Positions 1 through 57,625 of a stretch of DNA of 57,625 nt are shown here, one piece after another. Under the pieces are notes generated by a model that ran no database searches, was not told where the DNA came from, and worked only from the letters and a program-made list of their open reading frames with translations. Source of the DNA: Acidobacteriota bacterium (lineage in GTDB: Bacteria > Acidobacteriota > Vicinamibacteria > Fen-336); assembly GCA_003223555.1 (NCBI GenBank), contig QHVM01000051.1:1-57625 (forward strand), written 5' to 3'. Each line of letters starts with the position of its first letter. The first letter of the stretch is position 1. The position numbers and the translations under genes were made by a program.

Positions 1-18
1 GTGCCCGAGCGCCACCCC

Positions 19-24
19 TATAAT
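19..24 (+). promoter_or_regulatory. -10 element TATAAT of a leaderless promoter
   Basis: A perfect TATAAT lies 6 bases before the ATG at 31. With the usual 6-7 base distance from -10 to start of transcription, the mRNA would begin at or next to the A of the ATG. The -35 element would lie outside the window. This argues for a start at 31 rather than at the GTG at position 1. Confidence 0.6.
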
Positions 25-30
25 CGGAAG

Positions 31-489
31 ATGGCCTCGACCAAGCGACGCTGGCACGCGCCCGAAGGCCTGCGCGTTCATGCCGACGGCACCTGGCGAG
101 TGGGGGACGTGCACGTCATCCATCCCCCCAGCCTCCGTTACTTCAAGTCGCACCTGGTCTTCGAGGAGCAGGGCTCCTTCATCGTGGACGGCGACCAGCG
201 GATGCGCGTGGACGTCGAGGGCCCGGCCTTCCAGGTTTCGAGCCTCGTGCTCGACGAGCAGCGCGAGGAGGCGCGGGTGGTCCTCGACGACGGCACCGTG
301 GAGAAGGTGGCCGACGAGGCGCTGGGCATGAACCGCGACAGCGGCCGGTTCGAGTGCCGCGTGCGGGGAGGCCGGGCGACCGCGCTGCTCGCCCGCGGCC
401 CCCACCAGACGCTGCTCGAGCACCTGGAGGAGGACCGGGGGCGGTTCTCCCTCCGGGTCGGGCAGAGCCGCGTCGCCGTGCGCACCTGA
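31..489 (+). CDS. DUF1285-like protein
   Basis: The 152-residue product has the look of the DUF1285 family: a DGTWRVGDVHVIHP start, then an F-x-S-x-L segment (FKSHLVFEEQGSF), a V-x-VEGPAF motif, and an alternating beta-strand pattern with a short C-terminal helix. No catalytic residues are evident and the family has no settled function. It is soluble, with no signal peptide. I chose the ATG at 31 because a TATAAT sits 6 bases before it and the GTG at 1 would place that promoter inside the gene. The stop overlaps the start of the endonuclease IV gene, so the two are translationally coupled. The family call is from memory of the motif pattern. Confidence 0.7.
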   Translation: MASTKRRWHAPEGLRVHADGTWRVGDVHVIHPPSLRYFKSHLVFEEQGSFIVDGDQRMRVDVEGPAFQVSSLVLDEQREEARVVLDDGTVEKVADEALGMNRDSGRFECRVRGGRATALLARGPHQTLLEHLEEDRGRFSLRVGQSRVAVRT

Positions 490-1343
490 TGCTGCTCGGC
501 GCCCACGTCCCCACCGCCGGCGGCGTGCCCCGGGCCCCGGGCAACGGGGACAGCATCGCCGCCACCGCGATCCAGATCTTCACGCGCAGCCAGCGGCAGT
601 GGAAGGCGAAGCCCATGACCGCCGACGAATCGGGCGCCTTCCGGGCCGCCCTCGGCGGCAGCGGCGTGAAGGCAGTGCTGTCCCACGCCTCCTACCTCAT
701 CAACCTGTGCAGCGTCGTCCCCGGCTTCCGCGCGCTGAGCCGCCGGACGCTCGCCGAAGAGCTGCGCCGGTGCGACGCCCTCGGCATCCCGTATGCCGTC
801 GTGCATCCCGGCGCCCACATGGGGGCGGGCGAGAGGGCGGGCCTGGCCGCGGTGGCGCGCAGCCTCGACGAGGTCCGGCGCCGGACGCGAGGCCTCTCGG
901 CCATGCCCTTGCTGGAGGTGACCGCCGGTCAGGGGTCGTGCCTGGGCCATCGCTTCGAGGAGGTGGCGGAGATCCTGGACCAGGTGAAGGAGCCGGACCG
1001 GGTCGGCGTCTGCCTCGACACCTGCCATCTGCTCGCGGCCGGGTACGACATCTCCACGCGGCGCGGCTACGAGCAGACCCTCGGGGACTTCGACCGCGTG
1101 CTCGGCCTGGACCGGCTGAAGGCCATCCACCTGAACGACTCCCAGAAGCCGCTCGGGAGCCGGGTCGACCGGCATGCGCACATCGGCGAAGGGTTCCTGG
1201 GGCTGAACACCTTCGCGCGGTTCGTGAACGATCCGCGGCTGGGCGCGGTGCCGATGGTCGTGGAGACGCCGGGGCCGGCCGAGGTGTGGAAGAAGGAGAT
1301 CGCCCTCCTGCGCGGCCTGGTGGGGCGGCGCCCGAGGGGCTAG
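489..1343 (+). CDS. nfo: Endonuclease IV, AP endonuclease family 2
   Basis: The 284-residue protein is a normal-length endonuclease IV, which cuts the backbone 5' of abasic sites in base excision repair and needs three zinc ions. It opens with MLLGAHVPTAGG, and the metal ligands are visible in order: VVHPGAHMGAG (about residue 100), LLEVTAGQGSCLGH (Glu near 140), VCLDTCHLLAAGYD (Asp and His), IHLNDSQKPLGSRVDRHAHIGEG, and the final Glu in VVETPG. The ATG overlaps the stop of the DUF1285 gene by one base (TGATG). queG follows after 5 bases, so this looks like one operon joining DNA repair with a tRNA-modification enzyme. Confidence 0.95.
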   Translation: MLLGAHVPTAGGVPRAPGNGDSIAATAIQIFTRSQRQWKAKPMTADESGAFRAALGGSGVKAVLSHASYLINLCSVVPGFRALSRRTLAEELRRCDALGIPYAVVHPGAHMGAGERAGLAAVARSLDEVRRRTRGLSAMPLLEVTAGQGSCLGHRFEEVAEILDQVKEPDRVGVCLDTCHLLAAGYDISTRRGYEQTLGDFDRVLGLDRLKAIHLNDSQKPLGSRVDRHAHIGEGFLGLNTFARFVNDPRLGAVPMVVETPGPAEVWKKEIALLRGLVGRRPRG

Positions 1344-1348
1344 CCGCG

Positions 1349-2410
1349 ATGGATCCGCGATCCCTCGCCGCGCGCGCCAAGGCCCTGGCCCTCGAGGCCG
1401 GCTTCGACCTGGCCGGCATCGCCGCCGCCGAGGCGCCTCCGGAGCTGGGCTTCTTCGCGGAGTGGATCGCCCGCGGGTACGCCGGAGAGATGGCCTACCT
1501 CACCTCGCAAGCCGCCCATCGCCGGGACCTCCGCTGCGCCTTTCCGTGGGCCCGCTCGGTCCTCTCGGTCGGTCTGCAGTACGACACTCCGCATCCCTAC
1601 TCCACCGAAGCGCCCGCCGAGGCGGGCTGGATCGCCCGCTACGCCTGGGGCGACGACTACCACGACGTGATGAGGACCAGGCTGGAGCGGCTGGCCGGCC
1701 GGCTGGAGGCGGAAGCGGGGCCCTTCCGCTGGCGGGCCTACGTCGACACGGGACCCGTCGTCGAGCGGGCCTACGCCGCCGCCGCCGGCCTGGGGGCGTG
1801 GGGCAAGAACTCCTGCCTGCTGCATCCCGAGCACGGCTCGTGGTTCTTCATCGGGGAGCTGGTCACCGACCTGGAGCTGGCGGCCGACGCTCCCCGCCCC
1901 GACATGTGCGGGAGCTGCACCGCCTGCCTCGACGCCTGCCCCACCGGCGCCCTGCCCGCGCCCTACGTGCTCGACGCGACCCGTTGCATCAGCTACCTGA
2001 CGATCGAGCTGAAGGGGCCCATCGCGGAGTCGTCCCGCGAGGGGGTCGGCCGGCAGGTCTTCGGCTGCGACATCTGCCAGGACGTCTGCCCCTGGAACCG
2101 GCGCCGCCGCTACCGCGCCGAGCCGGCGTTCGAGCCGCGGGCGGGCCTCCTCGGGCCCGACCTCGAAGAGCTGGCCCGGCTGGACGAGGACGGCTTCCGC
2201 GCCCGCTTTCGCGGCAGCGCCGTGAAGCGGGCCAAGCGCCGCGGGCTGCTCCGCAACGTGGCGGTGGCCCTCGGCAACTCCGGCGATGCCGCCCATCGGC
2301 CAGTCCTCGAGCGGCTCGCCGAGGACGCTGATCCGCTCGTGCAGGAGCACGCGCGCTGGGCGCTCCGGCGGCTGGCGCCGGAAAAGGAAACGGCGCCCGA
2401 AGCGGAATGA
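1349..2410 (+). CDS. queG: Epoxyqueuosine reductase QueG
   Basis: The 353-residue product is the cobalamin- and iron-sulfur-dependent enzyme that makes the last step of queuosine synthesis on tRNA. Two 4Fe-4S cysteine sets are present: MCGSCTACLDACPTGAL (about 189-205) and FGCDICQDVCPWN (about 237-249). The typical VDTGPVVERAYAAAAGLGAWGKNS segment precedes them, and the C-terminus carries a HEAT-like stretch with LRNVAVALGNSGD. The ATG at 1349 comes 5 bases after the nfo stop. The gene ends facing the minus-strand lipoprotein gene, with only 40 bases between the stops. Confidence 0.95.
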   Translation: MDPRSLAARAKALALEAGFDLAGIAAAEAPPELGFFAEWIARGYAGEMAYLTSQAAHRRDLRCAFPWARSVLSVGLQYDTPHPYSTEAPAEAGWIARYAWGDDYHDVMRTRLERLAGRLEAEAGPFRWRAYVDTGPVVERAYAAAAGLGAWGKNSCLLHPEHGSWFFIGELVTDLELAADAPRPDMCGSCTACLDACPTGALPAPYVLDATRCISYLTIELKGPIAESSREGVGRQVFGCDICQDVCPWNRRRRYRAEPAFEPRAGLLGPDLEELARLDEDGFRARFRGSAVKRAKRRGLLRNVAVALGNSGDAAHRPVLERLAEDADPLVQEHARWALRRLAPEKETAPEAE

Positions 2411-2450
2411 CGACCCCTCCGAGCGCCGGCTATGAAGGTACTGACGCCCC

Positions 2451-3422
2451 CTAGAACCTGACTCCGTCCTTCACGCGCACCGTCCAACGCGAGCCGGCCG
2501 GCAGCTCGATCTCCTTGCCCTTGGTCCCGAGCACCGCGCCGGCGCCGGCGAGGCCGCCGATGATCGCGCCCTTGCCGGCCCCCTTGCCGCCGCCCGCGAT
2601 GCCGCCGATGATCGCGCCGGCCGCCGTCCCCCCGCCGATGATGGCCGCGTCGCGCTGGTGGCTGTCGGTCGCGACGGCCTCGATCTCCGTCGTATCGAGC
2701 CGCTGCGTGCGGCCGCGCACGACGATCTGGTCGAAGGCGATCGCCACCCGCGCCCGGCCCGAGACGCGCCCGGACCCCTGGGCGTCCAGCACCCGGCCCT
2801 TCAGCACGGTGCCTCCGGGCAGCAGCACGCGGCCATCCTCGCCCGTCGCCCTCTCGACCCGCGCCGTCACGCGGTCGCCCGGCCGGCTGGTCGCCGAGGA
2901 GACGGGAGTTTCCAGGACCAGCGAGAGCTGCGTGCCGGCCGGGATGCTGATGCGCTCGGCGCGGTCCTCGTCGTCACGCCACACGCGCACGGTGCCCGCC
3001 TCGGCCGCCTGTCCCGGGCGCTCCACCGGCTCCGGCCGCGTCACGACGCGATCGGGAGCTTCGTTCCGGGATGTCACGACCGGCTCGGCGCCGTGATTGG
3101 CGGCTGCCGCGCGCCGGGAGGCCGGCGCCTCGTGCCCGCGCGGGATCGTCGAGGTGCGCGAGGACGTGGAGGCGTGGGCCGACCCGCGCGGCGGCTGGCT
3201 GGCGCGAGCCGGCGCCGACTGGATCTGCGCTTCCCATGCTGGCTCGGGCTGCGCGGTCGCCACCGCAGAAGGCGACGGTGTAGCCTTGCGCTCGAGATCC
3301 GCCACCCGCTTCTCGAGGTCCTGGTTCTTCTGAGGCTCGGCCGCGTTCTTGTCCGGCGCGGACTGGCACGCGGCCAGAAGCGCTGCGAGCACCAGGGCCA
3401 TTCCGAGGTTCCATCGGGTCAT
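2451..3422 (-). CDS. Glycine-zipper lipoprotein
   Basis: The 323-residue product starts MTRWNLGMALVLAALLAACQS, a lipoprotein signal with Cys at about 20. A short coiled coil (LEKRVADLERKA) follows, then a long Ser/Ala/Pro-rich linker. The second half starts at IPAGTQLSLVLETPVSS, a fold shared with VirB10/TrbI C-termini, and ends in a glycine zipper (GGGTAAGAIIGGIAGGGKG and GAIIGGLAGAGAVLG) before a final beta segment. Glycine zippers insert in or stabilise membranes, so an outer-membrane structural role is likely but unproven. An AGGGAGG ribosome site sits about 8 bases before the ATG. A strong sigma-54 promoter lies just upstream. Confidence 0.85.
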   Translation of the reverse strand: MTRWNLGMALVLAALLAACQSAPDKNAAEPQKNQDLEKRVADLERKATPSPSAVATAQPEPAWEAQIQSAPARASQPPRGSAHASTSSRTSTIPRGHEAPASRRAAAANHGAEPVVTSRNEAPDRVVTRPEPVERPGQAAEAGTVRVWRDDEDRAERISIPAGTQLSLVLETPVSSATSRPGDRVTARVERATGEDGRVLLPGGTVLKGRVLDAQGSGRVSGRARVAIAFDQIVVRGRTQRLDTTEIEAVATDSHQRDAAIIGGGTAAGAIIGGIAGGGKGAGKGAIIGGLAGAGAVLGTKGKEIELPAGSRWTVRVKDGVRF

Positions 3423-3453
3423 AGGCGCACCCTCCCTTCCCACGACCAGGAAA

Positions 3454-3469
3454 AGCAAGCCCTGTGCCA
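3454..3469 (-). promoter_or_regulatory. Sigma-54 (-24/-12) promoter
   Basis: On the minus strand the sequence reads TGGCAC-AGGGC-TTGCT. The GG and GC doublets are separated by exactly 10 bases, as the RpoN consensus requires. The predicted transcript starts near 3443, giving a leader of about 20 bases that contains the AGGGAGG ribosome site of the lipoprotein gene at 3422. Upstream dyads GTGAG-GTGG-CTCAC (3541-3554) and CACGG-AAC-CCGTG (3563-3575) could be activator sites, but they are weak evidence in GC-rich DNA. Confidence 0.7.
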
Positions 3470-3550
3470 CGGCCGGCCCTTCTCCTCGTCCCGCAAAACT
3501 TCGCTTCTGAGGCCTATTTACGGGCTCGCCGGAGGTCAGAGTGAGGTGGC

Positions 3551-4048
3551 TCACCCGCCGTTCACGGAACCCGTGTCCTCTCGGCGTGACGCCGCCTCCG
3601 CAATGAGACGGTTGTTGTCCCCGAGCACCTGGTACTCGCGATGGAGGGCCCCCAGACAGACGATGAGCGTCACCCAGGCCGTCGCGTGGTGGATCGAGGC
3701 CGGGACGGCCCGCGTGTGGGCGGCCGCGCCCACGATGAAGTTGGCGATGACCAACAGCAGGGCGAGGGTCATCGCCGGGAAGACCCGCGACTTGAGCCCG
3801 ATCGTCCGGCGGCGGAACGAGTCGCCCCAGCCCCGCGCCTTCTCGAGGTCCTTCAGCTCCACGCCGGTGGCGATGAGGAAGAACATGATGAACGAGTGGG
3901 CCATGACGAGCAGCGTCGTGCTGCCGAGGGCGAGGAGGAAGTGCTGGCGCATCCGCGCCGCATCGGCGGGGACCAGATAGCCGAGGGCGATGGTCACGGC
4001 CAGGGACACCGTGCCGGCCAGCGCCAGCGTCAGGAGGGCGACGGCCAT
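3551..4048 (-). CDS. Four-helix inner-membrane protein
   Basis: The 165-residue product has four predicted membrane helices: residues about 2-25, 34-60, 83-107 and 117-138. Histidines sit in or at the edges of the helices (MAHSF, GAAAH, SIHHATAW), a pattern seen in small haem-binding membrane proteins, though I cannot assign a haem motif. I do not recognise the family. The start ATG is chosen because it begins the first helix (MAVALLTLALAG). It lies 28 bases downstream of the thioredoxin-fold gene and in the same direction as the MqnD gene, so a link to quinone or envelope redox chemistry is possible but inferred only from position. Confidence 0.65.
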   Translation of the reverse strand: MAVALLTLALAGTVSLAVTIALGYLVPADAARMRQHFLLALGSTTLLVMAHSFIMFFLIATGVELKDLEKARGWGDSFRRRTIGLKSRVFPAMTLALLLVIANFIVGAAAHTRAVPASIHHATAWVTLIVCLGALHREYQVLGDNNRLIAEAASRREDTGSVNGG

Positions 4049-4076
4049 GTCACCTCGACGAGGCGGCGCGGGGCAG

Positions 4077-4553
4077 TCAACCGGGGCGCAGCGCCGGCGC
4101 ATCGTCCCCGGGCTCGAACAGCGGCGCGGGGACCCCGAGCCGGGCGGCGAAGGCCTCGACGTCCGCGCGGCGGAAACCCTCCGAGACACGTTCGATCCGG
4201 CCCCGGACATCCACGAGATACAGCGTCGGCACGGTGGCCAGCCCGAGGCGGGCGGCCAGCGGGTAGGGGACCGCCTCCAGCCGGACCGGCATGTCCAGCC
4301 CGAGCTCGTCGACGAGGGCCTGTGCGTCCACGGCCTCGTCCTGGAGGACGGCTACCACGGTGCCCGCCGGCGCGGCCCGCCGGTGGATTCGGTCCACGAA
4401 GGGCAGCGTCAGCCGGCTCGTCTCGCAGTCGCTGTGGCCCACGGCGACGAGCGCGGCGCCCCGCCTCCACGCCTCGGAGAGGGGCCGGGACCGGCGGTCG
4501 AGCCCGGGCAGCTCGGAGTCGGGAAACGGCGCCGGAGGACCGAGGGGCGGCAT
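4077..4553 (-). CDS. Thioredoxin-fold protein with a CxxS site
   Basis: The 158-residue protein has a thioredoxin/redoxin fold. The active-site segment reads VGHSDCETSRLTLPF, so the usual CxxC is C-E-T-S, with a single cysteine. The cis-proline loop is present (ATVPTLYLVD), followed by the expected last strand and helix (GRIERVSEGFRRADVEAF). One-cysteine sites act in monothiol exchange, isomerase-like or peroxidase-like roles rather than in full dithiol reduction. No signal peptide is visible, so it is probably cytoplasmic. The ATG comes one base after the MqnD stop, so the two are coupled. Confidence 0.75.
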   Translation of the reverse strand: MPPLGPPAPFPDSELPGLDRRSRPLSEAWRRGAALVAVGHSDCETSRLTLPFVDRIHRRAAPAGTVVAVLQDEAVDAQALVDELGLDMPVRLEAVPYPLAARLGLATVPTLYLVDVRGRIERVSEGFRRADVEAFAARLGVPAPLFEPGDDAPALRPG

Positions 4554-4554
4554 C

Positions 4555-5391
4555 TCAGGCGGGGACGAAGTCCACCGTCACGGCCCGAGGGATGAGGCCC
4601 GCGGCGTGGCCGCGGGCGAGCAGCTCCTGGACCGCCCGCCGGCCACGCTCGCCGCAGTCGACCGTCATCTCGTTCACCCACATCCCCACGAAGCGGTCGG
4701 CGACCGCGGGATCCATCCCGCGCGCGAACCCCAGGGCGTACTGCAGCGCCTCGGCGCGATGGGCGAGCGAGTACCGCACGCTCGCGCGGACGAGACGCGT
4801 GAGGCGGGCCATCATCTCGTCGCCCAGGTCCCGGCGCACGGCGTTCCCGCCCAGGGGCAGGGGCAGCCCGGTCTGCTCCTTCCACCACGCCCCCAGGTCG
4901 AGGATCTTCCGGAGGCCGTGGCCGGCGAAGGTGAGCTGGCCCTCGTGGATGACCAGCCCCGCGTCGGCGCGGCCGGCGCGCACCTCGTCGAGGATGCGGT
5001 CGAAGGGGACCACGCGCGTCCGGGCGCGCGGCGCGAAGAGCCGCAGCGCGAGGCAGGCGGTCGTGAGCGTGCCCGGCACGGCCACGAGTGCTTCGCCGTC
5101 CTCGAGGGCGGAGCCGGAGAGCCGCTCGCCGGCGATCAGCAACGGTCCGTAACCGTCGCCGATGCTGCCCCCGCACGGCATCAGGGCGTAGCGGTCGCCG
5201 ACGTAGGCGTAGGCATGGAAGGAGACGGCGGTCACCTCGTGCACGCCGTCGCGCGCCTGCTGGTTCAGGGTTTCGATGTCGCGCAGCACGTGGGCGATCT
5301 CCAGGCCGTCGGTGGGCACCTTGCCGCGCGCCAGGCCGTAGAACATGAACGCGTCGTCGCTGTCGGGGCTGTGGGCGAGGGAGATCCGCAT
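4555..5391 (-). CDS. mqnD: MqnD-like protein, futalosine menaquinone pathway
   Basis: The 278-residue protein belongs to the MqnA/MqnD solute-binding-like family. The N-terminus SPDSDDAFMFYGLARG and the VSFHAYAYVGDRYALMPCGGSIGDGYGPLL segment (key residues about 58-87) fit MqnD, which converts cyclic dehypoxanthine futalosine to 1,4-dihydroxy-6-naphthoate. Length is normal. It is the first gene of a minus-strand run with the CxxS protein and the membrane protein. Its promoter has TATGAT at 5404-5409 and TTGGAG at 5428-5433, so its leader is only about 6 bases. MqnA is the alternative; no other mqn gene is in the window. Confidence 0.75.
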   Translation of the reverse strand: MRISLAHSPDSDDAFMFYGLARGKVPTDGLEIAHVLRDIETLNQQARDGVHEVTAVSFHAYAYVGDRYALMPCGGSIGDGYGPLLIAGERLSGSALEDGEALVAVPGTLTTACLALRLFAPRARTRVVPFDRILDEVRAGRADAGLVIHEGQLTFAGHGLRKILDLGAWWKEQTGLPLPLGGNAVRRDLGDEMMARLTRLVRASVRYSLAHRAEALQYALGFARGMDPAVADRFVGMWVNEMTVDCGERGRRAVQELLARGHAAGLIPRAVTVDFVPA

Positions 5392-5403
5392 GCGCCTGCT
5401 TCG

Positions 5404-5433
5404 ATCATAGTGCCCGCCGGCGGACGCCTCCAA
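5404..5433 (-). promoter_or_regulatory. Promoter of the mqnD run
   Basis: On the minus strand, TTGGAG (5433-5428) and TATGAT (5409-5404) are separated by 18 bases. The -10 ends 12 bases before the ATG at 5391, so the leader is about 6 bases. It is divergent from the promoter at 5440-5448. Confidence 0.5.
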
Positions 5434-5439
5434 GCCGCG

Positions 5440-5448
5440 TGGTACACT
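5440..5448 (+). promoter_or_regulatory. Extended -10 promoter, leaderless
   Basis: TGG-TACACT matches the extended -10 pattern TGnTAnnnT. The hexamer ends 7 bases before the GTG at 5456, so transcription would begin at the start codon. Confidence 0.5.
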
Positions 5449-5455
5449 CACCGCC

Positions 5456-6181
5456 GTGATCCGCCGGCTCTTCGGCGTCATCCTCCTGCTGGCCCCGCTC
5501 ACGATCGCCGGCTGCGCCTCGGCCAAGCCGCGCCCCGGCGCCCGGGTCGACCTCGGCGCGGCCCAGCAGGCGGTCGAGGTGGCCCGCAAGGCGGGGGCCC
5601 CGGCCAAGGCGCCCGACGCCTTCAAGCAGGCCGAGCGCCACCTGAAGGAGGCCCAGTCGGTGGCCGCCTCGTCCGACCTGACCCCGGAGAAGTCCGCGCG
5701 GGCGCAGGGACTCGGCGAGCTGGCGATCGCCGAGGCGCGCTGCGCGGTCACGCTGAGCCGCCTCGCCGGCCCCAACGAGAAAACGGCCCGGACCGGCCCC
5801 GAGGGGGAGCGGGCCAACGCGCGGCTCAAGAAGGCCGAGGACGACAACCGGCGCCTCGAGGAGCGCATCGCGCTTCTGCTCCACGATCTCGAGGTGACGG
5901 AGACGGAGGTGATCCGCACCAAGGCCCGCCTGAAGGGCATCGAGACCAAGGCCGAGGCGTCCTCGGCCATCGCGGAGGCGCGGATCCTCATGGGCCGGCT
6001 GGATACCCGGACGAAAGCGGCCACGCTCAGCCTCTGCGAGGACTCCCTGGCCAAGGCCGAGAAGCAGCTCCAGCAGGAGAACTACGGGGCCGCACTGTTC
6101 TTCGCCATGAAGGCGCAGGACGCGGCGACCAAGGCCCAGGAATCGTCCGACTCCCGCCGACCCTCGCCGCCGCCCAATTGA
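5456..6181 (+). CDS. DUF4398-type lipoprotein
   Basis: The 241-residue product has a lipoprotein signal (MIRRLFGVILLLAPLTIAGCAS, Cys near 20). It then has helices rich in Ala, Glu and Lys: an N-terminal pair around AFKQAERHLKEAQSVAA, a long coiled coil around ENRRLEERIALLLHDLEVTE-like residues (about 120-165), and a C-terminal SLAKAEKQLQQENYGAALFFAMKAQDAA segment. The repeated AxxxLxxAE pattern is that of DUF4398, often found N-terminal to OmpA domains, but no OmpA domain is present. An outer-membrane anchored periplasmic scaffold is likely. GTG is the start, directly at the predicted transcript 5' end. Confidence 0.75.
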   Translation: MIRRLFGVILLLAPLTIAGCASAKPRPGARVDLGAAQQAVEVARKAGAPAKAPDAFKQAERHLKEAQSVAASSDLTPEKSARAQGLGELAIAEARCAVTLSRLAGPNEKTARTGPEGERANARLKKAEDDNRRLEERIALLLHDLEVTETEVIRTKARLKGIETKAEASSAIAEARILMGRLDTRTKAATLSLCEDSLAKAEKQLQQENYGAALFFAMKAQDAATKAQESSDSRRPSPPPN

Positions 6182-6204
6182 GCGTCCGCGGCTAGCGCCG
6201 GCGG

Positions 6205-7881
6205 CTACCCGCCGGCCGCTTTGGCGGGGGCCTCGTGGCCGGCCAGGACGACGCGGTCGCGGCCCTGCGCCTTGGCCGCGTAAAGCGCGGCGTCGGCCGC
6301 GTCGACCAGCGGCCGCACGGCCTGCCCATCCTCGGGGAAGGTGGCGACACCGATGGAGACGGTGGTGTGAGGGATCTCGGTGGCCGCCGGCCGGCCGGGG
6401 CGGGCGCTGACGGCGGCGCGGATCTTCTCCGCCACCGGAAGGGCCTGCGGCTTCGGGCACGAGGGCAGGAGCACGGCCAGCTCCTCGCCGCCGTAGCGGA
6501 AGGCGGAATCCGTCGTGCGGACGTTCTTCATCACGATGGAGGCCACGCGCGCCAGCTCGGTGTCGCCCTCGGTGTGTCCCCAGCGGTCGTTGAACTGCTT
6601 GAAGTGGTCAAGGTCGAGCAGGAGCAGGCTCAGCGGGCGGTCCTCGCGCACGCCGCGCCGCATCTCCTTCTCCAGCGTTTCCTGGAAGTGGCGCCGGTTG
6701 TAGAGCTGGGTCAGATCGTCGGTGATGGCCTGCGACTCCAGCCGCTGCCGCGCGTCCCTCATCCTGGCCGCCATCTCGTTGAAGGTCCGGGTGAGGTCGG
6801 CCAGCTCGTCGCTGCCCGTCACGGGAAGCGAGACGTCCGTCTCCCCCCGGCTGAGGCGCCGGGCCCCCTCCGAGAGGAGCAGGATGGGACGCAGCAGGCT
6901 GCGGGCGGCGAAGAAGCTGACGAGCAGGACGCTGACGAGCGCGGACAGCCCCGCGATCCACAGCCGCAAGCGCGCCTCGTCCAGCGAGCGGTAGGCGACC
7001 CGCGCCGGGACCGTGGCCGCGAGGTACCCGCCGGATGGACCGGCGAGGCGGCGGACTCCATAGACGACGCGGCCGATCGAGGGCAGGCTCGCCTCCACGA
7101 CCGGCCCCGCCTCTTCCGGAGGCGCGGGCTTCACCACCGGCAGGCGCTCCGTCCCCGGGTTGGCGGGTACCTGCCCGGTGCGGAGGAGGACCCGGCCCTC
7201 CGCGTCGAGCAGCCAGAACTCGGGCGCCGGATCTCCCTCCGCCGGGTTGAGCAGCAGTTGCAGCTCGCGCAGGTCGGGCCGCTCGACGAAGAACCCCACC
7301 GTACGGTCGTTGCGGTCCAGGATCGCGTGCAGCGCGAGCAGGGTGGGGCGGCCGAGGAAGGACGAGCGGTGGAGCGGGCTCACCACGCCCGACTTGGCGG
7401 CCTCGGGCCGGGCGAGCAGACCGTTGGCCCACTCCTCCCATTGCTCGTTCCGGGTCGAGGCCAGGATCCGCCCCCCGGCGTCGGTCACGAACAGCGACTC
7501 GTAGGTCTGGTAGTGGCCGAGCACGGAGGCGAGGTACTCGTTGAGGTCGCGCTGGGCCCGCGCGACGTCGCCGGTCTTGAGCGTGAGGGCCTCCGCGCCC
7601 TCGAAGACCACGAACGAGGCGGACCAGCGCGTCACCTCGCGCGTGCGCTGCCACATCCAATCGTCGATCTGGGTGGACTTGCGGAACAGATGGTTCTTGA
7701 GCGTCTCGCGGACCTTCTCGGCGAGGATTTCCTCGTTTCGGTTCAGCAGATAGCTGCCCATGAGGACCACGGGGACGCCGACGCAGAGCAGGACGACGAG
7801 GAGCAGCTTGGTGCGGAGGGTGAGGCGGAGGGGGTGTATCGGCAGGCGGCCACCTCGGTCAGGAAGAGGGCGGCCGATCAT
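6205..7881 (-). CDS. Membrane diguanylate cyclase (dCACHE-HAMP-GGDEF)
   Basis: The 558-residue protein makes cyclic di-GMP. It has a membrane helix at about 24-46, a large extracytoplasmic sensor of dCACHE type to about 297, a second helix (about 298-320), a HAMP domain (RPILLLSEGARRLSRGE), and a GGDEF domain from about 390. The active site reads YGGEELAVLLP near residue 461, a catalytically competent GGEEL. An inhibitory RxxD site is not obvious. The start ATG overlaps the 3' end of the EamA gene by 23 bases, so the two are probably co-transcribed. Tandem PilZ proteins at 19.1-19.7 kb are possible effectors. Confidence 0.93.
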   Translation of the reverse strand: MIGRPLPDRGGRLPIHPLRLTLRTKLLLVVLLCVGVPVVLMGSYLLNRNEEILAEKVRETLKNHLFRKSTQIDDWMWQRTREVTRWSASFVVFEGAEALTLKTGDVARAQRDLNEYLASVLGHYQTYESLFVTDAGGRILASTRNEQWEEWANGLLARPEAAKSGVVSPLHRSSFLGRPTLLALHAILDRNDRTVGFFVERPDLRELQLLLNPAEGDPAPEFWLLDAEGRVLLRTGQVPANPGTERLPVVKPAPPEEAGPVVEASLPSIGRVVYGVRRLAGPSGGYLAATVPARVAYRSLDEARLRLWIAGLSALVSVLLVSFFAARSLLRPILLLSEGARRLSRGETDVSLPVTGSDELADLTRTFNEMAARMRDARQRLESQAITDDLTQLYNRRHFQETLEKEMRRGVREDRPLSLLLLDLDHFKQFNDRWGHTEGDTELARVASIVMKNVRTTDSAFRYGGEELAVLLPSCPKPQALPVAEKIRAAVSARPGRPAATEIPHTTVSIGVATFPEDGQAVRPLVDAADAALYAAKAQGRDRVVLAGHEAPAKAAGG

Positions 7882-8758
7882 ACCGCAGGGCGCCCAGGTT
7901 CTGCATCACGACGCCGCCCAGGATCAGCGCGCCGCCGAGCACCTGCCGCCGTCCGATCCGCTCTCCGAGGAAGGCGGCCGCGAGCACGACCGTCACCACC
8001 GCCTCCAGCGAGCTGACGACCGCGGCCCGGGCCGGCCCCACCCGGGCCAGCCCGGCCAGGAACGCCCGGATCGGGACGACGGTGCAGAACAGGCAAAGCG
8101 CGGCGACGGTGACCCACGCGCCGGCGGCCGGCGGCAGGAGCAGCCCGCGCTCGGACAGCGCCCACAGGAAGAAGACGACCGCAGCCGCCTGCGTCACGTG
8201 CAGGGAGACCGTCTCCGAGGGTATGGCGGCGGCGAGGCGGCTCCCCAGCACGATGTAGGACGCATAGATGAAAGCGGTGGCGAGGGCCAGGACGACGCCG
8301 CGCCGGGAGACGGCGGCCGCCGCCTCGGCGGTGAGCGCGCAGCCCGAGACGGCCAGGCTGGCCGCGGCCAGGCTCCGCATCGACAGCCGCTCCATGCCCA
8401 GGGCGGCCGAGAGCAGGGTGACGATCACCGGATAGGTGTAGAGCACCAGCGCGACCGCCGAGGCCGGCGCCACCTCGAGGGCGCCGAAATACGCGAGCGT
8501 GTTGCCCACGAATACCGCGCCGAGCGCCCACAGCCTCAACCGCTCGCGCAGGGCCAGCGAGGGGCCGCGCCGGGCGATCAGGGAGAAGAGCAGCCACGCC
8601 CCCATGAAGCGCCAGGCCAGCAGGCCCGAGGTCCGCACGCCGGCGGCGAAGGCCAGCTTGGCCAGGATGGGCAGCGAGCCGTACGCGATCGTGGAGACCA
8701 CGACGTAGAGCACTCCCCGCCCTTCTTCCCGCGGATCGCGCGGCACGGCGTCGGGCAT
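7859..8758 (-). CDS. EamA/DMT family transporter
   Basis: The 299-residue protein has about ten membrane helices in two homologous halves, the drug/metabolite transporter layout of EamA proteins (RhaT/YdcZ-like). Typical segments are YGSLPILAKLAFAAG with WRFMGAWLLFSL in the first half and ALCLFCTVVPIRAFLAGLARVGPARAA with LGERIGRRQVLGGALILGGV in the second. The substrate cannot be read from sequence. The ATG at 8758 is 24 bases from the divergent ABC transporter ATG, and the two genes appear to share one -10 region. The gene overlaps the downstream diguanylate cyclase start. Confidence 0.85.
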   Translation of the reverse strand: MPDAVPRDPREEGRGVLYVVVSTIAYGSLPILAKLAFAAGVRTSGLLAWRFMGAWLLFSLIARRGPSLALRERLRLWALGAVFVGNTLAYFGALEVAPASAVALVLYTYPVIVTLLSAALGMERLSMRSLAAASLAVSGCALTAEAAAAVSRRGVVLALATAFIYASYIVLGSRLAAAIPSETVSLHVTQAAAVVFFLWALSERGLLLPPAAGAWVTVAALCLFCTVVPIRAFLAGLARVGPARAAVVSSLEAVVTVVLAAAFLGERIGRRQVLGGALILGGVVMQNLGALRYDRPPSS

Positions 8759-8767
8759 GGCGGGCCC

Positions 8768-8774
8768 TATAATC
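8768..8774. promoter_or_regulatory. Shared, nearly symmetric -10 between divergent genes
   Basis: The plus strand reads TATAAT (8768-8773), 9 bases before the ABC gene ATG. The minus strand reads GATTAT (8774-8769), 10 bases before the EamA ATG. Only 24 bases separate the two start codons, so both genes probably start from this one AT-rich element with leaders of 3-4 bases. Confidence 0.5.
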
Positions 8775-8782
8775 ACGCAGCC

Positions 8783-9700
8783 ATGAGCGAGAGCGCCATC
8801 CGCCTCAGCGGCGTGACCAAGGCTTTCGCCGGCCATGTGGCGGTCAGCGAGCTGTCGCTCGCCATCCCCCGCGGCAGCGTCTTCGGCCTGCTCGGGCCCA
8901 ACGGCGCGGGCAAGACGACGACCCTGCGCATGGTCATGGACATCCTGGGCGCGGACTCGGGAACGATCGAGATCCTGGGCCGGCCCGCCGACCAGGCCGC
9001 CCGCGACCGCATCGGTTACATGCCCGAGGAGCGCGGGCTGTACCCGCGGATGGTGGTGGACGAGCAGCTCGCGTTCTTCGCCACGCTGAAGGGCCTGTCC
9101 CGCCGCGAGGCGCTCCGGCGGGTGGGGCCGTGGCTGGAGCGGGTGGGGCTCGGCGAGTGGCGGAAGCGGAAGCTCTACGAGCTGTCCAAGGGCATGCAGC
9201 AGAAGGTGCAGTTCGTCGCCACCGTGCTTCCCGACCCCGACGTCCTCATCCTCGACGAGCCGCTGGCCGGGCTGGACCCCGTGGCGGCGGACGCGATGCG
9301 CGAGACCCTGCTCGACCTCCGGCGCCAGGGCAAGACCCTCGTCCTCTCCAGCCACCAGATGGAGACGGTCGAGCGCCTGTGCGACTCGATCGCGCTCATC
9401 GACCGCGGGCGGAAGCTCCTCGACGGCCCGGTGCGCGAGGTGAAGGCCCGCCACGGGAAGAACACGGTGGTGCTCGCCTTCGACGGAGACGGCGCCTTCC
9501 TGGCCGGCCTGCCCGGGGTGCAGAAGGTCAGCGATTTCGGCCGCTACGTCGAGATCCGGCTGGCCGAGGGCAGCGACCCCCAGGCGATCCTCAAGGAGGC
9601 CGCGACGCGGCTGCGGCTCAGCCGCTTCGAGATCGTCGAGCCCAGCCTGCACGACATCTTCGTGGAGGAGGTGACGGCCCACGGCGAGGCGGCGGCATGA
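8783..9700 (+). CDS. natA: ABC transporter ATPase, NatA type
   Basis: The 305-residue ATPase has a Walker A GPNGAGKTT (about 38-46), a Q-loop region GYMPEERGLYPRM typical of the NatA/DrrA type, the signature LSKGMQQKVQ, Walker B VLILDEPLAGLDP and the H-loop SSHQMETVE. A C-terminal extension of about 80 residues follows the core, as in NatA. With the permease gene that overlaps it, it forms an exporter, classically sodium or drug export, but the substrate is not determined by sequence. The leader is only about 3 bases. Confidence 0.85.
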   Translation: MSESAIRLSGVTKAFAGHVAVSELSLAIPRGSVFGLLGPNGAGKTTTLRMVMDILGADSGTIEILGRPADQAARDRIGYMPEERGLYPRMVVDEQLAFFATLKGLSRREALRRVGPWLERVGLGEWRKRKLYELSKGMQQKVQFVATVLPDPDVLILDEPLAGLDPVAADAMRETLLDLRRQGKTLVLSSHQMETVERLCDSIALIDRGRKLLDGPVREVKARHGKNTVVLAFDGDGAFLAGLPGVQKVSDFGRYVEIRLAEGSDPQAILKEAATRLRLSRFEIVEPSLHDIFVEEVTAHGEAAA

Positions 9701-10947
9701 GCCGCGTGCTCTCGGTCGTGCGCCGCGAGTACCTCGAGCGGGTGCGCTCGAAGGCGTTCATCGTGAGCACGATCCTCGGCCCCACGCTGCTGGCCGGGAT
9801 CCTGATCGCCCCCATCCTCCTGACCCGCCAGCGAGGGCGCGCCCTGCACGTGGCCATCCTCGATCCCTCGGGCCTGCTCGGAAGCGAGGTGACCCAGTCG
9901 CTCGCGCGGCGAAGGGCGGCCGGGCGCGAGCGGTTCGTGATCGAGCCGCCGCCGCCGGGAACGGCCGACCAGACGCGGGCCGCCCTCCAGGAGCGCGTCG
10001 TGCAGGGCACCCTCGACGGCTACCTCTATCTGCCCCCCGACGCTCTCGAGCGCTCGGCGGCCGAGTACTACGGCAAGAACGTCAGCAACGTGATGGACCT
10101 GCAGCTCATGGACAAGGCGGTGGAGGACGCGCTCGTCTCCCGGCGCCTGGCCCGGGAGGGGCTCGATCCCGAGCGCGTCCGGTCGTTGACCCGCCGGGTG
10201 GACCTCAAGACGATCCGGGTCACCGCCCGCGGGGCGAGGGAGGACCGCGGCGGCTCCTTCCTGCTCTCGCTCGTCCTCATGATGCTCCTGTACACGACGA
10301 TGGCCATGTGGGGCACGGCGATGATGAACGGGGTCATCGAGGAGAAGTCCAACCGGGTGGTGGAGGTCGTCGTGTCGTCGCTGCCCGCTTCCCGCCTCTT
10401 CGCGGGCAAGCTGCTCGGCGTGGGCGCGGCCGGCCTCACCCAGTTCCTGGTCTGGGCGGCCTGCCTGGCCGCGATCAGCGCCTCCGGCGGAGCGGCCTGG
10501 GGCGCGGCGGGCGCGGTTCCCGAGCTGAGCCCCTTCCTCCTGGTCGCCTTCGTGCTCTTCTTCCTCCTCGGCTACTTCCTCTACGGCGCGATGTACGCCT
10601 CCATCGGAGCGGCCGTGAACACGACCCAGGAGGCCCAGAGCCTGGCCTTCCCCGTGATGATGCCCCTCATCCTCAGCATCGTCTTCTATCCGATGGTCCT
10701 GGCCGCTCCGGACAGCACCGCCGCCGTCGTGCTGTCGCTCGTTCCTTTCTTCGCTCCCCTGCTCATGTTCCTGCGCATGACCGCCGTGAGTCCGCCCGCG
10801 TGGCAGGTCGCTTTGTCGATGTTCCTCATGCTCGGTGCGATCGCGGTCATCACCTGGGCGGCGGCGCGCATCTACCGCGTGGGCATCTTGATGTACGGGA
10901 AGCGGCCGACGTTTCCCGAGATCCTGCGCTGGGTGGGCAGGGCCTAG
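9697..10947 (+). CDS. natB: ABC-2 type permease, NatB-like
   Basis: The 416-residue membrane subunit starts MSRVLSVVRREYLERVRSKAF, a classic ABC-2 N-terminus, with a first helix (about 20-44), a large extracytoplasmic domain of about 180 residues, and five or six C-terminal helices including the NGVIEEKSNRVVEVVVSSLPA motif that marks this family. The ATG overlaps the ATPase stop (ATGA). The gene ends 3 bases from the end of the convergent glycogen phosphorylase gene. Confidence 0.85.
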   Translation: MSRVLSVVRREYLERVRSKAFIVSTILGPTLLAGILIAPILLTRQRGRALHVAILDPSGLLGSEVTQSLARRRAAGRERFVIEPPPPGTADQTRAALQERVVQGTLDGYLYLPPDALERSAAEYYGKNVSNVMDLQLMDKAVEDALVSRRLAREGLDPERVRSLTRRVDLKTIRVTARGAREDRGGSFLLSLVLMMLLYTTMAMWGTAMMNGVIEEKSNRVVEVVVSSLPASRLFAGKLLGVGAAGLTQFLVWAACLAAISASGGAAWGAAGAVPELSPFLLVAFVLFFLLGYFLYGAMYASIGAAVNTTQEAQSLAFPVMMPLILSIVFYPMVLAAPDSTAAVVLSLVPFFAPLLMFLRMTAVSPPAWQVALSMFLMLGAIAVITWAAARIYRVGILMYGKRPTFPEILRWVGRA

Positions 10948-10950
10948 CCC

Positions 10951-13428
10951 TCAGGGCTCCCGGCCGACCGGCACCGGCTTCACCCTCCAGATCTCGTCGG
11001 CGTACTGGCGGGTCGTGCGGTCGGCCGAGAACTTGCCCGTCCCCGCGACGTTGAGGATCGACCGCCGCCACCACTCGTCGGGACGGGCGTAGACGGACCC
11101 GGCGCGGCGCTGCCATTCGGCATAGGAGGCGAAGTCGGCGCACAGGAAGTAGCGGTCCTCCCCCGTCAGCGCCTCCACGATGGGTCGGAACAGCCCCGGC
11201 TCCGCCCGCTCGAGGGCGCCGGTCGCGATCGTCTCGATGGCCCGCTGCAGCTCCGGGTCCCGCCCGATCCAGGCCGCGGCCGAGTAGCCGGAGGTCCGGA
11301 GGGCCGCGATCTCCTCGGCCGTGTGGCCGAAGATGAAGATGTTCTCCGCCCCGACCTCCTCACGGATCTCGACGTTGGCCCCGTCGAGGGTGCCGATCGT
11401 GAGCGCGCCGTTGAGCGCCGCCTTCATGTTCCCGGTGCCGGAGGCCTCGGTGCCCGCGGTGGAGATCTGCTCGGAGAGCTCGCACGCGGGGAAGACCACC
11501 TCGGCCAGCGATACCGAGTAGTTGGGCAGGAACGCGACCCTCAGCCGGCCGCGCATCGCGGCGTCGCCGTTGACCAGGCCCCCGACCGCGTGGACGAGCT
11601 TGATGATCAGCTTGGCCATCGCGTAGCCCGGCGCCGCCTTGCCGGCAAAGATCGCCGTGCGCGGGACGCCGTCGTCCCGTCCCTCGCGGATCCGGTGGTA
11701 GAGGGTGATCACGTGGAGCGCGTTCAGGAGCTGGCGCTTGTACTCGTGGATGCGTTTCACGTGACAATCGAAGAGCGTCTCCGGATCGATCGCGATCCCG
11801 TGCAGCTTGCGGGCGCGGTCGGCGAGGACCGTCTTGTTGACGAGCTTGACCCCCGCCCACTCCTTGCGGAACGCGGCATCCTCGGCCAGCGGGGCCAGCC
11901 GGCGCAGCCGCTCGAGGTCGGTGATCCAGCCGTCGCCGATGGCGTCGGTGATCAGCGAGGCGAGGCCCGGGTTGGCCTGGAGGAGCCAGCGGCGCGGGGT
12001 GATGCCGTTGGTCTTGTTGTTGAGGCGCCCGGGAAGCAGACGGTCGAGATCGGCGAAGGTGGACCGGCGCAGGATGCGCGTGTGCAGCTCCGCCACGCCG
12101 TTCACCGAGTGCGACCCCACGAAGGCGAGATGGGCCATGCGCAGGTTGCGGCTTCCGTCGAGGATCGCCGTGCGCCGGAGGAGGCCTTCGTCGGCGTCGG
12201 GCCGGCCGCGCACGCCGACGCCGAAGCGGCGGTCGACCTCCTCGACGATCTCGAAGTGCCGGGGCAGGAGGCGCTGCACGAGGTCGGCCGGCCACGTCTC
12301 GAGGGCCTCGGGCAGGATCGTGTGGTTCGTGTAGCCGAAGACCTTCTGCGTCAGCTCCCAGGCCAGGTCCCACTCGAGGCCGTGCTCGTCCACCAGGATC
12401 CGCATGAGCTCCGGGATCGCGAGCACGGGGTGGGTATCGTTGAGCTGGATGGCGACCTTGTCGGGCAGCTCCTCGAAGCGGCGGGGGCCGAACTTCAGGA
12501 ACCGGCGCAGGACGTCCTGGAGCGTCGCCGAGACGAAGAAGTACTGCTGCTTCAGGCGCAGCTCCTTTCCCGCGTACTGGTCGTCGGGCGGGTAGAGGAC
12601 CTTCGCGATGTTCTCGCTCCGCGTCTTGTCCTCCACCGCCCGCACGTACTCACCGGCGTTGAAGCTCTGCAGGTCGAACTCGCGGCTCGACTTGGCGGCC
12701 CACAGCCGCAAGGTGTTCACGGTGTCGTTGCCGAAGCCCGCGACCGGCGTGTCGTAGGCCATCGCCCACACGTCCTGGGTGTCGATCCAGCGCACGCGGA
12801 AGCTCCCGCGCTCGTCGGTGGCGTGCTCGACGCGCCCGTAGAACCGTACGGGGAAGATCGCGTCGGGGCGCGGGATCTCCCAGGGGTTCCCGTAGCGCAG
12901 CCAGTGGTCGGGTGACTCGACCTGGAAGCCGTCCTTGATGCGCTGCTGGAAGATCCCGTACTCGTAGCGGATCCCGTAGCCGTAGAACGGCAGGCCGAGG
13001 GTGGCCGCCGAGTCCATGATGCACGCCGCGAGGCGGCCGAGACCGCCGTTGCCGAGGCCGGCGTCCCACTCCTGCTCCTGGAGCGCCTCGAGGTCGTAGC
13101 CGAGCTGGCGCATGGCGGCGATATGGGCGTCCCGCGCGTCGAGGTTGATCACGTTCTGCATGAGCATGCGGCCGACCAGGAACTCGAGGGACAGGTAGTA
13201 GACGCGCTTCACGTCGGCGCGGTAATAGGCGCTCTGGGTCCGGAACCAGCGTTCCATGAGCCGGTCGCGCACCGCATAGGCGAGGGCTTGATAGACGTCG
13301 AAGTCGGTCGCGGTGAAGTGGTCCTTGGCGACCGAGTACATCATGTGGTGCGCGAACGCGTCCACGATGTTGGAGGCGTCCAGGCCCCCGGGCGGAGGCG
13401 ACGGGATCCGGTGCGTACGCGGGCTCAC
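10951..13428 (-). CDS. glgP: Glycogen/maltodextrin phosphorylase
   Basis: The 825-residue protein has the standard length and order of GT35 phosphorylases, which release glucose-1-phosphate from alpha-1,4-glucans with pyridoxal phosphate. The N-terminal part has YYLSLEFLVGRMLMQN and GLGNGGLGRLAAC, and the cofactor site is EASGTGNMKAALNGALTIGTLDGANVE, with the cofactor lysine in GNMK. The KRIHEYKRQLLN segment is also present. The start is GTG. A minus-strand TAACAT (13444-13439) ends 10 bases before it, so the leader would be very short. It is not joined to other glycogen genes here. Confidence 0.96.
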   Translation of the reverse strand: MSPRTHRIPSPPPGGLDASNIVDAFAHHMMYSVAKDHFTATDFDVYQALAYAVRDRLMERWFRTQSAYYRADVKRVYYLSLEFLVGRMLMQNVINLDARDAHIAAMRQLGYDLEALQEQEWDAGLGNGGLGRLAACIMDSAATLGLPFYGYGIRYEYGIFQQRIKDGFQVESPDHWLRYGNPWEIPRPDAIFPVRFYGRVEHATDERGSFRVRWIDTQDVWAMAYDTPVAGFGNDTVNTLRLWAAKSSREFDLQSFNAGEYVRAVEDKTRSENIAKVLYPPDDQYAGKELRLKQQYFFVSATLQDVLRRFLKFGPRRFEELPDKVAIQLNDTHPVLAIPELMRILVDEHGLEWDLAWELTQKVFGYTNHTILPEALETWPADLVQRLLPRHFEIVEEVDRRFGVGVRGRPDADEGLLRRTAILDGSRNLRMAHLAFVGSHSVNGVAELHTRILRRSTFADLDRLLPGRLNNKTNGITPRRWLLQANPGLASLITDAIGDGWITDLERLRRLAPLAEDAAFRKEWAGVKLVNKTVLADRARKLHGIAIDPETLFDCHVKRIHEYKRQLLNALHVITLYHRIREGRDDGVPRTAIFAGKAAPGYAMAKLIIKLVHAVGGLVNGDAAMRGRLRVAFLPNYSVSLAEVVFPACELSEQISTAGTEASGTGNMKAALNGALTIGTLDGANVEIREEVGAENIFIFGHTAEEIAALRTSGYSAAAWIGRDPELQRAIETIATGALERAEPGLFRPIVEALTGEDRYFLCADFASYAEWQRRAGSVYARPDEWWRRSILNVAGTGKFSADRTTRQYADEIWRVKPVPVGREP

Positions 13429-13494
13429 GATCCGCGTGATGTTAGCCGAGGATCACCAGCGCCGCGCGCGGGCCCGGGAGCCCCGTCCGGGCCC

Positions 13495-14625
13495 TCAGCG
13501 GCGCGCCGCCGCGAAACGCGTGACCGCGAACGGCGCCAGGTCCACCGGCGGGGGGAGTCCCCGGGCGAGGGCGGCCGCGATCTCCCCGGCCAGGGGGCCG
13601 AGCAGGATGCCGTTGCGGTAGAGGCCGGTCGCGTGGATGAGGCCGGGCAGGGCGCCGGGACCGATGACCGGCAGGCCGTCGGGAGTGCCGGGCCGAAGGC
13701 CGGCCCACGAATCGGCCACGCGGACGTCGGCGAGCACGGGGGCGATCTCGAGGGCGATCGCGAGGACCGCGCGCAAGCCGGCGGCGGTGACCGTCTTGTC
13801 GAAGCCGGCGCGCTCGGTCGTGCTGCCGGCCAGCGTCCGCCCGTCGGCGCGCGGCACCAGGTACCCGCGCGGAGAGCAGACCACGTGGCGCAGGAGCGCC
13901 GGCGCCATGTCGAAGGCCACGATGTGGCCCCGCACCGGCTCCACGGGCGGGGGAAGCGGATCGCCGGCCAGCAGCCCCGCCCAGGCGCCCATCGCGTTGA
14001 TGACGACCGGCGCCCGCAAGACCTCCGCCGCCGCGGTCACCCCGGCCACCCGGCCATTCTCGACCACGAGGCCGGTGACGGGACGCCCGGTCACGATCGA
14101 GGCGCCCCGCGCCACCGCCGACGCCGCCAGCGCGCGGACGAGACGGACGTTGTCCACGCAGCGGTCGCCCGGCACGTAGAGGCCGCCGCAAACCTCCGGG
14201 TTGACGTTGGGCTCCGCCTCGCGCACCTCCGCCGGGCCGAGTGCCTCCACGGCCAGGCCGCGCCGGACCTGCCATTCCCGCCGCGCCGCCAGCCGGCGCC
14301 GGTCCTCGGCCGTGAAGGCCAGCTCGATGAGGCCGCGCCCGGCGAGGTCCACGGTGAGGCCGGTCTCCGCTTCCAGCGCCGGAGCGAGGGCGGAGTGATG
14401 ATCGCGGGCCCGGAGGGCCAGCTCCAGGAGCGGCGAGCCTTCCTCGGCTTCCGCCTGCGGCGCGAGCATGCCGGCGGCGGCGGTGGAGGCTTCCGCCCCG
14501 ACGCGCTGCCGCTCCACGACGACCGTCCGCGCCCCCGCCGCCGCCAGCGCCCGCGCGGCGGAAAGGCCGACGATGCCGCCTCCGACCACGATGACGTCGC
14601 CGTCCAGGGCTGCCGGGGCCGCCAT
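13495..14625 (-). CDS. thiO: Glycine oxidase ThiO-like FAD enzyme
   Basis: The 376-residue protein is a DAO-family flavoenzyme. It begins with the FAD-binding GGGIVGLSAARALAAAGARTVVVE (key GxGxxG at about 15-20), has PGDRCVDNVRLVRAL in the middle, and ends with DSWAGLRPGTPDGLPVIGP and ATGLYRNGILLGPLAGEI, the ThiO pattern. ThiO turns glycine into dehydroglycine for the thiazole of thiamine. No other thi gene is nearby, so another D-amino-acid or glycine oxidase role is possible. The start is divergent from the zinc-ribbon gene, with a short AT-rich spot (TTATGTTAT, 14633-14641) that can supply -10 elements on both strands. Confidence 0.8.
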   Translation of the reverse strand: MAAPAALDGDVIVVGGGIVGLSAARALAAAGARTVVVERQRVGAEASTAAAGMLAPQAEAEEGSPLLELALRARDHHSALAPALEAETGLTVDLAGRGLIELAFTAEDRRRLAARREWQVRRGLAVEALGPAEVREAEPNVNPEVCGGLYVPGDRCVDNVRLVRALAASAVARGASIVTGRPVTGLVVENGRVAGVTAAAEVLRAPVVINAMGAWAGLLAGDPLPPPVEPVRGHIVAFDMAPALLRHVVCSPRGYLVPRADGRTLAGSTTERAGFDKTVTAAGLRAVLAIALEIAPVLADVRVADSWAGLRPGTPDGLPVIGPGALPGLIHATGLYRNGILLGPLAGEIAAALARGLPPPVDLAPFAVTRFAAARR

Positions 14626-14690
14626 TTCTTCCTTATGTTATCCTTCGGCGCCGAGCGCCTTCAGCTCGCCCGGTCGGCGCGGAGGAGACG

Positions 14691-15188
14691 ATGGACACCC
14701 AGAAGGCGCGGTGCGTCGAGTGCCGTTCGGAGATCAGCGTGCCTGGCTCCTACGCGCACGGCGACCACGTCAAGTGTCCGACCTGCGGTACCCGCCACAA
14801 GGTCGTCCGCAGCGGTGAGGCCGTGCGCCTCGTGCTCGCCGACATCACTCCCCTCAAGGAGGCGCTGAGGGCCAACGAGGCCCAGGTCTCCCGGTTGGAG
14901 GCGGAACTGCGCCACGCCCGGCACAGCTTCCGCATAGGCGTCAACGGCATCGGCTTCGGCGTCGTGTACGTGGTCTGGCAGATCGCGCTGAAGGAGCGCC
15001 CCATCGGCACCGACCTCGTCTGGGAAGCGGTGGGCGTCGCGGTGCTGACCGGCGTCCTTCTCGAGCTGGCCAACTTCTTCTTCTTCGCCAAGCGAAAGCA
15101 GATGAGCCGCCTGAGCCGGGAGATCGAGGAAGTGGAGGCCGAAGGCCGCGCCCTGCAGCAGAAGCTCCGCGAGGCCAGCCGGGTGTAG
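14691..15188 (+). CDS. Zinc-ribbon, coiled-coil membrane protein
   Basis: The 165-residue protein has an N-terminal zinc ribbon (CVECRSEISV and CPTCGTRHKV, about residues 8-40). A short coiled coil follows (KEALRANEAQVSRLEAELRHA), then two membrane helices (about 80-100 and 105-125), and a C-terminal coiled coil (MSRLSREIEEVEAEGRALQQ). I do not recognise the family. A strong GGAGGAG ribosome site sits before the ATG, unlike the many leaderless genes here. It may form an oligomeric membrane assembly with a metal-bound cytoplasmic head; that is an inference. Confidence 0.75.
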   Translation: MDTQKARCVECRSEISVPGSYAHGDHVKCPTCGTRHKVVRSGEAVRLVLADITPLKEALRANEAQVSRLEAELRHARHSFRIGVNGIGFGVVYVVWQIALKERPIGTDLVWEAVGVAVLTGVLLELANFFFFAKRKQMSRLSREIEEVEAEGRALQQKLREASRV

Positions 15189-15212
15189 CGCGCGGGGACC
15201 GCGCGCCCGGAC

Positions 15213-16205
15213 CTACTCTATCTGGCCCGAGTCGAGCAGGGTGACGACCGTCCGGTAGAGGGCGTAGGAGCAGCGGGGCACGTCGCGGTGGAGGTCGTTC
15301 ATCGACGCCCCCTTCTTGAGCCGCGACCACACCGCGGCCGCCAGCTCCACCGTCTCCGCGTCCTGCCAGTCGAGCTGAGACGCCTTCTGCCGGAGCTGGC
15401 GGTCGGCGTCGGGGATCCTCTCCTGCAGCAGGGGGAGCTCGTCCTGCAGCCGCACCGACTCCATGAGGAGCGAGATGGCCGGCATGGTGATGTCCGCCTG
15501 GACCTCCTCCTCCTGGACCTGTCGGCCGGTGAAGGAGAACTCGCCCTCCAGTGGAGACTGGAAGAGCTGGAAGACCGCGTCGTCGCCGGTCAGGTGGCGC
15601 ACCTTGGCCTTCGCGATGTTGCCCTTGAAGAAGAACAACTCCGCGATCCTGTTCTTGCCCCCCTCCTGCACGACCACCAGGCTGCCGGTCTGGTGGGAGC
15701 CGATGAGGGTCTGGATGACGGTGGCCAGGTCGAAGAAGCGGAGATTGCCCTGGAGCTGCTTGGCGCCGCGCGGGACCTTCAGGGTGGTGGCCTCCAGGCG
15801 CTTGGCCAGGACCAGGCAGAGGTTGCGGGCGAAGGCGGGCAGGGTCTTCATGAAGTCGAGGAACACCGACTTCTCCACCGTGAAAAGCTCCGCATGCTCG
15901 GGAGCCCGCACGCTGGCGCTGCGGGGCGACCCGGTCAGCAGCGCCAGCTCCCCCAGCACCTCACCCGGTCCCAGGTACGCCACCGGCACCGGGTCCGCGC
16001 CGTCGCTGAAACTGGCCAGGACTTCGAGGGCCCCGCTCTTCACGATGTAGAGCCGGTCCCCCTGGTCTCCCTGCTCGAAGACCACCTGCCCGGGCCCGTA
16101 TTCCTCCAGCCGGCCTTGGAGGAGGACGGCCTTCAGCACCTCGTCGGGCTGGTTTTCGAACAGGTCCGAGCTGCGAAGGAAGGCAGTGTCGATGCCGGAC
16201 GCCAT
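15213..16205 (-). CDS. Cyclic-nucleotide-binding plus DUF4388 protein
   Basis: The 330-residue protein starts with a CRP-type cyclic nucleotide domain (about 10-125); its phosphate-binding cassette is GEVLGELALLTGSPRSASV, with the conserved Glu and Arg. A DUF4388 domain follows (about 145-235: LQGNLRFFDLATVIQTLIGSHQTGSLVVV). No DNA-binding helix-turn-helix is evident in the C-terminal part, so this is not a normal CRP regulator but a signal-binding adaptor. GTG and ATG are adjacent at the start; I used the ATG. A perfect minus-strand TATAAT (16239-16234) gives a leader of about 22 bases. Confidence 0.8.
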   Translation of the reverse strand: MASGIDTAFLRSSDLFENQPDEVLKAVLLQGRLEEYGPGQVVFEQGDQGDRLYIVKSGALEVLASFSDGADPVPVAYLGPGEVLGELALLTGSPRSASVRAPEHAELFTVEKSVFLDFMKTLPAFARNLCLVLAKRLEATTLKVPRGAKQLQGNLRFFDLATVIQTLIGSHQTGSLVVVQEGGKNRIAELFFFKGNIAKAKVRHLTGDDAVFQLFQSPLEGEFSFTGRQVQEEEVQADITMPAISLLMESVRLQDELPLLQERIPDADRQLRQKASQLDWQDAETVELAAAVWSRLKKGASMNDLHRDVPRCSYALYRTVVTLLDSGQIE

Positions 16206-16233
16206 CACCTTCGCGTCCTCATGGGAAGGTGCG

Positions 16234-16239
16234 ATTATA
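16234..16239 (-). promoter_or_regulatory. -10 element TATAAT of the CRP/DUF4388 gene
   Basis: A perfect TATAAT on the minus strand places the transcript start near 16227, about 20 bases before the start codon. Confidence 0.55.
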
Positions 16240-16266
16240 CCGGTTGGGAGGAGGGGACGACACCTG

Positions 16267-16275
16267 TGCTAAGAT
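16267..16275 (+). promoter_or_regulatory. Extended -10 promoter upstream of lat
   Basis: TGC-TAAGAT fits the extended -10 pattern TGnTAnnnT. The leader would be about 68 bases, longer than usual here. A second candidate, AATACT at 16336-16341, would give a leader of 1-2 bases; I cannot decide between them. Confidence 0.35.
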
Positions 16276-16349
16276 GTGCCGCTCCTACGCATGCGGACCG
16301 AGAATCGGCCGCGCCGGCCCCCTGCCAAGTGATTGAATACTGAGCATTT

Positions 16350-17684
16350 ATGATCCCGACCCTGGTTTATCCGCCGAGCCCGGCCGACGTTCAGCGCACC
16401 CTGTCGAAATACATCCTCGCCGACGGCTACGACCTCGTCTTCGACTTCGAGAAAAGCCACGGCTCGTGGGTCCACGACCGCCGAAGCGGCCGAGACCTGC
16501 TCGACTTCCTGAGCTTCTTCGGATCCAACCCGATCGGCTACAACCACCCCGGCATGAAGGACCCGGACTTCCTGCGGGTGCTGGTCCGGGTCGCCCAGCT
16601 CAAGCCCTCGCTGTCCGACATCTACAGCGTGGAATATGCCCAGGCGGTGGAGACCTTCGGGCGACTGGCGATCCCGCCCCACATGACCCATGCCTTCTTC
16701 ATCGAGGGCGGGACGATGGCGGTGGAGAATGCGCTGAAGGTCGCCTTCGACTGGAAGGTCCGCCGGAACCGGGCCCGGGGGATCGCGGGCGAGAAGGGCA
16801 CCCAGATCGTGCACCTGCGCGAGGCCTTCCACGGCCGCAGCGGATACACGCTGTCGCTCACCAACACCGATCCCGTCAAGACCGACTTCTTCCCGAAATT
16901 CCACTGGCCCCGGATCGACAACCCCAAGCTCCGCTTCCCGGTGACGCCGGAGGTGGAGGTGGACGTGAAGGCGGCCGAGGAGCGCGCGCTCGACCAGGTC
17001 CGCAAGGCCCTGGCCGACAACCCCGACGACATCGCGGCCATCATCGTGGAGCCGATCCAGGCCGAGGGAGGGGACAACCACTTCCGGCCCGAGTTCCTGC
17101 AGGGTCTCGAGCGCCTGGCCCGGCAGGGGGAATGCTTCTTCATCGTGGACGAGGTGCAGACGGGCATCGGCCTCACCGGGAGGATGTGGGCCCACGAGCA
17201 CTTCGGCCTGCGGCCCGACGCGCTGGCTTTCGGCAAGAAGACGCAGGTCTGCGGCTGCCTGGTCGGACCGCGGGTCGACGAGGAGCCGCAGAACGTCTTC
17301 AAGATCCCCTCGCGGATCAACTCCACGTTCGGCGGCAACCTCACCGACCTCGTGCGCTGCGCGCGGTTCCTCGAGATCATCCACGAGGAGCGCCTGGTGG
17401 ACAACGCACGGGTGGTGGGCGAGCACCTGCGGCGCGGCCTGGAGCGCGTGCAGGCAGAGCTGGGCGGCCTCATGACCAACGCCCGCGGCCGGGGGCTCAT
17501 GATCGCCTTCGACCTGCCCGGCCCCGAGCAGCGCGACCGGGCGCACAAGAAGATCGTGGCCGGCGGCCTGTTGCTGCTGAAGTGCGGCGTGCGCTCGATC
17601 CGCTTCCGTCCCGCCCTCAACCTGAGCGCCGCCGATGCCGACGCCGGCCTGGAGATCCTGCGCCGGAGCCTGAAGGAGCTGTGA
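16350..17684 (+). CDS. lat: L-lysine 6-aminotransferase
   Basis: The 444-residue class III aminotransferase matches L-lysine epsilon-aminotransferase, which turns lysine into 2-aminoadipate semialdehyde. Diagnostic segments are SFFGSNPIGYNHPGM, FIEGGTMAVENALKVAFDWKV, IVEPIQAEGGDNHF, VDEVQTGIGLTGRMWAHEHFG and FGKKTQVCG with the pyridoxal-phosphate lysine. It is followed after 34 bases by a small gene and then a DapB-like dehydrogenase, all on the same strand, suggesting a lysine or diamine catabolic unit rather than the beta-lactam or osmolyte settings known for lat. Confidence 0.88.
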   Translation: MIPTLVYPPSPADVQRTLSKYILADGYDLVFDFEKSHGSWVHDRRSGRDLLDFLSFFGSNPIGYNHPGMKDPDFLRVLVRVAQLKPSLSDIYSVEYAQAVETFGRLAIPPHMTHAFFIEGGTMAVENALKVAFDWKVRRNRARGIAGEKGTQIVHLREAFHGRSGYTLSLTNTDPVKTDFFPKFHWPRIDNPKLRFPVTPEVEVDVKAAEERALDQVRKALADNPDDIAAIIVEPIQAEGGDNHFRPEFLQGLERLARQGECFFIVDEVQTGIGLTGRMWAHEHFGLRPDALAFGKKTQVCGCLVGPRVDEEPQNVFKIPSRINSTFGGNLTDLVRCARFLEIIHEERLVDNARVVGEHLRRGLERVQAELGGLMTNARGRGLMIAFDLPGPEQRDRAHKKIVAGGLLLLKCGVRSIRFRPALNLSAADADAGLEILRRSLKEL

Positions 17685-17718
17685 GCGGCCGGGAGGCGCC
17701 CTCGAGGAGGAGGTACCG

Positions 17719-17934
17719 ATGATCGAGCGGGAAGCCGCGATCAAGATCTACAACGAGGCCCTGGGAGCCAAGGGAGCCAAGGGCCGGCTCGTGCGCGTGG
17801 CGCCCGAGGGCTTCTACGAGGTAACCCTGGAGGCGGGGGGCCGCTACTACACGACGCTGCTGCCGGTCTCGAGCACCGTCATCCTGGCCGCCGAGCCGGA
17901 GGAGGAAGTGCCGGCGCTGGAGGTCGAGCGCTAG
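17719..17934 (+). CDS. Small conserved-looking protein in the lat unit
   Basis: The 71-residue product is MIEREAAIKIYNEALGAKG at the start, followed by a beta-rich part (GRLVRVAPEGFYEVTLEAGG, then YYTTLLPVSSTVILAAEP). The acidic tail ends in VER. It has no signal peptide, membrane helix or cysteine. I do not recognise it. A strong AGGAGGAGG ribosome site precedes the ATG, and only 3 bases separate its stop from the next gene. Position suggests a regulator, chaperone or subunit for the enzymes on each side. Confidence 0.7.
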   Translation: MIEREAAIKIYNEALGAKGAKGRLVRVAPEGFYEVTLEAGGRYYTTLLPVSSTVILAAEPEEEVPALEVER

Positions 17935-17937
17935 CGG

Positions 17938-18975
17938 ATGGCCCGTCCGCTCAAGGTGGTGCACGTCGGCCTCGGCCCCATCGGCCAGGGCATCGCGCGC
18001 CTGGTGGCGGAGACGGAGGGGCTGCAGATCGTCGGCGCCACCGATCCTTTCCCGGACCATGCGGGCAAGGACCTCGGGCCGCTCCTCGGCCTCGCCCGGC
18101 GCCTGCGGGTCAAGGTCGACGGCAACCCGGAGCACTTCTTCCGCCGGGCGAGAGCGGACGTGGCGGTGCTCAGCACGTCGTCCGCCCTCAAGACGGTCAA
18201 GGCCCAGGTGGCCGCCCTCGTCCAGCGCGGCATGAACGTGGTCAGCACCTGCGAAGAGCTGGCCTTCCCCACCCCCGAGCGGGCGGCGACGTTCCGCGAG
18301 CTGGACCGCCTGGCCAAGCGGAAGAAGGTCACCGTGCTCGGCACCGGCGTCAACCCCGGCTATGCGATGGACGCCCTCGCCCTCGTGCTCACCGCTCCCT
18401 GTGCGCGCGTCGACCGGGTCGCGGTGACGCGGGTGGTCGACGCCGGCACCCGTCGCCTCCCGCTGCAGCGCAAGGTGGGCGCGGGACTCAACCTGAGCCA
18501 GTTCCGGCGCGCCATCACCGAGGGCACCGTCCGCCACGTCGGCCTCGTGGAGTCGGTGCACATGATCGCGGCCGCGCTGGGCTGGAAGCTCGACCGCGTG
18601 GAGGAGACGCTGGAGCCGGCGATCGCCCCCCGCGACCTCGACACCGAGTACCTGCGCATCCCGGCCGGGGCGGCGGCGGGGATCAAGCAGTACGCGCGGG
18701 GCTACCGCAACGGGGACGTGGCCATCAGCCTGGACCTGCAGATGTACGTGGGGGCGGAGAGCCCGCGTGACCATGTCCTCGTCGCCGGCCTCCCCCCCAT
18801 CGACATGACGATCAGCGGCGGCGTGGCCGGGGACGCCGCCACCGCGGCCATCGTGGTCAACGCCATCCCCAAGGTGCTCTCCGCCCCCGCCGGCGTGCTG
18901 ACGATGAAGGACCTGCCCCTCGTGCACCGCTACAACCCCGCCGAGGTCAAGTCCCGTCCGGCGAAGAAGCGCTAG
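17938..18975 (+). CDS. DapB-like amine dehydrogenase
   Basis: The 345-residue protein has an N-terminal Rossmann fold (VVHVGLGPIGQGIARLVAE) and a DapB-like core. The segments VLGTGVNPGYAMDALALVLT, VVDAGTRRLPLQRKVGAGL and KQYARGYRNGDVAISLDLQMYVGA fit the 2,4-diaminopentanoate dehydrogenase group better than true dihydrodipicolinate reductase, which is about 270 residues and has an HHxxK motif that I do not see. It lies 3 bases after the small protein and after lat, so an NAD(P)-linked dehydrogenase of a lysine-derived amine is the likely role. The exact substrate is unknown. Confidence 0.75.
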   Translation: MARPLKVVHVGLGPIGQGIARLVAETEGLQIVGATDPFPDHAGKDLGPLLGLARRLRVKVDGNPEHFFRRARADVAVLSTSSALKTVKAQVAALVQRGMNVVSTCEELAFPTPERAATFRELDRLAKRKKVTVLGTGVNPGYAMDALALVLTAPCARVDRVAVTRVVDAGTRRLPLQRKVGAGLNLSQFRRAITEGTVRHVGLVESVHMIAAALGWKLDRVEETLEPAIAPRDLDTEYLRIPAGAAAGIKQYARGYRNGDVAISLDLQMYVGAESPRDHVLVAGLPPIDMTISGGVAGDAATAAIVVNAIPKVLSAPAGVLTMKDLPLVHRYNPAEVKSRPAKKR

Positions 18976-18984
18976 CCCTCGTTG

Positions 18985-19095
18985 CCTTCAACGCAGAGGC
19001 CGCAGAGGAGAACGGAAAGGCCGCAGAGACTGAAAACTTTCCTTCTCTGCGTCCTCGAGGTCTGTTCGTCATCTCTGCGACCTCTGCGTTGAAGG
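18985..19095. repeat. Long imperfect inverted repeat, possible terminator
   Basis: The left arm 18985-19008 (CCTTCAACGCAGAGG...) and right arm 19072-19095 (...CCTCTGCGTTGAAGG) match at 22 of 24 positions when folded. Two more GCAGAG/CTCTGC units lie inside (19021-19029 and 19044-19051), so a branched structure is possible. It fills the space between two convergent genes and could stop transcription from both sides. The GCAGAGG-rich design suggests a dispersed repeat family. Confidence 0.75.
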
Positions 19096-19108
19096 GCCGG
19101 TGCGGGGT

Positions 19109-19384
19109 CTAGCGGGACTGGATGTAGGCGCGGAGGCGGCGCTGGTCGCGCGGATCGATACCGATGAACTCCACTCCGACCTCGTAGCCGCCGCGGGACG
19201 CGGGGCGGCACCGGCGGACCTCGCCCTGCACCCACACCGTCTCCCCGTCGAGGTCGAGGGCGAAGTCGTGGATCTCGCCCTCCACCAGCGCGGCCTGCAG
19301 CTGCAGCAGCGCGCCCCCGAGGCTGAGGTCGAGGAGCCGGCCGGGCACCTCCGCGCGGGCGGTGCCGCGCAGGCGCGGCTTCAT
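19109..19384 (-). CDS. PilZ-domain protein, canonical motifs
   Basis: The 91-residue protein is a single PilZ domain, which binds cyclic di-GMP. Both binding motifs are visible: R-G-T-A-R (RxxxR) near residue 6 and LLDLSLGGALL (DxSxxG) near 20. The end VGVEFIGIDPRDQRRLRAYIQ is typical. Its ATG overlaps the stop of the upstream PilZ gene, so the two are made together. The window also has a diguanylate cyclase that could supply the ligand. Confidence 0.85.
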   Translation of the reverse strand: MKPRLRGTARAEVPGRLLDLSLGGALLQLQAALVEGEIHDFALDLDGETVWVQGEVRRCRPASRGGYEVGVEFIGIDPRDQRRLRAYIQSR

Positions 19385-19719
19385 CGCGAGCTCCCGCCCT
19401 CCCGCTCCAGGAACGCCTCGAGCAGGCTCTGGTCCTCGGGATCCATGGCGAGGAAGTCGACGTTCACGCGGTAGCCACCCTCGCCCTCGCCGGCCGGCTC
19501 CACCTGAACCACCCGAGCCTTGAGGTCGACCGACCCGCGGCCGAGGCTCAGCGTCAGGTCGCAGAGAGAGCCGAGGGCCAGCGGGAGGGGCAGCTCGAGG
19601 GTGGCCGCGCTCTCCTCGAGCCCGACTACCTTGAACTCGGCGAGCACCGTCGCCCGTCCGACCGCGCGCCCCTCGAGCCGGATGCGGGGATGGCGCCGGC
19701 GTTCTTCGCCCTGAGTCAT
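19381..19719 (-). CDS. PilZ-like protein lacking the DxSxxG motif
   Basis: The 112-residue protein has the PilZ fold, with an N-terminal RRHPR (RxxxR) but VGLEESAATLEL where DxSxxG should be, so the aspartate and glycine are missing. The C-terminus YRVNVDFLAMDPEDQSLLEAFL matches its partner. It may bind the partner or a different ligand rather than cyclic di-GMP. It is the first of the overlapping pair. A minus-strand TAGAAT (19772-19767) could drive both, with a leader of about 40 bases. Confidence 0.75.
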   Translation of the reverse strand: MTQGEERRRHPRIRLEGRAVGRATVLAEFKVVGLEESAATLELPLPLALGSLCDLTLSLGRGSVDLKARVVQVEPAGEGEGGYRVNVDFLAMDPEDQSLLEAFLEREGGSSR

Positions 19720-19810
19720 CGGACCCGAGCGCGGCCCAGTCGCGGACGCTCCATGGAAGCGCGGCCATTCTAGGGAGGCCGCGCCGGCAAAGCAAGGACG
19801 GCAGGTGAGC

Positions 19811-19816
19811 TATACT
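19811..19816 (+). promoter_or_regulatory. -10 element TATACT
   Basis: TATACT lies 21 bases before the chosen GTG at 19838 and would give a leader of about 15 bases. The earlier GTG at 19805 would be upstream of transcription. Confidence 0.45.
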
Positions 19817-19837
19817 CCGGCCCGATCGAGTGCGGGA

Positions 19838-21490
19838 GTGAAGGGAACCCTCGCCGAAGGCGTGCTTCCGGGCGTCCTGCGCGAGCTGTACGTGGGGCGG
19901 AGGACCGGCGTCCTCCGCTTCGTCCAGGGCGACGCGCGCCGCACCGTCCGCTTCGTCAAGGGCAGCATCGTCCACGCCACCAGCGAGCGGGCGGATGAGC
20001 GCCTGGGCGAGGTGCTCGTGCGCCTCGGCCGGCTGTCCCAGGCCGACCTCGACCGCGCCACCGAAGCGGTCGTGCGCGACCACAAGCGGCTGGGCGCGGT
20101 CCTCACCGAGATGGGCCTGTTCGACCGCAACCGGCTCGAGGACGCCCTGGCCGTGCACGCCCACGAGATCCTGCTCCGGATCTTCGAGGCTTCCGCGGAG
20201 GGAAGCTACGAGTTCGAGCCCGCGGAGAGCGAGATCGCGCCCCCGGGCGAGTTCACCCTCAAGCTCTCCACCGGCGAGATCATCCTGGAGGCGGTGCGGC
20301 GGGTCCAGGATCCCGACGTCGTGCGCTACGCCCTGGGCGACATCGACCGCGTGATGGCCCTCTCCAGCGACCCGCTCCTGCGCTTCCAGCGCATCACGCT
20401 CAGCCCGACCGACGGGTACATCCTCTCCCGCATCGACGGCACGCTGAGCGCCCGCGAGGTCATCCAGCTCATCCCCGTGCCGGCGGAGGACGTGCAACGG
20501 AGCCTCTTCGGCCTGTTGTGCACCGGGGTCGTGGAACAGGCGGCCGGCCCTCCCAAGAAGGCGGCCAGGCCGGCGGCATTCCGGCCGCTCCCGCCCGCGG
20601 CCCGGTCCGAGCCCCCGCGCCCGGCGGGCGCGTCTCCCGCCGCCGCGGCCCCCGTCCCCGCATCCGCGCCGCCCGCGGAGCCGGCGGTGGCTCGCGCCTC
20701 GGCCGACACCGAGGCTAGAAGGCGGGAGATCGTGCAGGCCTACGAGACGCTGCGCACCAAGACCCACTTCGAGGTCCTCGGCATCGAGCGCGCCGCGACC
20801 GAGGCCCAGGTCAAGGAGGCCTACTTCGGTCTCGCCAAGCGGTTCCACCCCGATACGCACCATGCTCCGAACATGGCCGACCTCCGCGACAAGCTGGAGG
20901 CGGTGTTCATCCGGCTGGGCGAGGCGTACGAGGTCCTGCGCAACCCGCGCAGCCGCGGCGCCTACGAGAGCGATCTGGCCAGCCGCAGCCCGCGGCCCGT
21001 CCCCCCGCCGCCCGCCCCGACCGCGGGTCCTGCGCCGGCCGTCCCTCCCGCCGCTCCCCCTCCTGCCGTGGATCCCGCGGCCGCCGTGCAATCGCTGCGG
21101 CGGGCGCAGAAGTACCTGGCCGAAGAGAAATACTGGGACGCGATCCAGCTCCTCGAGGCGGCGGTGCCCGCCCTCGAGGGCAAGCCGAAGCAGCGGGCGC
21201 GGCTGGACCTGGCCCGTGCCTACACCAAAAACCCCAACTGGGTGCGCCAGGCCGAAGAGACCCTGCACGAAGTCATCCGGGACGACCCCCGGAACAGCGA
21301 CGCCTACCTCGCGCTCGGGCAGATCTACAAGGCGGGGGGCCTGCGCAGCCGGTCGCTCGGCATGTTCCGCAAGGTCGTCGAGCTGCGGCCCGACCACGAA
21401 GCGGCGCTCGCGGAGCTGGCCGCTTTGGGGCCCGAGCCGGAGGCGACGGAATCGGGCGGCTTCCTCAAGAAGCTCTTCGGCCGACGATGA
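19838..21490 (+). CDS. DUF4388, J-domain and TPR protein
   Basis: The 550-residue protein combines an N-terminal DUF4388 domain (VKGTLAEGVLPGVLRELYVGRRTGVLRF), a helical middle part, a Pro/Ala-rich linker, a J domain (about 308-370, with the HPD motif in AKRFHPDTHH near 337), a second Pro-rich linker, and C-terminal TPR-like helices. The HPD motif implies it can recruit and stimulate DnaK. I chose GTG 19838 because DUF4388 proteins usually begin with this KGTL segment and because a TATACT lies 21 bases before it. The last residues overlap the next gene. Confidence 0.85.
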   Translation: MKGTLAEGVLPGVLRELYVGRRTGVLRFVQGDARRTVRFVKGSIVHATSERADERLGEVLVRLGRLSQADLDRATEAVVRDHKRLGAVLTEMGLFDRNRLEDALAVHAHEILLRIFEASAEGSYEFEPAESEIAPPGEFTLKLSTGEIILEAVRRVQDPDVVRYALGDIDRVMALSSDPLLRFQRITLSPTDGYILSRIDGTLSAREVIQLIPVPAEDVQRSLFGLLCTGVVEQAAGPPKKAARPAAFRPLPPAARSEPPRPAGASPAAAAPVPASAPPAEPAVARASADTEARRREIVQAYETLRTKTHFEVLGIERAATEAQVKEAYFGLAKRFHPDTHHAPNMADLRDKLEAVFIRLGEAYEVLRNPRSRGAYESDLASRSPRPVPPPPAPTAGPAPAVPPAAPPPAVDPAAAVQSLRRAQKYLAEEKYWDAIQLLEAAVPALEGKPKQRARLDLARAYTKNPNWVRQAEETLHEVIRDDPRNSDAYLALGQIYKAGGLRSRSLGMFRKVVELRPDHEAALAELAALGPEPEATESGGFLKKLFGRR

Positions 21491-21672
21491 CCGCCGCTTT
21501 CCCGCGGCGGTGCCGCGCCTGCGGGCGCGAGATCCGGGAGGCGGCCGCGGTCGGCTGGGAGTGCGAGTGTGGGGTCGTGGTGTGCACGGACATCGAGTGC
21601 TTCGGGGAGTTCTTCAAGCAGGTCGCGGCGGGAGAAGGCACGCGGTGCCTCACCTGCGGGCTGGTGATGTGA
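21487..21672 (+). CDS. Small zinc-ribbon protein
   Basis: The 61-residue protein has four pairs or near-pairs of cysteines: CRACGREI, CECGVVVC, the single Cys in IECFGEFF, and CLTCG at the end. These can form one or two zinc sites of ribbon or treble-clef type. It has no signal peptide. Its ATG overlaps the stop of the J-domain gene and its own stop overlaps the GTG of the next gene, so all three are translated in a chain. A role as a small adaptor for the J-domain protein is possible. Confidence 0.7.
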   Translation: MTAAFPRRCRACGREIREAAAVGWECECGVVVCTDIECFGEFFKQVAAGEGTRCLTCGLVM

Positions 21673-22469
21673 GCCGCGGCCGGGTCGCGCGGCGGTGGGC
21701 GCTCGGGGTGGGGCTGACGCTCGTTCCGGCCCTCCCCGTCCGCGCCGACGTGTTCATCCTCCTCACCGGAGACCGCATCACCGGCAAGCCGGTCCTCGAG
21801 GGCAAGCGCAACGTCACCGTGCAGACCCCTTTCGGCCGCCTGGTCATCCCCCGCGCCCGCATCGAGCGCATCATCCGCCCCGACGGCCGCGTGGAGGCAG
21901 TGAACCGCCCGCTCATCGAATCCGCCACCTCCCCGATCCCGCTGCCCGGCCCTCCCGCTCCCCGCTCGCGCCTGGTGCTCGTGGTGCAGGGCCAGACCTT
22001 CTTCCAGGGATGGGACCCCAAGGACGCGGCGCGCGTCGATCCCAGCCTGCGCCTCGAGGTGCGGCTCGACGAGGAGACGGTCGCGTCCTGGGTGGACGGC
22101 AAGGTCGATCCGGAGCTGCCCGGCGCCGTGCTCAACACCTTTTCCTTCGCGCCCGAGGATGCGGCAGCCTTCGCCGGCCCGGGGGTCGAGCTGGCCCCCG
22201 CCGAGGTGCAGCCCGGCCGGGTGGTGCTGAAGATCGGCCTGGCTCCGGAGTCGGCCCGTCACAAGCTGCGTCTCGCCTACCAGGTCAACGAAGCCGACCG
22301 CGAGCACCCCGCCTGGCGCGACCGCGCCCAGGCCACGGCCGACGTCGAGCTGCATCCCGATACGCCGACGATCGTCCAGGTGCGGCAGGACCGCGGCCGC
22401 ATGGAGTTCTCGGGGCGGCGGATGAAGAACGTGGAGACCTTCCGCATCGACCTGTCCGCCGCGCCTTGA
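21669..22469 (+). CDS. Exported protein of unknown function
   Basis: The 266-residue product has a signal peptide (GTG start; RRWALGVGLTLVPALPVRADV, cleavage near 24). Next comes a small beta domain (LLTGDRITGKPVLEGKRNVTVQTPFGRLVIP, key residues about 27-58), like the Sm-like domains of other exported proteins. The remainder looks like a cohesin-like or other beta-sandwich domain ending NVETFRIDLSAAP. I do not recognise the full-length family. The GTG overlaps the zinc-ribbon stop (GTGA). Confidence 0.65.
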   Translation: MSRGRVARRWALGVGLTLVPALPVRADVFILLTGDRITGKPVLEGKRNVTVQTPFGRLVIPRARIERIIRPDGRVEAVNRPLIESATSPIPLPGPPAPRSRLVLVVQGQTFFQGWDPKDAARVDPSLRLEVRLDEETVASWVDGKVDPELPGAVLNTFSFAPEDAAAFAGPGVELAPAEVQPGRVVLKIGLAPESARHKLRLAYQVNEADREHPAWRDRAQATADVELHPDTPTIVQVRQDRGRMEFSGRRMKNVETFRIDLSAAP

Positions 22470-22494
22470 CACTGCCGGGCGGGGCTCCTACGCT
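22466..22494 (+). promoter_or_regulatory. Sigma-70 promoter, leaderless
   Basis: TTGACA (22466-22471), 17 bases, TACGCT (22489-22494), then 6 bases to the ATG at 22501. The -35 is perfect and the spacing ideal, and the transcript would begin exactly on the start codon. Confidence 0.7.
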
Positions 22495-22500
22495 CGGGAC

Positions 22501-23094
22501 ATGGACGGCCCGGTCTGGACGAGCATCGTCCCCTCTCTCGCGATGGGAATCGGCCTGGCCGCCTGCGCCGGCCTGCGGGCGTGGCTGCCGCTCCTGCTCG
22601 CCGGCCTCCTGGCCCGCGCCGGCGTCCTCCAGCTCGGGCCGTCGTTCCGGTTCATCGCTTCCAACGAGGCCCTGATCCTCTTCGGCGTCGCCACCCTCGT
22701 CGAGATGCTCGGCGACAAGGTGCCGGCGGTGGACCACGCGCTCGACGCCCTGTCGACGTTCTTGCGGCCCGCGGCCGGCTCGTTGCTGGCGGCCTCGGTG
22801 ATGTGGAAGATCCCCGATCCGCTGACCGCGCTCGCCCTCGGGGTGGCGGTGGGCGCGCCCACGTCGCTCGTGCCCCACGCGGCGAAGTCGACGCTGCGCG
22901 CGGCGTCGACCGCCTTCACCGGCGGCCTCGCCAACCCCGTGCTGAGCCTCATCGAGGACCTGGCCGCGGTGCTCCTGTTCGTCCTCACGGTCGTCATCCC
23001 GGTGGCCGTGGCCCTCGCGATCCTGCTGGTGGCCGGCCTCGTGCTGCGGCGCGTGGCCCGGCGGCGCCTCCGCTCGACCGTCCCCGTCACGTGA
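22501..23094 (+). CDS. DUF4126 membrane protein
   Basis: The 197-residue protein has five or so membrane helices and the DUF4126 pattern: an N-terminal GIGLAACAGLRAWLPLLLAGLLAR, then a FEMLGDKVPAVDHALDAL-like stretch (here LVEMLGDKVPAVDH), and ASVMWKIPDPLTALALGVAVG. The family function is unknown. Transcription seems to begin at the ATG itself. Its stop overlaps the GTG of the VWFA gene (GTGA), so the two form a coupled pair. Confidence 0.8.
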   Translation: MDGPVWTSIVPSLAMGIGLAACAGLRAWLPLLLAGLLARAGVLQLGPSFRFIASNEALILFGVATLVEMLGDKVPAVDHALDALSTFLRPAAGSLLAASVMWKIPDPLTALALGVAVGAPTSLVPHAAKSTLRAASTAFTGGLANPVLSLIEDLAAVLLFVLTVVIPVAVALAILLVAGLVLRRVARRRLRSTVPVT

Positions 23095-24074
23095 TCCGGC
23101 CCCTGGCCGTCGCCATCGCCGCGGGGGCGCTCCTGTGTCCGGCCGCGGCTCCCGCCCAGGCTCCGTCTCCTCCCTCGCCCGCGCCGTCGGTGCGTCCGTT
23201 CACCCTCGAGGTCGACGTCGACGTCGTCTCGGTGACGGCCGTCGTGCACGACAAGGCGGGACGGTTCGTGCGGGGCCTGGGGCCGAAGGACATCGAGGTC
23301 TACGAGGACGGCGTGCGCCAGGACGTCTCGTACTTCCGCGAGGTCTCCGGCCCGCAAGCGGAAAAGATCCCGCTCTCGGTGGTGCTGGTCCTGGACGCCA
23401 GCGGCAGCATGCGCAACAACATGCACTTCCTGCAGGAAGCGGCCACCACGTTCGTGCACAAGCTCGAGGACGTGGACTCCGCCCTCGTCGTCGACTTCAA
23501 CGAAGGGGTCCGGGGCAGCGTCGACTTCACCGGCGACACCGACCGGCTGGAGCAGTTCGTGGAGGCCCTCCAGGCCTGGGGCGGCACCGCGCTCTACGAC
23601 GCGATCCAGTACGGGCTCGCCCGGATCAAGGACCAGCCGGGGCGCAAGGCGATCATCGTCTTCACGGACGGGGCCGACAACCGCAGCAGCATCGGCGAGA
23701 GCGAGCTGCTCGACTATGCGCGCTCCGTGGAGGCCACCGTCTACTGCGTGGGGATCCGGGGCGAGTCGGGCCTGCTCGCGCGGAGCCCCCGCGGCTTCAT
23801 GCGCAAGCTGGCCAAGGAGACCGGCGGAGAGTTCTTCTTCCCGGACCGCGTGGGTGACCTCATCAAGGTCTTCGCCGGCATCTCCGACGAGCTGCACAAC
23901 CACTACCTGCTCGCCTACGCACCGAAGCGGACCGCCGACGGCACGTGGCGGACGATCGAGGTGCGGCTCAAGCAGCCGGAGGCCGAGATCCGGGTGCGCA
24001 AGGGCTACTTCGCGGTGAGGCGCCGCCGCCCCGCCGCATCGCCGTCTCCTACATCCTCGTCACCATCTCCCTGA
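23091..24074 (+). CDS. Secreted VWFA protein of the acidobacterial type
   Basis: The 327-residue protein has a signal peptide (VIRPLAVAIAAGALLCPAAAPAQA), then a short beta domain with DKAGRFVRGLGPKDIEVYEDGVRQ, then a von Willebrand factor A domain. The metal site DASGSM is intact near residue 101, and the later Thr and Asp positions (FTGDTDR, FTDGADN) also fit. This is the VWFA-related acidobacterial domain, abundant in that phylum. It probably mediates protein-protein contacts outside the inner membrane. It is co-translated with the DUF4126 protein. Its 3' end overlaps the convergent NRAMP-like gene by 26 bases. Confidence 0.9.
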   Translation: MIRPLAVAIAAGALLCPAAAPAQAPSPPSPAPSVRPFTLEVDVDVVSVTAVVHDKAGRFVRGLGPKDIEVYEDGVRQDVSYFREVSGPQAEKIPLSVVLVLDASGSMRNNMHFLQEAATTFVHKLEDVDSALVVDFNEGVRGSVDFTGDTDRLEQFVEALQAWGGTALYDAIQYGLARIKDQPGRKAIIVFTDGADNRSSIGESELLDYARSVEATVYCVGIRGESGLLARSPRGFMRKLAKETGGEFFFPDRVGDLIKVFAGISDELHNHYLLAYAPKRTADGTWRTIEVRLKQPEAEIRVRKGYFAVRRRRPAASPSPTSSSPSP

Positions 24075-25207
24075 CCGCGAGGGCTCCCGCGGTCAGGCTC
24101 ACCGCCCACGCCACCCAGCCGACCGCCTGCAGCAGGAGGGGGTGGCGGTAGCCGCCCATGAGCGCGGGCCGGCGCGCGGCCAGCAGCACCACGCCCAGCG
24201 TCAGGGGAAGGATGAGCCCGTTGACGGCTCCGGCCAGGATCAGCAGCCTCACCGGGCGGCCCACCAGCAGGTAGAGGGCCAGGGAGAGGCCGACGAAGGC
24301 CAGCAGGGCGGCCCGGCCCGCCGCCCTGGCCATGCGCAGCCGGGGGAAGAACGAGAGCGACGTGTACGAGCAGCCCACCACCGAGGTGATGGCCGCCGAC
24401 CACAGCACGAGGCCGAAGAAGCGGTAGCCCCATTCACCCGCGCCCAGGCGAAACGCGCTGGCCGGCGGGTTGGCGGGGTCCAGCCCTCCGGCCCGCGCGA
24501 CGACACCCAGCACGGCCAGGAAGAGAAGGACGCGCATGGCCCCCGTGACCAGGATGCCCAGGACCGAGGCCCGCGTCAGGCGGGGGACCTCCGCCTCGCC
24601 CGCGATGCCGGCATCGAGGAGCCGGTGCACGCCGGAAAAGGTGATGTAGCCGCCCACGGTTCCCCCCACCCCAGACCGCCCGGCGCAGCGCGCCCAGGTA
24701 GTCCGGACCCGAGACGGCCATGACCGCCGCGGTGAGGACGATCATCAGCGCGCCGAGCGCCTTGGCGAACGTGTCGAGGGCCCGGCCGGCCCGCGGGCGC
24801 AGCAGCAGCGCGAGAGAGGCGGCCGCCGAGAGCGTGGCGCCGATCGCGGGCGGTACGCCGAACACGGCCAGGCCGAGGCCGCAGCCGGCCACGTTGCCGA
24901 CGTTGAAGACCAGGCCGCCGGCGGCCACCATCGCCGCCAGCACGGCGCCCAGCCCGGGCAGCAGCGCCGACGCCAGCTCGTCTCCCCGCCGGCCCGCCAC
25001 CCCCAGCACGCGCCAGACGTTGACCTGGGCCGAGACGTCCACGAGCAACGACGCGAGGATGGCGAAGGCGAAGTCGTTCCGGAAGGCCTCCGTGAAGACG
25101 GCGGTCTGGGTGAGGAAGCCCGGCCCGATGGCGGAGGTGGCCATGAGGAAGGCGGCTCCCGCCAGCGCTCCGGGCTCGCGCGGCGAGTCGTGCGGCGGCC
25201 GGCCCAT
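24049..25207 (-). pseudogene. Frameshifted NRAMP-like transporter
   Basis: Two minus-strand reading frames together give an NRAMP-family transporter of about 385 residues. The N-terminal half runs from ATG 25207 (ATSAIGPGFLTQTAVFTEAF) to a run of six G (24662-24667). The C-terminal half continues in another frame with TVGGYITFSGVHRLLDAG. Removing one G restores one frame, and the total length, 1159 bases, is one more than a multiple of three. The usual DPGN metal motif of helix 1 is absent, so this is an NRAMP relative of unknown substrate. It could be a real pseudogene, a phase-variable tract, or a sequencing error in a homopolymer. Confidence 0.75.
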
Positions 25208-25215
25208 GGCGGAGT

Positions 25216-25245
25216 TTAACGTCCTCACGGCGGGTGATATACAAT
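25216..25245 (+). promoter_or_regulatory. Promoter of the FHA-PP2C gene
   Basis: TTAACG (25216-25221), 18 bases, TACAAT (25240-25245). The transcript would start near 25252, giving a leader of about 20 bases. It overlaps the start region of the divergent NRAMP-like gene. Confidence 0.45.
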
Positions 25246-25271
25246 CGCCCGCCTTCCCGGCGTGGCGCCCC

Positions 25272-26903
25272 ATGGCCGAGCTCAAGATACAGACGGCCGA
25301 CGGCTCCAAGGAGCGCTTTCCGCTCTCGAAGCCGCGAGTCACGATCGGCCGCGCCCGCAGCAGCGACGTCTTCCTCCCCGACCAGTGGCTCTCGCGCCAC
25401 CACGCGGCCATCGAGCAGAGGAACGGCGCCTACTACATCCTCGACCTGGGCAGCAAGAACGGCACCCTGCTCAACGGCGACCGGGTGAGCGGGGACCGCC
25501 GGCTGCGCGATGGGGACATCATCACCCTCGGCGAGCACGTCCTGATCTTCTCGCTCGACGACGAGCTGGACGAGCGCCCCCCCGAAGGCACCCGCGTCTT
25601 CTCGGCCAAGGAGCTCTCGGACATCAAGACCAAGCCCAGCATCGACCCCGAGGAGCTGGCCCGTCAGAACCGCGTGCTGGGGGTGCTGAGCGAGGCGGCC
25701 AAGCAGCTCATCGTCCACCGGCCGCTCGCCGAGCTGTTCGAGAAGGTGCTGGACCTGCTCTTCGAGGCGGTGCCCGCGGAGCGGGCCGCCATCATGCTCC
25801 TCGAGGGCCAGCCCGCCCAGCCGGTGATCAAGGCCTCGCGGAGCCGGCAGGGCGAGCGGATCGTCCGCCTCAGCCGATCCATCGTCCGCCGCGTGCTGGA
25901 GAAGAAGGAAGCCCTCCTCATCTCGAGCGTCATGGACGACGCCGCCTTCTCCACCCAGGACAGCATCCTGGCCACCGGCATCCGCTCCGCGATGTGCGCC
26001 CCGCTCTGGTACACGGCCACCGGCCTGGAGCAGGACGCGGTGATCGGCCTCGTCTACGTGGACTCGCTGATGGCCTCCCACTCCTTCAACGACGAGGACG
26101 TGCGCATCCTGACCGCGCTCGCCAACGTTGCCGCGGCCAAGATCGAGAACTCGCGCCTGCTCGAGGAGAGCCTGGAGAAGCGCCGGCTCGAAGAGGAGAT
26201 GCGGGTGGCGGCCGAGATCCAGCGCGGCCTGCTGCCGGACTCCGCTCCCGTCGTCCCCGGCTACGGCGTGGTCGGCTCCAACCGCCCCTGCTGGACGGTC
26301 GGGGGGGACTACTACGACTTCGGCCTGGACGCCGGCCGGCTGCACTTCGCCCTCGGTGACGTCTCCGGCAAGGGCACCGGGGCGGCTTTGCTGATGACGG
26401 TGCTGAGGGCGGCCGTGCGCGGCCACTGGGGGGAGGGGGAGCCGGCGGCCTCGGTCACGAGGATCAACCGCACCGTCTGCCAGAACGTCACCCCCGGCAA
26501 GTTCGTCACCTTCTTCCTGGGCCGCCTCGAGCCCGAGAGCGGCCGGCTGGCCTACGTGAACGCCGGGCACAATCCTCCCATCGTGGTCCGCGCCGACGGC
26601 AGCCTCGACTCGCTCACCACCGGCGGCGTCGTGCTCGGCCTGTTCGACGACGCGAAGTACGAGCAGTCCGCGACCGAGCTGGGGGCGGGCGACGTGCTCG
26701 TCGTCTTCTCGGACGGGGTGACCGAGACCTGGAACCGCGCGGACGTGGAGTTCGGCGACGCGCGCCTGGCCGAGCTGGTCCGCCAGGGACGGGGGCTGGA
26801 CGCGGCCGCCCTCGAGGCGGAGATCCTGCGCGAGCTGGACCGCTTCGCCGAGGGGACCAAGGCCACCGACGACCGCACTCTCATAGTGATCAAGCGCAAT
26901 TGA
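25272..26903 (+). CDS. FHA-GAF-PP2C (SpoIIE) serine phosphatase
   Basis: The 543-residue protein has three domains. The FHA domain (1-95) reads phosphothreonine: GRARSSDVFLPDQWLSRHHA and GSKNGTLLNG. The GAF domain (about 145-300) is a sensor. The SpoIIE-type PP2C phosphatase (about 325-543) has its metal Asp residues in GGDYYDF, GDVSGKGTG, FSDGVTE and TDDRT. Proteins of this build usually act on anti-sigma-factor antagonists or on kinase targets. No anti-sigma partner is adjacent. The ATG at 25272 begins the FHA beta strand; upstream Met codons would precede the promoter. Confidence 0.92.
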   Translation: MAELKIQTADGSKERFPLSKPRVTIGRARSSDVFLPDQWLSRHHAAIEQRNGAYYILDLGSKNGTLLNGDRVSGDRRLRDGDIITLGEHVLIFSLDDELDERPPEGTRVFSAKELSDIKTKPSIDPEELARQNRVLGVLSEAAKQLIVHRPLAELFEKVLDLLFEAVPAERAAIMLLEGQPAQPVIKASRSRQGERIVRLSRSIVRRVLEKKEALLISSVMDDAAFSTQDSILATGIRSAMCAPLWYTATGLEQDAVIGLVYVDSLMASHSFNDEDVRILTALANVAAAKIENSRLLEESLEKRRLEEEMRVAAEIQRGLLPDSAPVVPGYGVVGSNRPCWTVGGDYYDFGLDAGRLHFALGDVSGKGTGAALLMTVLRAAVRGHWGEGEPAASVTRINRTVCQNVTPGKFVTFFLGRLEPESGRLAYVNAGHNPPIVVRADGSLDSLTTGGVVLGLFDDAKYEQSATELGAGDVLVVFSDGVTETWNRADVEFGDARLAELVRQGRGLDAAALEAEILRELDRFAEGTKATDDRTLIVIKRN

Positions 26904-26907
26904 AAGC

Positions 26908-26936
26908 TTGACGGTCCGGCGGGCCTGTACTCTACT
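26908..26936 (+). promoter_or_regulatory. Promoter of the Hsp20 gene
   Basis: TTGACG (26908-26913), 17 bases, TCTACT (26931-26936). The ATG at 26951 follows with a GGAG ribosome site at 26943-26946. No CIRCE or sigma-32 pattern was seen. Confidence 0.45.
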
Positions 26937-26950
26937 TGGGACGGAGACCA

Positions 26951-27418
26951 ATGCCCGCCGTGAAGAAGCCGACGCGCGCCGGCCACCCCGACCTGGCGCT
27001 GCTCCACCAGGAGCTGAGCCAGCTCATTGGCCGCCTGGTGGAGTTCGACCGGGCGGACCGGGCGGGCCTGGGCGAGTGGATGCCGAACGTCGACGTCTTC
27101 GAGTGCCACGGCACGTTGACGATCGTCGTCGAGGTGCCCGGCCTGGCCCCCGACTCCCTGCGCGTGGTCTGCCGCAATGGGCAGGTGGTGGTGAGCGGCG
27201 AGAGGCGCGAGCGCCGCCCTCACGGCGTGCCCGGCTTCCTGTGCATGGAGCGGCCCCACGGCCGCTTCAGCCGCACGATCCTCCTCGAAGCGCCGGTGGA
27301 CGTGCCCAAGGCGGAGGCGCGGCTGGCCGGAGGAGTGCTCACGATCACCTTGCCGCGCCTCAAGGACCGGCGCGGGCGCGAATCGGTCATCACGGTCACC
27401 CGGGAACCAGCCGAATGA
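26951..27418 (+). CDS. Small heat-shock protein, Hsp20 family
   Basis: The 155-residue protein has an alpha-crystallin domain (about 44-150): WMPNVDVFECHGTLTIVVEVPGL, SGERRERR, RFSRTILLEAPVDVPKAEARLAGGVLTITLPR. The A-x-x-x-n-GVL motif is present, and the I-x-I/V C-terminal anchor is approximated by SVITV. It holds unfolding proteins for other chaperones or proteases. It lies 108 bases upstream of lon, so both may be part of one protein-quality unit. Confidence 0.9.
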   Translation: MPAVKKPTRAGHPDLALLHQELSQLIGRLVEFDRADRAGLGEWMPNVDVFECHGTLTIVVEVPGLAPDSLRVVCRNGQVVVSGERRERRPHGVPGFLCMERPHGRFSRTILLEAPVDVPKAEARLAGGVLTITLPRLKDRRGRESVITVTREPAE

Positions 27419-27526
27419 GCGTCTGGCAATGAGCGTTTTCCGAGCGGAGGCTCTCCTCTATCGCCGAAGTGCCGGTTCACCCGGCGCGAGGCGTTCGACG
27501 AAGAGACGGCCGACGCGAGGACGCCA

Positions 27527-29938
<2,412 letters not shown>

Positions 29939-30160
29939 TGAGCTGGGGGTGCTAGCGGCGCACCGCCCAGACCCCCGGCTCGCTGCGCGGGAGTGAATCC
30001 TGCTCCGATCCTCTTTGAGCTGGGGGGGCTAGCGGCCCACCCCCCAGACCCCCCTCGCTGCGCGGGAGTGAATCCCGCTCCGATCCTCTTTGAGCTGGGG
30101 GGCTAGCGGCCCACCCCCCAGACCCCCCTCGCTGCGCGGGAGTGAATCCCGCTCCGCTCG
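29939..30160. repeat. Three tandem repeats of about 75 bp
   Basis: Units start at 29939, 30016 and 30091, each with TGAGCTGGGGG, GCTAGCGGC, CCCCCCAGAC, CGCTGCGCGGGAGTGAATC and CTCCG. Units two and three are almost identical; unit one has several differences and a slightly longer length; the last is cut short. Inside each unit CTGGGGGG and CCCCCCAG can form a hairpin with a loop containing CTAG. The array fills the space between lon and ymdB and could act as a terminator or mRNA stabiliser. It has no spacers, so it is not CRISPR. Confidence 0.9.
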
Positions 30161-30230
30161 CGGCCTCTTGCTCCTTCTCGCCTTGAGGGCTAGGCTTGAG
30201 GGCTCGCCATCGGCAAAGGCACCGGACCGA

Positions 30231-31034
30231 ATGAACATCCTCATCATCGGCGACGTGGTCGGCAGCCCCGGGCGGGCCATCATGAAGAAGGCGCTGCCGC
30301 TGGTCTTCCGCAAGCACGACGTCGACTACTGCATCGCCAACGTCGAGAACGCCGCCGGGGGCTTCGGGGTGACGCGGGAGATCTGCGACGAGATCCTCGA
30401 CCTGGGCGTCGACTGCATGACCTCCGGCAACCACATCTGGGACAAGCGGGAGATCCTTCCCTTCGTGGAGCAGATCCCCCAGCTCCTGCGCCCCCTCAAC
30501 TACCCCTCCGGGCAGCCCGGGCGGGGGTCCCACGTGGGCCGGGGCAAGGACTCGCGGGTCGCGGTGGCGACGCTGAACCTGAGCGGCCGCGTCTTCATGA
30601 ACGGGGCGATGGACGATCCCTTCACGAAGGGCCTGGCCGAAGCGGAGCGGCTGCGCAAAGAAGCGGCGGTCATCATCGTGGACATGCACGCCGAGGCCAC
30701 CTCGGAGAAGGTGGCTATGGGCTATCACCTCGACGGCAGGGTCTCGGCGGTCGTCGGGACCCACACCCACGTCCCGACCTGCGACCACCGCCTGCTGCCG
30801 AAGGGCACCGCCTACTGCACCGACCTGGGCATGACCGGCCCCTACGACTCGGTCATCGGCGTCGAGAAGGACGCGATCCTCCAGCGCTTCCTCACCGCGA
30901 TGCCCGTGCGGTTCGAGACCGCCAAGGGCGATGCTCGGCTGGCGGCGGCGGTGGTGGACGTGGATCCCGAGAGTGGCCGGGCCCGCGGCATCGACCGAAT
31001 GCTGCTGTCGGAGAAAGACCTGGAGAAGCTCTAG
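30231..31034 (+). CDS. ymdB: YmdB-type metallophosphoesterase
   Basis: The 267-residue protein is a TIGR00282/YmdB phosphoesterase. Metal ligands appear in order: IIGDVVGSPGR, NVENAAGGFG, TSGNHIWDKRE, DMHAEATSEK and VGTHTHVPT. In Bacillus YmdB has 2',3'-cAMP phosphodiesterase activity and affects biofilm and sporulation; here the role is unknown. It stands after the tandem repeats, and its stop TAG shares the palindrome CTAG (31031-31034) with the convergent response-regulator gene. Confidence 0.92.
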   Translation: MNILIIGDVVGSPGRAIMKKALPLVFRKHDVDYCIANVENAAGGFGVTREICDEILDLGVDCMTSGNHIWDKREILPFVEQIPQLLRPLNYPSGQPGRGSHVGRGKDSRVAVATLNLSGRVFMNGAMDDPFTKGLAEAERLRKEAAVIIVDMHAEATSEKVAMGYHLDGRVSAVVGTHTHVPTCDHRLLPKGTAYCTDLGMTGPYDSVIGVEKDAILQRFLTAMPVRFETAKGDARLAAAVVDVDPESGRARGIDRMLLSEKDLEKL

Positions 31035-31435
31035 GCCCGACCGGCCAGGTGCGCCATGACGGTCACCAGATCGTCCGGATCCACCGGCTTGGCCATGTGG
31101 CTCTGGAAGCCGGCTCGCAGCGACTCCAGCCGGTCCTCGACGACGACCCGGGCGGTGAGGGCCGCGGCCGGGGTGCTCCCGCCCTGCTCGGGGGGGCAGG
31201 CCCGTACCCGGCGCAAGAAGGAGTAGCCGTCCTCGCCCGGCATCGCGATGTCGATCAGCATCGCATCCGGAGGGCAGCCCTCGAAGGCGGTCCAGGCCTC
31301 GGCCGCCGACGCGGCCGACACGACGCGCGCTCCCCGGTCCTCGAGCACCCGTGCGACGAGCTCGCGGGTGTCGTCATCGTCGTCCACGACGAGGATACGC
31401 AGCCCGTGGAGGACCGCCGGACGCTCTTGGGCCAT
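31031..31435 (-). CDS. Stand-alone response regulator receiver
   Basis: The 134-residue protein is a CheY-like receiver: acidic pair in LVVDDDDDTRE, phosphoacceptor Asp in DAMLIDIAMPGEDGY, and the conserved lysine in HMAKPVDPD. There is no output domain. The C-terminal half is close to the last receiver of the hybrid kinase at 52.5 kb (STPAAALT and AGFQ-x-HxAKPV shared). I chose the ATG at 31435, because CATAAT on the minus strand (31447-31442) ends exactly 6 bases before it and implies a leaderless transcript. Confidence 0.88.
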   Translation of the reverse strand: MAQERPAVLHGLRILVVDDDDDTRELVARVLEDRGARVVSAASAAEAWTAFEGCPPDAMLIDIAMPGEDGYSFLRRVRACPPEQGGSTPAAALTARVVVEDRLESLRAGFQSHMAKPVDPDDLVTVMAHLAGRA

Positions 31436-31441
31436 CAGCCC

Positions 31442-31447
31442 ATTATG
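31442..31447 (-). promoter_or_regulatory. -10 element CATAAT, leaderless
   Basis: The minus strand CATAAT differs from TATAAT by one base and ends 6 bases before the receiver ATG at 31435. No -35 was recognised. Confidence 0.4.
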
Positions 31448-31479
31448 GGCCCTATGACGCACGAACCGCCGTCGCGCCC

Positions 31480-31508
31480 TTGACCGGCCGGGCGCCCCGG
31501 CCTATCCT
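31480..31508 (+). promoter_or_regulatory. Sigma-70 promoter of the thr leader
   Basis: TTGACC (31480-31485), 17 bases, TATCCT (31503-31508). A GTG begins 6 bases later, at 31515, so the transcript should begin on that codon. Confidence 0.65.
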
Positions 31509-31514
31509 CTGGTC

Positions 31515-31556
31515 GTGAACGCGATCATGAGCCGCGGGGGGTGGCCCGCGCGCTAG
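31515..31556 (+). CDS. Putative leaderless leader peptide, 13 residues
   Basis: A GTG at the predicted transcript start opens a 13-codon frame ending in TAG: (M)NAIMSRGGWPAR. It stands between a strong promoter and a strong terminator, ahead of thrC. The frame has one Ile and no Thr codon, so it is not a classic threonine leader. Its GGGGGGT stretch (Gly-Gly-Trp codons, 31536-31542) can pair with the ACCCCC at the left arm of the terminator (31579-31584), so ribosome progress could decide which structure forms. The peptide is a prediction without support other than layout. Confidence 0.5.
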   Translation: MNAIMSRGGWPAR

Positions 31557-31579
31557 GCCGAGCGAGCGCGGCGGGAAGA

Positions 31580-31610
31580 CCCCCGGCCACGGCGCCGGGG
31601 GTTTTTTTTT
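31580..31610 (+). terminator. Intrinsic terminator, likely attenuator of thrC-thrA
   Basis: CCCCCGGC (31580-31587) and GCCGGGGG (31594-31601) pair perfectly around a 6-base loop and are followed at once by nine T (31602-31610). It lies 28 bases before the thrC start and after a promoter that points into thrC. No upstream gene on the plus strand needs this terminator, so attenuation is the natural reading. Confidence 0.85.
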
Positions 31611-31637
31611 GACCCGGCCGGGGGCCGCGGGGGGGCG

Positions 31638-32882
31638 ATGATCAACGCCGTCGTCGGGCTGCGATGCAAGGAATGCGGCCGGGATCAGGCGAAGGAGCCG
31701 GTGGCGGCCTGTCCCGAGTGCTGGGGCGGCCTGGAGCCGCTCTACGACCTCGACCGGGTCCGGCGGACCTTCACGCGCGAAGCCATCGCGTCCCGGCCGG
31801 CGGACCTCTGGCGGTACCGCGAGCTGCTCCCTCTCGACGACGAGCCGACGGTGGGCCGCGGCACCGGCTTCACGCCCCTTCTACCCGCACCCCGGCTCGG
31901 CCGCCGGCTCGGTATCCGCGACCTGTGGGTCAAGTACGACGCGGCGTGCCATCCCACTCTGTCCTTCAAGGACCGGCTGGTGGCGGTGGCCCTCAGCAAG
32001 GCCCGCGAGTTCGGCATGGACACCGTCGGCTGCGCCTCCACCGGCAACCTCGCCAACGCCGTGGCGGCCGGCGCGGCCGCCGCCGGCCTGCGGGCCGTCA
32101 TCCTGGTCCCGGAGGACCTGGAGGCGGCCAAGCTCGTGGGCTCCGCGGTCTACGGGGCGACGCTCGTCGGGGTGCGCGGGAACTACGACCGCGTGAACCG
32201 GCTGTGCACCGAGATCGTCGAGCGCCACGGCTGGGGCATCGTCAACGTCAACCTCCGGGCCTACTACGCCGAGGGATCGAAGACGGTCGGCTTCGAGATC
32301 GCCGAGCAGCGCGGCTGGCGGCTGCCCGGCCACGTCGTCGTGCCGATGGCGGGAGGAAGCATGCTCACCAAGATCGAGCGGGCCTTCCGCCAGCTCGTCG
32401 AGCTGGGGCTCGTCGAGGCGCGCCCCTTCCGCCTCCACGGCGCGCAGCCCGCCGGCTGCGCCCCCATCTCGGGGGCCTGGAAGGCCGGGCTGGCCCAGCC
32501 GAGGCCGGTCAAGCCGGACACCATCGTGCGCAGCCTCGCCATCGGGGACCCCACCGACGGCGCCGCGGCGCTGGCGGCCATCCGCCGGACCGACGGGAGG
32601 GCGGAGGACCCCGGCGACGACGAGGTCGTGGACGGCATCCGGCTGCTCGCCGAGACGGAAGGGCTCTTCGCGGAAACGGCGGGCGGGACCGTGGTGGCGG
32701 CGGCGCAGCGGCTGGCTCGGGCGGGCGCCTTCGCGGACGGCGAGCCGGTGGTGCTGCAGATCAGTGGCCAGGGCATGAAGACGGTGGAGGCCCTGAGCGG
32801 CCGCCCGCCGTTCGCGGCCGTCATCGACGCCCGCATCGCGGACTTCGAGACATTCTGGAACGACCGTGGCACGGCGGCATAA
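31638..32882 (+). CDS. thrC: Threonine synthase
   Basis: The 414-residue pyridoxal-phosphate enzyme makes threonine from O-phosphohomoserine. It has an N-terminal zinc ribbon (CKECGRD and CPECWGG), then the cofactor lysine in HPTLSFKDR near residue 111, ASTGNLANAVAA for phosphate binding, and a late VLQISGQGMKTVEAL. The zinc-ribbon form is the typical bacterial type I layout without the long yeast-like N-terminus. It overlaps thrA by 17 bases. Expression is probably controlled by the attenuator at 31515-31610. A poor G-rich ribosome site precedes the ATG. Confidence 0.93.
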   Translation: MINAVVGLRCKECGRDQAKEPVAACPECWGGLEPLYDLDRVRRTFTREAIASRPADLWRYRELLPLDDEPTVGRGTGFTPLLPAPRLGRRLGIRDLWVKYDAACHPTLSFKDRLVAVALSKAREFGMDTVGCASTGNLANAVAAGAAAAGLRAVILVPEDLEAAKLVGSAVYGATLVGVRGNYDRVNRLCTEIVERHGWGIVNVNLRAYYAEGSKTVGFEIAEQRGWRLPGHVVVPMAGGSMLTKIERAFRQLVELGLVEARPFRLHGAQPAGCAPISGAWKAGLAQPRPVKPDTIVRSLAIGDPTDGAAALAAIRRTDGRAEDPGDDEVVDGIRLLAETEGLFAETAGGTVVAAAQRLARAGAFADGEPVVLQISGQGMKTVEALSGRPPFAAVIDARIADFETFWNDRGTAA

Positions 32883-35409
32883 GCGACGCTCGGTCGCCCG
32901 CGCCTCGAAGCTACCCGCAGCGGTCCGAAGCATCCAGGTGTGGAAGCTCGGAGGAGCCTCGCTGGCCGACGCCCATGCGGTGCGCCGGATGGCGGGCCTG
33001 GTGCAGCGGCACGCCGGAGACCTGGTGGTGGTCGTCTCCGCCCTCAAGGGAGTGACCGACGCGCTCCTCGCCGGCGCGCACCGGTCGGCGGCGGGAGACC
33101 CGGCGGCGGCGAGCGCCCAGGCGGCGGTCTTCCTGCGGCGTCACCGGGCCCTCGTCCTCGAGCTGCTCCCCCCCGGACCCGACCGCCGCCGGCTCTTCTC
33201 GGAAGCCGATCGCGCGGCCCGAGAGTACCGCGAGATCTGCCGCGCGGTGGCCGCCCTCGGCCACCTGTCGCCCCGCTCGAGCGACGTGCTCGTCGCGCGC
33301 GGCGAGCGGGTGGCCGCCGCCGTCGTGGCCGCGACGCTCTCCGCGGCGGGCCGGGCGGCGGTGCGGGTGGACGCGCTGGAGGTCGTGTCGACCGATGGCC
33401 GCCACGGCGCCGCGGCCCCCGACCTGGCCGCGAGCCGCCGGCGCGCGCGGCGGGTGCTCGTCCCGCTGCTGCGCCGGGGCCTGACGCCGGTGGTGCCCGG
33501 GTTCATCGGCCAGGCGCCGGACGGCACGGTGGCCACGATGGGACGCGGGGGGACGGACCTCACGGCGACGCTCCTCGGCCGCGTCCTCGGCGCCTCGCGG
33601 GTCGTCCTCTGGAAGGATGTGCCGGGGATCCTGACCGCCGATCCCGGCCAGGTGCCGGACGCGCGCCTCATCCCCCAGCTTCACTACCGGGAAGCGGCCG
33701 AGGTCGCCTACTTCGGAGCCAAGGTCCTCCACCCGCGCGCGCTCATCCCGCTCGACGGCAGCCGGGTCCGACTGCACGTGCGCTCGTTCCTGGATCCGGA
33801 GGCGCCGGGCACCGAGGTGTCCGCCCGCCGGACCCTGCCGCGCTACCCGGTGAAGGGCCTGGCGGTCGAAGCCTCGCAGGCCCTGGTGACGGTCGCCGGC
33901 AAGGGCATGATGGGCGTGCCCGGCATCGCCGCCCGCACCTTCGGCGCGCTCCACGGCGAAGGCCTCTCGGTGTCGACGATCTTCCAGGCGTCGTCGGAGA
34001 ACTCCATCGGCTTCACGCTGCCCGAGGCGGAGGCGGCCCGCGCGGTGGCCGCGCTGCGCCGGGCTTTCGCCGAGGAGCTGTCCACGGGCCTCATCGACGG
34101 GGTCACGGCCCGCCCGGGCGTGGGCGTCGTGGCGGTGGTGGGCGAGGGTATGGCAGGGACGCCGGGCATCGCCGCGCGCGTGTTCTCCGCCCTCGGCGCG
34201 GGCGGCGTCAACGTGGTGGCGATCGCCCAGGGTTCCTCGGAGCGCAACATCACGTTCGTGGTGGACCGCTCCCAGCTGGCCGAAGCGGCCCGGCGGATCC
34301 ACGCCGCCTTCCAGCTCGCCAAGATCGGCGGCGGAAGGAGCCCCGAGCACCGGACCGACGTCGTGCTCCTCGGGTTCGGCCGCGTCGGCCGGGCGCTCGC
34401 CGACGCCATCGCCGCCCGCAACGGCCAGGCCGGCGTGAAGGTGGTGGGGCTGCTCGACCGGTCCGGCTACATCTTCGACCCTCGCGGTCTCTCCCGATCG
34501 CGTCTGCTCCGGCTGGCCCGCGGCAAGGACCGCGGGGCGCTCGTCGCCGAGCTGGGCGGCGTGCGGGCGAACGCCGACGCCACCCTGGCCCACATCGCCG
34601 GCCACGCGGTGACCCGGCCGGTGGTCGTCGACGTGACGGCCGAGGAGACGGGTGACCTGCTGCTCAAGGCGGCCGGCCAGGGCTTCGACCTCGTGCTCGC
34701 CAACAAGAAGCCGCTGGCCGGCTCGTTCCAGGACTACACGCGGCTGCAGGAGGCCGTGGAGCGCTCCGGGCGGCGGCTGCGCTTCGAGGCCACGGTGGGC
34801 GCCGGACTGCCCATCCTCGACACCCACCGGAAGCTCGTCGACAGCGGCGACCGCGTGTTGCGCGTCGAAGGCTGCCTGAGCGGCACGCTGGGCTACGTGC
34901 TCTCGGCGGTCTCGGAGGGCAAGCCCTTCTCGACGGCGGTCCGGGAAGCTGTGACGCTGGGCTACGCCGAGCCCGATCCCCGGGACGACCTGTCGGGCCG
35001 CGATGCCGCCCGAAAAGGCCTCATCCTCGGCCGGCTGCTCGGCTACACCGGCGCTCCTCCGGCGGCCGAGGACCTGGTGCCGGCCGCGCTGCGGCAGGTG
35101 CCGCTGGAGCAGTTCCTGGAGCGGCTCTCGAGCCTCGACGACGAGTGGCGCCGGCGGGTCGAACACGAATCCGGACGCGGCCGGGTGCTGCGCTACGTCG
35201 TCGAGGCGACGCCCCGCCGGGTGCGGGCCCATCTGGCGGCCGTGCCCGCCGATTCCGCGGTGGGTGCCCTCCGGGGGACGCGGAACCTCGTCTCGTTCAC
35301 GACGCGCCGGTACCGCCGGGACCCCCTGGTCATCACCGGCCCGGGTGCGGGACCGGAGGTGACGGCGGCGGGCATCCTCAACGATCTCCAGCATCTCGCC
35401 GTGACCTGA
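32866..35409 (+). CDS. thrA: Bifunctional aspartokinase / homoserine dehydrogenase
   Basis: The 847-residue protein fuses aspartokinase (about 20-310; WKLGGASLADAHAV, MGRGGTDLTATLLG, WKDVPGILTADP) with a regulatory ACT pair (about 325-475; VAGKGMMGVPGIAARTF and VGEGMAGTPGIAARVF) and homoserine dehydrogenase (about 490-845; VLLGFGRVGRALADAI, ANKKPLAG, GCLSGTLGYVLSAV). It catalyses the first and third steps of the aspartate pathway to threonine. The start GTG lies inside the end of thrC. The two ACT units suggest feedback by an end product, most likely threonine. Some substitutions occur, such as KLGGAS in place of KFGGTS. Confidence 0.94.
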   Translation: MARRHKRRSVARASKLPAAVRSIQVWKLGGASLADAHAVRRMAGLVQRHAGDLVVVVSALKGVTDALLAGAHRSAAGDPAAASAQAAVFLRRHRALVLELLPPGPDRRRLFSEADRAAREYREICRAVAALGHLSPRSSDVLVARGERVAAAVVAATLSAAGRAAVRVDALEVVSTDGRHGAAAPDLAASRRRARRVLVPLLRRGLTPVVPGFIGQAPDGTVATMGRGGTDLTATLLGRVLGASRVVLWKDVPGILTADPGQVPDARLIPQLHYREAAEVAYFGAKVLHPRALIPLDGSRVRLHVRSFLDPEAPGTEVSARRTLPRYPVKGLAVEASQALVTVAGKGMMGVPGIAARTFGALHGEGLSVSTIFQASSENSIGFTLPEAEAARAVAALRRAFAEELSTGLIDGVTARPGVGVVAVVGEGMAGTPGIAARVFSALGAGGVNVVAIAQGSSERNITFVVDRSQLAEAARRIHAAFQLAKIGGGRSPEHRTDVVLLGFGRVGRALADAIAARNGQAGVKVVGLLDRSGYIFDPRGLSRSRLLRLARGKDRGALVAELGGVRANADATLAHIAGHAVTRPVVVDVTAEETGDLLLKAAGQGFDLVLANKKPLAGSFQDYTRLQEAVERSGRRLRFEATVGAGLPILDTHRKLVDSGDRVLRVEGCLSGTLGYVLSAVSEGKPFSTAVREAVTLGYAEPDPRDDLSGRDAARKGLILGRLLGYTGAPPAAEDLVPAALRQVPLEQFLERLSSLDDEWRRRVEHESGRGRVLRYVVEATPRRVRAHLAAVPADSAVGALRGTRNLVSFTTRRYRRDPLVITGPGAGPEVTAAGILNDLQHLAVT

Positions 35410-35421
35410 GGCCGTCGCCAC

Positions 35422-35450
35422 TCGACTTGGTCCGCGCCGCGGTCTAAACT
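35422..35450 (+). promoter_or_regulatory. Promoter of the histidine kinase gene
   Basis: TCGACT (35422-35427), 17 bases, TAAACT (35445-35450). The ATG at 35459 follows 8 bases after the -10, so the leader is 0-2 bases. Confidence 0.55.
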
Positions 35451-35458
35451 CCGGGTTG

Positions 35459-36949
35459 ATGCCGTCGCCGCCCGCGCGGTCCCGCCTGGGCCGCCTGACG
35501 CTCAAGACCCGGCTCCTGCTCATGATGTTGTCGCTGCTGGCGCTGTCGGTCAGCAGCCTGTTCGTCCTCCACCTGCGCAGCGAGGCCCGCCTGGTCTCCC
35601 AGCTCCGCGACTACACCGAGGACCTCTCGACCGCCATCGAGGTCTTCCAGGAGCAGCCGGTGGGAGAGGCCGGCGACCCGCAGGCGGCCCTCAAGGCCTA
35701 CATGGAGAAGCTGCGCCAGCTGGGCGTGAAGGACGTCTCGATCGCCGACACCTCCGAGGTGCAGGCCTCCACCAACCCCCAGAACGTCGGCAAGCAGCTC
35801 GTGCGCTCGCACAAGAAGAAGGGGCCCAAGCAGTACGTCATCCACGGCGTGCTCGGCGAGGAGACGGGGCCGCCGGGCAGCCAGCGCACGGCGACCCTGA
35901 GCGTGCCGATCGTCCTCGGCGAGCAGAAGGTCGGGTACCTGCTCGTCACCCGGTACCTGGAGGACTTCTCGTCCCTGTCCCAGGAGGCGTTCCTGAAGCG
36001 CCTGCTCGCCACCCTCGCCGTGTTCGGGGTCGGCATCCTGGTCTCTCTGCTGCTCTCGTGGTCCTTCTCGCGGCCGCTCCAGGAGCTCAACGACGCCGCG
36101 CACCGCGTGGCGGCCGGCGACCTCTCGGTGAAGGTCCCCGGGGGTGGCGCGGTGGAGACCGACAGCCTGTCGCGGACCTTCAACGAGATGGTGGAGCGGC
36201 TGCGGGAGAACCGGCTCCTCGAGGAGCGGCTCCATTTCGCGGAGCGCTCCACCGCCCTGGGTCGGCTCGCCTCGGCGGTCGCCCACGAGATCCGCAACCC
36301 CCTGAACTTCATCAACCTCTCGATCGACCACGTGCGGGAGCGCCTGGCCCCCGCCGAGCCGGCCCGCCGTCAGGACTTCGAGCGGATCCTGGCCAACGTG
36401 AAGGCCGAGGTGCTCCGCCTGAACCGACTGGTGGGCGACTTCCTCTCCTTCGGCAAGCCGATGCGTCTGCACCCGCGGATCTGCGCGGTGGACGACGTGC
36501 TGAAGGAGGTCGCCTCCCTCGTCGACCACAAGGCCAAGGACCAGGGCATCGCGCTGGCCGTGGAGACCGAGCCGGGCCTGCCGCGCACGGTGGCCGACCC
36601 CGAGCTGCTCAAGACATGCTTCCTCAACCTGATGATCAACGCGGTCGACGCGATGCCCGACGGAGGGCTGCTGACGGTCGCCGTGCGGCGGATGGAAGGC
36701 TCCCTGGAGGTCACGGTGAGCGACACCGGGCGCGGGATGACGGCGGAGGAGATCCGGGGCGCTTTCGAGCCCTACTACTCGACCAAGGACGCCGGCCTCG
36801 GGATCGGCCTCGCCCTCACCCGCAAGATCGTGGCCGACCACGGCGGGGCGATCGACCTGGAGAGCGCGCCCGGGCGGGGCACGACCGCCCGCATCGTGCT
36901 GCCGCTGGCCGCCGAGACGGCGGTCGCCGCGGAGGCGCTGGGCAGGTGA
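35459..36949 (+). CDS. Sensor histidine kinase, AtoS/NtrB type
   Basis: The 496-residue kinase has a membrane helix at about 15-38, an extracytoplasmic sensor of about 140 residues, a second helix (about 180-203), HAMP, the phosphoacceptor box AVAHEIRNPLNF (His near 276), and an ATPase domain with NLMINAVDAMPDGG, DTGRGM and GLGIGLALTRKIV. It phosphorylates the NtrC-type regulator whose GTG overlaps its own stop. A TTG precedes the ATG; I used the ATG, which is at the predicted transcript start. The signal sensed is unknown. Confidence 0.92.
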   Translation: MPSPPARSRLGRLTLKTRLLLMMLSLLALSVSSLFVLHLRSEARLVSQLRDYTEDLSTAIEVFQEQPVGEAGDPQAALKAYMEKLRQLGVKDVSIADTSEVQASTNPQNVGKQLVRSHKKKGPKQYVIHGVLGEETGPPGSQRTATLSVPIVLGEQKVGYLLVTRYLEDFSSLSQEAFLKRLLATLAVFGVGILVSLLLSWSFSRPLQELNDAAHRVAAGDLSVKVPGGGAVETDSLSRTFNEMVERLRENRLLEERLHFAERSTALGRLASAVAHEIRNPLNFINLSIDHVRERLAPAEPARRQDFERILANVKAEVLRLNRLVGDFLSFGKPMRLHPRICAVDDVLKEVASLVDHKAKDQGIALAVETEPGLPRTVADPELLKTCFLNLMINAVDAMPDGGLLTVAVRRMEGSLEVTVSDTGRGMTAEEIRGAFEPYYSTKDAGLGIGLALTRKIVADHGGAIDLESAPGRGTTARIVLPLAAETAVAAEALGR

Positions 36950-38340
36950 AGGGCCGGGTCCTCGTCGTCGACGACGAGCGGCGGCAGCGCGACATCCTGC
37001 AGATGATCCTGGAGGCGGAGGGCTACGAGACGACGGCGGCCGGCAACGGCCGCCAGGCTCTCCAGGCCGCCCAGGCCGAGGGCTTCGACGTCGTCCTCAC
37101 CGACCTCAAGATGCCGGACTTGAACGGCATCGAGCTGCTGAGCGAGATCCTGAAGCTCCAGCCCTCGCCGCTGGTGATCCTGATGACCGCCCACGGCACC
37201 ATCGACAGCGCGGTGGACGCCATGCGCAAGGGCGCCTTCGACTACCTGACCAAGCCCCTGGAGAAGGACGAGCTCCTCCTCGTCCTCCGACGCGCCCTGG
37301 AGCGCGCCCACCTGGTCCGGGAGAACCGGATGCTGCACGAGCAGCTCCGCGACCGCTTCCGGCTCGACAACATCGTGGGCGCCCACGGCTCGATGCAGGA
37401 CGTCTTCCGCGTGGTGCACAAGGTGGCCAGCTCCACCTCCACCGTCCTCGTGTACGGGGAGAGCGGCACCGGAAAGGAGCTGGTCGCCCGTGCCCTCCAC
37501 CACGAGAGCGACCGCCGCAGCCGCCCCTTCTACGCGGTGAACGCGGCCGCCCTGCCCGAGAGCATCCTGGAGGCGGAGCTGTTCGGACACGAGAAGGGCG
37601 CCTTCACGGGGGCCGAGATGCGCAAGATCGGCCTCTTCGAGCAGGCGTCGGGCTCGACACTCTTCCTCGACGAGGTCGGCGACCTCAAGCGCGACCTCCA
37701 GGTGAAGCTCCTGCGCGCGCTGCAAGAGCGGGAGATCATGCGGGTGGGCGGCACCGAGCGCATCCGCATCGACGTGCGCATCGTGGCCGCCACCAACCAG
37801 GACCTGGACCGCGCGGTGCGCGAGGGCCGCTTCCGCGAGGACCTCTATTACCGCCTCAACGTGATCCCGATCGTGCTCCCGCCCCTGCGCGAGCGCCGGA
37901 CGGACATTCCCCTCCTGGTCGACCACTTCATCGCCAAGTACAGCGGCACCCGGCGCCGCGGCGTGAGCGAGGACGCGCTGAAGATCCTGATGGCCTACGA
38001 CTGGCCGGGCAACGTGCGCGAGCTGGAGTCGGTGGTCGAGCGCGCGCTGCTGCTCGGGGAGCGTGACCTCATCGTGCCCGCCGACCTCCCGGCCCCCGTC
38101 CGAGCCGGAACGAGCGGGCCCCGGGGAGCCATGGAGCTCGAGATCCCGGACTCCGGCATCAACCTCGACGCCCTCGAGCGCTCCCTCATCCTGAAGGCGC
38201 TCGACAAGGCGGGCGGCAACGTCTCGCGCGCCGCGCGCTTGCTCGGCCTGAGCCGGCGGACCCTTCAGTACCGCATGGAGAAGATGCAGTCTGCCCCGGA
38301 AGGGGCACCTGGTGCCCCAAAAGGGGCGCGCGCCGTCTGA
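36946..38340 (+). CDS. Sigma-54-dependent NtrC-type response regulator
   Basis: The 464-residue regulator has a receiver (1-120; VVDDERRQR, Asp in VLTDLKMPDLNG, Lys in YLTKPLEKD), an AAA+ sigma-54 activator domain (Walker A GESGTGKE near 171, intact GAFTGA loop near 219, Walker B STLFLDEVGDL) and a Fis-type helix-turn-helix (LDKAGGNVSRAARLLGLSRRTLQYRM). The GAFTGA loop means it can activate RNA polymerase with RpoN. A low-complexity tail (SAPEGAPGAPKGARAV) follows the helix-turn-helix, and its codons contain two tandem dyads that look like its own binding sites. The GTG start overlaps the kinase stop. Confidence 0.95.
   Translation: MKGRVLVVDDERRQRDILQMILEAEGYETTAAGNGRQALQAAQAEGFDVVLTDLKMPDLNGIELLSEILKLQPSPLVILMTAHGTIDSAVDAMRKGAFDYLTKPLEKDELLLVLRRALERAHLVRENRMLHEQLRDRFRLDNIVGAHGSMQDVFRVVHKVASSTSTVLVYGESGTGKELVARALHHESDRRSRPFYAVNAAALPESILEAELFGHEKGAFTGAEMRKIGLFEQASGSTLFLDEVGDLKRDLQVKLLRALQEREIMRVGGTERIRIDVRIVAATNQDLDRAVREGRFREDLYYRLNVIPIVLPPLRERRTDIPLLVDHFIAKYSGTRRRGVSEDALKILMAYDWPGNVRELESVVERALLLGERDLIVPADLPAPVRAGTSGPRGAMELEIPDSGINLDALERSLILKALDKAGGNVSRAARLLGLSRRTLQYRMEKMQSAPEGAPGAPKGARAV
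38292..38328 (+). promoter_or_regulatory. Candidate enhancer site: two TGCCCC-N4-GGGGC dyads
   Basis: TGCCCC-GGAA-GGGGCA (38292-38307) and TGCCCC-AAAA-GGGGCG (38313-38328) have the same arms, and their centres are 21 bases apart, two turns of the helix. They lie about 140 and 119 bases upstream of the predicted sigma-54 start at about 38440, where NtrC-type activators normally bind. They are inside the 3' end of the regulator gene. A third dyad GGGGCACC-T-GGTGCCCC bridges them. Confidence 0.6.
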
Positions 38341-38413
38341 CCGGTCGGTCGGTCGCCTCCGGCAAGAAACTCGGGGGCAAGGAGTTGCCGGCGGGGCGCG
38401 CCGCGCAGGGCCG

Positions 38414-38429
38414 TGGCATTGCGCTTGCT
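38414..38429 (+). promoter_or_regulatory. Sigma-54 (-24/-12) promoter
   Basis: TGGCAT-TGCGC-TTGCT has GG and GC exactly 10 bases apart and one mismatch to TGGCAC. Transcription would start near 38440, giving a leader of about 43 bases with AGGAG at 38464-38468. It lies directly downstream of a sigma-54 activator gene. The inverted repeat CCGGCAA (38359-38365) / TTGCCGG (38385-38391) lies between the dyads and the promoter. Confidence 0.7.
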
Positions 38430-38482
38430 GTTCCCCGGGCGCGGACCGCTTCCGGTCCGCTTCAGGAGAAACAAGCATCCCT

Positions 38483-38872
38483 ATGAAGAAGTCCGCGTTG
38501 CTGCTGTCCCTGGTCTTTGCGGCCGGCGTCGCCGCCGCCGACCAGACCCCGAAGACCGATGCGGCCAAGCCGGAGGCCAAGACGACCGCGTCGGAGAAGG
38601 CCGTGAAGGCGCCGGCCAAGACCCACGACGTCACCGCCGAGCTGGTCTCCGTCGACACCGAGAAGAACACCGTGACGATCAAGGGTGAGAACGAGAACCA
38701 CACCGCGCCGGTCGAGGGCAAGGCGATCGCCACGCTCAAGACCGCGAAGGCCGGGCAGAAGTACGTGTTCACCTGCCGCGACAACGAGAAGGGTGAGCAC
38801 CAGGCCATCACCGCGATCAGCGAGGCCAAGGAGGCCAAGCCGGCCGCGGCCCAGACTCCCGCGAAGAACTAA
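38483..38872 (+). CDS. Small secreted Ala/Lys-rich protein
   Basis: The 129-residue product has a signal peptide (MKKSALLLSLVFAAGVAAA, cleavage near 19). A charged Ala/Lys/Pro linker follows, then a compact beta-rich part with HDVTAELVSVDTEKNTVTIKG and APVEGKAIATLKTAKAGQKYVFTCRD, and a repeat of the Ala/Lys linker at the end. The core resembles small OB-like or periplasmic Cu-binding-like domains, but I do not recognise it with certainty. It has one cysteine. It is driven by the sigma-54 promoter and ends at a clear terminator, so it is a single-gene target of the adjacent two-component system. Confidence 0.8.
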   Translation: MKKSALLLSLVFAAGVAAADQTPKTDAAKPEAKTTASEKAVKAPAKTHDVTAELVSVDTEKNTVTIKGENENHTAPVEGKAIATLKTAKAGQKYVFTCRDNEKGEHQAITAISEAKEAKPAAAQTPAKN

Positions 38873-38892
38873 CCGACTCCCTTTCCGTACCG

Positions 38893-38929
38893 GGGCGCAC
38901 GGGCCAGATCGGGCCCGGCGCCCTGTTTT
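38893..38929 (+). terminator. Intrinsic terminator of the small secreted gene
   Basis: GGGCGC (38893-38898) pairs with GCGCCC (38918-38923), and GGGCC (38901-38905) with GGCCC (38912-38916), followed by TGTTTT. It ends the sigma-54 transcript. Confidence 0.75.
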
Positions 38930-38952
38930 CATTTCGACGCGGACAGGCGCGC

Positions 38953-38958
38953 TAGAAT
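38953..38958 (+). promoter_or_regulatory. -10 element TAGAAT, leaderless
   Basis: TAGAAT ends exactly 6 bases before the ATG at 38965, so transcription should begin on the start codon. A good -35 was not found. Confidence 0.5.
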
Positions 38959-38964
38959 TGCGCC

Positions 38965-39174
38965 ATGGACGAGGACGAGACGCGGCCCGTCGATGAGCCG
39001 CCCACGGCCGCGGACCTCGACCGCATCGAGTCGATGATCGACAGCCAGCCCCCCGACAACGTGGTGCGGGTGCGCGACATCGCCCCCCTCGTCAAGCGGC
39101 TCGTCGCGGAGGTGCGGCGCCTCTCAGGCGAGAGCCGGCGGCTGCAGGAGCGTCTCCGCAAGCTACAGAACTGA
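38965..39174 (+). CDS. Small coiled-coil protein
   Basis: The 69-residue product is acidic at the start (MDEDETRPVDEPP). It then has a helix with DLDRIESMIDSQ and an Arg/Leu coiled coil (LVKRLVAEVRRLSGESRRLQERLRKL). It has no cysteine, signal or membrane helix. I do not recognise it. The start is supported by a TAGAAT 6 bases before the ATG. It is a single gene between a terminator and the convergent permease-GH2 gene, 22 bases away. Confidence 0.65.
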   Translation: MDEDETRPVDEPPTAADLDRIESMIDSQPPDNVVRVRDIAPLVKRLVAEVRRLSGESRRLQERLRKLQN

Positions 39175-39196
39175 ATCCTGGGGCAGGCCCCGCGGC

Positions 39197-42100
39197 TCAG
39201 TTCGTCGCCGCGGGGGCGTTCCAGGCTTCCGCCTCCACGACCGGACGCGCGCCCGAGCCGCGCGGATACGAGACGTGGAGGACCCGCTTCTCGCCGGGCA
39301 GCAGCTCGAAGTAGTTGTCCTCCCAGTAGACGGGCAGGATCTCCCGCCCGCCCGCGCCCTCGATGAGCTTCACGCGCACCTGGAAGGCGAGAGCGCGGCC
39401 GGCATTCTCGACGCTCACGCGCGCGGAGCCTTCGGGTCCCGCCGGCTCGGCCGGCGACGACACGACCAGCTTCGTGGGCGGCAGCGTGGCCAGCGCCGTG
39501 AGGTCGGCGTGCGTCGTCGTCGGCGTGTAGTACCACTTGGTGTTCTTCCAGTCGAGCACGTCGTCACGCGTCGAGAGCCAGTAGAAGTTCGTGCTGACCA
39601 CGCGTCCCTCGGCGTCCGCCAGGCCCAGCCGGAGGAAGTAGGTCGGGGTCAGGTCGGCCAGGGCGGGGATGACGATCGCCCGCACGACGCCGTCCGGGGG
39701 CACGTCCACCTCCGCGTCGCGGGAGAACCTCGATCCGAGCCCCAGGTCGAGGACGCGGGCGGACACCTTCACGCCGCGGAACGCTTCCGGACGGTCGTTG
39801 ACGACGGCGACCGACCGGTCGTCGTACGAGTACTGCACGTGGAGCGGCTCGCACGCCTTCTTCGTCCCGAAGTAACCGCCGCCGGGACGCAGGTAGTAGT
39901 CGTAGAGGTGCCAGATCATCGAGGGCCAGGCGTTGTTGAGCATCCACTGGATGACGCCGGTGCCGACGTACTTGTTGCGGGCGTAGCCCTCGAACATCGC
40001 CCGCTCGCCCTCGTAGGCCAGGGCCTGCGCCTTGCGCGCGTAGTCCTCGACGCCGGTGGCCTTGCCGTAGCGTCCCTCGAGGGCGCCGGTGAACAGCTTG
40101 AGGTCCTTGAACTCTCCCCCCCCGGCGTGGAAGGCCCACACCTCGTCGATCGGCCAGAGGTGATCGCCGGGCAGCATCTGCCTCAGGCTCTCGACCGGCG
40201 GCACCGCGGCGCCGGGGCTGATCTCGGTCGCGAAGCCGAAGGCGCCTCCCGAGTCGTGGTCGGTGAGCCAATACGAGGGCGGCACGTAGTCGTAGGGGCC
40301 CTTCATCTTGACGCCGCTCGCCCCGCTGACGCTCGTCGGCTTGTCGGTGGCGGACGAGATGATGGGCTTGGGCCATGACTGTTGCGCGAGCACCTCGAGG
40401 TAGGCCTTCTCGACGTCGGGCGGCGGCGGGCCGTCGCTGCCGTCGAGCCAGACGAGCAGGCTGGGATGGTTGCGCAGCCGCCGCGCCTGGTCGGTCAGGG
40501 AGGCGACCGCCACCCGGCGGTCCTCGGCGTCCCAGTCCTTCCACTTCTCCCAGTGGTCGCAGCAGCACCAGCCGGCCATCACCAGGATGCCGTCGCGGTC
40601 GGCGAGGTCGAAGAACTCGTCAGGCTCCAGCTTGCCTTCGAGCCGGATGGTGTTGAGGCCCATCTCCTTCACGTAGCGGAACTGCGCCTCCAAGCGCTCC
40701 CGCGACCACCGCAGCATCATGTCCGGCGACCAGCCCCCGCCGCGGATGAGGATCGGCTTGCCGTTCACCTTGAAGAGCCGATGGCCCTCGGGCGTCAGCT
40801 CCGAGTCGATCTGCTGGATGCCGAAGCGCACCTCCTGGCGGTCCGACCGCGACCCGTCCGCGTCGACCGAGAGCGCCAGCGTGTACAGCTCCGGCGCACC
40901 CATGCGGTAGGGCCACCACAGCCGCGGGTGGGACAGGTTGAGCGCGGGCACTTGCTCGGGCGCGAAGCGGACAGTCGCCTTCTCGCGGGGCGCGAGCTTC
41001 ACCGGCCGTGAGAACCGGACGTCTCCGATCACGCCCCTCACCGTGCCGACCGCCTCCTTGTCGGTCGCGTTCCAGACCTCGGCGGTCACGGTCAGGTGGG
41101 CCGCGTCGAGCGAGGGCAGGTCCAGCCGCGCGAGGACCTGCGGGTGGCGCAAGGCGAGCGGTCCGCTGTCGGAGATCGACACGCCGGCCCAGAGGCCCAT
41201 GTCCTTGTCGGGGGGGGCGGGGTTCCAGTCGACCCAGGTGATCCCGAGGTCGCCGGGACCGGGGGCGAAGACCTCGACGGCCAGCGCGTTGCGCGTCCCC
41301 GGATGGGCGAGCCGTGTCACGTCGAACTCGTAGCGGCGGAACGCGCCCGCGACCTCGTCGGATCCGGCGACCCGCTCGCCGTTGAGCCAGACGTTGGCGC
41401 GGTAGTTGATCCCGTCGAAGCGCAGCCAGAACGCGCGGCCGGGAGGCGAGGCCGGCAGCGCGAACTCCGTGCGGTACCACCAGGACGAGCGGAACGGGCT
41501 GTCGCCGGGCATGGGCAGGTTGGAGAAGTTCTTTCCGATCGGGTACGTGGCGCCAGGCAGCGAGCGGAGGGCCATGCCGAAGTAGGGATCGGGATAGGTG
41601 CCGTCGCCGACGAGGGCGCCGACGACCGTGCTCGGAACGGCCGCGCGATGCCAGGCCTCGGTCCGGAAGCCAACCCTGGACACCGCCTCCCCCTTGACCA
41701 CGACCTTCCCGGAGGACTGGATCGCCCAGCCGGCATCGAGGGACTGGTGAAGGCCGGCCGGATCGGCGGCCCCCGCCGGCGCCGCCAGGGCGAGCAGCAG
41801 CGTCGTCGCGCCCGCGAACGGCCACGCCCGCTCCAGGCGCGCCCGGCCCAGGAACGTGGCGACACCCGCCGCGAGCGTAAGCAGGCCCACCTCCACGTAG
41901 CCCCAGCCCGACGTCAGGAAGATGTAGGCCCACCCGGCCAGGGCCACGATCGCGGGCACGGGGTACAGCCACATCTTGAAGGGGCGCGCGTCGTCGGGCA
42001 GCCGCTTGCGCAGCAACGGCACCGCGATGATCTGCCCGACGAACTGCACGATCACCCGGGTGGTGATGAGGGCGGTGATGACCTGGTCCAGGCTGAAGAA

Positions 42101-43132
42101 CGACGCGACGATCGACACCGCGCCCAGGACGTAGAGCGAGACGTCGGGGAACTGCTTGGTCGGGTGGACGTGCGCGAAGGCCTTGAAGAAGTCGCCCTGG
42201 ACCGCGGCCGCGAACGGGATGCGCGAATAGCCGAGGAGCAGCGCGAAGACCGACCCGAACGCGGTCCACAGGATCATCAGCGTGACCGCCACCGCCGCCC
42301 CCCGCCCGTGCAGCCGCTCCATGAACTCCGAGACCACGTACTTCGAGTTGAGCATCTCCCGCCAGGGGATCACGCCGAGGAGCGAGAGGTGGAGCAGGAA
42401 GTACCCCACCGCGCACCCGAGGATCGAGAAGAGGATCGAGCGCGGGATCACGCGCGCCGGGTCCCGGACCTCGTCGCCGATGTAGCAGATGTCGTAGTAG
42501 CCCAGGTAGTCGTAGATCGCGATGAGGGCCGCGCTGCCCAGGCCGAGCACGAAGCCGCGGTTGAAGTCGAAGGCCCCGGGGGGGAAGTCGGCCATCACCG
42601 CCAGCATCGTCGCCACCGTCCCCACCCACAGCGTCACCGTCAGGCGGCTGAGGAACGTGATCCGCCGCGCCAGCAGGACGATGGCGAGCAGGCCCGCGGC
42701 CGCGCCCACGTAGCGGCCCCCCCCGCTGGCGAGGCCCGGCCACAGATAGCCTGCGTACTGCCCGAAGCCGATGAGCCCGGAGGCGATCTCGAGCGGTCCG
42801 CTCAGCACGAACGACCAGATGAACAGGAACGCCATGAGCCGCCCCCAGCGGGCCGGTCCGTAGGCCTCGCGGAGGAAGCGGTAGCTGCCGCCCGAGCCGG
42901 GCAGGGCCGCGCCCAGCTCGCTCCACACCTGCCCGTCGCACAGCACGATGAGGGCCCCCACCCACCAGCCCAGCAGCGACTGGGGGCCTCCCATGGCGGC
43001 CATCAGGAGGGGGATGGTGATGAACGGGCCGACCCCCACCATGTTGGCCATGTTGAGGGCGGTGGCGTGCAGGAGGCCGAAGCCGCGGGTGAGGTGGGGA
43101 CGCGCGGGGGCGGCCGGCGGGATCGGCTCCAT
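39197..43132 (-). CDS. APC permease fused to GH2 exo-beta-D-glucosaminidase
   Basis: One 1311-residue frame joins two whole proteins. Residues 1 to about 430 are an APC-superfamily permease with about 12 helices (GFGLLHATALNMANMVGVGPF, AALPGSGGSYRFLREAYGP, YDYLGYYDICYIGDEVRDP). Residues about 432-455 (AWPFAGATTLLLALAAPAGA) look like a signal peptide or a 13th helix. The rest is a GH2 enzyme: jelly-roll (WYRTEFALP), sandwich and barrel. The acid/base candidate is Asp in WLDGSD (about 897), the nucleophile Glu in GFATEISPG about 70 residues later, as in the exo-glucosaminidase CsxA. With 13 helices the enzyme would lie in the periplasm. No Met lies near the junction. A chitosan or glucosamine-oligomer role fits the ROK and ChbG neighbours. 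Confidence 0.88.
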   Translation of the reverse strand: MEPIPPAAPARPHLTRGFGLLHATALNMANMVGVGPFITIPLLMAAMGGPQSLLGWWVGALIVLCDGQVWSELGAALPGSGGSYRFLREAYGPARWGRLMAFLFIWSFVLSGPLEIASGLIGFGQYAGYLWPGLASGGGRYVGAAAGLLAIVLLARRITFLSRLTVTLWVGTVATMLAVMADFPPGAFDFNRGFVLGLGSAALIAIYDYLGYYDICYIGDEVRDPARVIPRSILFSILGCAVGYFLLHLSLLGVIPWREMLNSKYVVSEFMERLHGRGAAVAVTLMILWTAFGSVFALLLGYSRIPFAAAVQGDFFKAFAHVHPTKQFPDVSLYVLGAVSIVASFFSLDQVITALITTRVIVQFVGQIIAVPLLRKRLPDDARPFKMWLYPVPAIVALAGWAYIFLTSGWGYVEVGLLTLAAGVATFLGRARLERAWPFAGATTLLLALAAPAGAADPAGLHQSLDAGWAIQSSGKVVVKGEAVSRVGFRTEAWHRAAVPSTVVGALVGDGTYPDPYFGMALRSLPGATYPIGKNFSNLPMPGDSPFRSSWWYRTEFALPASPPGRAFWLRFDGINYRANVWLNGERVAGSDEVAGAFRRYEFDVTRLAHPGTRNALAVEVFAPGPGDLGITWVDWNPAPPDKDMGLWAGVSISDSGPLALRHPQVLARLDLPSLDAAHLTVTAEVWNATDKEAVGTVRGVIGDVRFSRPVKLAPREKATVRFAPEQVPALNLSHPRLWWPYRMGAPELYTLALSVDADGSRSDRQEVRFGIQQIDSELTPEGHRLFKVNGKPILIRGGGWSPDMMLRWSRERLEAQFRYVKEMGLNTIRLEGKLEPDEFFDLADRDGILVMAGWCCCDHWEKWKDWDAEDRRVAVASLTDQARRLRNHPSLLVWLDGSDGPPPPDVEKAYLEVLAQQSWPKPIISSATDKPTSVSGASGVKMKGPYDYVPPSYWLTDHDSGGAFGFATEISPGAAVPPVESLRQMLPGDHLWPIDEVWAFHAGGGEFKDLKLFTGALEGRYGKATGVEDYARKAQALAYEGERAMFEGYARNKYVGTGVIQWMLNNAWPSMIWHLYDYYLRPGGGYFGTKKACEPLHVQYSYDDRSVAVVNDRPEAFRGVKVSARVLDLGLGSRFSRDAEVDVPPDGVVRAIVIPALADLTPTYFLRLGLADAEGRVVSTNFYWLSTRDDVLDWKNTKWYYTPTTTHADLTALATLPPTKLVVSSPAEPAGPEGSARVSVENAGRALAFQVRVKLIEGAGGREILPVYWEDNYFELLPGEKRVLHVSYPRGSGARPVVEAEAWNAPAATN

Positions 43133-43167
43133 GTCTCTGACTCGTGAGGCGTCGGCTGCGGGCGGAG

Positions 43168-43195
43168 ACTATTTCAGCCGCCGCCCTGGCGTCAA
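43168..43195 (-). promoter_or_regulatory. Promoter of the permease-GH2 gene
   Basis: On the minus strand TTGACG (43195-43190), 16 bases, AATAGT (43173-43168). The leader is about 29 bases. Direct repeats GCGCTTTCC (43197-43205) and GCGCTTTTCC (43223-43232) lie upstream, between this promoter and the ROK gene, and are candidate operators. Confidence 0.45.
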
Positions 43196-43278
43196 GGCGC
43201 TTTCCCGGCTCGCTCTTCCTTCGCGCTTTTCCTTGCCCCGGCGCCGCCCAGTTCGGTAAGCTTCGTCCCGAACATCGC

Positions 43279-44511
43279 ATGGAACGTGGTCGAGCCCTGA
43301 CGCTCCGCCCTGCCGCGGAGGTGGGGGCAGGTGACGCCGGCCACCTGCGTCGGCTGAACCTGCAGCGCGTGCTGGCTGCCGTCATGAGCCAGCCGAGCCC
43401 CTTCACCCGAGCCGAGCTGATCGAGGCGACCGGCCTGTCCGCCCCGACCATCGGGAGCCTCGTCGCCCACCTCGTGCGCAGCGGCGTCGTGCGGGACCTG
43501 GGGGCCGGGCCCTCCCGGGGGGGACGGCGGCCGGCCTTCATGGAGTTCAACGCCCGCCACGGGTTCGTGGCCGGGATCGATCTCGGTCCCACCCGCACTA
43601 GGCTGGCCGTGGCCGACCTGAAGGGCGAGCGGCTCGCCCACCACGTGATGCCGACGCCGTCCGGGCTCGGACCGGCCGCGCTGCTCACCCAGGTCGCCGA
43701 GGGGCTGCGGGCCCTCCTCCGCGAGGCGCAGGCGCCGCCCGAGCGGCTGCTCGCGGTGGCGGCCGGCGCCCCGGGGGCGGTCGACCGGCAGCGCGGCATG
43801 GTGACCTTCGCTCCGAACCTCAACGGTTGGACGCAGGTCCCCATGCGCGAGATCCTGGAGCAGGCGCTGGGCACGGCGGTCATCGTCGAGAACGACGTGA
43901 ACCTGGCGGTGCTCGGCGAGCACTGGCGGGGCGCCGCCCGCGGCCACGATACCTGCGCCTTCATCTTCGTCGGCACCGGCATCGGCGCCGGCATCCTGAT
44001 CGACGGCGCCCTGCACAGCGGCCATCACTTCATGGCCGGCGAGATCGCGGTGATGTGCATGGGGCCGCAGTACCTCGACGTGGACTTCGGCTCGCGCGGC
44101 TGCCTGGAGACGCTGGCCGGCCTCAAGGCGCTCTCGGGCCGGTGGCCGGGGGCGGCCGGACGCGATCCCGCCGTGTGGCTGGCGGAGCTGTTCGACGCCG
44201 CCCAGGACGGCGACCGCCGCGCGCGCCGCGCGGTCGACGAGACGGCGCGGCTCATCGGCATCGCGGCCGCCAACGTCGTCGCCGTCGTCGACCCGTCCTT
44301 GATCGTGCTGGGGGGCGCGCTGTTCGCACAGGCCGAGCCGCTCGTCCACGAGGTGCGGAAGGTCGTGCACCGGCTCGCCCGCGCGCCCATCGACGTCGTC
44401 GTGTCCGCGCTCGGCAAGGAGGCGCCGCTCTGGGGCGGCCTGCTCGTGGCCACGACCGAGGCGCGCGGGCGGTTGCGCCACCGGGTGCGCGAGACAAGGG
44501 TGGCCGGTTGA
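43279..44511 (+). CDS. ROK-family transcriptional regulator
   Basis: The 410-residue protein has a winged helix-turn-helix (about 25-85; RAELIEATGLSAPTIGSLVAHLVRSG) and a ROK sugar-kinase-like domain (GIDLGPTRTRLAVADLKG, AAGAPGAVD, VENDVNLAVLGEHW, GTGIGAGILIDG). The normal zinc motif CxCGxxGCxE is here DVDFGSRGCLE, so two cysteines are missing, and the zinc His of GEIGH is replaced (AGEIAVM). It is probably a sugar-responsive repressor like NagC or Mlc. It is divergent from the permease-GH2 gene and overlaps the deacetylase gene. Confidence 0.88.
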   Translation: MERGRALTLRPAAEVGAGDAGHLRRLNLQRVLAAVMSQPSPFTRAELIEATGLSAPTIGSLVAHLVRSGVVRDLGAGPSRGGRRPAFMEFNARHGFVAGIDLGPTRTRLAVADLKGERLAHHVMPTPSGLGPAALLTQVAEGLRALLREAQAPPERLLAVAAGAPGAVDRQRGMVTFAPNLNGWTQVPMREILEQALGTAVIVENDVNLAVLGEHWRGAARGHDTCAFIFVGTGIGAGILIDGALHSGHHFMAGEIAVMCMGPQYLDVDFGSRGCLETLAGLKALSGRWPGAAGRDPAVWLAELFDAAQDGDRRARRAVDETARLIGIAAANVVAVVDPSLIVLGGALFAQAEPLVHEVRKVVHRLARAPIDVVVSALGKEAPLWGGLLVATTEARGRLRHRVRETRVAG

Positions 44512-45506
44512 GCCAGGCGAAGACGACCCTTCGGCCGCGAGGCACCGCCCGGGCGCTCGGCGCGTTGCTCGCGCTCGCGCCGCTACCCGCTGCGCGGGCG
44601 GCCGCGCCCGCAGCAGCCGGGGCGTCCGTCCCGACCGTCCAGGAGAGGCTCGGCCATCCCGCGAGCGCCCGGCTGCTGGTCATCCACGCCGACGACCTCG
44701 GCATGGCCCACTCGGTCAACCGCGCCACCTTCGAGGCCCTGGAGAAGGGCTGGATCACCTCCGCCAGCATCCTCGTCCCGTGCCCGTGGTTTCCGGAGGC
44801 GGCGCGGTGGGCGCGCGCGCATCCCGGCGCCGACCTCGGCATCCACCTTGCCCTGAACAGCGAATGGACGGGGTTCCGATGGGGCCCGGTGAGCGGCGCC
44901 GCTGCCGTCCCGAGCCTGCTCGACGCGGACGGCTATCTGCCCCTCGTGGAGACCACGGTCGTCAACCAGGCGAAGGTGGCGGACGTCGAGCGCGAGCTGC
45001 GGGCCCAGGTGGACCGGGCCCGGGCGGCCGGCGTCGGCCTGTCGCACCTCGACTCGCACATGGGCACGCTCTTCCGCTCGCAGGCGCTCTTCGATGTCTA
45101 CCGGCGGCTCGGGGAAGCCTACGGCCTGCCGCTGCTGATGGAGCGCCTGGGCGCCCGGGGCGGAAGCGAGTCGCCGCTCGTCCCCGGCCCGCAGGCCGAC
45201 GCGCTCGTCGACCGCGTGGTCTCGATGGAGCCCGGGGTGACGTCCGCCGGCTGGCGCGCCGCCTACGAGAAGATGCTGGCGCCCCTTCCCCCCGGCGTCT
45301 ACCAGCTCATCGTCCACCTGGCCTACGACGACGACGAGATGCGGGGCGCCACCTCCGACCATCCCGATTGGGGCGCGGCGTGGCGGCAATCGGACTTCGA
45401 CCTCGTGCGCAGCGCCTGGTTCGCGGACTTCCTGCGCGGGCAAGGCTTCATCCGGGTGAAGTGGAGCGACCTCGCTCGCGCCCGCCGCGCGTCCCCGGCC
45501 CGCTAG
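44508..45506 (+). CDS. Exported YdjC/ChbG-type carbohydrate deacetylase
   Basis: The 332-residue protein has the YdjC fold: metal-binding HADDLGMAHSVN (about 58-69), HLALNSEW and SHLDSHMGTLF (about 179-189). ChbG removes an acetyl group from chitooligosaccharides. The TTG start overlaps the ROK stop (TTGA). The N-terminus (LRPRGTARALGALLALAPLPAARAAAP) looks like a signal peptide, which places the enzyme outside the cytoplasm, unlike E. coli ChbG. With the exo-glucosaminidase it could turn N-acetylated oligomers into glucosamine. The exact substrate is an inference. Confidence 0.83.
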   Translation: MSQAKTTLRPRGTARALGALLALAPLPAARAAAPAAAGASVPTVQERLGHPASARLLVIHADDLGMAHSVNRATFEALEKGWITSASILVPCPWFPEAARWARAHPGADLGIHLALNSEWTGFRWGPVSGAAAVPSLLDADGYLPLVETTVVNQAKVADVERELRAQVDRARAAGVGLSHLDSHMGTLFRSQALFDVYRRLGEAYGLPLLMERLGARGGSESPLVPGPQADALVDRVVSMEPGVTSAGWRAAYEKMLAPLPPGVYQLIVHLAYDDDEMRGATSDHPDWGAAWRQSDFDLVRSAWFADFLRGQGFIRVKWSDLARARRASPAR

Positions 45507-45518
45507 AAGCGCACCGAT

Positions 45519-47183
45519 TCAGCGGGGCTGGTCGATCTCCAGCAGCCGGTCGGCCCGGACCTCGTCCATCCGGCTGGAAGTGCCGTCCGGCCACCGTACC
45601 TCGATCGAGTCGGCCTGCGCCGCCGCGCCGAGGCCGAAGTGGGCCCGCATGTCGTCCTGCGAGAGATAGCCGGTCCCGCTGCGGACGAGCCGCATCAGGC
45701 GGCGGCCCCCCGCCCGCACGGTCACCACGGCCCCCAGCGCGTCGGTGTTGCCGCCCTTGCCCTTGAGCTTGACGAGCAGCCAGTGGCCCGCGCCTTCCAG
45801 CTCGTTGTGGAGGACCTGCGCGCCGCCGTCGAGGTCGTTGACGACGACGTCGAGCCGGCCGTCGTTGTCGAGGTCGCCCACGGCCAGGCCCCGGCTCACC
45901 CGCTCCTCGGTCAGCACCGGGCCGAACTCCGCCGACACCTCGTCGAACGTGCCGTCGCCGCGGTTGTGGTACAGCAGCCGGCGCTGGCGGTAGGGAGCCG
46001 AGGCGCCGAGGCGGGCCTTGTCGAGCTGGGGATAGACGTGGCCGTTGACCGCGATGATGTCGAGCAGGCCGTCGTCGTCGTAGTCGAGGAACGCCGTGCC
46101 CCAGCCGACGTAGGGCAGGCTGCTGGGGGCGGTCTTGGAGCGGAAGGACACGTCGGTGAAGTGGTCTCCGTCGTTGTGGTAGAGGTCGTTGTACTCCTCG
46201 GAGAAGTTCGTCTTGAACAGGCTGAAGCGTCCGCTGTTGTCGTAGTCGCCCACCGCCACGCCCATGCCCCCCTGCTCCGCCCCGTCCTCGCTCACTGCGA
46301 CGCCCATCGGGAACGCCGACTCCTTGAACGTGCCGTCCTTCTGGTTGAGGTAGAGGAAGCTCGGCGTCGAATCGTTGGCGACGTAGAGGTCCGGCCAGCC
46401 GTCCTCGTTGGCGTCGAACCACGCCACCCCCAGTCCGAAGTAACCGCGCGGGTCGGAGACCCCCGCCCGGGCCCCCACCTCGGTGAAGTGGCCGTTGCCT
46501 TCGTTGTGGTAGAGCAGGTCGCCCTCGCCCGGCAGTCCGCGCGGGCCGCACTGCACCGCGATGCCCCGGTACTCGCACGTCTTGCCCTTCCCGAACTCGG
46601 GCAGGTGCTCCAGGTCGATCTTCACGTAGCGGCTGACGAAGAGGTCGGGCTTGCCGTCGCGGTCGTAGTCGGCGAAGCCGCACCCCGTCGACCAGCCACC
46701 GCCGGCCAGGCCCGCCCGCCCGGTGACGTCGCCGAACGTGCCGTCGTGGTTGTTGCGGTAGAGGTGGTTCCCGCCCAGGCCGGTCACGTAGAGGTCCTCC
46801 CACCCGTCGCCGTCCACGTCGGCCGTGCACACGCCCATGCCCCAGCCGGGGTGGCCGATCCCCGCCTTGTCGGTGACGTCCTCGAACCTCCCGTGGCCCA
46901 GGTTGTGGTAGAGCGCGCTGCGCGCCGCTTGGGGGTCCCGGGCGGTCTCCACGGTCAGGGAGTCCACGAAGTAGATGTCGGGCAGGCCGTCGTTGTCGAA
47001 GTCGAAGAGCGCGACGCCCCCGCTCATCGATTCGACGATGTACTTCTTCTCGGGCGCCGCGTGGTGCTGGAAGGTGATGCCGGCCTCGCGGGTGACGTCG
47101 CGGAAGAGCAGCCGGGCGACCGGCTGGGCGAGGGCGGCCGCCGCGGCGAGGGCGGCGAGGAGTCCGCTCAGGGCGGCCTTCAC
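45519..47183 (-). CDS. ASPIC/UnbV-VCBS repeat exported protein
   Basis: The 554-residue protein has a signal peptide (MKAALSGLLAALAAAAALAQ) and several VCBS/FG-GAP repeats with calcium-binding loops such as FDFDNDGLPDIYFVDS, ADVDGDGWEDLYV, ADYDRDGKPDLFVS, FDANEDGWPDLYVAND and GDLDNDGRLDVVVND, a seven-bladed propeller. It ends in an ASPIC/UnbV domain (SIEVRWPDGTSSRMDEV). Human CRTAC1 has the same build. It is the last of five genes of the minus-strand operon and overlaps the previous TPR gene. It is likely an extracellular or outer-surface scaffold. Confidence 0.9.
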   Translation of the reverse strand: MKAALSGLLAALAAAAALAQPVARLLFRDVTREAGITFQHHAAPEKKYIVESMSGGVALFDFDNDGLPDIYFVDSLTVETARDPQAARSALYHNLGHGRFEDVTDKAGIGHPGWGMGVCTADVDGDGWEDLYVTGLGGNHLYRNNHDGTFGDVTGRAGLAGGGWSTGCGFADYDRDGKPDLFVSRYVKIDLEHLPEFGKGKTCEYRGIAVQCGPRGLPGEGDLLYHNEGNGHFTEVGARAGVSDPRGYFGLGVAWFDANEDGWPDLYVANDSTPSFLYLNQKDGTFKESAFPMGVAVSEDGAEQGGMGVAVGDYDNSGRFSLFKTNFSEEYNDLYHNDGDHFTDVSFRSKTAPSSLPYVGWGTAFLDYDDDGLLDIIAVNGHVYPQLDKARLGASAPYRQRRLLYHNRGDGTFDEVSAEFGPVLTEERVSRGLAVGDLDNDGRLDVVVNDLDGGAQVLHNELEGAGHWLLVKLKGKGGNTDALGAVVTVRAGGRRLMRLVRSGTGYLSQDDMRAHFGLGAAAQADSIEVRWPDGTSSRMDEVRADRLLEIDQPR

Positions 47184-48145
47184 GGCCGCGGCGCCGCGGG
47201 GGCGGATCCCGCCTGGCCGCGCAGCTCCTGCAGCCGCTCCTCGACCTCCCGCAGCGCCTTCTGGTACAGCTCGACTTCGCGGCGGGAGCGGGCCTCGTCA
47301 CCGAGGCGCGCATAGGCGAGGCTGAGCTGGTAGTGGGCTTTCGCGGAAGTGGGGTCGGCGGCCGCTGCCTTCTCCAGCGCGTCGCGCGCCTCGGCGAACT
47401 TCTCCTCCTTCATCAGGACCATCCCCAGCACGAGGTTCGCGGTCGGCTGGTCCGGCGAGCGGGCCACCGCGCGGAGGGCGTGCGCCCGGGCCTCGTCCAG
47501 CTCCCCGAGGCCCTCCTCCGACTCGGCCAGCGCGGCCACCGCTTCGACGCTCTCCGGCTCCCGCTCCAGGCTGCGAACGAGGTACGGCTTCGCCTCGGCG
47601 TACAGCTTCCGCTTGTTGAAGGCGAGCCCCAGCGCGACCAGCGTGAGCACCCGGTTCGGCTCGAGGCGCTCGGCTTCCGCGAGGGCATCGACGGCGGCCG
47701 TCATGTCTCCCGCCTGCATGAGCGCCACTCCGAGCAGGTAATGGTGGTCGGCGACATCGGCCCAGATGCGGGTCAGCGACTCCAGGGCCGGGATCGCCCG
47801 CACCGGCGCGCCGGAAGCGAGTGCCACCTGGGCGTATGCGCTCAGGAGGTCCTCCGAGTTCGGCGCCAGCGCGAGCGCCTGCCGGAGCGTCGCCAGCGCC
47901 CGCGCGCCCTCCTTCTGCCCGGCCTCCAGGCGGGCGAGCTGGAGCAGCGCCGTCACGGAGTGGAACCGCAGCGCCGCTTCGCGCAGCTCCTGCGCCGCGA
48001 CGGAGCGCCGGCCCGCCGCGGCGTCGGCGGCCGCCTTCTCGAGCGCCCGGTCGCGCTCTCCTGCGGTCGAGGAGGCCGCCGGCGTTTGTCCGGACGAGGG
48101 GACCGCCAGGGCCAGCGTCAGGCCCAGCCCGACCAGCGCCCTCAC
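47180..48145 (-). CDS. Exported TPR protein
   Basis: The 321-residue protein has a signal peptide (VRALVGLGLTLALAVPSSGQ) and about seven TPR units from about 40 to 290 (for example LLGVALMQAGDMTAAVDALAEAERLEP and VLGMVLMKEEKFAEARDALEKAAAADP). The C-terminus is a Arg/Glu-rich helix (ALREVEERLQELRG). GTG is the start; it overlaps the stop of the larger TPR gene, and the gene itself overlaps the ASPIC/UnbV start. It probably binds its operon partners in the periplasm. Confidence 0.85.
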   Translation of the reverse strand: MRALVGLGLTLALAVPSSGQTPAASSTAGERDRALEKAAADAAAGRRSVAAQELREAALRFHSVTALLQLARLEAGQKEGARALATLRQALALAPNSEDLLSAYAQVALASGAPVRAIPALESLTRIWADVADHHYLLGVALMQAGDMTAAVDALAEAERLEPNRVLTLVALGLAFNKRKLYAEAKPYLVRSLEREPESVEAVAALAESEEGLGELDEARAHALRAVARSPDQPTANLVLGMVLMKEEKFAEARDALEKAAAADPTSAKAHYQLSLAYARLGDEARSRREVELYQKALREVEERLQELRGQAGSAPAAPRP

Positions 48146-50364
48146 GGCAGGCTCCCCCGCCGCTTGTCCTTGAGCTGCCGGAAGACCTCGAACTGCTGCT
48201 GCGCGAGGTCGGCCCGGCCCAGCTTCTGGTAGGCCTGGCCGAGCTGGTACCGGATGTTCGCCTCGTCCGGCGCCAGGCGGGCGGCGGCTTCCAGGTGCTC
48301 GACCGCCTCCGCAGCCGCGCCCTGGGCGAGCAGGATCTTGCCGAGCAGGTAGCGGGCGCCGGCGAAGTCGGGCTTCGTCTTGAGCACCGCCCGCAGGAGC
48401 GGCTGCGCCTCCTCGGGCCGCCCCTCCAGGTCGAGGACCGCGGCCAGGTCGTGCCGCGCCTTGAAGGCGTCGGGGTGGGCGGCCAGCTCCGCCCGTAGCG
48501 CCTGCTCGGCCTCGGCCAGCTTTCCCTGCTTGAGGTAGATGATGCCCAGGGTGGCGTTCGCCTCGGCGACCGTCGGCTGGAGGCTCAGGGCGCGCTGCAG
48601 CGCCTGGATCGCTCCCTCGTAGTCCCCCTGCTGCGCGCTGGCCTGGCCGATGACGACGCTCAGGTCCGGCGACTCGCCGTGTCGGGCGAGCAGCCGCCCG
48701 AAGACGGCCTGGGCCTCCGCCGCCCGGCCGCTTCGCACGAGGGACAGTCCGTAGGCATACTGCAGCGAAGGATCGGCCTCGCGCTCCGGGTCCTGGCCGA
48801 GCAGCTCGGCCGCCTTCTCGTACGCCTCGGTGTTGAGCCAGGAGAGGGCCAGCATCCTCCGCAGGCCCGGCTCGGCGGGCCGCGTCTCGAGGGCGCGCGC
48901 GAGGGGAGGGGCCGCCTTGTCGAACTGCTGGGCGTTGAAGTAGGCGACACCGAGCGAGTACTGGACCTGCGGGAAGCCAGGGTCGATTGCCGCCGCGGAC
49001 GCGAAGAGCGCGGCCGCCCGCGCGAAGCGCTGGCGCTGGGCCTGCATCACGCCGAGGTTGAGGTAGGCGCGGGTGAGCGCGGCCCGAGCGCGGCCCTCCA
49101 GGGCCTGTCGCTCCGCGGCGCCGAGCCCGGACAGCGCGCTCTCCGCGGGGGCCATCGGGGACGATCGCGATTCGCGGTCCAGGCTCCCGGCCAGGTAGCT
49201 GGCCAGCCGCTCGCGGGCGGTCTCCGCCGCCTGGGCCGAGGCGCGCTCGGCCTCCGCGAAATGAGCGACGGCCTCCTGCTCCTGGCCGACCTGTCGCAGG
49301 GCGAGCGCGAGCTGGTAATGGACGCTGCGGAGCAGGCCCGGGTCGGAAGCCGGCCCCCGCGCCCGGGCCAGCTCGAGCGCCCGGCGCAGCGACGTGACCG
49401 CGTCGTTCGCCCCGCCCAGGGCGAGCTGGGCGCGTCCCAGGTAGTGGAGCGCGTCCACCGGGGGAGGGTCGGCGCGGGCGGCCCGCTCGAGGTGCGGCAG
49501 CGCCTGGCTGGGACGGCGCGCCTCGACGAGCGCCATGCCGAGATAGAGGCTGGCCAGGCTGTCCCCCGGCGCGAGACGCAGCTCCTTCTGGAACTCCGAG
49601 ATGGCTTCGTCCAGCCGCGCCCGCCTCTCCCCCAGCAGGGCCACCGTGCCGAGGTAATAGTGCGCCCGGCGAACGGCGGGATCCTGGCTGAGGGCCGCGC
49701 GCAGCTCGGTTTCCGCCTGCTCGTACTCGCCGAAGTCGCGGTAGGTGCGGCCGATGAGGACGTGGGTCTGGGCGATCGGCTTCGCCCGGGCGACCTGGGC
49801 GAACAGCCGCTGGGCGGCGTCGACCCTCTTGAGGCGCAGGTACCCGCTGGCGAGCGTGAAGTCCAGCTCCAGGTCGCCCGGCGAGGCGGTCCGAGCCTCT
49901 TCCAGCTCCTGCACGGCCTGTTCGGGCTGGCCGCCGGCGAGGAGGGCCTGGGCGAGCAGGCGCCGGGCCTCGGTGTCCTTCGCGTTCCGTCCGGCGAGCG
50001 GCGTGAGGACTTTCACCGCCTCCGACGGCTCCGCCATCTGCAGTTGGACGAGGGCGAGCGACAGCAGCGCCGGCCGGTTCTCCACCGCGGAGGCGGAGGC
50101 GCGGCGGAACGCGTCGCGCGCGTCGGTCAGGCGGCCGGCGGCGGCCGCGAGCGATCCTTCGAGCAGCCAGGCCTCGCGGAGCGCCGTCCGGTAGTGGCTC
50201 TCGGCCGCCTGCAGCTCGCCGTCGCGCAGGCTGGCCTCGGCCGACGCCATCGCCCGGTCGAGCGGCGCGGCCGGATCGGGCCGCGTCGCGGGCGCCGCGA
50301 GCGCGCTGCCGAGGAGGAAGGGGGTGGCCCAGGAAAGGGAGGGCATGATCGATCGTCCGAGCAC
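48142..50364 (-). CDS. Large exported TPR protein
   Basis: The 740-residue protein is almost entirely TPR repeats, about 16-18 units, behind a probable signal peptide (MLGRSIMPSLSWATPFLLGSALAAPA). Repeats are clear in AHYYLGTVALLGERRARLDEAISEFQKELRLAP and ANATLGIIYLKQGKLAEAEQALRAELAAHP. I used the GTG at 50364 because it adds a positive residue to the signal; the ATG at 50346 is the alternative. The stop overlaps the next gene. Such long TPR proteins in acidobacteria are common but uncharacterised. Confidence 0.83.
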   Translation of the reverse strand: MLGRSIMPSLSWATPFLLGSALAAPATRPDPAAPLDRAMASAEASLRDGELQAAESHYRTALREAWLLEGSLAAAAGRLTDARDAFRRASASAVENRPALLSLALVQLQMAEPSEAVKVLTPLAGRNAKDTEARRLLAQALLAGGQPEQAVQELEEARTASPGDLELDFTLASGYLRLKRVDAAQRLFAQVARAKPIAQTHVLIGRTYRDFGEYEQAETELRAALSQDPAVRRAHYYLGTVALLGERRARLDEAISEFQKELRLAPGDSLASLYLGMALVEARRPSQALPHLERAARADPPPVDALHYLGRAQLALGGANDAVTSLRRALELARARGPASDPGLLRSVHYQLALALRQVGQEQEAVAHFAEAERASAQAAETARERLASYLAGSLDRESRSSPMAPAESALSGLGAAERQALEGRARAALTRAYLNLGVMQAQRQRFARAAALFASAAAIDPGFPQVQYSLGVAYFNAQQFDKAAPPLARALETRPAEPGLRRMLALSWLNTEAYEKAAELLGQDPEREADPSLQYAYGLSLVRSGRAAEAQAVFGRLLARHGESPDLSVVIGQASAQQGDYEGAIQALQRALSLQPTVAEANATLGIIYLKQGKLAEAEQALRAELAAHPDAFKARHDLAAVLDLEGRPEEAQPLLRAVLKTKPDFAGARYLLGKILLAQGAAAEAVEHLEAAARLAPDEANIRYQLGQAYQKLGRADLAQQQFEVFRQLKDKRRGSLP

Positions 50365-50370
50365 CCGATT

Positions 50371-52491
50371 CTATCCCTGCGGTCGTCGGGAGAGGAGAAG
50401 GCCCCGGACGCGGTCGATGGCGGGGGCGTAGCGTGCCGGCGGCGCCGAGGCGACGAAGAGGTCGAGGTAGGGCCGGGCCTCGGCCGCCCGGCCGCGCTGC
50501 CACAGCAGGAGGCCCAGCGCGAGCAGGCGCTCGTGCTCGCGGGGATCGAGGGCGACCGCCTTCTGGAAGCGCTCCAGCGCCTCCCGAGGGCGGCCGCTCT
50601 CGGCGGCCAGGAAGGCGAGCGAGCTGTGCGCCCGGGCCACGTCGGGGTCGATCGCCAGGGCGGCCTCGAAGGCCTGCCGCGCCTTGTCCGGCTCCCCGGC
50701 GATCAAGTGGACCGTGCCGGCGTCGACGAGCACCATCGCGTTCGACGGGGCCTGCTCGCGGGCCCGGGCCAGCTCGGCCAGCGCTTCTTGCGACCGGCCC
50801 ATCTTCGCCAGGGCCAGACCACGGGTGACGAGCACGTCCACGTCGGGCTCCGCCCGCCGCGCGAACGGCTCGAGCAGGGCGGCCGCCTCGGCCGCCCTTC
50901 CGGCCTGGGTCAGGACGGCCCCGAGCTGCGAGGCGATGACCGCGTCGCCGGGATCGAGGGCGAGCGCCCGCCGCAGGGCCTCCCCGGCCGACCGGAGATC
51001 GCCGCTCTCCCTTTCGAGCTGGGCCAGGTACAGGTGCGAGAGGGCCATGCCGGGCCGGTGCCGGACCAGCTCCCGGCAGCGGAGGATCGCGCCGGCAAGG
51101 TCGCCGGAGACGTAGAGTCCGAAGACCTCCTGCAGCATGCGGTCGAGCGCGATCAGGCGCTTGGGATCGTCCGGCTCTCCGTAGCGCGGCCGGGGCGGGC
51201 TCGAGCCCGCGCCGGCGTATCCCAGGCTGCGCAGCCGATCCCGGGTCTCGGCGCTCTCCGCTCCGCGCGCCGTTTCCTGGTCGGCCGCGGTGAGGGAGAC
51301 GAGGACCCTGCGCATCTGCTCCGCCTGTCGCGGCCGCGCCCGGAAAAGGTTCGTGCTTTCGCCGGGATCGCGCCGAAGGTCATACAGCTCGGGGATCGGA
51401 AGGTCGACGTACTTCATTCCGCCGCGCAAGACGCCGCGCAGGGGCGCCCAGCCCCGGTCGAGCTGGCCGGAAAGGGCCTCGAAGTAGGAATCCGGCGCCG
51501 GCGCGCCGCCTCCTCTCCCCGTGGCGACCGGCATCAGGCTCCGGCCGGCCAGGCCCTCGGGAATGGGCAGCGACAGGGCGTCGAGGACGGTCGGCAGCAG
51601 GTCCACGTGCCGCACCGGTGTGGCGACGACTCGGGGCGCCAGCAGACGAGGCTGGTAGAGGATCAAGGGCACCCTGAGCGTGGCCTCGTAGGCGAAGATG
51701 CCGTGGGTCGCCTCCCCGTGATCGCCGAGCGATTCGCCGTGGTCGGCGGTCAGGAGCACGAGCGTGCGCCCGCCCGCACCGGCGGCGAGGATCGGCTCGA
51801 CGAGCGGACCGAGGGCGGCATCGGCGGCCGCCACCTCGCCGAGGTAGGGATCGCCGCGGAAGCGCGAAGCGAAAGGCTCCGGAGGCCGGTAGGGGAAATG
51901 GGGCTCGTAGAGATGGACCCAGCAGAATGAGCGCTGGCCCCGGACGCTCGCCAGCCATCGAGTCGCGAGCCCGACCGTCTCGGTTCCACGCCGGTCCGCT
52001 TCCAGGAAGGCCGGCCGGGCGCCCGTGCCGACGAAACGGTCGTCGTACACCTCGAAGCCCCGGCCGAGGCCGAACCGTGAGTCGAGTGGGAAGGCGCTGA
52101 CGAAGGCCGCCGTCCGGTACCCGCGGGCGCGCAGCAGGGTGGCCATCGTCTCGAGCCGCGAGGGGAAGCGGAAGCCGGCGTTGTCCCGCACGCCGTGGTC
52201 CATCGGGTAACGACCGGACAGGATGTTGGCGTGGGACGGCAGCGTGACGACGTTGTGCGCGTGGGCGTCGTCGAAGCGGACGCCGCGGGCGGCGAGGCGG
52301 TCCATCCCGGGCGTGGGATCCCCGGCGTGCCCGTAGGCGCCGAGCGCGTCGGCCCGCAGCGTGTCGATCGTGATCAGGAGGACGCTCAGTCCTTCCGGCC
52401 GGCGCTCGCCGCCGGGAACGCGTCGGCAGGAGACCGTCCCCGCAAGCAGGAGCAGGACGGCGAGCGCCGCGGCCCGCGCCCGCCGGCTCAC
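50371..52491 (-). CDS. Sulfatase-fold lipoprotein with TPR tail
   Basis: The 706-residue protein has a lipoprotein signal (ALAVLLLLAGTVSCRR), a sulfatase/alkaline-phosphatase fold (ITIDTLRADALG; the nucleophile region is VVTLPSHANILSGRYP; LLTADHGESLGDHGEATH), and about seven TPR units from 440 on. The Cys or Ser that would become formylglycine is Thr here (TLPSH), so it is not a normal sulfatase. Thr at this place is used by phospho-transferases of the same fold, such as phosphoethanolamine or phosphoglycerol transferases. It starts 2 bases after the hybrid kinase stop. Confidence 0.88.
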   Translation of the reverse strand: MSRRARAAALAVLLLLAGTVSCRRVPGGERRPEGLSVLLITIDTLRADALGAYGHAGDPTPGMDRLAARGVRFDDAHAHNVVTLPSHANILSGRYPMDHGVRDNAGFRFPSRLETMATLLRARGYRTAAFVSAFPLDSRFGLGRGFEVYDDRFVGTGARPAFLEADRRGTETVGLATRWLASVRGQRSFCWVHLYEPHFPYRPPEPFASRFRGDPYLGEVAAADAALGPLVEPILAAGAGGRTLVLLTADHGESLGDHGEATHGIFAYEATLRVPLILYQPRLLAPRVVATPVRHVDLLPTVLDALSLPIPEGLAGRSLMPVATGRGGGAPAPDSYFEALSGQLDRGWAPLRGVLRGGMKYVDLPIPELYDLRRDPGESTNLFRARPRQAEQMRRVLVSLTAADQETARGAESAETRDRLRSLGYAGAGSSPPRPRYGEPDDPKRLIALDRMLQEVFGLYVSGDLAGAILRCRELVRHRPGMALSHLYLAQLERESGDLRSAGEALRRALALDPGDAVIASQLGAVLTQAGRAAEAAALLEPFARRAEPDVDVLVTRGLALAKMGRSQEALAELARAREQAPSNAMVLVDAGTVHLIAGEPDKARQAFEAALAIDPDVARAHSSLAFLAAESGRPREALERFQKAVALDPREHERLLALGLLLWQRGRAAEARPYLDLFVASAPPARYAPAIDRVRGLLLSRRPQG

Positions 52492-52492
52492 C

Positions 52493-54451
<1,959 letters not shown>

Positions 54452-54472
54452 CGTCCCTATGGGGAAGAATCG

Positions 54473-54478
54473 ATTATA
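54473..54478 (-). promoter_or_regulatory. -10 element TATAAT of the five-gene operon
   Basis: A perfect minus-strand TATAAT ends 21 bases before the ATG at 54451, giving a leader of about 15 bases with AGGGA near the start. It drives the run from the hybrid kinase to the ASPIC/UnbV gene. Confidence 0.55.
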
Positions 54479-54559
54479 CGGCTGGCCTCGCGGCTGCGGC
54501 GCGCGCCGGAGCCTCCCGAGGGCCGGCTGCGGGCACCGTGGGAGCTCTTCCGTGGGATC

Positions 54560-54660
54560 TTGACATAGCGCTGATGAGGTGGTTCAAAAAATATGCTTGA
54601 CAACCTCCCTCCCTCCGGCCTTACCCTCACGTCCAGGTTTTTAAAGTTGTTTAACTAACC
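54560..54660 (+). promoter_or_regulatory. AT-rich promoter and leader of the TonB receptor gene
   Basis: Two perfect TTGACA hexamers stand at 54560 and 54597. The second has TACCCT (54622-54627) 19 bases later; other possible -10 elements are TAAAGT (54642-54647) and TTAACT (54651-54656). The piece 54637-54660 (GGTTTTTAAA ... TTTAACTAACC) is an imperfect inverted repeat. It is markedly AT-rich for this genome, as is usual for a strongly regulated gene. The start cannot be fixed from sequence. The GGGAGG ribosome site (54666-54671) precedes the ATG at 54679. Confidence 0.5.
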
Positions 54661-54678
54661 GTTCCGGGAGGCGAACTC

Positions 54679-57625
54679 ATGCGCACGCAGCGGCTCTTCC
54701 TGGTTGCGTCCCTTCTTCTCCTCGCGGCAGCCCCCGTCCTCGCGCAGCGCACGACGGGGACCCTGCGCGGCACGGTCACCGACCCGACGCGCGCCGTGAT
54801 CGCCGGCGCCAACGTCTCGATCAAGGGCGAGGACACGGGGCTCAGCCGGTCGACCACCACCAACTCGTCCGGCATCTATGCCTTCCCGGACCTGCCGGTC
54901 GGCAGCTATCAGGTCGAGGTCGGCTCGCCGGGCTTCAAGTCGGCGCAGCGGACCAAGATCGTCCTGAACGTGGCCGAGGTGCGGGTGGTCGACGTCCAGC
55001 TCGAGACGGGCGCGGTCACGGAATCGGTGAACGTGGAGGTCCCCGCCATCGCGGTGCAGACGAGCGGAGGCGAGGTGGCCGGCCTCATCACCGGCGAGCA
55101 GGTCCGGGAGCTGCCGCTGAACGGCCGCAACTTCCTGCAGCTCGCCCTGCTGATGCCCGGGGTCAGCGCCCCCGACTTCCTCAACGTCAAGGACAAGGGG
55201 TTGCTGGGGGGCTCGGACCTGTCGGTGAGCGGCAGCGCGGTCACCGCCAACATGTGGACGGTGGACGGGGCCAACAACAACGACGTGGGCTCCAACCGCA
55301 CGATCCTCGTCTACCCCTCGGTGGACGCGATCGAGGAGTTCAAGATCCACCGCAACGCCTACGGAGCCGAGTACGGCCAGGCCGCCGGGGCCCAGGTCAA
55401 CATCGTGACCCGGGGCGGAAGCAACGAGTTCCACGGCAGTGGCTTCTATTTCGGCCGCCGGGACGCCCTGAACTCGAAGAACTACTTCCTGGAGCAGGCC
55501 GGCCAGCCGAAGGACAAGCTGAAGCGGAACGACTTCGGGTGGACCCTCGGCGGCCCCATCATCAAGGACAAGCTGCATTTCTTCGCCTCCCAGGAATGGA
55601 ACCGGGAGCTGCGGGGCACCGTGCGGGCCGCGTTCGTGCCGACCGCGGCCGAGCGGGCGGGCGACTTCAGCGGGTCGGGGATCTCGGGCTGCACGAACGC
55701 CATCCCCGTCGATCCCCTCACCGGCGCGCCGTTCCCCGGGAACAAGATCCCGGCCAACCGAATCAGCCGGGGCGGGCAGCTCTACCTGAACCTCTACCCC
55801 CTGCCCAACACCATTCCCGGGGCGGGAAGCTGCAACAACCGGGTGGACTCGCTGAACGCGCCGCTCAACTGGCGCCAGGAGAACGTCCGCCTGGACTGGA
55901 GCCTCAGCAACACCACGCGGCTGATGCTGCGTTACACGCAGGATAGCTGGACGAACAATTCTCCGAGCGTCAACACCAACCTCTGGGGGGACGACTCGTT
56001 CCCGGCCGTCGACTCGAACTGGGACCAGCCGGGCCGCTCGTTCGTGGCCCAGCTCAGCCACAACGTGGGCTCACGGGGGGTCAACAGCCTGGAGTTCTCG
56101 TACTCGGGCAACAAGATCACCATCACCCGGGGTGGGACGAACCCCGACCTGAACGCGCAGATCGTTTCCGCGATCCCCTCAATCTACCCGCTGAGCATCA
56201 AGGAATACGGCGCTGACATCGGCCACCCCGTCTTCTGGGGAGGCGGTGGCTATCAGGCTCTGTGGAACGAGGCTCCCTTCCGCAACAACCAGGACCTCTT
56301 CGTCCTCAAGGACGACTACTCGGCCGTCTTCGGCAAGCACTTCTTGAAGGCGGGCGTGCTCGGAAGCACCAACAAGAAGAACGAAGACACGGTTGGTAAC
56401 GGTTCGAATGAAAACTCGAACTTCTGGGGCTCGGCGGGACTGAATGGCTGGGGTTCCAACACCGGCAACATCCTGGCCGACTTCCTGCTCAAGGACATGA
56501 CGTTCGGGTTCTCTGAGCCCTCCACGTCACGTCAAGTTCCGCAGCGCTGGCAAGATCTCGAGCTTTACGTCTCCGACTCCTGGAAGATCCATCCGCGGGT
56601 GACGATCGATTACGGCGTCCGGTACTCGAAGCTTTTCAACTACTATGCCGACGACAACAAGATCACGAGCTTCGTGCCCGCGCTCTTCAACCCGGCTCTC
56701 GGCGGCGATCCCTGCAACGGGCTCATTCAGCCGCCGGGGACCAACTGGTGCCAGCAGGCGGGTTTCAAGGGTGGCGCCGCCGGACCGAACCGCTCGCTCC
56801 AGAACCAGGACAACAAGCTCTTCGCGCCGCGCCTCGGCATCGCATGGGACGTCTCGGGAAACGGCAAGACCGCCGTTCGCGCCGGTGTAGGTGAGTTCTT
56901 CCTGCGCGAGCGGCTCAGCGGAGGACTGTCCTACGCCGCCAACCCGCCTTTTGCGCAGACCCAGAGTGGCATCCGGAAGCTCGACACGGCCGCTGAGCCC
57001 TGCGACGGCTGTTTCTCGCCCGGGGCGGGATCGCCCAGTCATGGGCGCGACCTGAGCGCGGTCGTCCCCACCAACTGGCAGTGGAACCTCAGCCTCGAGC
57101 ACGAGATCGTGCGCAACACGACGCTCGAGCTGAGTTACGTGGGCAACAAGGGCGTCCACCTGCTCCACTTCTACGACGCCGACCAGGTGCAGGCGGGGGA
57201 CATCAACCACAACGGGATCGACGACCGTCTCGAATACGCGCGCACCAGCCCGGCCCTGGCCGAGGTGCGGCCCTACGGGTCGGCCTTCGGCGACCATCAG
57301 ATCGTCATCTGGGGCCACGGGGGCAGCTCGATCTACCACTCACTGCAGACGCAGCTCCTCACCCGGTTCGGCCGGGGCTCGCAGCTCCAGATCTCGTACA
57401 CCTGGTCGAAGACCATCGGCGACGTCCCGCTCGACGACAGCGGCGGCATCGCCGACACCAACAGCATCACCGACCTGGCCCGCCCGAGCCTCGACCGCGG
57501 CCTGGCCCGCACGGACCGACGGCACATCTTCAACGCCAGCCTGGTGCTGATGCTGCCCACCCTGGACGGCAAGTCGGGCTTCGCGAAGAACGTGTTCGGA
57601 GACTGGGAGATCGCGAGCATTGCGC
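54679..57625 (+). CDS. TonB-dependent receptor, Oar-like (3' end missing)
   Basis: The frame is open from the ATG to the window end, 982 codons. A signal peptide (MRTQRLFLVASLLLLAAAPVLAQ) is followed by a carboxypeptidase-regulatory-like domain (GTLRGTVTDPTRAVIAGANVSIKG), a plug domain (LPLNGRNFLQLALLMPGV, DGANNNDVGSNRT, NAYGAEYGQAAGAQVNIVTRGGSN), and the start of the 22-strand barrel. Oar-like receptors of Acidobacteria take up large substrates or help in surface contact. It has a GGGAGG ribosome site. The middle of the barrel (about 56100-56950) uses more A/T-ending codons than its flanks. Confidence 0.92.
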   Translation, partial: MRTQRLFLVASLLLLAAAPVLAQRTTGTLRGTVTDPTRAVIAGANVSIKGEDTGLSRSTTTNSSGIYAFPDLPVGSYQVEVGSPGFKSAQRTKIVLNVAEVRVVDVQLETGAVTESVNVEVPAIAVQTSGGEVAGLITGEQVRELPLNGRNFLQLALLMPGVSAPDFLNVKDKGLLGGSDLSVSGSAVTANMWTVDGANNNDVGSNRTILVYPSVDAIEEFKIHRNAYGAEYGQAAGAQVNIVTRGGSNEFHGSGFYFGRRDALNSKNYFLEQAGQPKDKLKRNDFGWTLGGPIIKDKLHFFASQEWNRELRGTVRAAFVPTAAERAGDFSGSGISGCTNAIPVDPLTGAPFPGNKIPANRISRGGQLYLNLYPLPNTIPGAGSCNNRVDSLNAPLNWRQENVRLDWSLSNTTRLMLRYTQDSWTNNSPSVNTNLWGDDSFPAVDSNWDQPGRSFVAQLSHNVGSRGVNSLEFSYSGNKITITRGGTNPDLNAQIVSAIPSIYPLSIKEYGADIGHPVFWGGGGYQALWNEAPFRNNQDLFVLKDDYSAVFGKHFLKAGVLGSTNKKNEDTVGNGSNENSNFWGSAGLNGWGSNTGNILADFLLKDMTFGFSEPSTSRQVPQRWQDLELYVSDSWKIHPRVTIDYGVRYSKLFNYYADDNKITSFVPALFNPALGGDPCNGLIQPPGTNWCQQAGFKGGAAGPNRSLQNQDNKLFAPRLGIAWDVSGNGKTAVRAGVGEFFLRERLSGGLSYAANPPFAQTQSGIRKLDTAAEPCDGCFSPGAGSPSHGRDLSAVVPTNWQWNLSLEHEIVRNTTLELSYVGNKGVHLLHFYDADQVQAGDINHNGIDDRLEYARTSPALAEVRPYGSAFGDHQIVIWGHGGSSIYHSLQTQLLTRFGRGSQLQISYTWSKTIGDVPLDDSGGIADTNSITDLARPSLDRGLARTDRRHIFNASLVLMLPTLDGKSGFAKNVFGDWEIASIA

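Follow-up and report, generated by a model that had tools for sequence, protein, structure and literature searches.

The window analysed here, the whole 57,625 nucleotide stretch of contig QHVM01000051.1, contains a gene that joins an APC permease to a GH2 glycosidase. This fusion is real and conserved. It unites members of two known families whose pathway can be recognised and, as far as the genomes and papers searched show, it is a new architecture. The fused gene (39197–43132, minus strand) is a single open frame of 1311 codons, running from ATG to stop with no internal stops, and its 1311 aa product comprises the permease, a signal-peptide-like helix and a predicted exo-beta-glucosaminidase. 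The first-pass annotation of this DNA had proposed the fusion and had named a frameshift or stop in the junction of re-sequenced DNA as grounds for rejecting it. No stop interrupts the 1311-codon frame in the present assembly, both halves are complete, and the frame is likewise fused in a second species (genome G001, see below). The same annotation knew of no described APC-GH2 fusion, and the papers searched yielded no such fusion and no other permease-glycosidase fusion. Papers searched for transporter-carbonic anhydrase fusions as a precedent contained unrelated ones only.

Composition of the fused protein

The permease half (residues 1–434; 41831–43132, minus strand) matches the Pfam profile AA_permease_2 over residues 18–404 of the fused protein (E 1e-28). 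An AlphaFold model of residues 1–470, built from 29 aligned permease relatives, has the 12 helices of the LeuT fold followed by a short 13th at residues 440–450 (pLDDT 84, pTM 0.82), as in the 12+1 helix topology first proposed. On the profile and the modelled fold, this half is assigned to the APC superfamily. It is full length in the alignment of 29 relatives, reaching the WPF motif where the conserved part of the unfused permeases ends. The nearest solved folds are LAT1, y+LAT1, the bacterial transporter BasC and a bacterial CAT homologue (GkApcT), the best match being the light chain of LAT1-CD98hc; the fold and profile matches are amino-acid transporters without exception. The window permease shares the 12-helix LeuT fold and the AA_permease_2 profile with these transporters. 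However, its gene context is one of amino sugars rather than amino acids, and it carries a C-terminal enzyme.

Twelve residues between helices 5 and 6 (SGLGHFDAARAF in G001), kept by most of the other aligned relatives, are missing from the window permease at 42589–42590 (minus strand), between the codons for A181 and D182. This gap is either a true deletion or a local assembly fault, and possibly harms transport.

The GH2 part occupies residues 456–1311 (39200–41767, minus strand). Pfam places GH2 domains from residue 548 onwards and an Ig_GlcNase domain at residues 1200–1305 (E 4e-28). The top match among solved structures is the exo-beta-D-glucosaminidase CsxA (PDB 2VZS), which aligns with residues 450–1308, the full GH2 length (E 2e-184). 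In a residue-by-residue alignment, D900 (GSD, within the SD motif; 40433–40435) corresponds to CsxA D469 at the acid/base position, E970 (FATE; 40223–40225) to E541 at the nucleophile position, and E832 (RLEG; 40637–40639), a Glu where GH2 enzymes usually have His, to E394 (all minus strand). The roles given are those of the CsxA residues. GH2 subfamily 16 is marked by SD replacing NE and by a Glu where His is usual in GH2 (PMC12243196). Both markers are found in the fused protein (S899-D900 and E832), together with the nucleophile Glu, E970. By alignment, the GH2 half is a CsxA-type exo-beta-glucosaminidase of GH2 subfamily 16 that keeps the catalytic and amine-site residues, and the full-length CsxA match and the subfamily markers bear out the enzyme class originally proposed. 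The entire GH2 half, including the catalytic residues, the SD motif, the amine-site Glu and Ig_GlcNase, is common to both proteins. However, CsxA is a free secreted enzyme, and the window enzyme has a permease ahead of it.

Between the halves, the permease ends in a charged C-terminal tail, RARLERAW (residues 430–437; 41822–41845, minus strand), which is also present in G001 and in unfused permeases and would act as an n-region. Directly after WPF come 16 residues, AGATTLLLALAAPAGA (440–455; 41768–41815, minus strand), and then AD. From hydropathy, these 16 residues read as the hydrophobic core of a signal peptide with an AxA site. The length of the core and the AxA are identical in G001, and a proline precedes the AxA in both fused species. 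Ordinary signal peptides of unfused GH2 relatives start at the place that matches the junction. The C-terminus of 12-helix APC permeases is cytoplasmic, so the GH2 part, beyond one further helix, would have to face the periplasm.

An internal hydrophobic core followed by AxA, as expected of a polyprotein processed by signal peptidase, is seen in both fused species on hydropathy and sequence. Because the AxA site is kept in both, the enzyme may be cut off, and we think that signal peptidase I probably cleaves there and frees it; otherwise, the enzyme would stay tethered beside the permease. A precedent is FbcH, the Bradyrhizobium cytochrome b/c1 polyprotein, in which a polytopic membrane protein is joined in frame to an exported protein via an internal signal sequence and the product is cleaved; the papers searched included none of relevance to FbcH. 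The internal-signal layout is the same; however, the proteins are unrelated, and cleavage has been shown for FbcH and is predicted here.

Distribution and history of the fusion

The second fused gene is in Acidobacteria bacterium AA35 (G001, QHVJ01000220.1), which belongs to the same genus. The frame is 75 % identical to that in the window, can be followed to query residue 1208, where the contig ends, and has the same neighbours (ROK, YdjC, ASPIC and TPR). The window comes from a draft genome. However, as G001 is an independent assembly of another species with the same fused frame, the fusion is not an assembly accident, and an assembly or sequencing artefact is rejected as extremely improbable. 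Between the two species dS is about 0.5, and dN/dS is lower for the permease (0.14) than for the GH2 part (0.37); on these sequences, purifying selection acts on both halves.

When a 350-residue probe over the joint was used, an in-frame match spanning both sides was found in only two of the 193 genomes of the class, the window genome and G001. A search with the full protein of 100 relatives and 396 genomes of the phylum revealed no further genome that spans the junction in frame, and there was no further fused locus among the best 80 loci of a GTDB scan. The fusion is lineage-restricted, being found in one genus and two related species, and in other genera every locus at which an intact junction was seen has the halves as separate genes. 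The first-pass annotation would have been refuted by relatives in which the halves are always separate genes; this holds outside the genus, with the intact-junction limit just given, but not for G001. A third fused genome was sought in the family, where the contig of G010 breaks off at permease residue 255 and that of G005:C49 inside GH2.

Several long frames were considered and rejected. The long GH2 frames of G227, G255, G282, G096 and G294 have no permease match; the N-terminal extension is protein-like and reads as a discoidin-type domain in the first four, and resembles a spurious upstream frame in G294. In G273, the upstream part of a long permease frame coincides with a PIG-L gene read in a different frame. 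A GH2 branch at 31–32 % identity (L161, L162, L163 and L164) has some 400 additional residues at the N-terminus, which read like a discoidin-type domain.

The two halves have discordant histories. The window and G001 are 89 % identical in the permease, 89 % in the ROK protein and 82 % in the YdjC protein, and the trees pair the two species for ROK (support 100/99) and YdjC (100/98) and place their permeases together with that of G010 (100/99). The window GH2 part is instead nearest to two copies in G005 (72 %), and that of G001 (L081:9342–11615) groups with those of G009 and G003 (99/97). A tree uniting both fused GH2 parts was rejected (log-likelihood 52.7 lower, AU p 8e-8), the constrained group having been named after the first tree was seen. 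The DNA identity between the two species drops from high to about half right after the WPF codons. As the GH2 halves come from different lineages, the enzyme half was swapped or the permease was fused twice: either there was one fusion and a later recombinational exchange of signal peptide plus GH2, or the same permease was fused on two occasions. In both fusions, 16 residues separate WPF from the predicted cleavage site. This equal spacing mildly favours one fusion, the joint being too short to decide.

Neighbouring genes and unfused relatives

A ROK-family gene (43279–44511, plus strand) and a gene for a YdjC/ChbG-type carbohydrate deacetylase (about 44508–45506, plus strand, probable TTG start) are divergent from the fused gene. 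The ROK protein matches PF00480 (E 5e-53) and has an N-terminal HTH at residues 75–117 of the longest frame; its start was set at the ATG at 43279, where identity to G001 rises. It has both the HTH and the ROK domain, but scores 123.8 bits against a NagC equivalog cut-off of 650. The deacetylase matches nearly the full PF04794 profile (E 6e-53) and scores 57.5 of the 227 bits required for the chitin disaccharide deacetylase equivalog, making it a family member and not ChbG itself. The YdjC protein is read with a signal peptide, and its homologues carry signal peptides as well. A ROK regulator and an exported YdjC/ChbG deacetylase had both been predicted, and these matches agree with that. The families are those of ChbG/YdjC deacetylases and NagC-type ROK proteins, and the context is again that of chitin sugars. 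However, classical ChbG is cytoplasmic and the window deacetylase is predicted to be exported, and the window ROK protein falls far below the NagC cut-off.

The divergent intergenic region is 146 bases long (43133–43278) and includes a putative sigma-70-like promoter for the fused gene, located by eye with the relatives' regions (TTGACG, 43195–43190, and TAGTCT, 43171–43166, minus strand, 18-base spacing). Five unfused relatives have a TAGTAAAGnnnTTTAnnAAAGT-like site between ROK and GH2; nowhere else in the locus is there a better match to the consensus, which was drawn from the very sequences on which it was scored. This near-palindrome, a candidate ROK operator, is found at L044:9402, L102:7917, L084:3263, L167:5521 and 5626, and L042:9757. 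Neither fused species has a recognisable copy, the best window match being 11 of 18 positions, within shuffle noise, and regulation may therefore have changed there. Genes for an ASPIC/UnbV FG-GAP protein and a TPR protein (45519–47183 and 48142–50364, minus strand in the window) adjoin the ROK/YdjC/GH2 cluster in several family members.

In six Blastocatellia-type loci (L053, L082, L083, L085, L088 and L100), the permease gene is followed by a separate GH2 gene on the same strand, in the order seen in the fusion, and a YdjC gene is divergent also at L053 and L083. At L082, the GH2 ATG stands in the permease frame two codons past the permease stop, so that loss of this stop would give a fusion. 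An arrangement with ROK, mostly with YdjC, adjoining GH2 and without a fused-type permease is found in the unfused members of the window's own family (G009, G003 and G005) and in the gp6 genomes L084 and L102; in G009, G003, L084 and L102, a different APC permease is downstream of a GH2 gene.

An APC permease is within 3 kb of the GH2 enzyme at 49 of 80 Acidobacteriota loci. By our own arithmetic, the chance expectation is about 2 %, with 5.4 Mb containing about 15 APC genes; we give no P value, the 80 loci being related to each other. The fused-type permease accounts for 6 loci and a second APC type for 43, counts of which the first is biased, and the second hardly so, by the permease-containing query used to gather the set; the two types never occur together (0 of 80). 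Neither type is present at 19 of the 50 GH2 loci with full flanks. The second type (L065:8281–9627 and relatives) is what usually accompanies the exo-glucosaminidase in Acidobacteriota. It is 23 % identical to the fused type over 147 residues, its closest protein in the window genome is only 32 % identical, and it is a second candidate glucosamine importer. Some relatives of the fused-type permease adjoin PIG-L de-N-acetylases, for which reason an amino sugar without its acetyl group may be what is carried. Others adjoin unrelated genes.

Proposed pathway and alternative readings

We consider it likely that this is a glucosamine-salvage cluster in which the genes for an APC importer and a periplasmic exo-beta-glucosaminidase became one. 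The permease would insert with its charged C-terminal tail left in the cytoplasm, and the former signal peptide, now an internal helix, would direct the GH2 part to the periplasm. The enzyme would be freed at the AxA by signal peptidase I, or would remain beside the permease. Chitin-type oligosaccharides would be deacetylated by the exported YdjC protein, the GH2 enzyme would take glucosamine off their non-reducing end, and the permease, judging its substrate by gene context, would import it under regulation of the cluster by the ROK protein. A NagB-type gene is available in the window genome, and GH18 and GH20 genes are also present there. Nothing relevant on APC glucosamine importers was found in the papers searched. 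Counting against this reading are the permease matches to amino-acid transporters, the unrelated genes beside some permease relatives, the 19 GH2 loci with neither APC type, the 12 conserved residues absent from the window permease and the lack of a recognisable ROK site in the fused species. Acidobacteriota are soil bacteria that include chitin degraders (PMC6252331).

The permease could instead carry an amino acid, a peptide or another amino sugar derivative, the pairing reflecting shared nutrition and not a shared substrate. This is consistent with the fold and profile matches, which are all to amino-acid transporters, and with the unrelated genes beside some permease relatives; however, we regard it as unlikely given that two distinct APC subfamilies are each paired with the enzyme, never both at one locus, and that permease relatives stand beside de-N-acetylases. 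The possibility that the fusion is neutral, a stop codon having been lost between neighbours whose products work as before with no gain, is a serious one, falling somewhat short of probable. Adjacent genes one stop codon apart exist (L082), the fusion is confined to one genus and the probable cleavage site is kept. Against this, the fusion was retained while dS reached about 0.5, and it involves two different GH2 modules, needing two fusions or an in-frame exchange.

The first-pass annotation supposed that the enzyme is tethered to its own transporter. Its 12+1 topology and signal-peptide-like junction stood; the tether itself is the less likely outcome. With a permanent tether, helix 13 would be an uncut signal anchor and the periplasmic GH2 enzyme would hand glucosamine over to the permease beside it. 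The continuous frame in two species, the 12+1 topology, the fold match to the LAT1-CD98hc light chain and the occurrence of the fused state with two different GH2 modules all favour this. Nevertheless, the AxA would be expected to be lost if tethering were selected, and both fusions retain it together with the proline, like the unfused relatives, whose signal peptides are cleavable. A permanent tether is therefore put forward only tentatively, and cleavage remains our preferred reading. In heteromeric amino-acid transporters (LAT1-4F2hc and b0,+AT-rBAT), an APC subunit partners a single-helix protein with an extracellular glycosidase-fold domain (4F2hc or rBAT), an arrangement of APC subunit, extra helix and ectodomain like that seen here. 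However, these transporters have two chains and a GH13-like domain. The window protein is a single chain, and its ectodomain is assigned by Pfam to GH2, not to the SLC3-type GH13-like heavy chains, and is apparently, from its sequence, an active enzyme; the likeness is one of analogy, not homology.

The fusion acts as a Rosetta stone: through it, glucosamine release is linked to a permease whose family carries the annotation of amino-acid transporters. It is of most value as functional evidence for the import of amino sugars by APC permeases. The recurrent pairing with two APC subfamilies leads to the prediction that these permeases import glucosamine. The widest reading combines a tethered single-chain glycosidase-transporter that feeds its own permease, an exchangeable enzyme module and a class of APC glucosamine importers in Acidobacteriota; taken together, these are improbable and we offer them as speculation. 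If true, the tethered form would be a convergent counterpart, with a live enzyme, of the animal LAT-4F2hc/rBAT architecture. The fusion also makes it possible to test whether a transporter with a hydrolase attached secures private uptake of a sugar that is set free outside the cytoplasm.

In a GH2 branch at 43–44 % identity (L072–L075, e.g. L073:5393–6667), an MFS transporter and a ROK-family gene replace the APC permease.
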